DNA of 64,000 bases. It comes from Mycoplasma bradburyae. GTDB taxonomy: Bacteria; Bacillota_I; Bacilli_A; Mycoplasmatales; Mycoplasmoidaceae. The DNA is taken from assembly GCF_024339025.1 (NCBI RefSeq), contig NZ_CP101415.1, forward strand, positions 124,001 to 188,000, given 5' to 3'. Both the position numbers and the translations under genes were made by a program. This document shows, one piece after another, positions 1-64,000 of the stretch (positions are counted from its first letter, which is position 1; every line of letters begins with the position of its first letter). The notes below the pieces were generated by a model. The model did not search any database, was not told the DNA's origin, and saw nothing but the letters and a program-made list of their open reading frames with translations.

Positions 1-1714
1 CAGTTATATTTTCAGTTATTTCCGTAAAAAAATCGTTTATTTGCTTGTTTTTTTGATATTTTAGATATTCGTATTTTATAAAATCGTTATAAGTTTCTTT
101 TTTAGAAAAACCATTTTTTACAATCTTAAATGAACCTATCACTTCGCGATGCAATTCATTAATTTCTTTTACGGATGATAGCAACTCATTAAACGCTGTT
201 CTACTATTTTCAAATCTTTTCTCATTTTCATTTTTCTTGCACCATTGAATGATTGAGTTATATAATTCTTCAAGCCTTTTTTCCTTTTTACCACTTCCTC
301 CTTCTAACGAAATTTGACCAAAGGTTATTTTATTAGATTTATTGCAAGAACCATGACTTGTTTGATTTTTATTAACATCCTTAAAATAATCAAGTTCATC
401 TTTTAAAAAATCTGGTAAATCATCAGGGATTAAAGGTAATTCATTAACAATATTTTGAACAGCGCCATTATTAGAGCTTAATACTAGAATTTGATTATTA
501 TTGTTTCTAATCAATTCTCTAATCTTATTTTCTTTATCTTTTATATTTTCTAAATTAAGGCTCTCTTTACTTAATAATTTGGCTTGTTCGCAAATTATTT
601 CAGCAAAAATATCCTTAAGCAGGGTAGTCTTTCCTGTTCCTGGAGGTCCATTAACACTTCAAATATCATTAACGATATTTTCCGATTTTTGTTGAACGCT
701 AATATTGATTGCTACTTGTTGCATCAAAGTTAAATTATATTTAGGATTACCGATAAATTTAGCTTTAGGATAAAATTCAGGATTAATAAATTTTTCTAAA
801 TTTTTTTGAAACTCTTCATTAGATTTATCGTTATTTTCATCTTCAAAAAAGTTATATTTTTCCTCTTTATCTGATTCATTAATACCTAGATATCTTTCTA
901 GGTTTTTCGGTATATTTCATCTATTTTCTTTATTGTTAATTAAATTGATTGCATCTAAAATAATATCTAAATAATAACTTTGCTGTCTATATCTAAAATA
1001 AGGAAATTCTTCACCCTCTTTAGGTTCAATATATCAATATTTTTTCTTATCAATATTGGATTCTAAATGAAATTTATTATTTAATAAGTGTTCTAATAAT
1101 TCGTTTAATAAAACAGGTTCTTTATTTTCGTATTTATCGAGTAATTCGGATTGAATCTCTTTTAATTCTTTCTTATATTTATCGTATTCTTCTAATATAT
1201 CAATATTTTCTCTATCTTCTTTAATTTTAGTGGCTATATAAGATGCGAAAGAAATAAAAAAATCATTTTTATAAGTAGAAAAATTTAAAACATATATAGA
1301 ATTATCTGAGTTATCCTTTTCATTAATTTTTATTTTTAAAAAAGGGTCCTTAATTTTATCGCCTTCCTTATACTTATTTAAGAAAATGTATCCTAAATAA
1401 TAATGTTTCGAATCGCTATTATTATCGAATAATTTTGAAATTTTACATATTTCGCAATATTCGTTTTCTTCGTTATCTGGTTTATCAAGCTCGCACTCGC
1501 ATTTTTTCTTTAAATCAAATTTACTTAAAACATCGGTTTTATAATTTAATTCACCAAAGAAAATGAATAATTCATTTTGATATTTTTTTATTGTGGAATA
1601 ACCATTTTTAAGTTCGAAAGGTATTGTTTGTTTATCATTTTTATCAAAACATGGTAAACTCATAATTTCATTACAAAATCACGCTCTTAAAAGTTTAGTT
1701 TTTTCGTTATTCAT
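1..1714 (-). CDS. Superfamily 1 helicase-like P-loop NTPase, C-terminal part beyond window
   Basis: The frame stays open from an ATG at 1714 through several in-frame TGA (Trp) codons to the window edge, giving 571 residues with the C terminus missing. A Walker A motif GPPGTGKTTL lies near residue 356 and is preceded by LTLMQQVAINISV, the Q-motif-like lead-in seen in DNA2/NAM7 (UPF1-type) helicases. The stretch QILVLSSNNGAVQNIV that follows matches motif Ia of that family. Around residues 72-88 there is a C-E-C-x14-C-x2-C cluster that could bind zinc. The later helicase motifs lie outside the window. The ATG at 1714 adds 17 residues, including one TGA Trp, to the shorter ATG at 1663. It probably acts on nucleic acid in the cytoplasm. 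Its specific role, for example defence or RNA turnover, cannot be told. Confidence 0.72.
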
Positions 1715-2133
1715 ATTTTTATAACTACCCAACCTATAAAATATTAGTTCTATCTATTTTATTAAGTAATAAACTATAAGTTTATTTATATTAAATATAC
1801 AAAATATCCATAAAAACATTCAATTAAATTAAAAATAAATTTAAATTAACTAATTCTTTGTTATAGATCTATTTATGGAATTAATAAAATAATTTATCTA
1901 TAAAACAACCTTAAAACATTATTAATCATCCTTTAGCTTATAAAGCACATAAATCATTTAAATATTAGATGTATTTCGATTTATCGCAAAATTAATCTAT
2001 CAAAATTGATGAACTTTTATTTTCAAGGAAAAATTTTAATATTAATCGTATTTATATCGTTGTTGTTATTATCAATATTTGAATAATATAAAATTAATCC
2101 GACTAGTTTTATAAAAACTAAATATTTAAACAT
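1715..2133. other. AT-rich intergenic region between divergent genes
   Basis: About 420 bases separate the minus-strand helicase-like gene from alaS. It must hold promoters for both directions. A TATAAA-like stretch lies near 2087-2092 upstream of alaS, but no convincing -35 box, riboswitch, RNA gene or open frame is visible. Confidence 0.5.
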
Positions 2134-4866
2134 ATGAATAAACGCTTAAGTGGTTCGCAAATAAGACAAATTTGATTAGACTTTTTTAAAAGTAAAAAAC
2201 ATGAGATTGTTGAATCTAAATCTTTAGTTCCGATTAATGATCCAAGTTTATTATGAATTAATGCTGGAGTAGCAACACTCAAAAAATTCTTTTCGGGAGA
2301 AGAGAACCCGATAAATCCTAGATTAGCTAACTCACAAAGATGTATTAGAGCTAATGATATCGAAAACGTTGGTGTAACTTCAAGACACCATACGATTTTT
2401 GAAATGTTAGGTAATTTCTCAATTGGTGACTACTTCAAAAAAGAAGCTATCCAATTTGGTTTTGAACTATTAACAAAAGAATATGGTTTAGATAAAGATA
2501 AACTATATATTACTGTTTATCATGATGATAATGATGCTTATGATAATTGAGTACAACAAGGAATAGATCCTAAGCATATTATTAAATGTAACAAGGAAAG
2601 AAATTTTTGAGATTTAGGTTCTGGTCCTTGTGGACCTTGTACAGAGATTTATTATGATCGTGGAGAAAAATATGATCCTAAAAAATTAGGTGAAAAATTA
2701 TTCTTTGAAGATATTGAAAACGATCGTTATATCGAAGTATGAAACATTGTGTTTTCGCAATTCAATAATGATGGGAAAAATAACTATTCTGAATTATTAA
2801 GAAAGAATATTGATACCGGTGCTAGTTTAGAAAGATTTGCTTCAGTATTACAAGATGTTCCGACTAATTACGACACTGATTTATTCTTGCCGATTATTCG
2901 AGAGATTGAAAAATACACTGATAGCAAATATGTTGTCGAAGATTACTTTAGTAACGATAAAAAAAGACAAGAAACTCTTAAAGCATTTAGGGTAATAGCT
3001 GATCACTTAAAATGTGGAGTTTTTGCAATCGCAGATGGTGTATTACCAGGACCTAAAGATCGTGATTATATTATTAGAAAGTTACTTCGTAGAGCGTTTG
3101 TTTATGCAAGAAAATTAGATGCTAAACCTGAATACCTACAAGGTGCAATTAACAAAATTATTGAAATATACGGCGATTTCTTTAAACATTTATTAGACAA
3201 CAAGAAGATTATTCTAGAAGCTATAACTAATGAATCTAATAACTTTAGTAAAACATTAGATTATGGTTTTGATATTTTTAATCAAGCTAAAACAACTAAT
3301 GGTTTAACAGCTGAAATAATTTTTAAATTAGTTGAAACATACGGATTTCCTTTAGATTTAATTAAAGAATTATCGCAAGAATCTAATATTAAAATCGATA
3401 TCGAAGGTTTTGAAAAACTATTTAAAAAACATCAAGAAGTTTCTAAAGCTAATAGCAATGAAACTGGAATGAAAAAACAAAATGAAAATCTTCTTAAGTT
3501 TGATAAAGAATCTAAGTTTCATTACGATAAAAACAACATTAAAACCAATGTTATCGCAATTTTTGATGATAACTTTAATCCTGTAGATAAAATTGAAGTT
3601 GGTTCAGGTTATGTTGTGTTTAAAGATACACCTATTTACGCAACTTCTGGTGGTCAAAGATATGACGAAGGTTATTGTATTAAAAAAGGTGATTTAGTTG
3701 TTCATTTTGATAATGTAATTAAAGCACCGAACAAACAACACTTACATCACTTCAATAAAGCTAGTTTTTGACTTGATGAAAAAGTTGAATTAATACATGA
3801 CGAAAATTGAAGAAGATTAGTAAGAAAAAATCACTCATTAGAACATATTTTACACGCTACTCTTAAAAATACTATTAGTGAAACCATTAAGCAATCAGGC
3901 GCGTTTAAATCAGCAGCTAAAGCTACACTTGATTTCAACTATCCTTCTAAATTAACTGATGAAGAAATTGAAAACGTTGAAAGTAAAATAAGAAAAGTAA
4001 TAGCTGATGCTTTACCTGTTGGTGTTCATTATGTTGATTATGAAACTAGTCAAAAGATGAACGCGATTGCTTACTTTGAAGAAGAATATAAGAAGCATGA
4101 ATTACTTCGTGTAATTAAAATGGAAGATTACAGTGTTGAATTATGTGGTGGAACACACGTAAATAACACTAAAGAAATCGAGGATTGTTTCATCACCGAT
4201 CTTTATTCACTAGGTGCTGGTAGATGAAGAATCGAGATTATTAGTTCTCACGAAACAATTCAAGATTACTTAATTAGCAAACAAGAAGAAATTATTAAAG
4301 AAAAAGCTAAAATGATCGATGAATTAGGTAATTATCCTAGTTTTTCATCTAATGAATTTGCTTCAATAAAAGAGATTGGAAGTAAGATAAATAACTTCTC
4401 GTTACCCAATTCAATCAAGGATTTAAGAAAATCATTAAGAGAATTCGAAGAATTAAAAGAAGAATTCAAGAAAAACAAATTAGAGTTAGATAAGAAAAAA
4501 ACTAAAGATCAAGCTAACAAGATCAAACAAATAGCTTTAAATAATTTAGAACACAAAATTGTTTTATTATTCTTTGACAAAGAAGAATCCAAAGCTTTAT
4601 CAATCGCTCATACAGAATTAGTAAATGAAAAACAAGATCATTTATTCTTCTTTATTAACAAGATTGATAACAAGATTAGTTATCTAATTGGTATTAAGAA
4701 TCCGACAGATAAACTTAATGCCAAAATTCTAATCGAAAAAATTAACAAAACATTTGAAGCTAAAGGTGGCGGAAAACCTAACTTCGCTCAAGGTGGATTT
4801 AGCACTGATAAAGATATCGATAAACTAAAAACGGATTTCATTAATTTATGTACTACGTTGCTTTAG
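2134..4866 (+). CDS. alaS: Alanyl-tRNA synthetase
   Basis: Alanyl-tRNA synthetase attaches alanine to tRNA-Ala in the cytoplasm. The 910-residue product starts [18 protein letters not shown] and carries the class II catalytic core ([35 protein letters not shown]). The editing domain shows the zinc-site pair HSLEH and CGGTHV, and the C-terminal part ends in a glycine-rich stretch ([13 protein letters not shown]). Length is close to the family norm of about 870-900. Several TGA codons are read as Trp. The ATG at 2134 is chosen because it gives the conserved N terminus. The end overlaps ruvX by 19 bases. The order alaS-ruvX followed by trmR/U32 genes is also found in Bacillus. Confidence 0.97.
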
Positions 4867-5276
4867 ATGTCGGTTCTAAAAAACTGGGAATAGCTACAGG
4901 TGACGGTGATTTTAAGATTGCTTCACCATACTGTGTTATTACCTACAATGAAGGTGATTTTAATCAATGTTTGAATAAACTTAAAGAAAAAACTAACAGT
5001 TTTTTCTATGATTTTAAGTTTGTTATCGGTATACCTTTAAATATCAATAATACAAAATCTTCAACAACAATTATGGTTGAAAATTTTATTGAATTGCTTA
5101 AAGCGAATTACAAAAATGAAATCATTTTATATGATGAACGTTATACTTCAATAATTGCAGATCAAATTATGATGGATAACGAAATAAAAGCTAAAAAAAG
5201 AAAAGAAAAAATAGATAAGATTGCAGCTTATGTTTTATTGCAATCTTTTTTTGATGATGATCGATATCCTAAATAA
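4848..5276 (+). CDS. ruvX: RuvX/YqgF family Holliday-junction resolvase-like nuclease
   Basis: The 142-residue protein has the YqgF/RuvX RNase H-like fold signature: [16 protein letters not shown] at the N terminus, IGIPLNIN in the middle and LYDERYTS with nearby DEIKAKKRKEKIDKIAAYVLLQSF at the C terminus. Members are linked to 16S rRNA 5'-end maturation and possible Holliday-junction cleavage. The start overlaps the end of alaS by 19 bases in another frame, so translation is probably coupled. The 3' end overlaps the next gene by about 20 bases. Length is typical for the family. Confidence 0.93.
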   Translation: MYYVALDVGSKKLGIATGDGDFKIASPYCVITYNEGDFNQCLNKLKEKTNSFFYDFKFVIGIPLNINNTKSSTTIMVENFIELLKANYKNEIILYDERYTSIIADQIMMDNEIKAKKRKEKIDKIAAYVLLQSFFDDDRYPK

Positions 5277-5823
5277 ATTTAAACAATTAAATATAGAAAT
5301 GAAAATCCCGATTATGAGGGATGATAATTTAGTTAACTTAGTTAATAAGTTAACTAATATTAAAGTTAAGGAATTACTTGAAATAGGTACAGGTATTGGA
5401 TTTAGTTCAATGTATCTTAGTTATCATTTAAAAGAACTAAAAATTGATACATTAGAAAAAAATCTAGAAAGATATTCAATTGCTAAAGAATGATTAGTTG
5501 ATTTCGAAAATGTTAATTGTATCAATGGTGATTGTTATGAATTTATTCCTAATAAAAAATATGAAGCAATCATACTAGACGGACCAAAAGGTAAGCAAAT
5601 CGATCTATTTAATAAATATATTAATTATTTATTGCCTAATGGGGTTATGATTATTGATAATTTCTATCTAAAAAACATAAAACCTAATAATAAGCTTTAT
5701 AATAAAAACCTAGAATGACAAAATTTTGTTCGTAATTTAGATAAGAATAAATTTAATGTTGAAATAGATGAATCAGGAGACGGAGTCGTTTATGTTTTTA
5801 GTAAGCCAAGTCCAATCGCTTAA
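5254..5823 (+). CDS. trmR: TrmR-like SAM-dependent O-methyltransferase
   Basis: The class I SAM methyltransferase of 189 residues has motif I as LLEIGTGIGFSSMYLS and the metal/active-site segment AIILDGPKGKQ, followed by GVMIIDNFYL, as in the COG4122 O-methyltransferases. In Bacillus the family member TrmR (YrrM) methylates 5-hydroxyuridine at position 34 of tRNA to 5-methoxyuridine. That gene also sits directly upstream of two U32 genes, as here. The start is one of two adjacent ATGs (5254 or 5257) inside the 3' end of ruvX. The 3' end overlaps the next gene by 32 bases. Function is inferred from family and context. Confidence 0.8.
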
Positions 5824-6748
5824 TCAAGCTAAAAAATTTATTGACAATAAAGTAGATTGTATCTTAGTAGGGTATGAAAATTTTGCTTTACGTTGTACTA
5901 AAACATTAAATAATTCTGAACTAAAAGATTTAATTCAATATAGAAACGATAAAAAGTCAAATACAAAAATATTTGTCTTAATGAACAGTTTTATTTTTGA
6001 AAATCAGATATCAGATTTAGAAAATAAACTATGCGAATTAAACGAATTAAAAGTTGATAAAGTTTATTTCCAAGACTATGCAATTGTGCAAATTATACGG
6101 GAAAAACAACTAAATTTAGAAGTTGCATATCATTCAGAAACGATGGTTACATCTTATGGTCAATTTGATTTTTTCATCGAAAATAAGATTAACCATTTAG
6201 TTCTTGCAAGAGAACTTTTTATGAATGAAATTAAACAAATGCATGATAATAAGAAATCTTTATCATTAGAAATGCAAATACAAGGATATGCTTTTTTTAT
6301 GCATTCTAGATGAAAGATGATTTCTAACTTTGAAGCGTATGCTAGAATTTCAGATAAATTATCTTCTAAAAAACAATTATGAATTCGTGAAGCATTAAGA
6401 AAATACCCTAATGCTATTTATGAAGACGAATTTGGTACTCATATGTTTACAGGTTACATATTATGTGCCATTAAACATATAAAAGAACTTTATGAATATG
6501 GTTTAGATTATGTTCGAATAGATTCAATTATGATTGATGAAAAAGCTCATGAATCTATTACTTTAATATATCAAAATATCATCAATGATCTGAGAGAAAA
6601 TAAAACGGTTTCTGAAGACAAAATTAACAAAAACTACGGCAAAATTGAACAATTATGCTTGCCAATTGAAATTGCTTCAGGATTCTTTGGCGGTATAAAA
6701 GAAATCAAACATTTAATTAAAGAAGAAAAGGTAGAAACGAAACAATAA
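5792..6748 (+). CDS. Peptidase U32 family protein, TrhP1/YrrN-like
   Basis: The 318-residue protein belongs to the short U32 type (FLVSQVQSLNQAKKFID, VDCILVGYENFALRC, LEVAYHSETMVTSYGQFDFF, HLVLARELFMNEIKQM). In Bacillus the paralogue pair YrrN/YrrO (TrhP1/TrhP2) hydroxylates uridine 34 in tRNA. This copy lacks the four-cysteine cluster of its partner, as expected for the TrhP1-type subunit. The ATG at 5792 is preferred over 5768 because an AGGAGA stretch precedes it. It overlaps the methyltransferase by 32 bases and meets the next gene at a TAATG junction, so the two U32 proteins are likely made together. Confidence 0.78.
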
Positions 6749-7974
6749 TGAAGTACGAATTATTAGCTCCTGCTGGAGATGTTCAAAAAGCGATGTTTGC
6801 TATTGACTATGGTGCAGACGCAGTTTTTATCGGTGCCAAAGCTTATTCATTGAGATCTAGTGCTAGCAATTTCTTTTTTAAAGATATAAAAGAAATTGTA
6901 GATTACGCTCATGAACGTAATAAGAAAATTTATATTACGGTTAATGTTGTGTGTCACAACCCCTTAGTTAAAGGTTATGCTAAATTTATTGATGAGTTAG
7001 CTCTAACAGGTGTTGATGGATTAATTGTTGCTGATCCGTTTATAATTCATCACACAAAAAATAATCATCCAGAACTAGAATTACATTTATCAACTCAACA
7101 AAGTGTTACAAATTCTAAGTCAGCCTTATTTTGAAAAAGTAATGGATTATCAAGAGTGGTATTAGCTCGTGAAGTAACAATAGAAGAATTAGAGCTATTA
7201 ATGCCTAATGTTAAGGATAAAGTAGAAATCGAATACTTCATTCACGGTGCTGTATGTATTTCGTTTAGTGGACGATGTATGATGTCTAATAACTGATCTC
7301 TTCGTGATGCTAACGTTGGTGGTTGCGCGCAATCTTGTCGTTGAAGATATGATTTAAAAGATGAAGAGATGAATCATTATTCAGATTCTTTTACAATGTC
7401 ACCGAAAGATATGGCTTTAATCGATGAGATTAAGAAACTGATGGAATTAGGTGTTGCTTCATTTAAAGTAGAAGGTCGTATGAAGTCGATTAATTATGTG
7501 GCTACGGTAATCAAATCATATCGCTATGCTATGAACTACTATCTAACCAATGGATTTAATGTTAATAAGGATAGCGAACAAGAAATGCTAACTAAAGCTA
7601 GAGCAGAATTAAAATCAGCTGAAAATCGTTTAACCAAAAAGGGTTTTGCTCACGGTCAACCTGGTATTGATGCTATGTTATACCATGAAGAAGAACGCAA
7701 AATAGCTCAAACATTCGCTTTTATTGTTGATGAAATTCAAGATGATGGTTATGTAAAAGTAACATGTAAAAATAACTTTAAAAAAGCTCAAGAATATATG
7801 ATTTATGGCCCAAACTTTAAATTTGATGAGATCAAAATCGTATCTTTATTAAATAAAGAAAAGAAAGAAGTCGATGTTGCAAACGACCCGATGGGAATAT
7901 ATTACTTGAAATTTGATAAAAATTATCAACTAATGAAAAATAGTATTGGACACATTAAAAAAACCTTGGATTAA
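6748..7974 (+). CDS. Peptidase U32 family protein, TrhP2/YrrO-like tRNA hydroxylation protein
   Basis: The 408-residue protein begins MKYELLAPAGDVQKAMFAIDYGADAV, the hallmark N terminus of U32 proteins. It contains the full U32 signature EYFIHGAVCISFSGRCMMS followed by GGCAQSCRW, whose cysteines are expected to hold an iron-sulfur cluster, and then VASFKVEGRMKSINYVA. It ends with a small beta domain of the U32 C-terminal type. E. coli TrhP and Bacillus TrhP2 use prephenate in forming 5-hydroxyuridine 34. The start codon shares one base with the stop of the upstream gene. A hairpin terminator follows directly. Confidence 0.85.
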
Positions 7975-7990
7975 TAATTCCAAGGTTTTT
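7960..7990. terminator. Bidirectional terminator between trhP2-like gene and rpsT
   Basis: A 9-bp perfect stem (AACCTTGGA at 7962-7970 with TCCAAGGTT at 7979-7987) has T runs on both sides. It lies between two convergent genes and overlaps the rpsT stop codon, so it can end transcription from either side. Confidence 0.85.
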
Positions 7991-8240
7991 AGTTAGTTGC
8001 AGCTTGTGCATTTGTTCATCTAGCTGCTCTTGATTTAAGACGACGAGCTTTGTTTTTAGAAATTCTATTATTTTTAGCTAATCTATCTGCTAAAGAATAA
8101 ACTTTATCAGCATCTTTTTTATCTTTAGAAACTTTAGTTTTCTTAATTTGATTTTTTAATGCTGTTTTAAAACCTTTAGTTAATTGATTAGCCTTTAAAT
8201 TCTGACGATAGCTCTTTTCGTTTGCTTTAATATTGGCCAT
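7989..8240 (-). CDS. rpsT: 30S ribosomal protein S20
   Basis: The protein is small and very basic (83 residues): MANIKANEKSYRQNLKANQ, then K/R-rich helices and KARRLKSRAARW. It binds 16S rRNA in the 30S subunit. Reading TGA at 8016-8018 as Trp adds the tail WTNAQAATN to a TAA at 7989, so the natural end is 9 residues beyond a standard-code reading. A -10 box lies just upstream, and the terminator overlaps the stop codon. Confidence 0.94.
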
Positions 8241-8260
8241 ATCGTTTACGTACGTTTTTA

Positions 8261-8266
8261 ATTATA
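8261..8266 (-). promoter_or_regulatory. -10 box for rpsT
   Basis: TATAAT on the minus strand, about 20 bases upstream of the rpsT ATG. This suggests a very short leader. Confidence 0.6.
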
Positions 8267-8304
8267 TAACTTATTAATTATAATATATAAGTAAATACTA
8301 CACG

Positions 8305-8310
8305 TATAAT
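8305..8310 (+). promoter_or_regulatory. -10 box for the membrane protein-fmt operon
   Basis: TATAAT on the plus strand, 20 bases before the ATG at 8331 and divergent from the rpsT promoter. Confidence 0.6.
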
Positions 8311-8330
8311 ATTATATACAATATAGTTTA

Positions 8331-8990
8331 ATGAATAGTAATTTTATTTTAATCGTCTTATTAGTAGTTGTTCCAATTGGATTCATAAGTTATTTTATTT
8401 ATAAAAGAAAAAAAACTACAGGTTCAGGTGAATTTGTTGGAAGAACTAAGGATGAACGCAGAAACGAAGTTTGAAAAACTGTTAAAAAATATCTGCAAGA
8501 TAACGACATGTATGGTCGTGAGATCATGTATACTTTTGTCGCAAAAAGACCGTCAGCTAATGATGATAAGAAGCTTCACAAACAGTTTAAAGAAGAAACA
8601 AAAAAATATTTATTAGAGCATAAATTATCTAAAAAAGATAAGAAAGCTTATCTAAAAAGTCGGTCTAAGGAAATGGCTCGTGAAAGATATTGCATCTATT
8701 TTCAAACAAAGGATGCTAAGACTCAATCTGTTTTTGATCCAGAAATTATTGAGGCTGAAGTATTAACATTACCTCCTAAAAAAAGAGGTGATGCTCCTGA
8801 AAGAAAAATTCAAATTAACGGATTACAAGATTTTAAAAAAGAGTTTGCTTGAATTGAACCTTTAAAAAATAAAGAAGATGCTCGATTAAAGAAAGCTGAA
8901 GACGAAAGAATTAGAAAGCTTGAAAGAAAAGAACAACGCAGATTAGCTAAGTTGGCTAAAAAAGAAGCTAAAACTAAAAAGAAGATTTAA
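8331..8990 (+). CDS. Single-pass membrane protein with lysine-rich cytoplasmic tail, unknown function
   Basis: The 219-residue protein opens with one membrane segment (NSNFILIVLLVVVPIGFISYFIY, about residues 2-24) followed by KRKK, which fixes the tail in the cytoplasm. The soluble part is highly charged (TFVAKRPSANDDKKLHKQFKEE, PEIIEAEVLTLPPKKRGDAPE) and ends in a K/E/R-rich helix from about residue 180. It looks like one of the mycoplasma-specific conserved membrane proteins, but I do not recognise a function. Its stop is 5 bases before fmt, so the two are co-transcribed. The true start is upstream of the ATG at 8508, since the frame crosses TGA codons. Confidence 0.8.
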
Positions 8991-8995
8991 TAAAA

Positions 8996-9943
8996 ATGAT
9001 TAAAAAAAGAGTTGCTTTTTTTGGTACAACAGAATTATCTTTAGTATGCCTTAAGGCTATGCTAAATGATAATTCTTTTGATGTAGTAGCAATTATATCT
9101 CCTCCCGACAGAGTAGATTTACGAAATAAAAAGAATAAATTAAATTCAGTTAAACAATTTTGCATAGATAATAATCTACAAATTTATCAACCTGAAAAAT
9201 TATCGGATTTCTATGAAGAATTAATAAATATGAATTTAGATTTGGGTGTATGTATAGCTTACGGACAATTTATTCCTAAAAAGGTTTTGAATCTATTTAA
9301 AGATGGAATAATCAATGTTCATCCTTCTAAATTACCGTTATTAAGAGGAGGTGCTCCTATTCATTATGCGATTATAAATGGATTTAAATCTACAGCTATT
9401 TCAATCATGAAGTTAGATGAAAAAATGGATCATGGTCCTGTGTATGATCAATTAGAAGTAGCTATTAAAGAAGAATGAAATCATGATGATTTAAATTCTG
9501 AAATTATTGCTAAATCACCAGGGTTTTTAATAAAAACTATAAAAAATATTTATGAGAAAAACCTAACAGCTAAAGAACAAGATCATGATCAATATACACT
9601 TGGCTTAAATATCAAAAAAGAACAAGAACATTTGAATTTAAATTTAGATGCCAACAGTTTTGTTAATTGACAAAAAGGATTATGATCAACCCCTGGTGGT
9701 TATTTGATTTATGATGGATATAGAGTTAAAATAGCTCAAGCAAAAGTTGTTGAGAATGAACAAGACAACCAAATAGATCTGATAGGATCAATATACAAAA
9801 TTGATAAAACAGGTATTTATGTATATCTAAAAAGAGGGTCAATTGCCATTACTAAATACCTATTACCTTCTAAAAAAGTTGCAGATATAAAGCAATCAAT
9901 TAATGGAAACATTCCATTTAAAATAAATACAAAATTTGAATAA
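8996..9943 (+). CDS. fmt: Methionyl-tRNA formyltransferase
   Basis: Fmt formylates Met-tRNA-fMet for translation initiation. The 315-residue protein has the formyltransferase fold start KRVAFFGTTELSLVCLKAML and the catalytic triad Asn107, His109 (NVHPSKLPLLRGGAP) and Asp145 (KLDEKMDHGPV), spaced as in E. coli Fmt. The C-terminal OB-like domain begins near NWQKGLWSTPGGYLIY. Length is normal for the family. It lies 5 bases after the membrane protein gene and 2 bases before the DUF2779 gene. The substrate tRNA-fMet is encoded at 54164. Confidence 0.95.
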
Positions 9944-9945
9944 AT

Positions 9946-12100
9946 ATGGAAAATAAAAAGATATTTAAAAGAAATGATTTTTTAAATACATTTAGTAGAA
10001 CCTAAATCTTTATGAAAATTTACTGATAAAGAAATAACCGCTATCATTCAAAATGAGTTGGGACTATCAAAAGATTCTTATGAAGATATAAATGAAGAAT
10101 TAAATGGGGAAGAGTCCGCTATTTTAGATTTTGATGAAATCGATTTTGTTAATGACGACATTGAATCCCAACAAATAAATGACGCTTATTTAGCAGAAAT
10201 AATTAAATTAAAAGAAAAATCTAAAGAATTTATTAAACACGAAGTTCTATCTGATTTATATGATGATGAATGGAAAAATGCTGAACTAGAATTTTCTAAA
10301 GGTGTATACCAAGAATATGATATAGATTATATCGATGTTATTGATAACAAAGAAAAAGAAAAATTAGTTAGAATAATCGATTTATCAGATTATCAAAAAT
10401 TACCTATTACAACAGCAGAAAGCCTTCATGAAATTATTAAAAAACATGATTTTTCATCATTAAAATTACTAGTTTTAGATGGAATTTACTTTAATGAAAA
10501 ACAAAGATACTATCTACAATCATCTGTGTCTGGATGTTTATTTTACAAACATAATGATGATCGAATAAAACTAGATGTATATACATCAAAAAACTCTACA
10601 AGCACAAAAAGAAAAGATCTAGTTAATTTTTATTATGATTACCGAATTTTAACTGAGCTTGGTTATGATGTTTTGAAATGAAATGTTGTTTTAGTTAAAT
10701 ACTGTTTAAACAAAAAGAATGAAGTTGATTTTGTTTCAACAGAAATAGTTAATTGCAATAAAGGTGGATCTAATTTACCTGATAAAATAAAAAAAGAATT
10801 TAGTAAAGAACAATTTTTCCATCCAAGTTTTATTAAAGCTAAACAAGACATAAGAATAAGTGGTAATCAAGAATTAATCGCTGATTACCCGCAACATAAT
10901 TTAAAGACAGGTTCTTTTTGTAATGCTTTAAAAATGATGTCATTTCAAATTTTAGAATCAGAAGAAAAAGAAGCATATAAATTTCAGACAAATTATTTCT
11001 TAGAAGTAAGAAATGCATTTGATAACATTTTTGATGAAATGATTGATATCAAAGATACTAATGTAGGCAAAATTGAGTTATCAAATGCTTATTTTGGAGA
11101 TTTTTATAAAAATCCGAACGACTCTATGATCAGATACACATTAGGTAAAAAAGTGTTTGAACCTTTTTTACTAAGTGGAAACGTTTATTCAATTAATAAA
11201 TTTTTCGATAAAAATGGAAATTTAGTATTTCCATTAGTAAATAAAGATGGCGAAAAATTTAAAATAAGCGATTTCATCAAATACATAAATGCTAACCCGC
11301 CTCCTAAGCCAATAAAATATTTATCTGTTTTTAGTAAAGCATACACCCCTAGTATTGTTGAAAGTTATGTCAACCCAAATACTCACCAAGCATTTGCTAA
11401 ATTAAAAAATAAAAAGGTTTATTTTGACTTTGAGTCAATTTGTCATTTATTTGCGCCAATGGATGATATTTTGCCAAATATGCAAATAATAACGCAAAAT
11501 TCTTTCATTATTGATCATAATGACGGCTCAGAACTTGTATGTGTTAATGATGTAATTGATCCATTGAAATTGGATATTAATTGATTTATAAAGATAATTA
11601 AAGATCTACATCAAGGTCCAGATTATAGTTATGTTGTATACAATGCTACCTTTGAACGATCTAGATTGTATGAAATGGGCGCTTATATTGAAAGATGTAA
11701 AAAACTATATCCAGAGAAATTTAGCGATCCATCTGATTTAGAAATTGATTTCTTGCAAAAAGTTAAAGAAATTGATGCTAACCTATTTGATTTAGCTGAT
11801 TTCTTTAACTTGAATAAAGACTTAATAGTCATTAATTCATTAAATGGATATTACTCAATTAAAAAAGTTTTATTATTAACATCTCAAGAACAACGAAAAG
11901 AAGCTAAAGCCGTTGATTACGCGACACTTAATGTGAAAAGAGGTGATATTGCGCAAAAACTAACAGCTAAACGTTTCTTAGGATTAGTTGATGATAAGGA
12001 ATGAGAAGAAATAGCAACTGATTTAGCTACATATTGCGAAAACGATGTTAGATCAATGATCGCTGTTGAGTACTTCATAAGAGATTTATTAAAAAGATAG
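9946..12100 (+). CDS. DUF2779-domain protein with RNase H-like exonuclease fold, frameshifted near the start
   Basis: The main frame runs to TAG at 12100 and shows DUF2779 hallmarks: KNKKVYFDFESICHLFAPM (an acidic DEDD-exonuclease-like site), SYVVYNATFERSRLYEM and ATYCENDVRSMIAVEYFIRDLL. The N-terminal half resembles a restriction-like nuclease region, but its motifs are not clear. The ATG at 9946, 2 bases after fmt, gives MENKKIFKRNDFL and then leaves frame at a T6A3 run (9978-9986). Removing one A joins it to IHLVEPKSLWKF, the lead-in expected for this family. As written, only internal starts such as TTG 10058 reach the main frame. It may be a pseudogene, a phase-variable gene or a sequencing slip. 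Confidence 0.75.
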
Positions 12101-12185
12101 AATAAATCTATAGAATCATAATAACTAATTAACCATTCATAATTTATTTGTAGAATAATAATATTAAACTTAAGGATGATACAAA

Positions 12186-12674
12186 ATGATTTACGACAAA
12201 TTAGAAAATTTTAGTAAATATTTAACAATTAATAAATATTTTCCTAAGATCAAACAGTTTTTAGAAGATCATAACTATGATTTATCTAAATTATCAGTTG
12301 GTATTCATGAAATTGATGGTAAGGATTTATACTTAAATGTATTAGACTCTGTTGTTTATCAAAAAACAGAAGCCAGATATGAACTTCATAAACACTATGG
12401 TGATGTTCATATAGTTTTTGAACCAGGTGAAATTTACTTTAGCCAACACGCAGAAGATGCAAAAGATATGCAAGTAGAAATTCCTTATAACGAACAAAAA
12501 GATGTAACTTTTTATGTCTCAGATACGACAAATGACAAAGTTTCTAATAATCGTTTAGTGCCTTCTAAAAATTCTTTTGTAGTATTCTTACCAGGAGATT
12601 TACACGCACCTAGAGTATCTGAAAATCCTTCAAATAATATCATTAAATATATTTTTAAATTTAGATGTTCATAA
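12186..12674 (+). CDS. YhcH/YjgK/YiaL family protein
   Basis: The 162-residue cupin-like protein has the family pattern ARYELHKHYGDVHIVFEPGE and NSFVVFLPGDLHAPRV, whose His and Glu residues form the metal site. Related proteins (EbgC, NanQ, TabA) act on sugar anomers or in sialic-acid use and biofilm control. The substrate here is unknown. AAGGAT lies 7-12 bases before the ATG. Its 3' end overlaps the next gene by 10 bases. Confidence 0.85.
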   Translation: MIYDKLENFSKYLTINKYFPKIKQFLEDHNYDLSKLSVGIHEIDGKDLYLNVLDSVVYQKTEARYELHKHYGDVHIVFEPGEIYFSQHAEDAKDMQVEIPYNEQKDVTFYVSDTTNDKVSNNRLVPSKNSFVVFLPGDLHAPRVSENPSNNIIKYIFKFRCS

Positions 12675-14689
12675 AAAAAATAATTAAATTTTTATCGCTG
12701 TTTTTTATTGCTTTTTTAGGCTTATTAAGCCTAAATATTACTATATCTAATAGCTATAAAATTAACAGTTATGAACAAAGTTTGCAAGCTACAGAAACTA
12801 AAGAAAATCTTGAACCATTTTATAGCGATTTAAAAAATGTAGCCGAACAAAAAACAATTAAACTTTTTTTGACAAGTGATAATTATCAATCAGTTGTAAC
12901 ATCATTGATGTTATCGCAATATTTTTTAAACGATAAGGTTGTTGATGATGGTTACAGCCCTATCGTATTTTTATACCAACAACAACTAGTTAACGATCAA
13001 GATTTTAGTATTAATATCACTAGTAATATTCCAAATTGATTTGACAATAATTATCCGAAAAATAAAGCAATTATTCAAACGAATAATAGCTCTATTTTTA
13101 ACGATAAATCCAACCTAAGTTATACTGCTGCTAATGTTTTAACTTTTCTAGATTATATTAGAGTGTATTTCCACGATAAATACACAAGTAATCCAGAATT
13201 AGAATACAAGCCATTATTATTTGATATTTTTCTAACGCCAAAATTACTGGCGAATATCTGAGATAACCATTCAATAGCTTTATATAATTTTTTAGCATAT
13301 GTTAATCGTTTTCATTTGATTTCGAATGATAACTACCTAAAAACTATTTTTCTTAAAAATTATGTTGACCGCTTAAATGATAAACTCATTAATAAAAGTT
13401 CTGATGAAGTTTTAAATATTTATCAAGAAAAATTCGATAAGATTTTTGTTAATGCAACAAAGTTAGAAAGCTCTAAAAATTTTTTAAATGTTTTTAGTGA
13501 CGATTCAAGAAATGATGAAAACTTAGATGTTTTCAAAGAGACCTCATTATATGAATTAATATTTGATGAATCAAAATTCGTTTTTTATGATGGTTTATCA
13601 TATACGATTAATAACGATAAAATTAATGATAAATTAAAACTTAAGATTTATTTTTATGAGAAGATTTATGATCTTTTCTTTAAATCGAATCAGTTAATGA
13701 TTGATAAATCGAAAATTAATTTATTGATTCATCAATATTTAAATATATTTTTATTAACTGATCAATTTAATGTAGCAAATTTCTTTTATAAAAATCAAAA
13801 CCTTTTTAATATTAATAAAAAAACATTCATTTTTTTAGAACCAGCTGCTCCTACTAAATTAGGTTTAAATGATATTAATCTAAGTAGTTCTATAAATCGT
13901 TGAAAATTTGATGAATATAAATCAATTCTAAAAACATTTAGAAAAATTTATCCAAGCAACAAGTACAATTTTTTATACATAACCAATCCTATGTTTGATG
14001 GTTTTAAAAGTCGTTTTAATGCTTTTCAAGAACTATTAAATATAAATGATTTAGATATTATCTATACCAAGCCAAGTTCAGCATTTTTATTATTCTATGA
14101 ATTGCTAAATCAATACCAAAAAAGTGTAACTAGCAATATAGCTAGTTCGATTATAGTTGGCGGAATTGATTTTAATGATGACAATGTCTTAGACATTCTT
14201 AATTATTTGAAAAACAACACAACTTGAAACGATGAAGATATCAAAAATGTGATTAGAAATATTGATAATTTTCCTATCCCATTAACATTTTTGATTAATG
14301 ATTTTGATCTAACAAAAAGAAACGAACCTTCAGAGTATTTTGTCTTAAATAAATCTTATATAACTTTATCTCAAGGTTTGATTAATGATAATGAAGGTTT
14401 AAAAATAGCTTCTAATTTATTAGGATCAAAAAGATTTTTTGATAAAAATGGCTTTAATGAATACGATCCAATTGTAAGATACAATTTAATAATCAATGAG
14501 TTAAATGATGGAGGTAAAAAAGAAACCACTGTTTCTATTTCGTTAATTGTTATAGCAACGGTATTAATTGCTCTGGTTATTTCTACAATGATTTTTATCA
14601 TTTATAATTATAAAAGGCTTAATCAAGCTAAAAAACGCTGATCAAAGTATATAGCTAAATGAAAAGAAAAAGAAGATAACAATGCCTAG
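12665..14689 (+). CDS. Large membrane-anchored protein of unknown function
   Basis: The 674-residue protein has an N-terminal hydrophobic segment (residues about 5-25, no lipobox cysteine) and a C-terminal membrane segment (VSISLIVIATVLIALVISTMIFIIY, about residues 615-640) followed by a basic tail. The roughly 590 residues between should face outward and are Asn/Asp/Tyr/Phe-rich, as in many mycoplasma surface proteins. No catalytic motif was recognised. It contains at least six TGA Trp codons. It overlaps the YhcH-type gene (10 bases) and yebC (8 bases). It may be a solute-binding or surface protein related to sugar use, but that is only a guess from its neighbour. Confidence 0.78.
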
Positions 14690-15386
14690 AAAACACTTAA
14701 TTGCTAATCAAATTAATAAAAAACAACAATCTAATGCTAAGTTATGACAAAAATTAGCTAAAGAAATTAAAGCTGCTGTTAAAGTTGGGGGAACTGACCC
14801 TGAGACTAACTATCGTCTTAAAGCGGCTATTGATAAAGCTTTATCTTATAACTTATCAAAAGAATCTATTAATAGAAACATCTTTGGTGGTTCTAATAAA
14901 GATGAAGATAATTTGATTGAAGCAGAATACGAAATCTATGGACCTAATGGTTTAGGAATCATTGTTAGAACATTATCTGATAATCCTAACCGTGTTATTT
15001 CTTCTTTGAATGGTTATATATCTAAATTAAAAGGATCATTAGCTAAGCCTAATAGTGTCAAGATTAATTTTCAACAACAAGGAATTATCTTAACCGACTT
15101 AAATAATTTCCATGAGGAAACATTATTAGGTCTTTTAATTGATTATGAATTAATTGATATAAATTCAGATGATGAAGGATATGAGATTATAACTACCCCT
15201 AATTCTTATTATCAAGTTAAGGAGAAGTTAGAATCTGCTAAATTTAATATCCACCATTCTGAATTAAAATTAGTACCTCTTTCATACGTCTCACTTAATC
15301 CAGAACAGACAGAATTATTCGAAAGATTTGTCGCTTCTTGTGAAAATGATGACGATATTCAATGAATGGTTGCTAATAACGAATAA
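14682..15386 (+). CDS. YebC/PmpR family transcription or translation regulator
   Basis: The 234-residue protein has the YebC order: MPRKHLIANQINKKQQSNAKLW, AAVKVGGTDPETNYRLKAAIDKAL, then IEAEYEIYGPNGLGIIVRTLSDN, and a C-terminal domain with YYQVKEKLESAKFNI. Family members bind DNA as regulators, and some help ribosomes through proline-rich stretches. The usual AGHSKWANI start is replaced by a shorter, more divergent lead. The start overlaps the upstream gene by 8 bases. The stop is 8 bases before the -10 box of the tRNA cluster. Confidence 0.9.
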
Positions 15387-15393
15387 TTTGTGA

Positions 15394-15399
15394 TATAAT
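15394..15399 (+). promoter_or_regulatory. -10 box of tRNA cluster 1
   Basis: TATAAT, 21 bases upstream of the mature 5' end of tRNA-Asn. All six tRNAs downstream are on the same strand and could be one transcript. Confidence 0.65.
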
Positions 15400-15419
15400 T
15401 TTAAAGGCAATAATAAAAA

Positions 15420-15494
15420 GGCCACATAGCTCAGCGGTAGAGCAACCGGCTGTTAACCGGTTGGTCACAGGTTCAAATCCTGTTGTGGCCGCCA
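15420..15494 (+). tRNA. tRNA-Asn(GTT)
   Basis: Cloverleaf with acceptor GGCCACA/TGTGGCC, anticodon loop CTGTTAA and T-arm ACAGGTTCAAATCCTGT. CCA is encoded. Confidence 0.96.
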
Positions 15495-15499
15495 TTATT

Positions 15500-15576
15500 G
15501 GCGCGTTGGTGAAGTGACTTAACACACACGCCTTTCACGCGTGCATTCACGGGTTTGAATCCCGTACGCGTCACCA
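15500..15576 (+). tRNA. tRNA-Glu(TTC)
   Basis: Acceptor GGCGCGT/ACGCGTC (one G-T pair), anticodon loop CTTTCAC and T-arm CGGGTTTGAATCCCG. CCA is encoded. Confidence 0.95.
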
Positions 15577-15610
15577 TTAAAAATAAACTAACTAACTAAC
15601 AAAAACTAAC

Positions 15611-15693
15611 GAGGTTCAAAATTTCCTCTGTTGTCGGAGTCTAACTCCTCCGATAACATAAAATTTTTTTACTAAGGATAAAACCTTAGTAAA
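15611..15693 (+). repeat. Spacer with three tandem hairpins inside tRNA cluster 1
   Basis: Between tRNA-Glu and tRNA-Val lie three inverted repeats in a row. The first is GAGG/CCTC around TTCAAAATTT (15611-15628). The second is a 10-bp stem GTTGTCGGAG/CTCCGATAAC with one G-U pair (15630-15657), followed by a T7 run. The third is a 10-bp perfect stem TTTACTAAGG/CCTTAGTAAA (15668-15693), ending one base before tRNA-Val. Together they look like a terminator or attenuator plus a processing hairpin. ACTA repeats precede them. Confidence 0.6.
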
Positions 15694-15694
15694 T

Positions 15695-15770
15695 GGAGTG
15701 TTAGCTCAGGCGGGAGAGCATATGCCTTACAAGCATAGGGTCGGGGGTTCGATCCCCTCACACTCCACCA
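15695..15770 (+). tRNA. tRNA-Val(TAC)
   Basis: Acceptor GGAGTGT/ACACTCC, anticodon stem TATGC/GCATA with loop CTTACAA and a G-rich T-arm. CCA is encoded. Confidence 0.96.
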
Positions 15771-15771
15771 T

Positions 15772-15847
15772 GCCGACTTAGCTCAATCGGCAGAGCAACT
15801 GACTTGTAATCAGTAGGTTGTAGGTTCAATTCCTATAGTCGGCACCA
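15772..15847 (+). tRNA. tRNA-Thr(TGT)
   Basis: Acceptor GCCGACT/AGTCGGC, anticodon stem ACTGA/TCAGT with loop CTTGTAA. CCA is encoded. Confidence 0.96.
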
Positions 15848-15851
15848 TAAT

Positions 15852-15927
15852 GCTTCTTTAGCTCAGACGGTAGAGCAAGTGACTCTTAATCACTGGGTCG
15901 TGGGTTCGATCCCCTCAAGGAGCACCA
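15852..15927 (+). tRNA. tRNA-Lys(CTT)
   Basis: Acceptor GCTTCTT/AAGGAGC (one T-G pair), anticodon stem AGTGA/TCACT with loop CTCTTAA. CCA is encoded. Confidence 0.95.
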
Positions 15928-15931
15928 TGTT

Positions 15932-16017
15932 GCACTCGTGGCGGAACTGGCAGACGCGCTAGACTTAGGATCTAGTATCATTACGATGTGGGGGTTCAAG
16001 TCCCTTCGGGTGCACCA
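15932..16017 (+). tRNA. tRNA-Leu(TAG)
   Basis: 86-base class II tRNA with a long variable arm. Acceptor GCACTCG/CGGGTGC, anticodon stem CTAGA/TCTAG with loop CTTAGGA. CCA is encoded. It is the last tRNA of cluster 1. Confidence 0.95.
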
Positions 16018-16047
16018 TTAAAATACATTTATCTCAAATAGTATTTT

Positions 16048-16081
16048 GTTTAATAAATTATCTTGGCGAGATTTATTAAAC
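16048..16081. repeat. Perfect 11-bp inverted repeat downstream of tRNA-Leu
   Basis: GTTTAATAAAT (16048-16058) pairs with ATTTATTAAAC (16071-16081) around a 12-base loop that contains CTTGGCGAG. There is no T run, so it is not a classical terminator. It may protect or process the 3' end of the tRNA transcript. Confidence 0.55.
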
Positions 16082-16127
16082 TTTATAAAAAGCTGCTTAA
16101 GCAACTAATAAAATTCTATTTAAATAT

Positions 16128-16159
16128 AAAGACTTTGAATTATATTCAAAGTCTTTTTT
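16128..16159 (+). terminator. Terminator after tRNA cluster 1
   Basis: 12-bp perfect stem AAAGACTTTGAA/TTCAAAGTCTTT with a 5-base loop, followed by more T residues. Confidence 0.85.
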
Positions 16160-16276
16160 GCTTATATCACATATTTTATAAATTTAAATAGTTATTTAGC
16201 TTGACGGATCAAAAAATGGTTGCTTTAAAACCATTTAATTTAAACTTAGCTAAATAAATAGGATTAAAAAGTAATT

Positions 16277-16282
16277 TATAAT
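16277..16282 (+). promoter_or_regulatory. -10 box for the small membrane protein and ptsG
   Basis: TATAAT, 32 bases before the ATG at 16314. ptsG starts only 38 bases after that gene ends, so it is likely in the same transcript. Confidence 0.5.
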
Positions 16283-16313
16283 AAATAAGAATGGCTGAAG
16301 AAAACAAAAAGAA

Positions 16314-16595
16314 ATGACTTTAGAAATATTAAAAAATGTTTACATTATTTTAAGCTCTCTAATGCTTATCATTTGTTTAGTTTTTTGAGGTATATCATTT
16401 TATTTATATTGAAATCGATATAAAAAAAGAAAAGTAGCTAGTGATAGCGCATTCGGTAGAACTATTAAGGATGAACAGATAAAACTCACCTGATGACAAA
16501 AAAACGGGGGATATTTATTATTCGTTTTAGGTTTTTTTGCTTTAATGTTTGCGATTGCTGGATTTACTTATTATGTCGTTAATTTTAGTGTTTAA
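16314..16595 (+). CDS. Small two-pass membrane protein, unknown function
   Basis: The 93-residue frame from the ATG at 16314 is open only when TGA is read as Trp. It has two hydrophobic segments (about residues 8-30, VYIILSSLMLIICLVFWGISFYLY, and residues 65-90, GYLLFVLGFFALMFAIAGFTYYVV). These are joined by a basic loop (KKRKVASDSAFGRTIKDEQ). No family was recognised with certainty. It sits directly upstream of ptsG in the same direction. Confidence 0.7.
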
Positions 16596-16632
16596 AATGA
16601 TTTTATAAATGGACAAACTGAAATAATTAATA

Positions 16633-19380
16633 ATGGCTTCAACTACAAATCAAATTAATGTTCAGCAGAATCATCCAAGTGGTTGGAAGAGATTCTCTGG
16701 TAAATTTAAAGAAGTTGTTGGTAAGTTATCAAGTGGTTTAATGATTCCGATCGCAGTATTACCAATTGCGGGATTATTGCTAGGGATTTTTGCTGCTGTT
16801 CAAAATAATATAGATCCAACGAATTATAAAGTTCTTTATTCAATAGCTTCTTTTTTCAAAAATGGTGCTGATAAAATTTTCGGAAACTTACCAGCGCTGT
16901 TTGCAGTTGCGATAGCTGTCGCATTTACCAACCAATCAGGGATAGCTGCGTTTGCTGCTTTAGTAGGTTGAATTGTATTCAATGCTACTCAAAACGCTTT
17001 AATTTTCCCAGATGCTGTTAAAGATGACACATTCACAATTTTATTCTGAGAAAATGTACCTAAAAGCGCGTTAAGTGAAAATGTTGGTATAAAATCTTTA
17101 AGTACATCAGTATTCGGTGGGATTATCGTAGGGTCTATTACAGCTTACTTATTTAATAAATTCCACACAATCCAATTACCTAAATTTATTGGATTCTTTA
17201 ATGGTAACCGCTTTGTTCCGATTATTACTTTCTTAGCTATGTTACCAACTGCTCTAATCATGCTTATGATTTGACCGGGTGTTAGTATCGCGCTTAATTA
17301 CATAGGTGAAAACTTAGGTAATTTAGCTAGAAATGGTAATACTAACTCATTATTCTTCGGATATATTGAAAGAGCATTAGTTCCGTTTGGTTTACACCAC
17401 GCGTTCTATACTCCTTTATGATATTCAAGTGCTGGTGGTAGCATTGTAAATATTATTTCTGATAATGAACATGCGATTGCTCCGTTAATTTTAACTACTG
17501 ATGCTGACGGATCACAAGTTATTCGTAAAATTGTAGGTGTAGCAACTCAAGCAGTTGATAAGCCAGTTGGCTTCACACCTCAAGACTGAGCAAACTGAAA
17601 GCAAGTAGTATTAGCGTTAAATAACAATAAACTTCCTAGTACTGAAGAATTACAAGGTGACCAAAAAATCTGATTTGCTATTAACTCTATCTTTGTAGGT
17701 AAATCAGTTTATTTATCTGGTCAATCTGCCCCTTATACATTTACATTCAAATCATTTGCTGACTCAACTCTAAACCATCCAAGTTTAATTGCTTCAGCTG
17801 TAATTGATGGGAAAACAGTAATAGGTTCTGAGCTTCTTAAACAAATAGCTAGCAGTTCTACTGGTAGTGTTAAATTAGGTGCTAATGATTCTGTTTTCTA
17901 TGCATTCCCTGGCGTAAACCCTGGTCAATATTCTCAAGGTAAATTTGCGTTTATGATCTTTGGTTTACCAGCTGCTGGTGCTGCGATGATTATGGCAGCT
18001 CCTAAAGATCAAAGAAAATATGCATCTTCAATTGTAATCTCTGCATCATTCACTTCATTCTTAACTGGTATTACTGAACCAATTGAATTTACGTTCTTAT
18101 TCTTAGCTCCTTACTTATTCTGAGGATTCCACGCTATTGCTTGTGCGATTTCATTCTGATTAACAACTTTAATTGGAGCTAACATAAGTCAAACATTCTC
18201 TGGTGGTATTATCGATTTAACAATCTACGGATTTATTCCTGATGCGTTAGGCGCTCAAACTGGTAGCTGAATCCCATTAGTATTAGGTTTATTCTATATT
18301 CCTTTATACTACTTCGTGTTCTACTTCATCATTACAAAACGTGATTTAAAAACACCAGGTCGTGGTGCTACAAAACTTTACACTAAAGCTGATTACAAAG
18401 CTAAAACTAGCCAATCTGAATCAACTCAATCTAGTGTAACTAATTTCAAACCAATTGAAATTACTTCTTATAAACTAATCAATGCGTTTGGTGGTGTTGA
18501 AAACATTACAGCTGTAAATGCTTGCGCTACTAAATTAAGAGTATCAGTTAAAGCTAAATCAAATGTTAATTTTGATGAAGTTAATTCATTAGGTTCACTA
18601 GGTACTTATGCTATAAGTGATACATTAGTGCACGCTGTTTATGGTGGTGATGCTGACGTAATCAAATCTAATATGCAAAAGATGTTAGATAAGAATTATG
18701 ATGCTACTGAAATTAAAAAAGTTGCTGGCGTTTTAGAAGATAAACCAACTGAACAACCAAAAGCTGAAACTAAACCAGCTAATGAAGAAATTAAACAACC
18801 AACTCCAATAGTTGATGATAAGACTAAAGAAATTGATCCATCAATGCCTAAAGCTACTCCTGAGGCTGATATCAAAGAATCAGATATCATTGAAGTATAC
18901 AGCCCAGTTAAAGGTATTGTTAAAGATCTAACTGAAGTTCCAGACCCTTCATTTGCTGCTAAGATTACTGGTGATGGTTTAGCAGTTGAACCAACTGATG
19001 AAATGTTCTATTCACCAGTTGATGGTAAATTAGAATTAGCATTCAACACAGGTCATGCCTACTTCTTTGATGCTAAAGGCGCTAAGATCTTAATTCACGT
19101 TGGTATTGATACAGTATCATTAAACTCAAATAATACTGACACTGAAAATTTAATCGGCTTTACATTGTTCTCTAAATCAGGTGATAATGTTTTATACAAA
19201 AACACTCCAGTAGTTAAAGCTAACCTTGAAATTATTAAAAAACAAGAATTATCAACAGTTACACCAATCTTAGCTTTAAAAGCTACTTTAGAAGAATATG
19301 ATCTAAAACTAGTTGCTAAGTCAGGTGATCAAGTAAATGTTGGTGATGTATTATTCAAATTAATTAAAAAGAATAAATAA
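16633..19380 (+). CDS. ptsG: PTS glucose transporter subunit IICBA
   Basis: The 915-residue fused permease imports and phosphorylates glucose. Order: IIC membrane domain (residues about 20-560, with GLHHAFYTP and the signature GITEPIEF near residue 480), IIB with phospho-cysteine Cys631 in NACATKLRV, a proline- and glutamate-rich linker (about 700-745), then IIA with DPSFAAKITGDGLAVEP, NTGHAYFF and phospho-His822 in ILIHVGIDTV. All three domains appear intact. The IIC domain holds an expanded region around residues 285-430. GapN directly downstream fits a glycolytic grouping. A strong terminator follows. Confidence 0.97.
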
Positions 19381-19395
19381 ACCAAATTCTATATA

Positions 19396-19430
19396 AAATA
19401 AAGTGCTTTTAATTGCACTTTATTTTTTTT
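19396..19430 (+). terminator. ptsG terminator
   Basis: 11-bp perfect stem AAATAAAGTGC/GCACTTTATTT with an 8-base loop and a T run. Confidence 0.9.
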
Positions 19431-19466
19431 ATTTTTTAATAATAATAATTCAAATTTTCACAAATT

Positions 19467-20954
19467 ATGAGTAACAATAGCTGTTTAAAAAATAAAGCGT
19501 GCAATGCTAGTTCTTATGATTTTAAAGATAAATATCATAAGTTAAAAGGTTTGATTAATAATCAGGAAGTAGGTTCTAGTTCATTAATTGAAATTAAATC
19601 GCCAATCGATAATGAAGTAAGTGGTTCATTTTATGGAATGACATCAGATGAAATTGATGATGCATATGAAAAAGCTAATGAAGCATTTAAGATCTGATCT
19701 AAGCAAACTTATACTTATCGTAAGGATAAGATTATTAAGTTTGCAGAATTATTAGATCAACAAAAAGAAGAGTTAGCTAACTTATTAACAGATAATATTG
19801 CCAAAGCTTATAATGAATCCTTAACTGAAATTACTCGTTCAGTTAAATATATTTATGACACAATATCTGTTTATGAAGAGATGATCAATAATCCATTAGT
19901 TATTGATGAAACAATTCATAAAGTTAAGAATAAAACAGGTAAATTTATTCGCGAACCACTAGGTGTAGTTTTAAATATCTCGCCATGAAACTATCCTTTA
20001 AACACACCACTATCAAAGATGATACCAACTTTGATAGCTGGTAATACAGTTGTTTATAAAGTTGCTACTCAGGCTGCTATCATCGGAATTAAATTAGCGC
20101 ATTTATTTAAACAAGCAGGATTTGATCCCGGGGTTGTTCAATGTGTTGTAGGTCTTGGTCGAGAAATAGGTGATAAATTAAATACTAATAAACATATTAA
20201 AAGCATCTCATTTACAGGTAGCACACCGGTTGGTTTAAAACTCTTAAAACAAGCAGCAGTTGGTAATATTTCATTAGAACTAGGTGGAAAAGATGCAGCT
20301 CTAATTTTAAGTGATTATGACAAAGAATTAACAATCAAAGAAATCATAAAAGGAGCTTATGGTTACTCAGGGCAAAGATGTACTGCAATTAAAAGAGTTT
20401 TAATTAAAGATGAAGATGCTGATGAATTCGTTAATTTATTAAAAGAACAAGTTAAGGAATTGCATCTAGGTAATCCTTTCGATAATCCATCATTAGTACC
20501 AGTAATTGATAAACCTTCGGCTGATTATATTAAAGAACTATACGATGATGCAATAAGCAAGAATGCTATTGTATTAAACGGTGGAGATTTTGAAAAAAAC
20601 TGAATTGATGCAATCTTATTGGATCATGTAACTAAAGATATGCGTATAGCTTGAGAAGAACCTTTTGGACCAATCTTACCAATCATAAGAGTTAAGAATG
20701 AAGCTGAAATGATCAAACTTCATAATGACTCAGAATATGGTTTGCAAGCTAGTATATTTACTTCTTCTCAAGATAAGTTTGATACTATAGCTAACCAACT
20801 AGAAGCTGGTACAATCAATTGAAATCGTTCGTCATCTAGGGGACCTGATTTTTTTCCTTTTTTAGGGGTTAAGGATTCTGGTGTTGGTGTTCAAGGAATT
20901 AAAGATACGATACTATCAGTAACTCGTTATAAAGGTTTTGTTTATAATCGTTAA
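19467..20954 (+). CDS. gapN: NADP-dependent non-phosphorylating glyceraldehyde-3-phosphate dehydrogenase
   Basis: The 495-residue aldehyde dehydrogenase superfamily protein has cofactor-site segments ISPWNYPLNTPLSKMIP and SFTGSTPVGLKL, LELGGKDAALIL, and catalytic Cys305 in YSGQRCTAIKR. The C-terminal segment RGPDFFPFLGVKDSGVGVQG is characteristic of GapN and not of general aldehyde dehydrogenases. It would oxidise glyceraldehyde-3-phosphate to 3-phosphoglycerate while making NADPH. The N terminus has an extra cysteine-containing lead (NNSCLKNKACN). It follows the ptsG terminator, so it has its own promoter. Confidence 0.9.
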
Positions 20955-20962
20955 AATTAATA

Positions 20963-20968
20963 TATAAT
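20963..20968 (+). promoter_or_regulatory. -10 box for rpmE
   Basis: TATAAT 60 bases before the rpmE ATG. The leader contains a small AGCTTT/AAAGCT hairpin. Confidence 0.55.
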
Positions 20969-21027
20969 TAATAAAGAAGCTTTTTATAAAGCTAAGTTAA
21001 TATTAAGGTCAATAAAAATAATTAATA

Positions 21028-21330
21028 ATGAAAAAAGATATTCATCCAACTTTAAATAAAGTGGCTTTCATATGTTCTTCTTGTAATAATAAGTATGAAT
21101 TATTATCAGTAATTAAAGCTAAAGAAGTTCCTATGGATGTATGCAGTGGCTGCCACAGCTTCTACATTGGTGAAACTACTCAACAAGCAGTTAAAGGACG
21201 TGCTGAAAAATTATCTAGCAAGTTCAGCCAAGGTAAAGCGAACATTAATAAAAAATCTGAAGCTAAAACTAAAGAAAGCAAAGCTTCTAAAAAATCTAAC
21301 GACAAATCTAAATCTCTTAAAGATTTATAG
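21028..21330 (+). CDS. rpmE: 50S ribosomal protein L31
   Basis: The 100-residue protein starts MKKDIHPTLNKVAFICSSC and has two CxxC pairs (CSSC, CSGC), so it is the zinc-binding type of L31. The HSFYIGE segment is typical. The C-terminal 30 residues are a lysine/serine-rich extension beyond the usual length of about 70. A strong terminator follows. Confidence 0.94.
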   Translation: MKKDIHPTLNKVAFICSSCNNKYELLSVIKAKEVPMDVCSGCHSFYIGETTQQAVKGRAEKLSSKFSQGKANINKKSEAKTKESKASKKSNDKSKSLKDL

Positions 21331-21348
21331 AACCTTAATAATTTAGAC

Positions 21349-21393
21349 AACAAACAATGCCAAATTTAACAGATTTGGATTGTTTGTTTTTTT
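21349..21393 (+). terminator. rpmE terminator
   Basis: Long hairpin: 10-bp stem AACAAACAAT/ATTGTTTGTT, a bulged G, then 6 bp CCAAAT/ATTTGG, followed by a T run. Confidence 0.9.
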
Positions 21394-21429
21394 ATTTATA
21401 CACGCAGAAAATAAAAAAGAGGTTAGAAA

Positions 21430-22512
21430 ATGGAATACAACAAACAGATGTATGAAACCTTATTATCAATTAGAGCTAACGCTGAAAAATTAAATAAAGA
21501 ACTAGAAAATTTAACTAATGATTTTAAGCGAATTCATGCGATTAATAAAGAATTAAAACAGAAGAAACAATTGTTAGAAACTTTTGAAATATACGATAAG
21601 TTTGTAATAAGTGGTTTAGAAGCTGAAAAGATCATTAATGATAATACAATGAAGGAATTTCATGAATTAGCGATTATTGATTTAGATGATGCTAAAAAAG
21701 AAATCCCTAGTTTAGAAGAAAAACTAAAAATTTTATTATTGCCAGCAGACCCTAATGACGATAAAGAAGTTATCGTAGAAATGCGTCCTGCAGCTGGTGG
21801 TGATGAATCTTCAATCTTTGTAGGTAATATGTTTGATTTATACAAAGAATATTGTTCTAAACAAAATTGAAAGATTAATGTAATTGAAATGTTACCTACT
21901 TCAGTAGGTTATAGCTTTATTTCATTTGAAATTAATGGTGAAGATGTTTATTCAAAGATGAAATTTGAATCAGGTGTTCACCGCGTGCAAAGAGTTCCTG
22001 CTACTGAAGCTAAAGGTAGAGTACATACGTCAACGATAACTGTAGCAGTTTTACCTCAACAAGATGATGTTGAAATTGAAATTAACCCATCTGATTTAAG
22101 AATTGACACTTATCGCGCTTCAGGTGCCGGTGGTCAACACGTAAACAGAACAGAAAGTGCCGTAAGAATTACGCATATACCAACTGGAATTGTTGCTGCT
22201 TGTCAAGAAGGTAAATCACAAATAGCTAACCGTGAAACAGCTATGAAAATGCTTCGTTCTAAATTATGAGAAGCTGCTGAAAAAGAAAAGAACGACGCTT
22301 TATCTGAATTAAGAAAGAATCAAGTAGGTTCTGGAGATCGTGCTGAAAAAATTAGAACTTATAACTACCCACAAAACCGTGTAACTGATCATAGAATTAA
22401 TATGTCTATAAATAGCCTTGATCGATTTATGATGGGCGATATCGATGAAATGATCGATGCTTTACGTTCTAAAGAACAAGAAGAAAAAATGAAATTAATT
22501 ATGAATGAATAG
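21430..22512 (+). CDS. prfA: Peptide chain release factor 1
   Basis: The 360-residue class I release factor has the stop-codon-reading tripeptide Pro-Ala-Thr at residues 190-192 (RVPATE), as in RF1, and the GGQ hydrolysis motif at 234-236 ([15 protein letters not shown]). RF1 reads UAA and UAG, which fits a genome that uses UGA for Trp and has no need of RF2. An AGAGGTT stretch precedes the ATG. Its modifying enzyme prmC starts 3 bases after the stop. Confidence 0.97.
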
Positions 22513-22515
22513 AAT

Positions 22516-23370
22516 ATGACATTCCATGAATTGATTAACTATTTATCTAACCACTATGAAAAATATCAAGAAAACTATTCTTGATTATTTTTTTTACTTA
22601 TAAAACATCACTCAAAAAAAATAAAAGATAAGACAGATCTAATAACTAACAGAGATCAATTAATAGATTTTGATTTTGATCTTTTTATTAATGATTGTAA
22701 TAAGGTATATAAAGATAAATATCCAGTAGAATATATAACTCAAGAAATAGAAATTAATGATCTTAATTTGTTTGTTGATGAAAATGTTTTAATTCCTAGA
22801 CATGACACCAACACAGTGATAAATAATTTTTTAGAAGTCATCAATTCTCGAAATGACATAAAAAATGTATTGGATATTTGTGCAGGTTCTGGATTAATTG
22901 CATTAACGATAAAAAATCGAAACGATAAATATGAAGTTTATGGATCAGATATTTCAAAATCAGCGGTAAAAATAGCTAATTTTAATGCTGTAAAAAACTT
23001 ATTAAACGTGAAATTTTATGTAGCGGATTATCTTGAAATTTTAAATAAATTACCAGAGGAAATAGATGCAATAATTATTAACCCTCCTTACTTAGATGAA
23101 GAATTAAAAACTAACTACATAAAAGAAATAAGTTATGAACCTTTTAATGCATTATTTGCTAAAAATAACGGAACATTTTTTTACGAAGAAATATTTAAAT
23201 ATATCACAACCAACAAAAACAATATTAAAGTATTATGTATGGAATTTTCCGAATTAATTTTTGATAAAACATCAGATTTATTAAAAAAATATAATTTATA
23301 TGAAAAAACTTCTTTTTTCAGGGATGATAACAACAAATTGAGAGGATTTATTATTCAATGAAAGTCTTAG
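22516..23370 (+). CDS. prmC: Release factor glutamine methyltransferase PrmC
   Basis: The 284-residue protein methylates the Gln of the GGQ motif in release factors. It shows IPRHDTNTV, motif I VLDICAGSGLIALTIK, and the catalytic NPPY at 189-192 (IIINPPYLDEE). The order prfA-prmC is widely conserved. The start is the ATG at 22516, since the early frame crosses a TGA. The last 13 bases overlap the next gene. Confidence 0.92.
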
Positions 23371-23906
23371 AATTTGATAAAGACTTTGACGAAATAGTTC
23401 AGAGTATAAATAATAATAAATTGGTAATTCTACCTACTGATACAGTATTTGGTGTTGTTTGTAAATCTAAAGAAAAAATTTACCATTTAAAACAACGTGA
23501 CCTAAATAAGAAATTAATTTATTTTTGTTCAGATATAGAACAAATAGATATTAAAAACAAAATGTTTGTTGACTTAGCAAAACAATTTTGACCTGGTAAA
23601 TTAACAATTGTTTTTAATAAAGAAAGTTATCGGATACCAAATTGTTCAAAAATCTTGAAAATTTTAAAAAAGACCGGTAAATTTTACTCATCTAGCGCTA
23701 ATATTAGTAATTTAAATCCTTATCAAAATTGAGAAGATTATTTAAACGATAAATACTTTAATCAAATTAATGATTTAATTTTGATTAAGGGTAAAACTGA
23801 ATCAGAACAAGGATCAACTATATATAACTTAGATACAAATGAAATATTACGTAATGGTGAATTAACTCTAGCTTTAAAAGAATTCTTATCTAAATACCAA
23901 TATTAA
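23358..23906 (+). CDS. tsaC: TsaC/YrdC/Sua5-family threonylcarbamoyl-AMP synthase
   Basis: The 182-residue YrdC-domain protein has NNNKLVILPTDTVFGVVCKS, the RNA/ATP-binding lysine and arginine segment (HLKQRDLNKKLIYF), FWPGKLTIVFN and KTGKFYSSSANISNLNP. It should make the threonylcarbamoyl-AMP used for t6A37 in ANN-reading tRNAs. The protein is somewhat short and divergent but complete. It starts inside prmC (13-base overlap). Confidence 0.88.
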
Positions 23907-24058
23907 TAAATAACCAAAAATCACTATTACTTTTATAAGATCACTTAATAATAAACAACTAGGTTTTGTATCTAATTCTGTTTACAATCATTATTAAGAT
24001 GTTGAATATTTATTAAACCTTATTTACCTAACTTAGTTGAATAGCAATCAAGGTAATA
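23907..24058. other. AT-rich gap before convergent lon
   Basis: No gene or RNA was recognised. A weak inverted match between TTATTTACCT and AGGTAATAAA lies near 24020-24060. Confidence 0.4.
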
Positions 24059-24086
24059 AAAAAACAGCGTTTTTGCGCTGTTTTTT
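24059..24086. terminator. Bidirectional terminator between tsaC and lon
   Basis: 11-bp perfect stem AAAAAACAGCG/CGCTGTTTTTT with a 6-base loop. A and T runs on both flanks let it serve the convergent tsaC and lon transcripts. Confidence 0.9.
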
Positions 24087-24120
24087 AGTTATTTAAATAA
24101 TTTAAGTTATTAAATACTAA

Positions 24121-25842
24121 TTATAATGTTTGTTCTAAATTTGATGAACGACTTCTATGTTTACTAGTAGTTTTCTTTTTCTTTGTTTCATTAAATAAAT
24201 CATTATAAATGTCTAAATAATTATTAACTTTGATAAATTTAATCGAATTGAAATGTTTATCATCATCAATTAGTTCATTTAAATCAGAGCTGTTTTCTTC
24301 GGGTATATAAAAAGTATTTATATCAGAATTTACACAACCTAACAGTTTCGCCTTAAGCCCGCCTACTTCTAATACTTTTCCTGTTAATGTTATTTCACCA
24401 GTCATTGCTATAGAACTATCAATAGTTTTGTTCTTTAATGCCGATAAAATAGCGGTTGTTATCGCTATACCAGCACTTGGCCCTTCTTTAGGTATTGCCC
24501 CATTTGGAATATGAATGTAAATATTTTTCTTCTTAAATATATCGATATCAATGCCAAGTTTTTTAGCATGAATTTTTATAAAACTTATAGCAACGTTAAC
24601 TGATTCAAACATCACATCTTTGACATTACCTGTAATTTGAATGCTTCCATCACCATCCGATAGACCTACTTCAATTGATAAAACTCCACCTCCATATTTC
24701 GAATAATACAATCCATTAACTACTCCAGGACTAGGTTCTCTTTTAATTCTCTTTTTGGTGTTATAACGTTCTTTATTAAAAATACGTTTTACAACATCAA
24801 TATTTACTTTAGATAATTTAATATTTTTATCACAAGCCTTATCTACGATGTAACTACGAATTATTTTATCAATACATCTAGTTAGTTCTCTTACACCAGC
24901 TTCTCTAGTGTAATGATTGATGATATACTCTATTGCTTTATCATCAAATAAAATTTCCTTACTATCAAGATCGTACCCTTCAATCTTTTGTTTAATTATA
25001 TGATTCTTACAAATATAAAATTTTTCTTTTTCAGTATATGGATCTAAATTGATAACAAGCATTCTATCTCTTAATGGTTCAGGAATATCATTAAAATAAT
25101 TAGCTGTAGCTATAAACATTACATTAGAAAGATCGTAGTCTACATCTAAATAATGATCATTAAATGATTTATTAAGAGTTGTATCAAGAACTTCTAACAT
25201 AACTGCGTTCGGATCACCGTTATAGCTGCTAGTCATTTTATCGATTTCATCTAATAAAATTACAGGATTAATAACTCCTACTTCCTTCATTATTTTAATG
25301 ATTCTACCAGGGCGTGCTTCATTATAGTTTCTATCCAAACCTCGAATTTTTACTTCATCAGATAAACCGCCTAAAGAAAATTTTGCGAATTTTCTGTTAA
25401 GTGCTTTGGCTATTGATTTAGCTATTGTAGTTTTACCAACACCTGGAGGTCCTACTAAACAAATGATAGGGTTATTATTTATTTTTGAATTTTGAGCAAC
25501 GACTAAATATTCAAGAATTTCTTCTTTAATTTTTTCTAACCCATAGTGACTATTGTTTAAATGTTTTTTCACACTATTAATATCGATTGTTTCATCAGTT
25601 TTTTGTCATCAAGGTAGATTTATTAATCATTCAAGATAAATTTCAGCTTTTTCTGAATCATTATATGAAAATAAGCCAGAAGAATTCAAATTCTCTAAAA
25701 TTGTATTTTTAATATTTTCAGGATAAGGGTTGCTTTGAATTAAATATTTTAATTCCGATATTTTGGTTTTTCATTTTCTTAAATATATCGGAAATTCAAT
25801 TACTTTATTTTCTAAATTCATTTCTTGTTTTTCTTTAAGCAT
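24121..25842 (-). CDS. lon: Lon protease, AAA+ and protease part (split gene)
   Basis: The 573-residue reading frame starts at ATG 25842, with AAGG about 8 bases upstream. It covers the rear of the Lon substrate domain (LEWLINLPWWQKTDETID), the AAA+ module (Walker A GPPGVGKTT at about 132-140, Walker B VILLDEIDKM, PEPLRDRM) and the peptidase domain with Ser456 (PKEGPSAG) and Lys499 (GGLKAK). The ATP-dependent protease part looks intact. The N-terminal substrate-binding domain is in a separate overlapping frame upstream, shifted by one base. Either two subunits are made or a -1 frameshift joins them. No CIRCE heat-shock element was seen upstream. Confidence 0.93.
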
Positions 25843-26882
25843 ATATATTTCCTTTTTGTTTCAAATTTTTCTGGTTTCATGTTTTTGAACACATCACATT
25901 TTGTAACTAACAAATCAATAATTTTTTCTTTTGTGTTTTTTCGATATTTTTGTTTTGATAACAAATTATTCAGTTCTTTATCATCTTTTACCTTGTCAAG
26001 AAAAAGAGATTTATATTTCCATTTTTTTCATATGAAAACAAACTGATTAAGCAAGTCGTAATTATTATTTGCGAACAAGACTTTTATTTGATCGTCTTTG
26101 CTGATTACAAATGAATCTGTAGATAAACAAGATAAAATAAGATCTGAAAATTTTTTGTAAATCATTTTACGTAGAGTGTTAGTTTTGTAATCACATTTTT
26201 TAAAATCTAATATTTCCTTTTTTGAAAATAATTCACAAAAATTAAGATCTTTGGATTCTTCAAATTGTTTTGTTAAAAGCGAATAAACAAATCTGGGTGT
26301 ATAATCAAATTTAAATTTTTGGCAATCTACAGAAGAATAATCTTTAGATTTGTCGAGTATTTGATTCTTATCTAATAATTTAACTGTGTCGATAGCTTCA
26401 AGACTTATGGTGTAACTTTCAATATTATTATCAATAATATTTTCTTTAATATCTTTAACACTGCATAGTGTTCCGACGTCATAAATATCATTATTGCTTG
26501 CTTGTTCTTTTTGGGAAGAATCATTGCAGTTTTTTGAAGCAAATACTAGCAAGTAAAGATCTTGTTCATGATTTTGTAAGTGTGTATCTGTTTGGTCTAA
26601 ATTGTTTGATGTTTTATTTTCTATTTGTTGGTTGTTAGTGTCTGTGCAATTTGTTTTGTTTAAAGTTGGATTATTGTTAGTAATGTAAGTTTTTGGATCT
26701 TTGTTTTCTTGATTTAATATTTTTGTTGTTTGTGTTTTTGTTAGTTTTTTATTTAGTGTTGGAAGTAAATGATTTTTGATCGTTTCAAACGATTTTAAGT
26801 CGCGTTTGTTTATTTCAATTTGATAATTATTGTTTGAAAACAAAATATGTTTATCAAATATTATTAATGGGTAATTTTTCAT
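25812..26882 (-). CDS. Lon N-terminal substrate-binding domain in separate frame
   Basis: The 356-residue protein matches the start of Lon: YPLIIFDKHILFSNNNYQIEI, DLYLLVFASKN, YDVGTLCSVKDIKEN and IESYTISLEAIDTVKL follow the order of the Lon N domain, ending with FETKRKYICLKKNKK. An Asn/Thr/Gln-rich insert of about 60 residues (residues 45-105) is not usual in Lon. It ends at TAG 25812 after a TGA Trp and overlaps the catalytic frame by 31 bases. Shifting by -1 in the A-rich overlap would give one polypeptide of about 920 residues, longer than the usual 790 or so. Confidence 0.82.
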
Positions 26883-26963
26883 AAATTTACCGTTCTTTTA
26901 CGCTTTAATCATTTAATGGCCATTTATTAATTCAGCCAACAAATTCAATCTATCTGTTAGTTG

Positions 26964-26969
26964 ATTATA
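26964..26969 (-). promoter_or_regulatory. -10 box for lon
   Basis: TATAAT on the minus strand (ATTATA as written on plus), 82 bases upstream of the ATG of the Lon N-terminal frame. Confidence 0.5.
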
Positions 26970-27653
26970 GCTATTTTATTCGAATTTTAATAGTGAAAAA
27001 GGAGGTGAAAATTTGAAAAATTTTAATTAAAAATATATGCAATATAATATTATTATCTATATATATTTTTAAAAAATAACACATTTTTTCAAAAAAACAA
27101 AAAATTTTTATTTTCGTAGAAATTTTTAATTAAAAAACATGAAATTTTAGAAATATTTTTGATAAATCTAAAGATAATTTTAAATAGAAATTGAAAGCTT
27201 ATTCATTGAAAAGTTGCTATTATCAAATAATAAATAATTCAATATAGATTGAAATTTATCTTATAAGATTGAATAAATTCAAAACTAGGTGAGAATCGCT
27301 TAATAATAAAAATTATTTTTAGAAGCCGATAATTGTAAATGCGTATTTGACAAATTGAAAGTTTGCTAAAAATTTTTTGTTACCAAAATATCTTCAATTT
27401 TGAATAACTAGATATAGTTAAATTTATTAAAATTAGTATGATACTTATTTTTAATTAAAAATAAAAATATAAAAAATTACCGAGGAAAGTAGTGTAAATT
27501 CCTGTTAAATAAAATTTCAATTTAAACTATCTTATATTTCTGCGTATGATCGTTTTGAATTAAACAAAAATTAATATGAATTTATCTATGAAATTTTTAT
27601 GTAAGGTAGTCAATAATAATACAAAAAAATCTTAATTAAATATTAGGGAGTAA
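26970..27653. other. Long AT-rich leader region upstream of hsdR
   Basis: About 680 bases without a supportable gene. A TATAAT lies at 27043-27048, giving a possible leader of about 600 bases to hsdR. A strong AAGGAGGTGA at about 27000 leads only to a five-codon TTG frame. Two direct copies of AAATTGAAAG occur near 27187 and 27353. The block CCGAGGAAAGTAG near 27481 recalls RNase P RNA but has no other support. Confidence 0.5.
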
Positions 27654-27656
27654 ATG

Positions 27657-30600
27657 ATGGCTAATAAGAAAAGTTTATTTAACGAAATGACTAGAGTGCA
27701 ATTGCCTGCGATTGTACATTTAACTAGGTTAGGCTATCAATATATTGGAAAAATTACCGAAGAAATGAAGGGTGATTTTTATGATCCTGAAACTAATATA
27801 TTAATAAAGATTTTTAAAGAACAATTTGCTAAACTAAATCCAGATCATGTCGATAAATTTGAAGAAATTATAAGAGATATAAAAGTTGATTTAAATAATG
27901 ATGATTTAGGTAAAAGTTTTTATAAAAAACTTATTTCGGTATCACCTTACAAATTTATAGATTTTGAAAATATAAATAACAACACCTTTCATGTTACGGG
28001 GGAATTTTCCTGCAAAAATGGTGATGATGAATTCAGGCCAGACATCACACTTTTTATAAATGGATTGCCATTAGTTTTTATAGAGGTTAAACAACCTAAT
28101 AACAATGGTGGTATGTTAGAAGAAAGTAAGAGGTTAACTGAAAGTAGATTCCCTAAAAATAAATTTAGAAGATTCATAAACATAACTCAATTGATGATAT
28201 TTTCTAACAACATGGAATATGACAAAAAAGGTGGAATTATTCCTATTGAAGGTGTGTTTTATTGTACAGCTTCTAAAAAAGAAGCTTTGTTTAACTGCTT
28301 CAGGGAAGAAAATCCTAAAAATGAAGATATAGCTCCTTATATAAAAAACTATCAATACAAAGCTTTAGATAAAGATATAGAAAGAAAAATATTATCAGAT
28401 TTTAACTATCAAGTTATACATACAACCCCTGAGTATCAAACTAATATAAATATAAACACACCAACTAATAGAACGTTAACTTCTATGTGTTCTAAAGAAC
28501 GTTTATTATTTATTATTAGGTATGGAATAGCTTATGTAAATGATCAAAAAGAAATTGATGGAAAAATAAATTCTATCGAGCAAAAACAAATAATACGATA
28601 TCAACAACTATTTGCTGCGTTATCAATAATTGAGAAACTAAATGAAGGGACAAGATCGGGCATTATTTGACATACTCAAGGAAGCGGAAAAACAGCTCTT
28701 TCTTATTATTTAAATTCAATACTAAAAGATTATTATGCTAAGAAAAATATAGTTGCCAAATTTTATTTCATAGTAGATCGAATAGATTTACTAGAACAAG
28801 CGACTCAAGAATTCGAGGCGAGAGGTTGTTATGTGAAAAAGATTAACTCAAAAGATGAGTTAATGAAACATTTTAGAAATAACCAATCCCTTGAAGGTAG
28901 TTCTGGTCAAAATGAAATAAGTGTAGTAAACATACAAAAATTTGCACAAGATAAAGATAAAATTGAATTAAATGATTATGGAACTAATCTTCAAAGAATT
29001 TTTATAATTGATGAAGCACACAGAGGGTATAACCCTAAAGGTTGTTTCTTAGCAAATCTTTTTAATTCTGATAAAAACTCGATTAAAATTGCTTTAACAG
29101 GTACGCCATTACTAGCTGAAGAACGTACTTCTTGGAAAATATTTGGTAACTACATACATACTTATTATTATGATAAATCGATTCAAGATGGATACACTGT
29201 TAAAATAATAAGAGAAGATATAAAAACTTCATATAAGGAAAAACTTAATAAGATATACGATGAATTAAACTATATTCTTCAAAAGAACAAATTAGGTAAA
29301 AATAGGATAGTAGAACATGAGAATTATGTAAAAGAATTAATTAAATACATAATATCTGATCTTAAAGAATTTAGAACTATTAGAAATGACAATACCTTAG
29401 GTGGTATGGTTATATGTCGTTCAAGCGAACAAGCTAAAAAATTTGCTAGCTTGTTCAATGAAGTTCAAAATGAAGTTAATAATTCATTATCAAACGAAAA
29501 AGATAAAACTCATTTTAAGATAGGATTAATTCTTCATGATGTTGATGATAAAGAAACAAGAAAAAGAATGATACTAGACTATAAGAAAAATATGTCTATT
29601 GATATTCTTGTTGTTTTCAATATGTTATTAACAGGATTTGATGCTCCTAGATTAAAACGGTTATATTTTGGTCGAAAGTTAGAAGATCATAATTTATTGC
29701 AAGCTATAACTAGAGTAAATAGACCATATAAAAATAATAGATATGGATATTTAATTGACTTTGCTGATATTAAAAAGAATTTTAAGCAAACAAATGAGGC
29801 ATATCTTAAAGAGTTAAACCGATTTAATGATGGTAATCAAATAGGTATAGATGCCAATAACACCTTATCTAAGATAATAGAAGATCCCGAAGCTCTGATT
29901 GAAAACTTAAAAGAAGCTAAGCAAGCATTATTTGAATTTACAATTGAAAATCTTGAAGTTTTTAATAAAGAAATTTCTGAAATAAAAGATAAGAAAAATC
30001 TTTTAAGACTTAAATGCGCTTTAGAATCTGCTAAGGATTCATTTAATATAATTACAACATTTGGTGATGATGAATTAAAAAATCGTCTTCAAAATTTACA
30101 AATTGATAAGTTACCACAAATGCTCTCTGTCACTCAAAAACGCATTAATATAATCAATCAAAAAGAAATGATGTTATCAGATGATTATAATCAACAAACT
30201 ATTAATGCTGCTATGGCAGAAATAGAATTTAGTTTTGAAAAGATTGGTGATGAAGAATTATCTTTAATTTCTGATGATAATGATTTAAAAACTAAATGAG
30301 AAGAAGTGATTAAGAAGTTTGGTGAGTATATCGATCCAGAAGATCCTGAATACTTAAAATTAAAAAATATGTTTTTTCAAAAAATGAAGGATGATGGTTT
30401 TACTATTAGTTCTTTTGATGAATTCAATGATAAAAAAGAATTTATAGATGAAATAATAAACTCTCTTAAGGAACTTAAACGAAAAGATGATGTTCTATTA
30501 AAGAAATATAATGGCGATGAAAAATTTGTGAGAATTCATAAGAGAATAAAAGAAAAAAATATTAATAAAGAAAAGGAAAAATCTAATCCAATTATTTCTA

Positions 30601-30836
30601 ATCAAGATGACGAAATTGTAAATACATTAAACGTAATAAAAACAAATGTAGATAATAGAGTTTATGATAGAAACGATATTCTAAAAAAAGAATCTTACTT
30701 TAATAAAGCTATTATGAATGATATTACAACTGTGCTTAAAGAATTAAATGTAAGAAATGAAAGAAAAGACAAAGACTTTATACTATCAATAATTAGTAGA
30801 GAATATTTATCACAGTATAACGATATGTTTAATTAG
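27657..30836 (+). CDS. hsdR: Type I restriction enzyme, R subunit
   Basis: The 1059-residue motor and nuclease subunit of a type I restriction-modification system has a PD-(D/E)xK nuclease site early (FRPDITLF near 125, then FIEVKQ with Glu143 and Lys145). The superfamily 2 translocase motifs follow: HTQGSGKTAL (about 340), DEAH (452), ALTGTP, TGFDAPRLKRLYF and QAITRVNRPY. All key residues are present, and the frame is unbroken with TGA as Trp. GGGAG precedes two possible ATGs (27654, 27657). It is 9 bases upstream of hsdM and should form an R2M2S complex that cuts unmethylated foreign DNA. Confidence 0.96.
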
Positions 30837-30845
30837 GAAAATATT

Positions 30846-32486
30846 ATGAACGAGAATATTAGACAAAAAACAATAAATTTAATTGATGAATTAAAAAGCA
30901 CTTGTCAAACATATGGACTTGGAAATGACGGTAATGAATACAAAATTATTACCCAAGTTTTCTTGTATAAGTTTTTAAATGACAAATTCAGTTCTGAAAT
31001 CAAGAAAATTAGAAATGATTTTAAGGAATTAGAAAAATGAGAAGATTCATACGCTAAATTAAGTGAAGACGAAGTCTTGGATATATTTGACGAATTATCT
31101 CCTGACATTCCAAGATTAAGACCTGAACATTTAATTACCTTTTTATGAAACAATCAAACAAAAGGAAATTTTGCTAATCTTTTTGATGAAACGATGATTA
31201 AGATTGCAAATGAAAATATCGATATTTTCTCAACAGAAACTACAGAAAAAACAAGAATACCTATATTTGAAAAATTAACTGTTTATGTAACTGATGAAGC
31301 TAAAAGAGATTCTTTTGCAAGAGCTTTAGTAGATAAATTAGTTAACTTTTCATTTGAAGAAACATTCCAAGAACATTACGATTTTTTTGCAACAATATTC
31401 GAATATTTGCTTAAAGATTACAACACTGCAGGTGGTGGTAAATATGCTGAATATTACACTCCTCACGGAATTGCTACGATAATGGCTAAATTATTAGTAG
31501 ATGATAATGAAGATTTACGTAATATTGAAATCTATGACCCTAGCTCAGGTACAGGTACATTATTAATGGCACTAAGTCATAGAATTGGTCAAGACAAATG
31601 TACTATATTTGCTCAAGATATATCGCAAAGAAGTAATAAGATGCTTAAACTAAACTTAATCTTAAATGGTTTAGTTTCTTCTCTTGAACATGCAATACAA
31701 GGTGATACTTTAACAAGTCCTTATCATAAAAGTGATAATAACCAGTCGTTAAGACAATTTGATTATGTAGTATCAAACCCTCCATTTAAAATGGATTTCT
31801 CTGATACTAGAGATAAAATTGCTAGTATGCAAGAAAGATTCTGAGCTGGTGTTCCTAAAGTTCCCGCTAAAAAGAAGGAAAGCATGGCTATATACACTTT
31901 ATTCATACAGCATGTTATCAATTCGATAAAAGACAATGGTAAAGGAGCGATTGTTGTTCCGACAGGATTTATTACTTCTAAATCAGGTATTGAAGGTAAT
32001 GTATTACGTTATATAGTTGATAACAAATATGTATCTGGTGTTATTAGCATGCCTTCAAACGTTTTTGCCAACACAGGTACTAATGTTTCTGTAATCTTTT
32101 TTGACAAATCAAAAAAACACAATGATGTTATTTTAATCGATGCATCTAATCTTGGTGAAGATTATAAAGAAGATAATCTTCAAAAGAAACGATTAAGACC
32201 TGATGAAATTGACAAAATTGTTACAACATTTAGAAAAAGAAAAGCAGTTGATGATTTTTCTGTTTTAGTTTCTTATGATGAAATTAAAGAAAAGAATTAT
32301 TCATTATCAGCAGGTCAATATTTTGACATCAAGATTGAATACGTAGAAATTTCTCAAGAAGAATTCGAGAATAAGATGTTAGATTACGAGAAAGAATTAA
32401 CAAAACTATTCAAAGAAAGTGAAAAGTTGCAAAAAGAAATATTAACTGAAATGAAGAAAGTTAAATTTAATGGCGATAAAAAATAA
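30846..32486 (+). CDS. hsdM: Type I restriction-modification methyltransferase, M subunit
   Basis: The 546-residue N6-adenine methyltransferase has the HsdM N-terminal helical domain, GKYAEYYTPHGIA, SAM motif I YDPSSGTGTLLMAL (about 230) and the catalytic NPPF at 311-314 (VVSNPPFKMDF). The helix at the C terminus (FENKMLDYEKELTKLFKESEKLQKEI) would contact HsdS. It appears intact. Its last 17 bases overlap the start of the half-length hsdS. Confidence 0.96.
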
Positions 32487-32946
32487 GTGATCAAAAATTG
32501 CTGATTATGCAAGTATCAGGAATGGGAAAAATTACGTTTGCAATAGCGTAATTAATGGTAAATATCCTTTTTTTGATAGATCAAAAAATATTAAATATAG
32601 TGATCGATATTTATTTGATGAAGAGGCTATTATAATTCCGAGTGATGGTAAAGAATTTATTCCGAAATACTATAAAGGAAAATTCGATTTACATCAAAAA
32701 TGTCATGCATTATACAAATTTAGGAATATTGATCCCAAATACCTTTATTACTACATTTTAGCTAATAATTCTAAGTTAAATAAAAAAGCTAGCGGTTCAA
32801 CGGTTGCAAGTTTAAGCATAAAAGAAATTTTAAGCTTTCCGTTGCTATTGCCGGAATTGAAAAAACAAAATTTGGTTTCAAATTTATTGTTTAAAATTGA
32901 TCAAAAAATTGAGACTAATAAGAAGATAAACGATAATTTATTTTAA
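32470..32946 (+). CDS. hsdS: Type I specificity subunit, N-terminal half only
   Basis: The 158-residue protein contains one target recognition domain (WSKIADYASIRNGKNYV to KKASGSTVASLSIKEILSFPLLLP) and the first part of the central helix (LFKIDQKIETNKKINDNL). It then stops after one further residue, while a normal HsdS is about 380-400 residues with two such domains. The break lies exactly at a 15-base sequence repeated in inverted orientation at 33812-33826, where the missing half continues on the other strand. A half-size HsdS can in principle dimerise and read a palindromic site, so it may still work. Confidence 0.85.
32926..32940 (+). repeat. 15-bp inverted repeat, copy 1, inside hsdS central helix
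   Basis: ATAAACGATAATTTA, identical to the reverse complement of 33812-33826. It encodes INDNL of the HsdS central helix. Neighbouring bases on both sides differ, so exactly 15 bases are shared. Confidence 0.9.
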
Positions 32947-33006
32947 ATAAAATTTATATAAATAAAACTTATCTTAAACCAATAATTCATTAAAATAATA
33001 TTCATT

Positions 33007-33037
33007 ATATTGCGATATTTAACGCAATATTTTTTTT
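33007..33037 (+). terminator. Terminator after the hsd operon
   Basis: 8-bp perfect stem ATATTGCG/CGCAATAT with an 8-base loop, followed by T7, 61 bases after the hsdS half gene. It lies inside the possibly invertible segment, so inversion would place it downstream of the HNH-like gene instead. Confidence 0.8.
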
Positions 33038-33107
33038 ATAAAAAACATCAATTTACCGTTTTTTTTCAAAATTTATCTTTGTTAAAAATAATTTATTTAT
33101 TAATTTC

Positions 33108-33835
33108 TTAATCAATTCTTACTTGACCGTTCATTAATAGTGGTAATAGGAAATCTCTTATTTGCATTAATTTTCATTTTCTAAAGAATTCTTAATAAGA
33201 ATTTCATACATTGGAGCTGATAAGAGATAATACTTCAATAAAACTTGTTCTTCAGGTACTACTATTAATGAATTTTCTACAGTTTCTTTATTTATATGTT
33301 TTTGACAATTTCCTGTTGAAATCGCTGTATAATTCGAAATTAATCGCGATAAATACTGATGTATAAAAGGATGTTTAAACTTTTTGTTTTCAAGAACAGC
33401 TACAACTGATTGGTTTGCGCAAGCTTCAATAGCTAAACAGCTTACCCTAATGTTACCTGTTATCGAAATAACAGTAGCTCCCTTCGGAATAAGTTTCGTT
33501 GCTGAATTATCTATTCCTTTTTGAGTAATTTTCTTTGCTGAAGTTACAACAGGAAATTGTGCTATTTCTCCTGAATTAAGTCAATTTATATCTCCATTTC
33601 AATATTCACTATTTTTAGTGCTTGGAGTACCACCTAATAAAATATTGCATAACTCAGATAATTTTTTTACTTCTCATCCAATAGGGATGTGTTTCTTTAA
33701 TGAATTATTTCATTTCATTTTTCCATCGGAATATCTATAGGGTTTATTAGTTAAATCAGGAAAATCATATTGAGTAAATCAATAATCATATAAAGTGTTT
33801 AATTGTCGTTTTAAATTATCGTTTATAACAAATTG
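33108..33835 (-). pseudogene. hsdS: Orphan C-terminal half of hsdS, inverted
   Basis: On the minus strand, INDNLKRQLNTLYDYWFTQYDFPD (central helix) is followed by WEVKKLSELCNILLGGTPSTK, GDINWLNSGEIAQFP and SVVAVLENKKFKHPF, a complete second target recognition domain. No start codon lies at its head: the frame is preceded by the TAG of the HNH-like gene. The frame stops at 33167, but the next frame reads MQIRDFLLPLLMNGQVRID, the canonical HsdS C terminus. One A has therefore been lost in an A4 run (33171-33174 on plus). Joined at the 15-base repeat, it would complete the N-terminal half in frame. Confidence 0.85.
33812..33826 (-). repeat. 15-bp inverted repeat, copy 2, at head of orphan hsdS half
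   Basis: Reverse complement reads ATAAACGATAATTTA, identical to 32926-32940. Together the copies bound an 871-base segment (32941-33811). Confidence 0.9.
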
Positions 33836-34294
33836 CTATTCTTCAAACTCAAGACCCCTTAAATATTCAGGTCAATTTTTAATATAAGGAATATTATATT
33901 TTTCACAATATTCTTTATTTATGGAATCTCATTGTTGAAGCGATATCTGAAGCAACATTCCATAATTAGGTATAGTAGTCTGACTCATAACAATTAAATA
34001 ATGTAAGAATGCATGTTCTTCAATATTTACTGTTAAAGACAAACCATTATCATATAAATTTTGATCTTCTTTTAATATCGCTCCAGAACAATATATTTCA
34101 TCGACATGATGTCGTTGATAAAATCAACTATTTTTATATTTCTTAGGTTTAAAGTTTTTTAATGATTTTAATATTGGTTTTAGTTCTTTATAAGGCTTAA
34201 AATCTTCTTGATTATGTTTCTTTAAAAATACCTCTAACATCCTAAAGTAACACTCAATAAAAAACTTGTTTATTTCGTTGAAATTATAAGTCAT
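33836..34294 (-). CDS. HNH-endonuclease-like small protein
   Basis: The 152-residue frame is open only with TGA as Trp (three codons). It runs from MTYNFNEINKFFIECYF to LRGLEFEE and a TAG. The segment WFYQRHHVDEIY, then NGLSLTVNIEEHAFLHYLI, follows the H-H ... N-x-L-T ... E-H-x3-H layout of phage and homing-type HNH nucleases (HHI...N-V-L-T-x-x-E-H). The metal-site match is partial, so the call is tentative. Its stop codon sits 9 bases before the hsdS inverted repeat and in the same frame as the orphan hsdS half. It may be a nuclease associated with the hsd island, or a remnant of a mobile element. Confidence 0.55.
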
Positions 34295-34384
34295 ATGTCG
34301 TTATTATATTATTAAATTGTTACGCATTATTTAGCGTTTGTTAAACATCTAAATAAACTAGATAAATTGATATGTCTTATCATT

Positions 34385-34406
34385 ATGTATATTTAAAAAT
34401 ATACAT
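34385..34406. repeat. Perfect inverted repeat, 10 bp arms
   Basis: ATGTATATTT, AA, then AAATATACAT. It lies about 60 bases upstream of the -10 box at 34468. Confidence 0.65.
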
Positions 34407-34467
34407 TCCCTTGATATATAAAAACGCTAGAACTTAAATAAAGATTTAATGGGATTATGTACTGTAA

Positions 34468-34473
34468 TATAAT
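34468..34473 (+). promoter_or_regulatory. -10 box for the NUDIX-dnaX-ybaB-recR operon
   Basis: TATAAT immediately upstream of a 25-base palindrome and 138 bases before the NUDIX ATG. Confidence 0.55.
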
Positions 34474-34476
34474 TAT

Positions 34477-34501
34477 TAATAATAAGATTATCTTATTATT
34501 A
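34477..34501 (+). promoter_or_regulatory. 25-base palindrome at predicted transcription start, possible operator
   Basis: TAATAATAAGAT, T, ATCTTATTATTA: 12-bp arms with a single central base. It starts 3 bases after the -10 box, where a repressor would block transcription. It could also be a 5' hairpin of the mRNA. Confidence 0.5.
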
Positions 34502-34610
34502 GAATAGATTCACTTAATGATTTATTGATTATGATTTTTATAAAAAACATAAATCAAGTAAATTAATAGCTATCTAGAATTTTTATTTAATAAGCTTTTA
34601 GGGTTAAACA

Positions 34611-35165
34611 ATGAAAAGTAAATTACTTTATCACACTACATATTTAAGTTTATATGAAACTGAAAAGGGTTTTGTATACGCACAAAGACAATCAATAAAT
34701 AGTATAGCTTCACTTTGTTTTAAATATGTTGATAATGAAGTAATGTATTTAGTTCATTATCAACCTATGCCAGAAATTGAAGTAAAAACAAAATGAGATG
34801 ATTTATACCCTTGCCCAATAACGGGAGCTATAGATCATGGCGAAACGCCATTAGAAGCAGCTATTAGAGAAACTAAAGAAGAGGGTGGTATTGATATAAA
34901 TCCTAATAATTTCTATGATCACATTGAATTTGTAGCCTCAACACAAATGAATGAAATTGTTCACTGTTTCGTTTTTGATGTAACTGGATTAAAACAAGAA
35001 GAGCCTTTAACTGATGGTTCAATTTTTGAAGCAGTAGCAAAAAACAAATGATTAACCCAAAAAGAAATTGAAGAAATCTTATTTAATAAAAAAGAAGCAT
35101 ACTTATCTAGTTTATTTAACGCTTATTGATTAGTTCAAAAACACCTGAAGGAAAAACAAGACTAA
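34611..35165 (+). CDS. NUDIX hydrolase
   Basis: The 184-residue protein has a complete Nudix box, GAIDHGETPLEAAIRETKEEGGI (about residues 72-94), which binds the metal for hydrolysis of a nucleoside diphosphate linked to another group. The lead (KSKLLYHTTYLSLYETEKGFVYAQRQ) resembles ADP-ribose pyrophosphatase-type members, but the substrate is not certain. The stop is one base before the dnaX ATG, so the two genes are in one operon. Confidence 0.9.
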
Positions 35166-35166
35166 T

Positions 35167-37056
35167 ATGATTAATTTTTATCAAAAATATCGACCAAATA
35201 ATTTATCTAATATTATAGGGCAATCACATGTCACAAATATATTATTAAAAGCTAGTGCTAATGATCAATTAGCTACTGCTTATATCTTTCAAGGTACAAG
35301 AGGTATAGGTAAAACATCGATATCTAAGATATTAGCTAAAGCTTATAATTGTTTAAATAAGAAAAATGGTGATGTTTGTAATCAATGTACTGCTTGTACA
35401 TTGATCAATGAAAATAAAGCTCAGGATGTTTATGAATTAGATGCTGCTACTAATAATGGTGTAGATGAGATTAGAAGAATTATTGATGCGATTAATTATG
35501 CGCCAATGAATCTTGCTAAGAAAGTATACATTTTAGATGAAGCGCATATGCTAAGTAATGGTGCATGAAACGCTTTGTTAAAAACTTTAGAAGAACCTCC
35601 AAAGCATGTAGCATTCATATTCGCTACTACTGAATTTCATAAAATACCATTAACAGTAGTTTCTCGTTGTCAGAGCTTCAATTTCAAAAAACTTGATAAA
35701 AAAGATATTGTTGATGTATTAAAAAATGTTGTAAAAAACGAAGATATTAAGATAGATGATTCAGCAATTAATAAAATTGCTGATTTAGCTTCAGGTTCTG
35801 CTAGAGATTCGCTTAGTATTTTGCAACAATTATCGTTTGATAAAAACAATAAAATAACTATTGATAAAGTTGATGAAACTTTTGGATTGATTAACCTTGA
35901 AATGAAGTTAATTTTCTTAGAGTTATTTAATGAAAAAAATGTTCAAGGAATTATCGATTTATTAAATGATGCTGAAACAAAAGGGATCAATTTTGTTTTA
36001 TTTATCCAAGATATATTAGCTATTCTAATTGATGTTTTAGTATATGAAAAAACTAGTAATCCAATTTTATTAAAAACTTTAGACGAAAAACAAGTTAATA
36101 AATTAAATTTAAGTAATTTAAATGTTTTATCGTTATCTGAGTCTATTAACCAATTATTATCATCAAGAATAACTCATAATAATATCAAAGAAAGTTTATT
36201 GTTAATGGCTTTGAGTTATTTTGAAAAATACGGTTATGAAACTCAAAATATAACCAAAAAGAATAACAATAAAATAGATGTTAAATTATTTGATAAAAAT
36301 GATAGTAATGAAACTATAAAAACAGAAGAAAAAAGCGGCAAATTTGAAGAAAAACAAGTAAGAAAAGTAGAACAAAAACAAACTAAAAATAAACAAGAAA
36401 ATAATGATTCAAATAATTTAATTGAAGAGAAAAAATTTGATGATAATTTACTTAAAGAAAATCTAGATAAAACAACTTTAATAAAAACTAAAAAAACTAA
36501 TCCTGATGAAGTTGAATTTAACAAAGATGCTCAAAAAGATGAAGTAGTTAAAGCGTTTAATGAAAATCGAATTAATGAATATTTACGAGCTGTTGCGATG
36601 TCAGTATTTAAAAATAAAAAACTGTCAAATAGCGAATTAAAAACCAATTTCATTGAAACTCAAAATAAATTTAAAAAAGGCGATAATTCAGAAAACGATT
36701 TATACGATAATATCGATCTATATCTTGATCAAAGCGCTTTATTTATGGTTACTGATAAAGCTGCCATCTTACTTATTGAAGATGATAATGTTGCTGAAAT
36801 ATTGAACTCACAAGATTATGATAATAACAGAGTTTTAACAATTAATCACATCTTCAAAAAAGAGATTTATATCTTTGCTATTACGAAGGAAAAATTAAAT
36901 AAAATTTTCGCTGAAATACAAACAATAAAAGATTCCGATAAAATAAATTATTATAATAATTTGTATGAATCATTAGATGTTGATATTTTAAGAAGAATCA
37001 AGAAACAAAGAAATATCGTAGAAAACATCTATGACAAACTGAGAAAACCAGAATAA
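35167..37056 (+). CDS. dnaX: DNA polymerase III subunits gamma/tau
   Basis: The 629-residue clamp-loader ATPase has INFYQKYRPNNLSNIIGQ, Walker A GTRGIGKTS, the zinc-binding cysteines (CNQCTAC), Walker B YILDEAHML and the sensor FATTEFHKIPLTVVSRCQ. Residues about 360-460 form a low-complexity Lys/Asn/Glu/Asp-rich linker before the C-terminal tau-like region. It is followed by ybaB and recR, a grouping conserved across bacteria. Confidence 0.96.
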
Positions 37057-37089
37057 TTTCAATTAAATATTAATTAAAAGGTAAAAATT

Positions 37090-37395
37090 ATGAATTTTCA
37101 AAATTTAGCTAACCAAATAAAAAAAATGCAACGCGAAATGGAAAAGAAGATTGCAGAATTTGAGGAAAAAGAATACGAATACGAATACAAAAAATTAATA
37201 AAGTCAGTAATCAAAGGAAATCTTAAAATCGTTAAGATTGAAATTAATAAAGACTTAATTGATCCAGAAGATCCAGCCACTTTACAAGAAATGGTTGCTG
37301 AAGCAATAAATGAAGCGATAACTGATTTGGAAAAGAAAAAAGACGAATTAACTAATACAATTACTCCTCCAATCAACTTCCCTGGTTTTAGATAA
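37090..37395 (+). CDS. YbaB/EbfC family nucleoid-associated protein
   Basis: The 101-residue protein has [66 protein letters not shown] and a short proline-rich tail ([10 protein letters not shown]). Family members are DNA-binding dimers encoded between dnaX and recR. The residues around 25-33 ([10 protein letters not shown]) replace the usual small glycine-rich stretch. AAAAGG lies about 8 bases upstream. Confidence 0.92.
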
Positions 37396-37423
37396 TTTAA
37401 TAATTTAAATACTAATAAATAAT

Positions 37424-38041
37424 ATGGCGTCAGATTTAAATCTGAATGAGTTTAATAATCTAATAGAACAAATCAGCGATTTACCTAAGATTAGTTCCAA
37501 GCACGCAAAAAAAATTGTTCAACACCTAATGATGAAATCAGATCGTTATGTATATGATTTAATCGATGCGATGAAGCGTGCTAAATTGTCAATAAAAATA
37601 TGTCGATTATGTCAAGCTTGATCAAATGATTCTATATGTAGCATTTGTTCTGATGATTCGAGAAATCAAGATGAATTATGTATCATAAGTTTTTTTGATG
37701 ATTTGAACATTATCGAAGAAGCGCAAGCATATAACGGTAAGTACTTTATTCTTAATCATGAAATATCTAGTAAGAACAAAAAGATAATTCAAGAAATTAA
37801 CTTTGACTTATTACTAGAAAGAATTGAAAAAGAAAATATTAAAAAAGTGGTAATTGCTACTAACTTTACTCAAGACGGACAAACAACAGCTAACTATATT
37901 CAATTATTGTTAGCTAACTATGATCTATCAATTTATCGTTTAGGAATGGGATTACCTTATAATTCGTCTATTGATTATGCAGATACATTTAGCTTAAAGA
38001 GTGCTTTTGAGAATAAAAAACTAATAAAAGAAAAGAAATAA
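37424..38041 (+). CDS. recR: Recombination protein RecR
   Basis: The 205-residue protein has an N-terminal helix-hairpin-helix (NNLIEQISDLPKISSKHAKKIVQHL), a zinc finger (CRLCQAWSNDSICSIC) and a Toprim domain (ELCIISFFDDLNIIEEAQAYNGKYFIL, then VVIATNFTQDGQTTANYI). The usual Toprim glutamate/aspartate pattern is partly changed (ATNFTQDGQTT in place of A-T-N-P-T-x-E-G-E). It acts in recombinational DNA repair. No recO or recF is in this window. Confidence 0.92.
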
Positions 38042-38222
38042 GGATTCTTTGATTAAATAATTAGTTATTTCTTAAGAAAGACTTCATTATATTTCTCAAT
38101 AAGAATGAATGATTATAAAAAATAACTATTTTTTCTTTTCAATATTTCAACCTAGATAGCTATCTACATAGTTATTTTTTCTTTTTATTAGTAAAATAAG
38201 CACAGAAAAGGAGGATAATTGT
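38042..38222. promoter_or_regulatory. Structured leader of the nucleoside transport operon
   Basis: The 180-base gap contains a 12-bp perfect inverted repeat, AAAAAATAACTA (38117-38128) with TAGTTATTTTTT (38169-38180). It encloses a 14-base palindrome TAGATAGCTATCTA (38153-38166). A strong AAAGGAGG near 38208-38215 sits 7 bases before the TTG start. The structure could be an operator pair, or a terminator-like attenuator with a long loop. Confidence 0.5.
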
Positions 38223-39881
38223 TTGGATACACAAGGATACGCTCTAAGAATGGTCGATATCCATAAATCCTTCAATAACGGGCAGATTAAAGCTAATGTT
38301 GGTATTAATCTAAACGTTAAGAAGAATGAGATACACGCTATCATAGGCGAAAACGGAGCAGGTAAATCAACATTGATGTCAATCTTGTTTGGTTTATACA
38401 AACAAGATAAAGGACAGATATTTATATGAGATCAAGAGGTTAATTTTAAATCCTCAAAAGATGCTTCTAAATCAAGAATCGGAATGGTTCATCAACACTT
38501 TAAGTTGATCGATAACTTTAAAGTTATCGATAATATTATTCTAGGAACTGAAACAACTAAATTTGGAATCATTCGTTACAAACAATGCGTTAAAAAATTA
38601 GAAAGCCTAATTAAAGAATATAACTTTAAGATCGACTTAAATGCAAAGGTTTCTTCTTTAACTGTTGGTGAACAACAAAAAGTTGAAATCCTAAAAGTTC
38701 TTTATCGGGATGCAGATCTTTTAATTTTTGACGAACCTACTGCTGTATTATCAGATAATGAGATTGAAAGTTTTCTAGATATCTTAAGGGAATTTAAATC
38801 TAAAAATAAAACAATCCTTATTATTACTCATAAACTACATGAAATTAAAGCGGTAGCTGATTCAGCTACTGTAATAAGAAAAGGTCAGTATATCGGTTCA
38901 GTAGATGTTAAAACAACATCAATTGAAGAGATGGCTGAATTGATGGTAGGTAGAACAATTACTCCTTCAATTAACAATTTACCAGTAACTAATGATGAAG
39001 TTGTTTTAAGTGTTAAAGATCTAAATCTTAATAGTAAAACAGCTGAAGAAAAATATGATGAATTACTTAATAAGTCTTCTAACTTTGTTAAGACAACTGT
39101 TACCAAAGGATTAACTAAAGCTAAAGAAGTTGTTAAGAAATTATCTCAGTCATCAAATCTAAAAAGTAATATTAGCTTCGAGATTAAAAAAGGTGAAATC
39201 TTTGCGATTGCTGGTGTTGAGGGTAATGGTCAATCTAAGTTGATTGAAATCATATCAGGACTTAAGAAAACTGAAGCTAAAAAGATCTTTTTTAGAGACA
39301 ATGATAAATTAGTAGATATCTCTAAAATGTCGCTTAAAAAAAGGGTTAATTTAGGAATCTCATTTGTTCCTGAAGATCGACATAAACACGGATTAACCTT
39401 AGATCAAAGTGTTCGAATCAATTCAGTAAACAACTTAATTGATAAAAAACCGTTTTCAGCTAATGGTCTAATTGTTCCATTTGAAATCGCCACTTACGCG
39501 CAAGATATTATTGATAAATTCGATGTAAGAGGTACTGCTAATGGTACAGCTAACACAAGAGCATTATCTGGTGGTAACCAACAAAAATTAATTATTGGTC
39601 GTGAAATGACTAAGAAGCATGAATTGTTAATTCTAGCTCAACCTACAAGAGGTCTTGATGTTGGTGCTATTGAATATATTCATGGGCAAATTATTGAAGC
39701 TAAAAAACGAGGTAAAGCAATCTTATTAGTATCATACGAACTTGATGAAATCATGGCGTTAGCTGATACGATTGCAGTTATCAACCGTAATAGCTTTATA
39801 GGTGTTGGATCGAAAGAAGAAATGACTAGATCTAAAATCGGTCAATTATTAGCAGGAGAAGCTATCAATGAATCTATTTAA
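38223..39881 (+). CDS. Nucleoside ABC transporter ATP-binding protein (two fused NBDs)
   Basis: The 552-residue protein has two nucleotide-binding domains, like B. subtilis NupO and the sugar-type RbsA ATPases. NBD1 has Walker [10 protein letters not shown], signature [13 protein letters not shown] and Walker [15 protein letters not shown]2 has [10 protein letters not shown] (degenerate Walker A), [11 protein letters not shown] and [12 protein letters not shown]. An insert of about 50 residues ([19 protein letters not shown] and on) lies at the head of NBD2. The start is TTG at 38223, chosen because AGGAGG precedes it by 7 bases. The two permeases overlap downstream. The substrate-binding lipoprotein is not in this window. 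Confidence 0.9.
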
Positions 39882-41517
39882 AAAATACCCGGGATTTTTG
39901 ATTGGTTTTGATCGTCTTTTTTATCGAAAAGAAAACAAACTAACTAGAAGAAGAATATTAAGCGTTATTATTTTAATTATTACCGCTTTAATGTTAATCT
40001 TTGTAATCTTGGTATCAACAGGGGTTAATTCTAATGCTTTTTGAGCGTTGTTTAACAACGGACTAAGAGGACAAAAAGAGCAACAGGATTTTATAACTAA
40101 TATCGGGATCTTTACATTAGCTGGACTATCTTTTGGATTTGCTATGCAAGTAAAGATCTTTAACATTGGGATTTCAGGGCAGATGTTAGCAGGCGCTTCT
40201 TTTGCTTTTATAATTACTCATTACCTAAACAAAGCAGGGTTTGCTCCAGCATATGGTGGACAATTAATTACGATTGTTTTATCAATGTTTGTGGCAGCAT
40301 TTGTTTCTGTTCTTACAGGTATATTTAAAATATACCTAAAGATCAATGAAGTAGTATCTGCAATCCTACTTAATTGAATTATCTTATTAATAGTTGGTTC
40401 GATTATTAACAACCATTTTATTGATAATAGCCAAAAAATAAATGGTAGTTTTACTTCAATAAAATTCCCAGATGAATATTCATTCTATGTTGTTAATGGA
40501 TCTAGTCCATTTACAAGTAACACTGGATGAATTTGAACGATTTCAGTAACTGCTGTAGCTGTTGTTGTTATTTGAATCTTATTAAGATTTACTGTATTCG
40601 GTCACAAGATTAAAACTACGGGTTTATCAAGTACTTCGGCTGAGTATTTTGGTTATAATAAAAACTTATTACAACTATCTTCATTTGCTATATCTGGAGC
40701 AATTGCAGGAATACTAGGAGTAGCTGTATATACTGGCCAAGCTTCTCAAGCTATTGATTTTAGTTCAGTTGGTAAATTTGGTTTAACTTCAGTTCCTCCA
40801 GAAGGATTCAACGGGATTGCGATCTCACTAATCGCACTTAACAACCCTTGGGGAATTGTTATTGTTTCAGCTCTATTTTCATTAATCTCAGTAGGTCAAG
40901 GTCCATCTAACCTACCAGACCCTCAAACGCTGCCATTATCACTTGGAGTTTTAATGTATATGATATCAATCTTCGGGTTGATTAATTACTTAAAACCATG
41001 AAGATGGATTATTATGAAGATTTATGGCGGAGATAATATCACCTATTACCAAAATCTTGAGAATAATATGGCGGCTTTATCTGAGAACTATCGTTTTAAA
41101 GTCAAGAAATTAAAAAAAGAATTAAGAAATGAACTTAACAAGAAATATAAGAACAAGTTACAGATTTTCTTAATGTCTTCAATTGTTGGTATTAAGATCT
41201 TATTCTTAAAGCAATACAAAGACGAGATCATTAAATACAAAGAAAAATATATTAATGATCGTATTGGTAATATTAATGAGTTTTATCACGCTTGTGTTTT
41301 TAATACGATTCTAGATACAGAAAGAGCGATTAAAGATTACGAAGAATCTAAAAACGATAAGTTTTTGAAAAAGATTGACAGTTGGAAAAGTTATGAAAAA
41401 CGAATTCAAAAACTAGTTATCGGATTAGATGACGGATTAAAATCACAAGTTGATAAACATGTTAAATTGATTAATGAAAAAATCAGTACGATAAATACGA
41501 ATAAGGAGGTTAGATAA
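39868..41517 (+). CDS. Nucleoside ABC transporter permease with C-terminal cytoplasmic extension
   Basis: The 549-residue protein has about nine to ten membrane segments of the BPD_transp_2 family (GIFTLAGLSFGFAMQVKIFNIGISGQMLAG is the family signature). After residue about 383 a charged, probably coiled-coil region of about 165 residues follows (NLENNMAALSENYRFKVKKLKKELR, KDYEESKNDKFLKKIDSWKSYEKRIQKL). Such a tail is not normal in this family. It overlaps the ATPase gene by 14 bases and the next permease by one base (TAATG), so the three are translated together. Confidence 0.88.
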
Positions 41518-42449
41518 TGTTTTCAACAACACAATTAGATCAATGACTAATTCTAGCTCCTGCTTTAATCCTTGGTGTTTTTGGTGGGTATTTATCTGAA
41601 CGCGTTGGTATTGTTAATATTGCTATTAACGGTACGATGACATTTGGTGCAACGTTCTTTGTTATTTTTTCAAACATCTTTTTAAAAGCTAATAATTCTA
41701 TAACTAGTGATGGATATAACTGAACATTTATAGCGTCAATATTATTATCAGCACTATTATCAATTCCTGTGGGAATCTTATTTGGTTTTGCCACAATAAA
41801 ACTTAAAGCAGACCATGTAATAGCGGGTACAGGAATTAACTTATTAGCTACAGGGATCGGTCAGATCTTATCAGACCGATCATCAGCATTATTTGCTAAA
41901 CCAAGTCTAGATAATGCTTATAGTAGAACATTAAGAGCTAATAGCGTTAGTGATCAAGCAATTATCGTTTTTGTTCTATTTATTGCGTTTTTCATTATCT
42001 TATATGTGGTAATGAATTTTTCTAAAATTGGTTTAAGATATCGAGCTGTGGGCGAGAATCCTAACGCAGTTGATTCACAAGGAATCAATGTTACTAGATA
42101 CCAATGAATGGGAATTATTTTTGCTAGTATTGTTGCTGGTTCTGGTGGTGCTTTATATGGTTATTACCAATCTGGTAGAGCGTTTGCTGGTGATGTTGAT
42201 GGTGTAGGATTTATTGCTTTAGCAATCCTGATTGTTAGTGGTTGAAAACTTTTCCCGATTACAGCAATTGGTTTAATATTTAGCGCTTTATTAATTTATT
42301 CAACATCAACAAGTGATGTAAATGATGCAAATAAATATTTATTAAGAATTATTCCTTATGCTTTAACGTTGGCTACTATGTTGGTATTTGGTAAGTTCTC
42401 AATAGGACCTAAAAACGTGGGTAATCATTTCGATAAAGGATTACGATAA
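41517..42449 (+). CDS. Nucleoside ABC transporter permease 2
   Basis: The 310-residue BPD_transp_2 permease has LAPALILGVFGGYLSERVGIVNIAINGTMTFGA, GFATIKLKADHVIAGTGINLLATG and LRYRAVGENPNAVDSQGINVTRYQ. It pairs with the upstream permease to form the membrane channel. AAGGAGG lies 8 bases before the ATG, inside the upstream gene. Downstream come the nucleoside-degrading enzymes, which supports nucleosides as the substrate. Confidence 0.9.
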
Positions 42450-42526
42450 TAAAAAAATTTTAGTTATTAAGTTTTATTAGTTTTAAGATATAAAGATATA
42501 GATATTTCAAGAAAGGTAAGAATAAA

Positions 42527-43237
42527 ATGACTCCACACATCAAAGCAAAAAAAGAAGAAATTGCTAAAACAGTTTTAATGCCAGGAGATCCGTTGCGTGC
42601 TAAATGGATTGCTGAAACATTTCTAGAAAACCCTAAATTAGTTAATGAAGTAAGAAACATGTTTGCTTTTACTGGTAAATACAAAGGCAAAGAAATTACT
42701 GTAATGGGTCACGGAATGGGTAATCCTTCAATTGGGATTTATTCGCATGAACTTTATAATGTTTATGATGTTGAGAACATTATTCGGGTTGGTTCTTGCG
42801 GTGCTTTAGTTGATAACATCAATTTAGGTGATGTGATTCTTGAATCTGAAGCATTTAGTGAATCGCCTTATTCTATGCTTATTGGTGTTGATGTTAAGAA
42901 TAAAACTAATTACCCTTCACAAAAATTATTAGATGTATCAAGACAAACTGCTAAAGAATTAAATATTAAATACCACGAAGGTTTAGTGATCTGCGAAGAT
43001 GCTTTTTATCAATCAATCTACACTCCTAAACAAGCAAATGAACAATGAAATGCAATAGCTGTTGAAATGGAAGGATTTGCTTTAAATGCGAACGCAATTA
43101 AAGCAAAGAAACATTCAATGACAATATTAACAGTTTCAGATTCATTAATAACACATGAAGAAATGAGTCCAGAAAAACGTCAAACATCATTCAATGACAT
43201 GATTGAATTAGCGCTAAATGTGGCTATTAAACTATAA
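42527..43237 (+). CDS. deoD: Purine-nucleoside phosphorylase
   Basis: The 236-residue hexameric-type phosphorylase has MTPHIKAKKEEIAKTVLMPGDPLRAKWIAETF, MGHGMGNPSIGIYSHELY, IIRVGSCGAL and the substrate-binding AVEMEGFALNANA, with Asp in the loop TVSDSL. It splits purine (deoxy)nucleosides with phosphate to base plus (deoxy)ribose-1-phosphate. AGAAAGG precedes the ATG. Confidence 0.96.
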
Positions 43238-43304
43238 GGTTATATCAATACTTAATCATATTATTATCAACTTAAGATCGGTTAGATCTATAAAATAAAA
43301 AACT

Positions 43305-43979
43305 ATGAGTATATTTAAATTTAATCAGTTAATTGACCATACATTATTAAAAGCTAACGCTAATTATGAAGAGATTCAAAATCTTTGTCATGAGGCTATG
43401 CAATATAATTTTTTTAGTGTTTGTGTTAATCCAGCTTATATTAAAACTGCTAAAAAAATCCTAGAAAAATCTTCTGTAAAAGTATGTACAGTTGTTGGTT
43501 TTCCATTAGGTCAAACTTTTACTGAACAAAAAGTTTATGAAACTAAAACATCAATTAAAGCGGGTGCTGATGAGATTGATATGGTGATTAATATCCCAGA
43601 ATTGATTAATAACTGTGCTTGTGTTATTGATGAGATCAGAAAAGTTAAGAAAGCTTGTGGTGATAAGATCTTAAAAGTGATTGTCGAAACCGCGTTGCTA
43701 ACTGAAGATCAGATTAAAAAAGCTACTTTAGCTTGTATTGATGCCGGTGCTGATTTTATTAAAACATCTACAGGGTTTTCAACTCGTGGAGCTAGTTTAA
43801 ATGACATTAAAATCATGAAACAAACAGGTCAAGATAAAATCTTGATTAAAGCAAGTGGTGGGATTTCAAGTGCTAAGGATCTTATTGAATTCGTGAAAGA
43901 AGGTGCTGATCGAATTGGTACTTCACGTTCAGTTAAATTAATGCAAGAATTAGAAACGCTTGATTTATCTAATAAATAA
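43305..43979 (+). CDS. deoC: Deoxyribose-phosphate aldolase
   Basis: The 224-residue class I aldolase has IDHTLLKANANYEEI, VVGFPLGQ, GADEIDMVINI and the Schiff-base lysine Lys153 in GADFIKTSTGFSTRGA. It cleaves deoxyribose-5-phosphate to glyceraldehyde-3-phosphate and acetaldehyde, linking nucleoside salvage to the glycolytic genes downstream. It is 4 bases before deoA. Confidence 0.96.
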   Translation: MSIFKFNQLIDHTLLKANANYEEIQNLCHEAMQYNFFSVCVNPAYIKTAKKILEKSSVKVCTVVGFPLGQTFTEQKVYETKTSIKAGADEIDMVINIPELINNCACVIDEIRKVKKACGDKILKVIVETALLTEDQIKKATLACIDAGADFIKTSTGFSTRGASLNDIKIMKQTGQDKILIKASGGISSAKDLIEFVKEGADRIGTSRSVKLMQELETLDLSNK

Positions 43980-43983
43980 AGCT

Positions 43984-45243
43984 ATGAATATTGTTGAAAT
44001 AATTGATAAGAAAAAAAATAAAAAAATTTTAACCAAAGAAGAAATAGGTTTTTTTATCAACAAAACTGTTGATAAAACAATTCCTGATTATCAGATTAGC
44101 GCATTGTTAATGGCAATCTGATTTAATGGCCTAAATGAGGATGAACTTTATTATTTAACTGATTTCATGATCAAATCAGGTAAAACATTAAGTTTTGATA
44201 CCAAAGATAAAAAATCAATTGATAAACACTCGACAGGTGGTGTTGGAGATAAAGTATCAATTGCTCTAGCGCCTGTATTAGCTTCATTTGGTTTTAAGAT
44301 CTCTAAGATGTCAGGTCGTGGTTTAGCTCATACTGGTGGCACGATTGATAAACTAGAATCAATTGGTGTTGATTGTTCGATTAGCATTGATGAAGCTAAA
44401 AAGATCCTTGATGAAAATGATATGTTTATCATTTCCCAAACTGATGATTTAGTTTTAGCAGATAAGATCTTATATGCAATTAGGGATGTTACTTCAACAA
44501 CTGATTGTTTGGATCTTATTGCTTCATCAATTATTTCTAAGAAATTTGCTATCAATTCAGATTACATCTTCATTGACATCAAATATGGTGCTGGTGCGTT
44601 TTGTCAAACAATTGAACAGGCTAATGAACTTAAGCGAAGAATGCTTGTATTAGCTAAACGCTTTAACCGTCATTTAGTTTGTGAATTGAATGATATGAAT
44701 GAAGTTTTAGGTAATAGTATTGGTAATGCGATCGAGATCAAAGAAGCAGTTGCTTATCTTAAGAATGAATTAGATAACAAGAATTCTTTTAAGATCTTAA
44801 TGGATAATTTGTTATCTGAAATCCTTGTTGAAACCAAAAAGTTTGATAACAAAAATCAAGCACTACAAGCGCTTAATGAATTATTAAATACTACTAAACC
44901 ATTTGATAAATTTATTGCTTGAATCAAATCTCAAAAAGGGGATTGGTTAGCTGTTAGTGAAGATCGTTATTTTAATCCGAAATACCAATACGAGATTAAA
45001 GCCAAACAAGAAGCTAAAATAGTTTATACATCACCAGTTGATCTAGCATTAGTTTCATTAGAACTAGGAGCAGGAAGAAAACTTAAAAATCAACCAATTG
45101 ATTTTCAAGCAGGTATTTATTTACATAAAAAATCTAATGATCATCTTAAAAAAGATGAAACAATCATGACATTGTATTCGTCTAAACCAATCGATCAAGT
45201 GATTATTGATAAAGCGTTAAGTACAATAAAATATGAAACATAA
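43984..45243 (+). CDS. deoA: Pyrimidine-nucleoside (thymidine) phosphorylase
   Basis: The 419-residue protein has [23 protein letters not shown] and the family signature [19 protein letters not shown], followed by [16 protein letters not shown] and [12 protein letters not shown]. It splits thymidine, uridine or deoxyuridine with phosphate. Length is slightly below the usual 430-440. It starts at the ATG at 43984 and overlaps cdd by 11 bases. Confidence 0.95.
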
Positions 45244-45631
45244 AGAACTATTAGAGCTATTAGAAAAAGCTTATTGTGTTTATTCTAATTTTCGCGTAGC
45301 TTGTATATTGGTTGATAGTAATGATCAAGAATACAAAGGCGTTAATGTTGAGTCAGCTTCTTACCCAGTAAGTTTATGCGCAGAAAGAAATGCAATCGGT
45401 TGCATGGTGACTAATTCAAATAATATTCCATTAATTAAACATATTCATTTGATGACAGATTCGATGGATAAGAATTCTTCACCTTGTGGAATGTGTCGCC
45501 AGGCATTATGAGAATTCAGTGATGACGATACTTTAGTAACAATTTATTTCAAAGATCAAACCAGTAAGACATACCAATTCAAACAATTAATTCCATTAGG
45601 ATTTAATTACAAAGCACTAAATGCTAAATAA
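45233..45631 (+). CDS. cdd: Cytidine deaminase
   Basis: The 132-residue protein has zinc-site residues in [10 protein letters not shown] (Cys49, catalytic Glu51) and [10 protein letters not shown] (two more cysteines). It deaminates cytidine and deoxycytidine to feed deoA. The frame overlaps the end of deoA. The last 40 residues follow a TGA Trp. Confidence 0.95.
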
Positions 45632-45663
45632 TTAATAATAAGATTAAAGATAAGATAAATATT

Positions 45664-47289
45664 ATGAACAGTGTTAAATATTGATTACATCATCCAAAAG
45701 TGAGCGATGAATTAAAAGAACAAATTAAAGCGATGTCTAATGAAGAATTAGCATACGCTTTTGATGATAAACCACTAGCATTTGGAACTGCTGGAATAAG
45801 ACAAAAAATGGGTCCAGGATTCCAATATTTAAACGACTTTACTTACGCACAAATGGCGTTTGGTTATGGTCGTTTTTTAATTGATAAATTCGGTTACTCA
45901 CCAAGATGTGTGATTGCACATGATAACCGTAAAAACGGCGTACATTTTACTAAGATAATTACAGATGTATTAACATCAATGGGGATTCAAGTATATTTAT
46001 TTGATAACAATAAAATTACTTCAACACCATTATTGTCTTACGCAATTCCTAGATGTAATGCTGATGGTGGGGTTAATGTTACAGCATCACATAACCCTAA
46101 GACTGATAATGGGTTTAAAGCATATAATGAAAAAGGTGCTCAGTTATTAAAAGAAGATGGGCAAAAAGTTATTGATTTCATGCCACAAAGCTACGAAATC
46201 CTAAACTTGGAATATGAGCCTAATGACCGCTTAGTTAAGTTTATATCTGATGAAGTTTATGATGCTTACTTTGCTGATGTTTATCAAAATTTATACAAGA
46301 CAGATCAAAAAGAAGTTAAGGACTTTAAAGTAATCTTTAGCGCACAACACGGGGCATCTTCTTATTGATTGCCTGAGATGTTAAGAAGATTTAATTACAA
46401 TGTTATTCCTGTTAAAGAACAATGTAAGTATGATGAAAACTTTAGCTTTACTAAATCGCCTAACCCTGAAGCTAGAGAATCTTGAGATCTAGCATTACAA
46501 TACGCAGATCATTATAATGCTGATATTATGCTGGCTACTGACCCTGATGCTGATCGCTTAGCAGTGGCTGTTAGACATAACAACGAGTTTAGATATCTTA
46601 ATGGTAATGAGATGGGAATCATCTTCTGTTACTACATCTTAAAACATAAAAAACTTAATAAAACTCCTTATGTTGTATCATCATATGTATCAACTAACTT
46701 AATTGATCGTATTATTAAGAAATATAACGGCGTTGTTTATCGTGTTGGAACTGGTTTTAAATGAATCGGTAATAAAATTAACGACCATAAAGATCAAGAA
46801 GATTTCATCGTTGGTTTTGAAGAAGCAATCGGTTCATTAACATCAACGATCACCTTAGATAAAGATAGTTTTCAAGCGGCTGCTTTAGCGCTTGAAATTC
46901 ATAATGAATGTCTAAAACGTAAGATTACTATGGTTGATTTCTTAGAGAGAGAAATCTATCCACAATTTGGATTTATTCATAATGAAACAATAACCAATAA
47001 AATTTCAGGTTTGGATTGAAAACAAAAAGCAGTCAACTATATGAAACTGCTTGGTAATTACAAAGATCAAACAATTAACAACAGAAAGATTATTGAAATC
47101 AAATGAAATGAAAATGGTGATTGTTTAGATTGAATCTTGGAAAATGATTCTTGAATCAGATTCAGACTTTCTGGCACTGAACCAAAATTTAAATTTTATT
47201 ATAATTTTTATGGAAGTTCGCTTAAGAATCTTAAGTTAGAAGCTGAAGCAATTACTAAAACACTTAAACGCTTCATAGGTCTTTTATAA
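45664..47289 (+). CDS. manB: Phosphopentomutase/phosphomannomutase (alpha-D-phosphohexomutase family)
   Basis: The 541-residue protein has LAFGTAGIRQKMGPG, the phospho-serine loop VTASHNPKTDNG (Ser142), the metal loop ATDPDADRLAV, the sugar-binding FEEAIGS and the phosphate-binding RFRLSGTEPKFKFY. The length and N terminus resemble the PGM2-type enzymes that convert deoxyribose-1-phosphate to the 5-phosphate. Placed after cdd, phosphopentomutase activity is the most likely role. Phosphomannomutase or phosphoglucomutase activity is also possible. Confidence 0.92.
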
Positions 47290-47331
47290 AAAGATCAATA
47301 ATTAGGAATTTAATAATAGAAATAAAACGAG

Positions 47332-48081
47332 ATGAAAAAATACATATTTGGTAACTGAAAGACATTTAAAAACACAAAAGAAGTTAATGAATTCTTTGAA
47401 GTTTTAAATGTGAATGATTTAACAAAATATAGCAACACAACTTTTGGTGTGGCTCCTGTTTTTGTTCATTTAGATTTAGCTAATCGCATTAAAAAGCCTG
47501 AATGTTTAATCTTAGCTCAAGATGCTAATTACATTAAAGATAAAGCTAATACAGGAACTGTTAGCTATGATCAACTAAAAGACATGCAAATCACTCATGT
47601 AATCATTGGTCATTCTGAAAGAAGAACTTTATTTGGTGAAACAGACGAATTAATTAACCAAAAAGTTAAGGTTTTATTAGAAAACAAAATGACACCAATC
47701 CTATGTATTGGCGAAACATTAGAACAATACGAAGCTAATAAAACTAATGATGTTTTAAAAGAACAATTACAAAAAGATCTTAAAGATATTCCAAATGAAC
47801 TTTTTGATAATTTAATTATTGCTTACGAACCAGTATGAGCGATTGGAACTGGTAAGACTGCTTCAAGTCAAACTGCCCAAGAAGCAATCTTATACGTAAG
47901 AAAAGTTTTAGCAGAAATCTCATCAACTGAAATAGCATCAAGAGTACCAATTCTTTATGGTGGATCAGTAAATCCTGATAATATTTCAGAACTTTTATCT
48001 CAAAAAGATATCAATGGAGCGCTAGTGGGTGGAGCTTCATTAGATCCTAATAAATTCCTTAAATTAATCGAGGCAAAATAA
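47332..48081 (+). CDS. tpiA: Triosephosphate isomerase
   Basis: The 249-residue TIM barrel has catalytic Lys10 in FGNWKTFKN, catalytic His in VIIGHSERR, and the signature AYEPVWAIGTGK with catalytic Glu, then [10 protein letters not shown]. It interconverts dihydroxyacetone phosphate and glyceraldehyde-3-phosphate. It is 5 bases before gpmI. Confidence 0.97.
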
Positions 48082-48086
48082 TTACT

Positions 48087-49595
48087 ATGAAAAAAGCTCT
48101 GTTAATGATTCTAGATGGGTATGGAATTAGTTCAAATACCCATGGTAATGCTGTTAAAAACGCTAAAACCCCACATTTAGATAGTTTAATTAATGATAAT
48201 CCCACAGTTATGCTAGGAGCTAGTGGTGAAGATGTTGGATTACCTGCTAATCAGATTGGTAACTCAGAAGTTGGTCATTTAAATATTGGTGCTGGAAGAA
48301 TTATCTACACCGGTTTATCTTTAATTAACAACGAGATTAAAACTAAGAAGTTTTATGAAAACTCTGCGTTATTAAACGCGATTGATCACGCTAAGAAAAA
48401 TAATTCTAAACTACATATCCTAGGATTAGTATCTCCAGGTGGAGTACATGCTCATATTAATCACATCTATGCAATTATGGAATTAGCTCACAAGAATAAT
48501 GTGCCAGCTGTTTTACATGTATTTGGTGACGGAAGAGATGTTCCACCTACAAGTTTAGAATCTTACTTAGATGAATTGATTCAAAAAACTCGCGCTACTA
48601 ACACTAAGATCGGGACAGTTGCTGGTAGATTCTATGCAATGGATCGTGATCAAAGATGGGATCGTATTGAATTAGCATACGATAACTTATTATCTAATTC
48701 TGGTAAAGCTTATGATTGTATTCGTGAGTATGTTAAACAATCATACGATGAGAATATCACTGATGAATTCATTGTTCCTGGATATAATCAAAACTACAAA
48801 AAAGAAGATATTACGATTCAAGATAATGATGCAGTTTGTTTTGCAAACTTCAGACCTGATCGTGCTAGACAATTAAGTCACTATATTTATGGTTCTGATT
48901 ATTATGATCAAAATCCAAAACTAAGAAGAAAAAATCTTTACTTTGTAACAATGATGCAATACGAAGGTATTAATCCTTCAGCTATCTGTTATCCTCCAAA
49001 GATCGAAAAGAACACCTTAGGTGAAGTATTAGCTAATGCTAATAAGAAGCAATTAAGAATTGCTGAAACTGAAAAATATGCTCACGTTACCTTCTTTTTT
49101 GATGGTGGTGTTGAAATTGATTATAAAAACGAAGATAAAGTTTTAGTGCCATCTAGAAAAGATGTTAAAACTTATGATTTAGCACCTGAGATGTCAGCTA
49201 AAGCTATTGTTGATGAACTGCTTAAAGTTTATCTAAATTACGATGTAACAATCCTTAATTTTGCTAACCCTGATATGGTTGGTCACACTGGTAATTACGA
49301 AGCAACAATTAAGGGTCTAGAAGCATTAGATGAACAGATCGGTAGATTACTAGAAGATGCTAAAAAGAATAATGTAACCATATTCTTTACTGCTGATCAT
49401 GGTAATGCTGAAGAGATGATTGATGAAAACAATCAAAAAGTTACTAAACACACAACTAACGTTGTTCCGTTTAGTGTTACTGATAAATCAGTTAAGTTTA
49501 TCAAACCAGGGATTTTAGCTAATGTTGCTCCAACAATCCTTAAATATATCGGTGTAGAGATTCCTAAAGAAATGGATCAAGAACCATTAATTTAG
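48087..49595 (+). CDS. gpmI: 2,3-bisphosphoglycerate-independent phosphoglycerate mutase
   Basis: The 502-residue manganese enzyme of the alkaline phosphatase superfamily has KKALLMILDGYGIS (metal Asp), the nucleophile Ser60 in QIGNSEVGHLNIGAGR, HVFGDGRDVPPTS, CFANFRPDRARQLS and FTADHGNAEEM. It converts 3-phosphoglycerate to 2-phosphoglycerate in the cytoplasm. Full family length. Confidence 0.97.
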   Translation: MKKALLMILDGYGISSNTHGNAVKNAKTPHLDSLINDNPTVMLGASGEDVGLPANQIGNSEVGHLNIGAGRIIYTGLSLINNEIKTKKFYENSALLNAIDHAKKNNSKLHILGLVSPGGVHAHINHIYAIMELAHKNNVPAVLHVFGDGRDVPPTSLESYLDELIQKTRATNTKIGTVAGRFYAMDRDQRWDRIELAYDNLLSNSGKAYDCIREYVKQSYDENITDEFIVPGYNQNYKKEDITIQDNDAVCFANFRPDRARQLSHYIYGSDYYDQNPKLRRKNLYFVTMMQYEGINPSAICYPPKIEKNTLGEVLANANKKQLRIAETEKYAHVTFFFDGGVEIDYKNEDKVLVPSRKDVKTYDLAPEMSAKAIVDELLKVYLNYDVTILNFANPDMVGHTGNYEATIKGLEALDEQIGRLLEDAKKNNVTIFFTADHGNAEEMIDENNQKVTKHTTNVVPFSVTDKSVKFIKPGILANVAPTILKYIGVEIPKEMDQEPLI

Positions 49596-49618
49596 ATTAA
49601 CTTATATAATATAGATAA

Positions 49619-50458
49619 ATGGATAAGAAAAATTGCGTAATTAAATTTGAAAACGTATCGTTTTCATACAACACCAAAAAACAAGTTCTAAAAAACGTAT
49701 CTTATGAGATCTATGAAAAAGAATACGTTTGCATAGTTGGTCATAATGGTTCTGGTAAATCGACAATGTCAAAACTACTTACTGGGATCTTAAAACCACA
49801 ATCAGGAACTATCTATTTATTTGGTTATGCAATTTCACGAGACAACATTAAGTTCTTACGTGATAATGTTGGGATTATATTTCAAAATCCCGATAACCAA
49901 TTTATCGGGATTACAGCAGAAGATGATATTGCTTTTGGTCTTGAAAATCGTAAGATTCCTAGAAGTGAGATTAAAAGAATTATTGATTCTGTAGCTTATC
50001 AAGTAGGTATTAAAGAAATATTAAAGTTTGAACCGCATAAATTATCTGGCGGACAAAAACAAAGAGTAGCAATCGCTTCAGTATTAGCAATTAATCCTAG
50101 TATTATCTTATTTGATGAATCGACATCAATGTTAGATCCTAAAGGTAAGAAAGATATTAAGAATTTCATGTTACAACTACGTAACCAAGGAAAGACCGTT
50201 ATTTCAATTACTCATGATATGGAAGAAGTGGTTAATTGTGATCGTGTTTTGGTTATGGATCATGGTAACCTGATCAAACAAGGTAATCCGCATGAAATCT
50301 TTAAGGATAAACAATTCTTAAAAGAGATCAATCTAGATATTCCCTTTAGTTTAGATTTAGCGATACAATTAAACGAACTTGATAATAAAATACAAACTAC
50401 ATTAAAATATAACGAGTTAATCGACAATATATGTTCAAGAGTAGATCAAAAAGATTAA
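49619..50458 (+). CDS. ecfA1: ECF transporter ATPase EcfA1
   Basis: The 279-residue ABC ATPase has Walker A GHNGSGKST, the ECF-type Q-loop FQNPDNQFIG, signature KLSGGQKQR and Walker B IILFDESTSMLDP (Ser-Met variant typical of EcfA1). It powers vitamin or cofactor import with EcfA2 and EcfT. Its last 28 bases overlap ecfA2. Confidence 0.94.
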   Translation: MDKKNCVIKFENVSFSYNTKKQVLKNVSYEIYEKEYVCIVGHNGSGKSTMSKLLTGILKPQSGTIYLFGYAISRDNIKFLRDNVGIIFQNPDNQFIGITAEDDIAFGLENRKIPRSEIKRIIDSVAYQVGIKEILKFEPHKLSGGQKQRVAIASVLAINPSIILFDESTSMLDPKGKKDIKNFMLQLRNQGKTVISITHDMEEVVNCDRVLVMDHGNLIKQGNPHEIFKDKQFLKEINLDIPFSLDLAIQLNELDNKIQTTLKYNELIDNICSRVDQKD

Positions 50459-51387
50459 GACAAGAAATTGCTCCTTTAGTAGATAATGAAGTTTTAAAAG
50501 CTCAAGGACTAAAGTGTGTTTTTGATGAAGGTACTCCCGAAGAATTCTGAGCGTTAAACGGGATTGATTTTACTTTTGAAAAAAACAAAATTTACTGTAT
50601 TATTGGTAACTCTGGAAGTGGTAAATCAACTTTAGTGACGCACTTTAATGGGTTGTTGGTATCTAAATACGGATCTTTATCAATTCGTGATTTTAAGAAT
50701 AACAATGACATTGTTATTTCCCCAGCTACTAAAAAGATTAAAAATTTTAAACGCTTAAGAAAGATTATCTCAATGGTATTCCAGTTTCCAGAATACCAAT
50801 TATTTAAAGATACGATCCAAAAAGATATTATGTTTGGTCCGATCGCATTAGGGGTTAATAAAGAAGAAGCTGCTAAACTTGCTAAGTTTTATCTTAACCG
50901 AATGGGATTGGATTCTTCTTATTTAGATGTTAGTCCGTTTGAACTATCCGGAGGACAAAAAAGACGGGTGGCAATTGCTGGAATTCTTGCTATTCAATCT
51001 GAGATCATTATCTTTGACGAACCAACTGCAGGACTAGATCCAAAGGGTGAAAGCGAGATGGTTGATTTGATTCTTGAATCCAAAAGAGAAAACAAAACCG
51101 TGATCGTGATTACCCACCAAATGGAAAAAGTTCTTGAGATAGCAGACGAAATCATCTTATTAAATGAAGGTAAGATCTTAACATCAGGTAAACCTTATGA
51201 GATCTTTACCGACCCAGAAGTAGTCTTAAAAACTTCAATAACCCTACCAAATGTAATCCAGGTAATTAACGATTTGTCATTAAAAAATCCTTTGTTTAAA
51301 AAACTGTATGATTACCAACCAAGGAATATAAAGCAATTAGCTCAAGCAATAAACGAAGTAATAAAAAAACATGAAGAACGCAATTAA
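50431..51387 (+). CDS. ecfA2: ECF transporter ATPase EcfA2
   Basis: The 318-residue ABC ATPase has Walker A GNSGSGKST, Q-loop FQFPEYQLFKDTI, signature ELSGGQKRR and Walker B IIIFDEPTAGLDP. The ATG at 50431 gives a basic lead (MFKSRSKRLRQ) before the domain. An insert of about 20 residues follows the Walker A helix (SIRDFKNNNDIVISPATKK). It overlaps ecfA1 and ecfT. Confidence 0.94.
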
Positions 51388-52540
51388 CGGTTATATCTTA
51401 AGTAACTCGATTGTCCATAAAACTAACCCATCAATTAAATTGATGATTTTTATTGCTTTTGTGATAATCGTTTTCTTACCAACGGGATTAGTTTTCCAAC
51501 TGATCACAATTTCAATAATTTCGACAATCTTTATGATTTCGAAATTACCTTTTAAAATTTACTGATCAACATTAAAAACAATAATAATAATGTTTTTATT
51601 CTTGTTTTTAATCAACTGGTTTACTTATCGTAACCCAGGGTTTTTAAATATCTCAAGTGTTTCAAATCAACATAATTACCTATTAATAGGTAATTATGAA
51701 GATAAGATTGTGGCTAATCTTTATGATTATGATTTCTTTAGCAAGAATCAATTCCCAATTTTTAACTCCAAAACTAAGATGATGATTAGTTTTGGGGATG
51801 TATTGAATATCGTTCAACAAAAAAGATCAGATTTAACATTTGAACAAGTACAACAATTTTTTAAAATATCAGTACCTAAAGTAGCGGGTGCAGACTTAGT
51901 GCAATTCAGTTTTAATCCCGATAGTTTGGTATTAAAACCAGAATATTTCTTTAATTGATACGCTTTAAGTTTTAAAACTTTATTTATTACTTTATCGATC
52001 GTATTAAAGATCTTTATGATGGTTTTATTGGCTACAATATTAACATCATCAAGTACATCAATTGAATTAACATTCGGGATTGAACAATTACTGTCACCTT
52101 TAAAGTTATTAAAAGTGCCAGTGAATTCTTTAGCAATGACGATTAGTATCTCGATTAGATTCGTGCCTTCATTGTTATTAGAATCTCAAAGAATTCTAAA
52201 TGCACAAGCATCTAGAGGAATTGATTTCAAGAATGGTAATTTTATTGAACGATTGCGTTCTTTAATATCATTAATTATCCCGATGGTATCGATCGCGTTT
52301 AGAAACGCAGGTGAGTTAGCTAACGCTATGGACGCAAGAAGCTACAACCCTAGATTTGCTAGAACAAGATACCGAATCTTTAAAGTTCATGCTCTAGATC
52401 TATTTGTTTATACGATCTTAATGATTATCTTGGGATTCTTTATTTTTGTAGCTTCTTCTAGAATCTTCTTTGGAGTATTTGGATCACCTGAATGAATGGT
52501 AATTGGTTTGGGAGCAAACGTTGGGCAATTTAAATCGTAA
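51371..52540 (+). CDS. ecfT: ECF transporter transmembrane protein EcfT with large insertion
   Basis: The 389-residue protein is longer than the usual 260-270. It has membrane helices near the N terminus (MIFIAFVIIVFLPTG, IIIMFLFLFLINWF), then about 110 inserted soluble residues (FLNISSVSNQHNYL to KPEYFFN), then the rest of the membrane domain. The coupling-helix motifs AQASRGIDF and ANAMDARSYNP contact the ATPases and are both present. No S-component gene is in the window, so several unlinked S subunits probably share this module. Confidence 0.9.
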
Positions 52541-52547
52541 TGTACTA

Positions 52548-53261
52548 ATGAATATTACATACCACGGAACTAAGTTTCATGGTTATGCAATTCAAAAAGA
52601 TTATGTGAGTGTTCAATCCAAACTACAAGACGCATTAGAATGAATCTATGAACAAAAGATTAATGTTAATGCAAGCGGAAGAACAGATAAAGGAGTACAT
52701 GCGATCAATCAATATATTAGTTTTTATATCGATGATCGGATTAGTTTAGAAAAACTTCGCGAAATTTTAAATCGTTATGGTCTTAACCAATGATACATCA
52801 GATGGATCAAAGATGTTGATAGTAAGTTTCATGCTAGATTTAGCGCTAAATCTAAGACCTATCTTTATTTAATTGATTATTGTTCTAACAATCCCTTATT
52901 TTATGACCATGCTTGGATTGTTAATTTTAAATTGGATTTTGATCTGATTAAAAAAGCAATACCGATCCTGGAAGGAACGCATAACTATTGATCGTTTTCA
53001 ACAGCTGATAAAGATAAAGGTAATCGAACAGTTCACAAGATTGATCTAAAGATTGAAAACGATAAGATCTATATTTATGTAACAGGCAATGGATTCTTAA
53101 GATCTATGGTGAGAATGATTGTGGGAGCTTTATATAATATTGGAATTAAAAAATATGATCTTAACCACCTTAAGTGGTTATTAGATAATCCTAAAAAAGG
53201 TAAAGCAATTACTAAAGCTCCAGCTAGTGGGTTATACTTATATGATGTTTATTATGAATAA
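52548..53261 (+). CDS. truA: tRNA pseudouridine(38-40) synthase
   Basis: The 237-residue protein, interrupted by TGA Trp codons, has YHGTKFHGYAIQ, catalytic Asp47 in SGRTDKGVHA, HARFSAKSKTYLY, GTHNYWSFS and GFLRSMVRMIVGAL. It makes pseudouridine at positions 38-40 of tRNA. It starts 7 bases after ecfT, an order shared with other mycoplasmas and many Firmicutes. Confidence 0.95.
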
Positions 53262-53287
53262 AGATGCTTATGCGTCTTTATTTTATT
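53257..53287 (+). terminator. truA terminator
   Basis: 11-bp stem AATAAAGATGC/GCGTCTTTATT with one G-U pair and a TTAT loop, overlapping the truA stop codon and followed by T-rich sequence. Confidence 0.85.
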
Positions 53288-53518
53288 TATTGATTATATG
53301 ATGTTTCGATAAATAGATAATCTAACGATATAGACTATATTTAGTAGATATTTTATAAAGTACAATAAATTGTTTTAGTTCTTGTAATTATTAGTTATTC
53401 ATAGTTAATTTATATAAATTAACTTATGATTAGTTATTTTTCTTATGTTGTTATTAATTAAATTAAGGTTAAATATTAGTTATTATTAAATTTATTCATC
53501 AAATATTTAATATTTTGT
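53288..53518. other. AT-rich gap before tRNA cluster 2
   Basis: No gene is visible. It holds a 20-base perfect palindrome GTTAATTTATATAAATTAAC at 53404-53423 and several copies of TTAGTTATT. Confidence 0.5.
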
Positions 53519-53524
53519 TATAAT
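53519..53524 (+). promoter_or_regulatory. -10 box of tRNA cluster 2
   Basis: TATAAT 18 bases before tRNA-Cys. Confidence 0.6.
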
Positions 53525-53541
53525 CTATTAGGTTAAATAAT

Positions 53542-53615
53542 GGTGCCTTAGTCAAGTGGTAAGGCTTGGAGCTGCAACCTCCACATCGTCAGTTCGATTC
53601 TGACAGGCACCTCCA
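53542..53615 (+). tRNA. tRNA-Cys(GCA)
   Basis: Acceptor GGTGCCT/AGGCACC, anticodon stem TGGAG/CTCCA with loop CTGCAAC. CCA is encoded. Confidence 0.95.
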
Positions 53616-53616
53616 T

Positions 53617-53667
53617 GTATGTCCGGGGCGGAATTATATTTTGGTTCGACTCCAAAAACATACGCCA
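53617..53667 (+). ncRNA. 51-base tRNA-like minihelix lacking an anticodon arm
   Basis: The sequence folds into a 6-bp acceptor GTATGT/ACATAC with discriminator G and CCA (53665-53667), a small hairpin TCCG-GGG-CGGA in the D-arm place, and a perfect 5-bp T-arm TTTGG-TTCGACT-CCAAA. There is no anticodon arm. It lies one base after tRNA-Cys and 12 bases before tRNA-Pro on the same strand. It could be a decayed tRNA with an internal deletion, or a maintained tRNA-like RNA. It is too short to be tmRNA. Confidence 0.6.
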
Positions 53668-53679
53668 AATAATTATCAA

Positions 53680-53756
53680 CGGGAAGTAGCTTAGCTTGGT
53701 AGAGCACTTGGTTTGGGACCAAGGGGTCGCAGGTTCAAATCCTGTCTTCCCGACCA
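53680..53756 (+). tRNA. tRNA-Pro(TGG)
   Basis: Acceptor CGGGAAG/CTTCCCG, anticodon stem CTTGG/CCAAG with loop TTTGGGA. CCA is encoded. Confidence 0.95.
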
Positions 53757-53762
53757 GTTTAT

Positions 53763-53839
53763 GGCTGGATACCTCAGTTGGTTAGAGGGCTCGGTTCATA
53801 CCCGAGTTGTCGTGAGTTCGAATCTCACTCCAGCCACCA
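53763..53839 (+). tRNA. tRNA-Met(CAT), elongator
   Basis: Acceptor GGCTGGA/TCCAGCC, anticodon stem CTCGG/CCGAG with loop TTCATAC, the loop type of elongator Met. CCA is encoded. Confidence 0.9.
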
Positions 53840-53843
53840 TGTT

Positions 53844-53919
53844 GGATCTATAGCTCAATGGTTAGAGCCCCCGACTCATAATCGGTTGGTTACAGGTTCA
53901 AGTCCTGTTAGATCCACCA
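53844..53919 (+). tRNA. tRNA-Ile2(CAT), lysidine type
   Basis: Acceptor GGATCTA/TAGATCC with loop CTCATAA. A third CAT anticodon besides elongator and initiator Met, with CTCATAA and a fully paired acceptor, fits the isoleucine tRNA whose C34 is changed to lysidine. CCA is encoded. Confidence 0.8.
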
Positions 53920-54013
53920 GTAATATTAAAAAAATTTAGTATAGTACTTAGTTTTTTAATTTTCTTATAAAATAAATAGCAGGTATTATTGCTAAATAAG
54001 TACTATCTTATAT

Positions 54014-54104
54014 GGATGCTTACCCAAGTGGCTGAAGGGTTCGGTCTTGAAAACCGAGAGTGGCTTAACGGTCAGCGGGGGTTCGAATCCCTCAGCATCC
54101 GCCA
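54014..54104 (+). tRNA. tRNA-Ser(TGA)
   Basis: 91-base class II tRNA with a long variable arm. Acceptor GGATGCT/AGCATCC, anticodon stem TCGGT/ACCGA with loop CTTGAAA. CCA is encoded. Confidence 0.95.
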
Positions 54105-54128
54105 TTAATAGAAATAATTAATATTTTT

Positions 54129-54157
54129 ACACATTATTATATGTTATAATAATGTGT
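54129..54157 (+). promoter_or_regulatory. Perfect 13-bp inverted repeat covering the -10 box of tRNA-fMet
   Basis: ACACATTATTATA, TGT, TATAATAATGTGT. The right arm contains TATAAT (54145-54150), 14 bases before the mature tRNA-fMet. The repeat could be an operator or form a cruciform at the promoter. Confidence 0.6.
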
Positions 54158-54163
54158 ATATAT

Positions 54164-54239
54164 CGCGGGATAGAGCAGCCGGTAGCTCGTCAGGCTCATA
54201 ATCTGAAGGTCGTTGGTTCAAATCCAGCTCCCGCAACCA
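54164..54239 (+). tRNA. tRNA-fMet(CAT), initiator
   Basis: The first acceptor pair is a C-A mismatch (CGCGGGA/TCCCGCA), the mark of bacterial initiator tRNA. Anticodon loop CTCATAA. CCA is encoded. It is the substrate of Fmt (8996). Confidence 0.92.
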
Positions 54240-54243
54240 TTAT

Positions 54244-54317
54244 GGTTCCTTGGTGTAGTGATAACATACCTCCCTGTCACGGAGGGGTTGCGGGTTTGAT
54301 TCCCGTAGGAACCGCCA
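54244..54317 (+). tRNA. tRNA-Asp(GTC)
   Basis: Acceptor GGTTCCT/AGGAACC, anticodon stem CCTCC/GGAGG with loop CTGTCAC. CCA is encoded. Confidence 0.95.
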
Positions 54318-54318
54318 T

Positions 54319-54394
54319 GGTCTTGTAGCTCAGTCGGTAGAGCAATGGTCTGAAGAACCATGTGTCGGCAGTTCGATTCTGCCCGAGACCACCA
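54319..54394 (+). tRNA. tRNA-Phe(GAA)
   Basis: Acceptor GGTCTTG/CGAGACC (T-G pairs), anticodon stem ATGGT/ACCAT with loop CTGAAGA. CCA is encoded. Confidence 0.95.
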
Positions 54395-54467
54395 TTATTA
54401 TCGTTATTCATAATTAATAACTATTAATTACATGCATTAATAGTTATCTCCTTCATATAAATAGTTT

Positions 54468-54497
54468 AAATTACGCATGAAAATGCGTAATTTTTAT
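54468..54497 (+). terminator. Terminator after tRNA-Phe
   Basis: 11-bp perfect stem AAATTACGCAT/ATGCGTAATTT with a GAAA loop and a following T run. It separates tRNA-Arg, which has its own promoter. Confidence 0.9.
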
Positions 54498-54507
54498 TAC
54501 GATATAT

Positions 54508-54513
54508 TATAAT
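54508..54513 (+). promoter_or_regulatory. -10 box for tRNA-Arg
   Basis: TATAAT 15 bases before the mature tRNA. Confidence 0.6.
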
Positions 54514-54527
54514 CCTATAAGGAAAAT

Positions 54528-54604
54528 GTCGGCATAGCTCAACCGGATAGAGCATCAGTTTGCGGAACTGAAGGTTACAGGTTCAAGTCCTGTTGTCGAC
54601 GCCA
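54528..54604 (+). tRNA. tRNA-Arg(GCG)
   Basis: Acceptor GTCGGCA/TGTCGAC, anticodon stem TCAGT/ACTGA with loop TTGCGGA. The anticodon is GCG and not the usual ACG that is edited to inosine. CCA is encoded. Confidence 0.9.
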
Positions 54605-54629
54605 TTAATAATAGATTTCATATTACATA

Positions 54630-54667
54630 ACCTCATAACAACAATATACCTGTTATGAGGTTTTTTT
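54630..54667 (+). terminator. tRNA-Arg terminator
   Basis: 10-bp perfect stem ACCTCATAAC/GTTATGAGGT with a 12-base loop and T7. Confidence 0.9.
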
Positions 54668-54714
54668 CATGTATTAAATAAAGATTTATTGGTTAGTTTT
54701 TATTTATTATAAGC

Positions 54715-54749
54715 ATAAAAAAACATTACCTTATATCAAGGTAATGTTT
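54715..54749 (-). terminator. Lipoprotein gene terminator
   Basis: 12-bp perfect stem AAACATTACCTT/AAGGTAATGTTT with a 5-base loop. The A run to the left on plus is a T run for the minus-strand transcript. Confidence 0.88.
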
Positions 54750-54781
54750 ATGAATAATTAAATAAAACAATTATATCTTAA

Positions 54782-55603
54782 TTAAGATCTTGTATAAACA
54801 CCAGCTAGGAAGCTTGAGAAGCTATCATCAATAGTTAAATCTTGATTAACTAATTTATGGTTTTGAATAGTTGATGATTGTAAAACAAATGATTTGTTAG
54901 CTGGAGCTGATGAACCCATATAAAAGTGAGGTGTAATTTTACCGCTACCATCATTAGTGAATGCGATGTTCATTATTTTTGTTGTTCCATCAACACGATT
55001 TAATCAGCCGCTTGTTTGTTCTGGATATGTTTTAACTAAGAACTCAACAATTTCTCTATATGTTTTAGCTGATTGATCGTTTCTTACATATTGATTAGAA
55101 CGATCTTTTTCTTCTTTAGTAGCTTTATCATCGTTTTTCTTATCAGGGTATTTAGAAAACGGATTTAATTGGTTAGATGGAGCTCTTTGATCAGAAAGTT
55201 CATCTCTATATAATAAGAAAAGAATCCCATCTTTGTAACTAGGGTTATCTTGAGGTGGTTGTCATTTTTTAATAGCTCTAGCATAAGGACCTTCTCATTT
55301 TAAACCACTACTTAAATCACCACCATCAATGAAGTAGTTTTGAGCTGGATCGGTGTTAGTTAAAATTGTTAATACGTAATCACCGTTATTAATTAGGTTA
55401 GTACCATAAACAGCTGTTTGAACTGGAGATTTTAATTCGTTAGTTATACTTTGTAAAGATACTTTATTATTAACATCTTCAGCTGAAACAACTTTAAAAA
55501 ACCCTGGACTAGTAGCTACTGTACAACTTGTTAAAGCAAAACTCAAACCAAAAGCTAGAGAAGCTAGCCCTGTAAGTTTTGAAACAATTTTGTTTTTATT
55601 CAT
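54782..55603 (-). CDS. Lipoprotein of unknown function
   Basis: The 273-residue protein has a prokaryotic lipoprotein signal: a basic start (MNKNKIVSKLTGLASLAFG), a hydrophobic stretch and the lipobox ALTSC, with the lipidated cysteine at residue 27. The mature part is hydrophilic and has no recognised domain (KWQPPQDNPSYKDGILFLLYRDE, GKITPHFYMGSSAPANK). It should be anchored on the outer face of the membrane. The gene stands alone, flanked by its own -10 box and terminator. An adhesion, transport or immune-facing role is possible but not shown. Confidence 0.85.
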
Positions 55604-55628
55604 ATATTTTTATTTATTAACAGATAAT

Positions 55629-55634
55629 ATTATA
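55629..55634 (-). promoter_or_regulatory. -10 box for the lipoprotein gene
   Basis: TATAAT on the minus strand, 26 bases before the ATG. The only 58-base gap to miaA means that the divergent promoters overlap. Confidence 0.55.
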
Positions 55635-55661
55635 TAAAAAGATAATAATAATAGTTGGCAT

Positions 55662-56579
55662 ATGATTCATTCAAAAAGATTAATTTTAGTCATTGGTCCA
55701 ACTGGAACTAAGAAATCATATTTAGCGAATAAATTAGCTATTAAATTAAACCTACCGATCATCTCAGCAGACGCTTTTCAAGTGTATAAAGAGCTAAATG
55801 CTGGTGTTAATAAACCATCAGAAAAAATATTATCAGAAATTAACTATCACCTTGTTTCTGAAATCTCAATTTTTGATGACTGATCAATAGCTCATTTCAA
55901 TAAAAAAGCTAAAGCGATTTTAGAACAATCACCTGATTGAACTATTGTATGTGGAGGAAGTCATCTCTATATAAATAGTTTAATTAACGATTACCAGTTA
56001 GATAATGAAGAACTTGATATCGAACTATTTAACAATCTAGAAAAACTAGAAAATACCGAGCTATTTAATCAGTTAATTAATTACGATAAAGAAGAAGCTA
56101 ATAAGATTGGAATTAACAACAGAAAACGATTATTACGCGCTTTATATTTATTTAAAAAACACGGTAAAAAGTCGAAAAATGACACTAAAAAATTTGATTA
56201 TATAGTTGTTAAATGTATGTCAGATAAAGATCAACTTTTTGCTTATCTAAGCGATCGATTAGATGAAATGATAAATGATCTAAATTGAATTAAAGAAATT
56301 GAATATTTAGATGAAATAATTGAAGCTAAAAAACTAGATAAACAACCAATAGCCATGAAGGCTCTAGGCTATCCAGAAATCTATCATTCTTGAAAAAATA
56401 ATTTACCCATAAACAAAGAAGAAATAAATAAGAAACTTAAAAAGTTAGTTAAGCATCAATTAACCTGAACAAGAAATAAATTTAATGAAGGTTTAAAAGA
56501 ATTTAGTTTCAATTTCTTTAAGGATGATCCTGATAAGCTTTGTAATGAGATAATTTCGTATATAAAAAATAATGACTAG
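55662..56579 (+). CDS. miaA: tRNA dimethylallyltransferase
   Basis: The 305-residue protein has ISADAFQVYKELNAGVNKPS, the family's substrate loop with catalytic Asp, INNRKRLLRALYLFKK and the C-terminal LVKHQLTWTRNKFNE. It adds an isopentenyl group to A37 of UNN-reading tRNAs. The P loop reads GPTGTKKS in place of GPTxxGK(S/T), so the glycine before the key lysine is replaced. AGTTGG lies just upstream. It overlaps the next gene by 8 bases. Confidence 0.9.
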
Positions 56580-57618
56580 ACACTTATATATTCATCTCCC
56601 ATTATGTCAAAAAATATGTACTTTTTGTGACTTTAAAAGAGAATTAATTGATCGTTATAACCCACAAAAAGTAGTTCAAGATTTAATTGATGAGATAGAA
56701 AGAAAACAGTTTAATAAAGAACAGTTTTTAAGTATATATTTAGGTGGAGGAACTCCTAATATATTTAACGATGAACTTTTAGATTATTTTTTATCAAAAA
56801 TTTCAAAATATGCGGCAAAAACGTGTGAATTTACTATAGAATGTAATCCAGATTTAATTACAAAATCGCAAGCAAAAATATTCAAAAATAATTTAGTAAA
56901 TCGAGTGTCTGTTGGTGTGCAAATAATTAACAACAAAATCCTTAAATACTTAAACAGAACACATGATATTAATCAATGTTATGACGCTATCAAAAATTTA
57001 TATGATGTAGGCATTGATAATATTAATATCGATTTAATGTATGCTTTACCGCACATGAAAAAAGAAGATGTTTTAGAAAATATTGAATTCATAAAAAAAA
57101 CTAAACCTAATCATGTTTCGTTTTATGGATTAGATTTAAAACCAGGTGCATATCTAACTAAGACTCCATATGAAATAGATTTAGATGAAGAAGCAATGCA
57201 ATTAAGATTAATGAAAGCAGAGCTTAATAAACTGAAATACAAACGTTATGAAGTGGCTAATTGATCACGTCTAAAAAAATATAGATCTGTACATAATTTA
57301 GCTTATTGATTAACTAAAGATTACGCCGCTATTGGATGAGGTGCTCATGGATTTGAAAACCGCACAACTTACTATTATGATGGCAAGATTGATAACTGAG
57401 AAATTAAATCAAATTTATTAACTGATGATCAATTTTATCAAAGGGTTTTAATGATGGGTTTAAGACTCAAGGATGGCATAGATATAACTAAAGAACCATT
57501 TAAAACTGCTTATGAAAAATACAAAGATAAACTTAAGTATGTTTCAATAAAAAACAATTATCTTAAAGCTGACAACATCGATTTATTGAATGTGTCAATC
57601 ATCGATATTTTTAATTAA
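56572..57618 (+). CDS. HemW-like radical SAM protein
   Basis: The 348-residue radical SAM enzyme has the cluster-binding CQKICTFCDF (Cx3CxxC), SIYLGGGTPNIF, IECNPDLI, RVSVGVQIINNKILKYLNRTH and a C-terminal HemW domain. It keeps the HNxxYW motif (HNLAYW, then GWGAHGF) linked to heme handling in HemW. Mycoplasmas are not known to make heme, so the role is unclear. It starts inside the end of miaA. Confidence 0.85.
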
Positions 57619-57724
57619 TATATTAGTAATAATACTAATAAAAAGATAGTCCTGGCATGGGTGTTTATTTTTCTATATAATTTTATTTAATCTTGCTAAT
57701 AAGTAAGATCAAGGTTATTTCCAT

Positions 57725-60676
57725 ATGTTATTTCTAAAAAAATTCCATGCCCAAGGATTCAAGTCCTATGCGGATAATATAAACTTCTCGTTCGACGAAC
57801 ACGTAACAGGTATAGTAGGACCTAATGGTTCAGGTAAATCGAACGTTGTAGACGCCTTAAAATGAGTTTTAGGGGAACGTTCTATGAAAAACTTAAGAGG
57901 GAAAACTAGTGATGACGTTATTTTCTTTGGTTCTCAAGAAAAACCAGCATCTAAGTTTGCAGAAGTAAGTTTAACATTTGATAACTCTCAAGGTTATTTA
58001 CATGATAAAAGAAAAGAGATAACTGTTACTAGACGTGTTTATCGTGGTAGCGGTGTATCTGAATACCTAATTAATGATGAACCATCTTCATTAAAAGAAA
58101 TTAATGATATATTCTTGGATTCAGGACTTACTAAAGGTTCATTATGTATTATTTCGCAAAACACGGTATCAAACTTTATTGAAGCTAAGCCAGAAGACCG
58201 TAGACAGATCTTTGAAGATGCTGCTGGTATTGGTAGATATGCTAAGAAGAAACAAGATGCAATTAAACAGATTGCTAGAACTAACGATAACCTAAAAGAA
58301 ATAACGACTATTGTTAATGAACTTAATAGAGATCTTAAAAAATTAGGTCAACAAGCTGAAAAAGCTAAACTTTATAGCGAAACCAAAGAAAAGCTTAAAG
58401 AATTAGAAGTAACCTTATCAGTTAATGAATATTTAATATCTCAAAAAGAAATTGAAACATTATCTGAAGAAATTTCTAAGATTGACGAGCGTTTAGCTAA
58501 AAACGATCCACAATTACAAATCAATCAAGAAAAGTTAGAAACGTTTAAAAAGCGTTATGCTACTGCTGATAACAATGTTCAAAAGATTCAAGATGAATTA
58601 CAAAAGATCTATGATGAAATCGCATCATTAGAAAAACGTAATGTATTTAATGATTTACAACTAAGATCAGATCTAGATTCTAACGATAAAAATAAGAAAA
58701 TTAAGGCGTTAGAACAACTATTAAAATCAGCAGAAGAACAATTAAAGAAATACTTTAATTTAATAACTACCTGAGAAGAAGAATTAAAAACGCAACAAAT
58801 CGAGAAAAACGATTTATCAATTCAATTAGAAGAACTTAAAAAAGAATTATCTGCTCATCAAGTTAAACGTTACCAAGCGAATTTACAATTACAGTTTTTG
58901 CAAAACCAAAAACAACAACAATTTGCTCAAGACATCGGGGTAAGTACAGTATTAAACAACAAAGACGCTATTGGTGGTGTGCATGGGATTGTTCAAGATT
59001 TTATTAAAGTTGATGAACAATACGAAGTGGCGATAGCTACCGCGCTTAATAGAGCGGCTAAAAATATTATTGTTGATAGTAACCAAGATGCTATTAATGC
59101 TGTTAATTTCTTAAAAGCGAACAGAGCTGGTAAAGCTACATTCTTACCATTAGCTAACTTAAAAGATCGCGAAGTTAAGCAAGAACACCTTGAAGTATTA
59201 AATCAAGTTAGTGGTTATTTAGGTGTTGCTTGTGATCTAGTTAGTTATCACGACAAATACGACCCAGCAATCAGAGCATTATTAGGGCAAATAATTATTG
59301 CATCAGATTTAGAAACGGCTACTAAAATTTCTAAATATACTTACCAACTTTATCGTGTTATCTCATTAGGTGGTGATATCGTTAACGCAGGTGGCGCGAT
59401 TACTGGTGGTGCTGAGTCTAAACAAGCTCATACATTATTTAATGTTGATGAGAAAATTGACTTCTTTAAAAACGAAGTTTCTGTATCTGAAAAAAACATT
59501 AATGAATTAGGTAAAAAGATTGAGTTTTTAACTGCTGATTACCAAAAGAAAGAAAACGAATTTACCGAGAAAAAGAACGGAATTCAACGTTATCAAGACC
59601 TTGTTGTTATTGAACAAAAAAAGATCGATGATTACAAGATTCAATACGAACAATTAACTGATAAAACTTTTGACGGTGAAGAAGTTAAATGGGATGATAA
59701 AAAAATCAAGACCGAGTTATTTAGTTTAGAAACTAAGAAAACAACTTTAGTTCAAGATTTAAAAGTTAATCAAGAAGCTAAAGAAATGTATCAAAAACAA
59801 GTTGCTCAACTTGAAAAAGAAGTTAATTCATTCCATAGAGAAATTGATGATGATAAGAATGATAAACTAAAACACCGTGAATTATTAACTAAACACGAAA
59901 ATATCATTTATTTATCTAAATCAAAGATTAATGAATCATATGGAATGGCAATTGAGTTTGCAATTGAAAACTATAACAAACCATTACCTATTTCATTGTC
60001 TCAAGCAAAAAACGAAGTAGTTAAGCTTCAAAGCACCTTAAATAATCTAGGTGCTATTAATATGGAAGCTATTGAAGAATTAGATATCAAGAAAGAACGA
60101 TATGAAAAACTTTATAGCCAACAACAAGAATTAATTAATGCTCGAGAAAGAATTAATGAAGCGATCATCAAACTTGATGAAAAAGCAATTCAAGAATTTG
60201 ATCAATTAATTAATGATTTGAATAAAGAATTACCTAAGACTTTCTATTACTTATTTGGTGGTGGTAACTGTGAAATTCGTTATTCAAATATTGAAGATAA
60301 ATTAACTAGTGGTATTGAAGTATTTGCTTCGCCTCCTGGAAAAAATATTGGTAATCTAAATTTACTATCTGGTGGTGAAAAAGCATTAGTTGCGTTATCA
60401 GTTCTATTTAGTATTCTTAAAGTTTCTTCTTTCCCATTAGTAGTTCTAGATGAAGCTGAAAGTGCGTTAGATTTAGCTAACGTTGAACGTTTTGCTAACA
60501 TCATTAAGAATTCATCTGATCAAACACAATTCTTAATCATTACTCACCGTGAAGGGACGATGGTTAAATGTGATAAATTAATTGGTGCTACGATGCAAAC
60601 TAAAGGTGTTACCAAAATGTTATCAGTATCTTTACATCAAGCTAAAGATCTTGCTGAAGAAGTTGAGGGTGATTAA
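57725..60676 (+). CDS. smc: Chromosome partition protein SMC
   Basis: The 983-residue condensin ATPase has Walker [10 protein letters not shown] (32-40), a long coiled coil, the hinge around residues 410-560 ([18 protein letters not shown] to [17 protein letters not shown]), a second coiled coil, the signature [16 protein letters not shown] and Walker [15 protein letters not shown]. It compacts and segregates the chromosome. The ATG at 57725 is chosen because it gives the standard [14 protein letters not shown] start. ftsY follows with a one-base overlap. Confidence 0.97.
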
Positions 60677-61722
60677 TGAGTTTTATTAAAAAATTATTTA
60701 GCAAATTCAAGAAAAAACCAGACACGGTTGAAGAACTAACCAAAAAGAATCAAGAAAATTCATTATTTGAATCTAATCAAGAAAAGTTTGATGATGGCTT
60801 AAAGAAAAGTTCTAGTTCATTTTCAGAGATCATCAACCAACTATCAACCAAATACGTAACTCTTAATGAAGAGTTTTACGAAGATCTATTTGATTCATTT
60901 GTGCAATTAGATATTGGTTATAATGCTACTAAAAAGATTGTGGATGCAATCACTGAAGAGATTAAATACCAAAAGGTAATTGATCCAACATTAATAAAAC
61001 AAATTATCGTTGATAAATTGTTTGTATACTACATTCAAGATAGTGAAGTAAATATCGACCTAAATTATCAAAATAACCGGCAAAATGTCTTTTTAGTAGT
61101 AGGTGTAAATGGTGTTGGTAAAACCACTTCAATTGCTAAGCTTGCTAACTATTATAAGAAGTTAAATAAGAATGTTTTATTGATCGCTGCTGATACATTC
61201 AGAGCAGGTGCTGTAGAACAACTTAATATCTGAGCTAATCGATTAGGAGTTGATATCTATAAAGATGAAACTAAGAAAGATCCAGCAGCTGTTATCTATG
61301 AAGGTTTAAGCTATGCTAAAGATAAAAACTATGATTTAGTAATTTGTGATACCTCTGGTAGATTACAAAATAAAGTTAATCTTATGAATGAATTGAAAAA
61401 GATTAATGGTGTGATTGAAAAATTCATCCAACGCAAAGTTGATGAATCATTGCTAGTATTAGATGCGACAACTGGTCAATCAGGCTTGATGCAAGCTAAA
61501 GTTTTTCATGAAGTAAGTAACATTACAGGGATCATTCTTACCAAGATGGATTCATCTTCTAAGGGTGGAATCATTTTAGGGATAAAAGATCTATTTAATA
61601 TACCTGTTAAATTAATTGGATTAGGCGAAAAACTCGATGATTTAGTAAGTTTTGATTTACAAAAATATTTAATTTCATTAACTGCTAATCTTAAGTTAGA
61701 TTATGAAAAAACAGCCAATTAA
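60676..61722 (+). CDS. ftsY: Signal recognition particle receptor FtsY
   Basis: The 348-residue SRP GTPase has a short charged N-terminal region, an NG domain with [15 protein letters not shown] (G1), the insertion [26 protein letters not shown] (G3), [10 protein letters not shown] (G4) and GLGEKLDDL (G5). It docks ribosome-SRP complexes at the membrane. The start shares one base with the smc stop. Confidence 0.97.
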
Positions 61723-62023
61723 TTTTGAAGAATGAAACTTATTAAATGAGTTATTTAGTTGTTATCAAAAACTTTTATCTGAAAAGATCACAATATACTT
61801 AGAAGAGTTTTTAGTCAACAATCTTTCATACAATGAAATTGCGACAACATACAATGTTTCCAAGTATGCTGTATATGATCAGATTCAAAAAGGAATTGAA
61901 CAATTAAAAGAATATGAAAAACTTTTATTGTTAAACCAATTATCAAAACAAAGAATTGAGCTTTATCAATCAATTATAGATAATGAATTGAAAGCTAAGT
62001 TACTTAAGCTAGAAAACAAATAA
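61703..62023 (+). CDS. YlxM-like SRP-associated helix-turn-helix protein
   Basis: The 106-residue protein starts inside the 3' end of ftsY (20-base overlap). It has a sigma-like helix-turn-helix, FLVNNLSYNEIATTYNVSKYAVYDQIQKGIEQL, as in YlxM/p13. That protein is encoded beside ffh or ftsY and linked to the SRP pathway. Length matches the family. The assignment rests on fold pattern and context. Confidence 0.8.
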
Positions 62024-62070
62024 AGAATTTAAAAAATATTAAAATTAAAGATAAACAAAAGGTAAATAAT

Positions 62071-62676
62071 ATGTCATCAAAATTAAAATTAAAAAAAGAT
62101 ATCGATTACTCAACTGAGATTACAGTTTCGCAATTCTTTATTGATCCTGCGATGTTGCAACAACAAAGAGAAAGAATTAAAGCAGCATTACCTAAAGAAA
62201 TGAGCGATGAATCAATCATGCAATATGAATTGTTACAATTAACAATTAAAGATAATCTGTTCTCAGCAATCATGAACTATTTAGCGGATCATTTCGAATT
62301 CGAAATGTCAGAAGAACAAATGAAATCAGTTATCGAACAACTAAAATTATCAGGTGTTAATGCTGATGAAAATATTCTGAAGAATATGGCAGATAAGATT
62401 ATCAAAAAAGGCTTAATGTTCGATCATTTTGCTAAAGAATGAAATGTCAAAGTAACTGATGAAGAAGTTAAAAACATGCTGGATGCTTATTACGAAAAAA
62501 CTAATCAATCAATCCACGATGTTTTGAATGACAAAAACAAATTTGAATCTGTAAGAGTTTCAATCCTTGAAGAAAAAATGGTGATGAAAACAATTAGCAA
62601 ATTTGCTCTTAGATTCAATTTACAAAACCCTAATTACCAAGAAGAATCAAGTGATTCTGACAAGAGCGTTAATTAA
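62071..62676 (+). CDS. Trigger-factor C-terminal-domain-like protein
   Basis: The 201-residue helical protein opens IDYSTEITVSQFFIDPAMLQQQRERIKA and contains a middle like the trigger factor tail (MFDHFAKEWNVKVTDEEVKNMLDAYYEKTNQSIHDVLNDKNKFESVRVSILEEKMVMKTI). It has no ribosome-binding or proline isomerase domain. It may be a small chaperone, but the match is at pattern level only. The stop overlaps the next start by one base. Confidence 0.65.
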
Positions 62677-62957
62677 TGTTAAACACTGTTTTATTACAAG
62701 GTTTAATTGAAAGCTACAAATGATCCAAGAATAAAACAGGGTTTTATGTAACAATTACTCAAAAACGAAGATTTGGCAACAACACCTTTACGGATTACTA
62801 TGTGATATATGCTAATGATCAATTGGGTAAGGAATTAGAAAAATACGTATTAAACCACGAATATTTAGCAATCAAAGGATCACTGACCACCTATCAAGAT
62901 AAGAAGACTAAAATCTGAAAAACTCAGATTTTAGCCGAAAAAATCTTACTTAATTAA
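62676..62957 (+). CDS. Small SSB-like OB-fold protein
   Basis: The 93-residue protein has the SSB strand pattern: LNTVLLQGLIESYKWSKNKTGFYVTIT, NTFTDYYVIYANDQLGKELEKYV, LAIKGSLTTYQDKKTKIWKTQILAEKI. It lacks the acidic C-terminal tail of replicative SSB and is about half the size, closer to PriB-type proteins. It may bind single-stranded DNA. It is open only with TGA as Trp and sits 16 bases before thrS. Confidence 0.75.
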
Positions 62958-62973
62958 AAGAATAGAATTTTAT

Positions 62974-64000
62974 ATGCTTAACTACTTTAATACAGCTTTA
63001 TTAATACTTCAAATCGTTCTAAAAAAACAAGACGAAGCAATCAAGTTTGGGCAACTTCAAGTAAATGATCAAGGATTTTATCTAGATTATTTATCTGAAA
63101 CAATTAAGATTAACCCAGAAGACTTTAACAAATTAATTAAGTCATTAACTAAACTAACCTCATCAGCTAAAACGATTAAAACATTAGAAGTTGATAAACA
63201 AAAAGCTAATGAACTATTAATTAATCAACCACACTTATTAGAACTAATTAATGAATCTAACGAAGAATTAGTTAATTTAGCAATCGTTGATGAAGAATAT
63301 TATTATTTACCAATCAAAGGGTTATTAGATAACACCAAACTAGTAAAAGCATTTAATTTCCAATCAGTGGGTGGTGCTTATTTTAAAGGTGATAAAGATA
63401 ATGTTGTGATGGTAAGACTAAATGGTTTTGGTTTTGAAAATGACAAAGTGATGCAAGACTATTTAGCTGTAATCGAAGAACAACGCCAAAGAGATCATAG
63501 AAGAATTAACAAGATTCTTGAACTATTTACCTTTAACCCATTAGCTGGTCCAGGGATGCCGATATGACTACCTAATGGTCAGATTGTAAGACAACTAATT
63601 GGTGATTACGTACACAGCGTTCAGAAAAAATTCGGTTTCTCATTCGTAAACACCCCAGTTTTAGGTAGTGTTGATCTTTATAAGAAATCAGGTCACTATG
63701 CTCACTATTCTAAAGATATGTTTCCAGAAATGAAGTTATTAGATGGTGATAGCATGATGTTAAGACCTATGACTTGTCCTCATCACTGTTTGGTATATCT
63801 AAATAAACCTAGACATTATGATGAACTACCTATGCGTTTATCAGAAGATGCTTTATTACACCGCTACGAAGCTTCTGGTGGGCTTACAGGGCTTGAACGC
63901 GTTAGAGCAATGATGTTATTAGATAATCACATTTTTTGTCGTTTAGATCAAATTAAATCAGAGATCTTAAACTCATACAATGTGATTAAAGAAGTTATCA
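62974..64000 (+). CDS. thrS: Threonyl-tRNA synthetase, 5' part
   Basis: The first 342 codons of a class II synthetase run off the window. It shows [46 protein letters not shown], the zinc and substrate motif LRPMTCPHHCLVY and LPMRLSEDALLHRYEASGGLTGLERVR. The N-terminal region is short and divergent and seems to lack the TGS domain and the full editing domain, which is known for some mycoplasma ThrRS. Confidence 0.95.

What the first reader, a model, noticed from the sequence alone, without database searches (positions are those of the whole stretch)
33836..34294. Hidden HNH-like gene beside the inverted hsdS half, in the same reading frame
A 152-codon frame that exists only when TGA is read as Trp carries an HH...N-x-L-T...EH-x3-H pattern like phage HNH nucleases. 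Its TAG stop is followed, in frame, by QFV and then the orphan hsdS half. Suppression or loss of that one stop codon would fuse a nuclease-like domain to an HsdS target recognition half. A nuclease next to a switchable restriction locus could be an extra defence effector or the remnant of the element that moved hsdS.
Basis: partly seen in the sequence, partly recalled or inferred. Interest (0 to 1): 0.68.

Follow-up and report, generated by a model that had tools for sequence, protein, structure and literature searches.

The report
Unnamed HNH-like nuclease gene beside hsdS
A small mycoplasma gene next to a restriction system belongs to a previously unnamed protein family that is probably an HNH-like DNA-cutting enzyme; it is not about to fuse with its neighbour, because the bases between them are a recombination site that recurs at four places in the same genome.

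Summary
The ORF is real: 152 codons on the MINUS strand (34294..33836), three TGA-Trp, TAG stop, with the 3' half of hsdS following in frame. It is not a chance frame. 24 of 320 Mycoplasmatales genomes and one archaeal MAG encode relatives; dN/dS is 0.06-0.40. No family in Pfam, NCBIfam, PHROGs or PADLOC reaches its cut-off. H62, H63, E66, H94 and H98 are invariant in 28 sequences; the HNH asparagine is not conserved. A model of the archaeal homologue (pLDDT 80, pTM 0.80) has strand-(HH)-loop-strand-helix(EHxxxH), the order of a beta-beta-alpha metal site, but no solved structure matched. Profile comparison ties the family to NCBIfam SAV1803_dom (91%, E 1e-6), one member of which ends an SNF2 helicase and others lie beside AbiJ, OLD-like, Schlafen or RloAB genes. 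I read it as a divergent, probably defence-linked HNH-like nuclease. The fusion idea fails: the other genome of the species has two stops there, and 'QFVINDN' is a 23-bp site (AATTTGTTATAAACGATAATTTA) found at four loci. It bounds hsdS half-gene cassettes that occur at several loci and in both orientations, with one tyrosine recombinase in the genome.

The parts
33836..34294 (-). 152-aa HNH-like protein gene (code 4), ATG at 34294, TAG at 33838-33836
   Evidence: family; dN/dS
34106..34111 (-). codons H62 H63: invariant HH; by analogy metal ligand and general base (inferred)
   Evidence: analogy to colicin-type HNH is established knowledge
34097..34099 (-). codon E66, invariant in the family
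34001..34015 (-). codons H94-x3-H98, invariant; predicted helix, putative metal ligands (inferred)
33812..33834 (-). outer recombination-type site AATTTGTTATAAACGATAATTTA (the source of 'QFVINDNL')
32926..32940 (+). inner inverted copy of the core site, ATAAACGATAATTTA, in the hsdS central region (KINDNL)
32926..33826 (.). hsdS half-gene cassette A (901 bp, site to site), 99.7% identical to a second copy at G000:672396-673299
33167..33835 (-). orphan hsdS 3' half (Methylase_S); frame ends early compared with other cassettes
32470..32946 (+). hsdS 5' half following hsdM (Methylase_S)
30846..32486 (+). hsdM, 546 aa; assigned by its sequence (NPPF motif) and place in the locus, not by a library match
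27654..30836 (+). hsdR, 1060 aa; assigned by its sequence and place in the locus, not by a library match

Best explanation
The ORF encodes a single-domain protein of a small, so far unnamed family, remotely related to NCBIfam SAV1803_dom. Most likely it folds as a divergent HNH (His-Me finger, beta-beta-alpha metal) nuclease: H62, H94 and H98 hold one divalent metal, H63 is the general base, and the usual Asn is replaced. Most likely role: a horizontally spread, defence-linked DNA nuclease that happens to lie just outside a site-specific hsdS cassette. Shown: real conserved protein, invariant HH..E..H...H, remote homology to SAV1803_dom, predicted strand-strand-helix order in one homologue, no conserved fusion. 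Inferred: metal binding, DNA cleavage, defence role.
For: Family of 28 sequences with H62, H63, E66, H94, H98 invariant. dN/dS 0.06-0.40. AlphaFold2 model of homologue L035: strand 47-51 ending at HH (50, 51), strand 72-77, helix 78-90 with H81 and H85; pLDDT 80.3, pTM 0.80. hhalign to SAV1803_dom 91.3%, E 9.6e-7, the HHIDE and EHxxLH motifs aligned; reversed and shuffled controls below 1%. SAV1803_dom is the C-terminal part (809-985) of a 1000-aa SNF2 helicase protein and lies beside AbiJ_NTD3-kinase and OLD-like AAA/TOPRIM genes (L152), Schlafen-g3 helicase and RloA/RloB-like genes (L158), an N6 methylase (L155), and at the edge of S. aureus vSa-beta, which carries hsdMS (PMC6805111). 9 of 25 family genes within 7.5 kb of a PF01420, PF00145 or PF01555 gene, 2.95 expected, P 0.0016.
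Against: The Asn position is not conserved. hhalign against HNH and HNH_3 alignments below 1%. Foldseek gave no PDB hit with E <= 0.001; the best viral hits, some named homing endonucleases, had E 0.2-0.5. The window protein's own model is low-confidence at the HH. Most family neighbours are housekeeping genes. PADLOC has no match of note. Some relatives of SAV1803_dom have lost part of the His motif (L156, L161).
Confidence: 0.55

Rival explanations
1. A free-standing selfish nuclease (homing-endonuclease-like) that inserts singly into intergenic sites; the hsdS neighbourhood is accidental.
For: Patchy distribution (24 of 320 genomes); single genes among unrelated housekeeping genes: peptidase M42, aquaporin, EF-Tu, UvrB, L15, MgtE; two or three copies in some genomes; one archaeal member; top viral Foldseek hits include homing endonucleases, not significant.
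Against: Three related genomes keep the gene at the same place (L053, L055, L056) and two keep it beside uvrB (L052, L057), as for resident genes; enrichment near restriction-modification genes; no target site or intron seen.
Confidence: 0.22
2. A metal-binding or regulatory protein that shares the fold but does not cut DNA.
For: No conserved Asn; several members have an N-terminal membrane segment (L039, L041, L042, L050, L052, L057); Foldseek and HNH profile searches negative.
Against: All four His are invariant in 28 divergent sequences; SNF2 fusion in the relative family.
Confidence: 0.2
3. Nuclease-HsdS fusion switched on by suppression or loss of the TAG stop.
For: The frames are in phase in this strain.
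Against: The other same-species genome has TAG followed by TAA, and there the full hsdS lies about 570 bp away on its own start; the linking codons are the site AATTTGTTATAAACGATAATTTA, also at G000 446k, 600k and 880k with other upstream sequence.
Confidence: 0.02
4. The gene belongs to the element that moves hsdS, or is its remnant.
For: It abuts the outer site.
Against: The other hsdS half-cassette loci have no copy: the own genome holds one good match to the family; the likely recombinase is a tyrosine integrase at G000:446454; relatives occur without hsdS.
Confidence: 0.04

Closest known systems
NCBIfam NF053682 SAV1803_dom (SAV1803-related protein, function unknown)
   Same: HHIDE then EHxLLH motif, order and spacing alike; hhalign 91%, E 1e-6; small solitary proteins near defence genes
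   Different: family members do not reach the 40-bit cut-off (best shown 19.8); the YCNLLEH strand motif of SAV1803 is replaced by SiiVs.eEH; the RHHIDEI.ISGA and TT.PN.GML motifs are new
HNH_3 (PF13392) and HNH (PF01844) nucleases, incl. colicin-type H-N-H
   Same: HH and HxxxH pattern; strand-strand-helix order in the model
   Different: no conserved Asn, no profile significance, no Cys pairs
Inverting type I restriction loci (S. pneumoniae SpnIII, M. pulmonis hsd)
   Same: for the neighbour: hsdS pieces between inverted repeats; a tyrosine recombinase in the genome
   Different: here half-gene cassettes with a 15-bp core are spread over four or five separate loci

Membership tests
HNH / His-Me finger nuclease | HH (metal ligand plus general base) and downstream metal His | tested here: met
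   H62, H63, H94, H98 invariant in 28
HNH / His-Me finger nuclease | conserved Asn between the strands | tested here: not met
   N83 column: N 8, T 7, K 5, Q 4 of 28
HNH / His-Me finger nuclease | beta-beta-alpha fold | tested here: inconclusive
   right order in the L035 model, low confidence in the window model, no significant Foldseek hit
HNH / His-Me finger nuclease | sequence-profile match to Pfam HNH families | tested here: not met
   no Pfam hit; hhalign below 1%
HNH / His-Me finger nuclease | metal-dependent cleavage of nucleic acid | not testable with these tools
   needs biochemistry
SAV1803_dom (NF053682) | score at or above the curated 40 bits | tested here: not met
   matches listed at 13-20 bits; best member E 1.1e-4
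SAV1803_dom (NF053682) | colinear remote homology over the motif region | tested here: met
   hhalign 91.3%, E 9.6e-7, 92 columns; controls below 1%
Known anti-phage defence protein (PADLOC) | model match | tested here: not met
   only Avs3b at E 0.011 and mad1 at 0.041
Inverting type I restriction locus (neighbour) | hsdS pieces between inverted repeats, inversion rebuilding a full hsdS | tested here: met
   core 32926-32940 (+) and 33812-33826 (-); cassette B in both orientations between genomes
Inverting type I restriction locus (neighbour) | inversion observed within one culture | not testable with these tools
   needs reads or PCR

The most novel reading that the evidence does not exclude
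The family, with SAV1803_dom, is a new class of Asn-less HNH-like nuclease that serves as an extra effector of restriction or defence loci in mollicutes and other Bacilli, here placed at the fixed edge of a multi-locus hsdS cassette switch.
Probability: 0.15. Interest if true: 0.7.

Novelty: new variant of a known kind. Interest (0 to 1): 0.48.

Why it matters
A conserved 'hypothetical' protein of several animal mycoplasmas (including M. hyopneumoniae, WP_011205931) gets a testable activity and remote relatives in staphylococci and enterococci. The neighbourhood also suggests that the split hsdS of this species, described in the literature as disrupted, is part of a multi-locus cassette system that could rebuild full specificity subunits, so the locus may be switchable rather than dead.

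Tried and rejected
Window protein alone against Pfam, PHROGs, NCBIfam and PDB sequences: no credible match; the SidC, glgC, ceramidase and Avs3b hits are sub-threshold. Viral contigs, two scans: none; phage records with the archaeal member: none. The weak second hit in the own genome (L002, E 5.5e-4, stop inside) was not followed as a copy. Foldseek with both models: nothing significant. HNH and HNH_3 alignments built from fetched Bacilli genes: no significance. A combined motif profile against PDB: none. Literature searches for this gene under its M. hyopneumoniae accession and inferred locus tag: nothing.

Full report
OBSERVATION. The frame is on the minus strand, 34294 to 33836: 152 codons under code 4 with three TGA-Trp and a TAG stop. 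Downstream in the same frame lie QFVINDNLKRQ... and the hsdS 3' half. The window lies in a 971,445-bp single-contig genome; Ureaplasma canigenitalium (contig of the same length, 384,590) is in the same family as the window's genome. The species is probably Mycoplasmoides gallisepticum; that name is an inference from family, size and the shared, disrupted type I system described in PMC9681074, and was not tested.

IT IS A REAL PROTEIN. With a profile from three sequences, 25 of 320 Mycoplasmatales genomes match at E <= 0.01, of which 24 are convincing (the 25th is at E 0.006). A contig of a Bathycorpusculum MAG also carries the gene, with TGG for Trp and archaeal-type neighbours such as a pyruvate:ferredoxin oxidoreductase, so it is unlikely to be mycoplasma contamination. 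No hit was seen outside Mycoplasmatales among 395 sampled Bacilli genomes. dN/dS in six pairs is 0.06-0.40. In the 28-sequence alignment Y16, H62, H63, E66, Y81, H94, H98 and I101 are invariant besides the start Met; W57, P109, N110, G112, W122, C130 and Y137 nearly so. The tree groups members by genus only in part, which fits some horizontal transfer.

WHAT FOLD. The motif RHHIDEI.ISGA...Y..G.siivs.eEH.fLHYLIV recalls HH...(N)...H-x3-H of HNH nucleases; in colicin-type HNH enzymes the first H of HH and the two later H hold the metal and the second H is the base (established knowledge, not tested here). The Asn is not conserved. The window protein folded with a four-sequence alignment gave pLDDT 66 and low confidence over residues 36-69, which include the HH. 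The archaeal homologue with the same four sequences gave pLDDT 80.3 and pTM 0.80, with strand 47-51 (YARHH), strand 72-77 and helix 78-90 (EHLLLHYIIVMA), the order expected for a beta-beta-alpha metal site. Foldseek found nothing significant, so the fold assignment rests on motif and order. Only sequences from the search for related loci could be used in the folding job, which limited its depth.

REMOTE RELATIVES. NCBIfam SAV1803_dom matched 5 of 28 members weakly, best E 1.1e-4; the two best matches whose coordinates were printed are colinear. I collected SAV1803_dom proteins from Bacilli genomes; their core is GLyIHHIDEDKA...LvYCNLLEHLlLHIKI. Profile comparison gives 91.3% and E 9.6e-7 over 92 columns with the His motifs aligned; reversed and column-shuffled controls gave below 1%. 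One SAV1803 domain ends a 1000-aa SNF2 helicase protein. Others lie beside an AbiJ_NTD3-kinase gene and an OLD-like AAA/TOPRIM gene, beside Schlafen-g3 helicase and RloA/RloB-like genes, or near an N6 methylase; on staphylococcal and enterococcal plasmids they lie with toxin-antitoxin, recombinase and HEPN/Toprim genes. SAV1803 itself marks one end of S. aureus vSa-beta, which carries hsdM and hsdS (PMC6805111). These are contexts, not assays.

CONTEXT OF THE FAMILY. The immediate neighbours are mostly housekeeping genes. Against PF01420, PF00145 and PF01555 positions in the same genomes, 9 of 25 family genes lie within 7.5 kb, with 2.95 expected by random placement (P 0.0016; about 0.004 without near-duplicates). 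The PF01420 table was cut by the tool after its best matches, so the count is approximate. The enrichment is moderate and may reflect variable regions in general.

WHY THE FUSION IDEA FAILS. In the same-species genome G077 the gene is 98.5% identical in DNA but is followed by two stops, EE**FVINDN. The sequence after the gene, AATTTGTTATAAACGATAATTTA, also occurs at G000 446k, 600k and 880k with unrelated upstream sequence. It is the outer copy of a site whose core ATAAACGATAATTTA also lies inverted in the hsdS central region (32926-32940). The 901-bp cassette between the two cores in the window is 99.7% identical to one at 672 kb, where a different hsdS 5' half lies on each side. A second cassette (738 bp) is at 446k and 600k in G000 and at 457k and 671k in G077, inverted at 671k. 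One tyrosine recombinase (PF00589) is found per genome, directly upstream of the 446k/457k half-locus; that it acts on these sites is an inference. Inversion of the window cassette would join the two hsdS halves at INDN. PMC9681074 describes the S subunit of the shared type I system as disrupted in all strains analysed; its passages that I read do not mention these cassettes, so I cannot say whether the arrangement has been described elsewhere. The window's 3' half appears to end early compared with other cassettes, so a joined product might still be short.

VERDICT. A genuine, uncharacterised protein family that most likely is an Asn-less HNH-like nuclease, remotely related to SAV1803_dom and possibly linked to defence. 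The hsdS neighbour belongs to a separate, multi-locus cassette system whose fixed edge happens to touch this gene.

Noticed in passing
window 32926-33826; G000:672396-673299, 447412-448155, 600780-601521, 881099-881709: Half-gene hsdS cassettes bounded by ATAAACGATAATTTA cores at four or five loci, two of them near-identical at separate loci and one found in opposite orientation in G077: a multi-locus specificity-switching system.
   Followed up: partly
L123:2118-2145 and L124:2180-2197: Tandem doubled sites ATAAACGATAATTTGTTATAAACGATAATTTA in G077, which look like integration scars or an empty site.
   Followed up: no
G000:446454-446930 (L118, L128): The only tyrosine recombinase (PF00589) found in the genome lies directly upstream of an hsdS half-locus; candidate inverting enzyme.
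   Followed up: no
L045:7187-8035 and 8487-8996: Two tandem family members beside a C5 methylase, then hsdM- and hsdR-like genes; the first copy is long and divergent.
   Followed up: no
L039, L041, L042, L050, L052, L057: Family members with an N-terminal membrane segment; one (L042) is followed 24 bp on by a PD-(D/E)XK nuclease gene.
   Followed up: no
L150:2739-5741: SNF2 helicase with a C-terminal SAV1803/HNH-like domain, reminiscent of the SNF2-HNH pairing of ZRANB3 (ZRANB3 from memory).
   Followed up: partly
L156:5048-6688: Adjacent SAV1803-like pair in a mollicute with one copy that has lost part of the second His motif; both end in a hydrophobic segment.
   Followed up: no
L074:8974-9426: M. 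hyopneumoniae member WP_011205931, annotated hypothetical, between an ABC permease gene and rpsP, near genes of a conjugative element.
   Followed up: no
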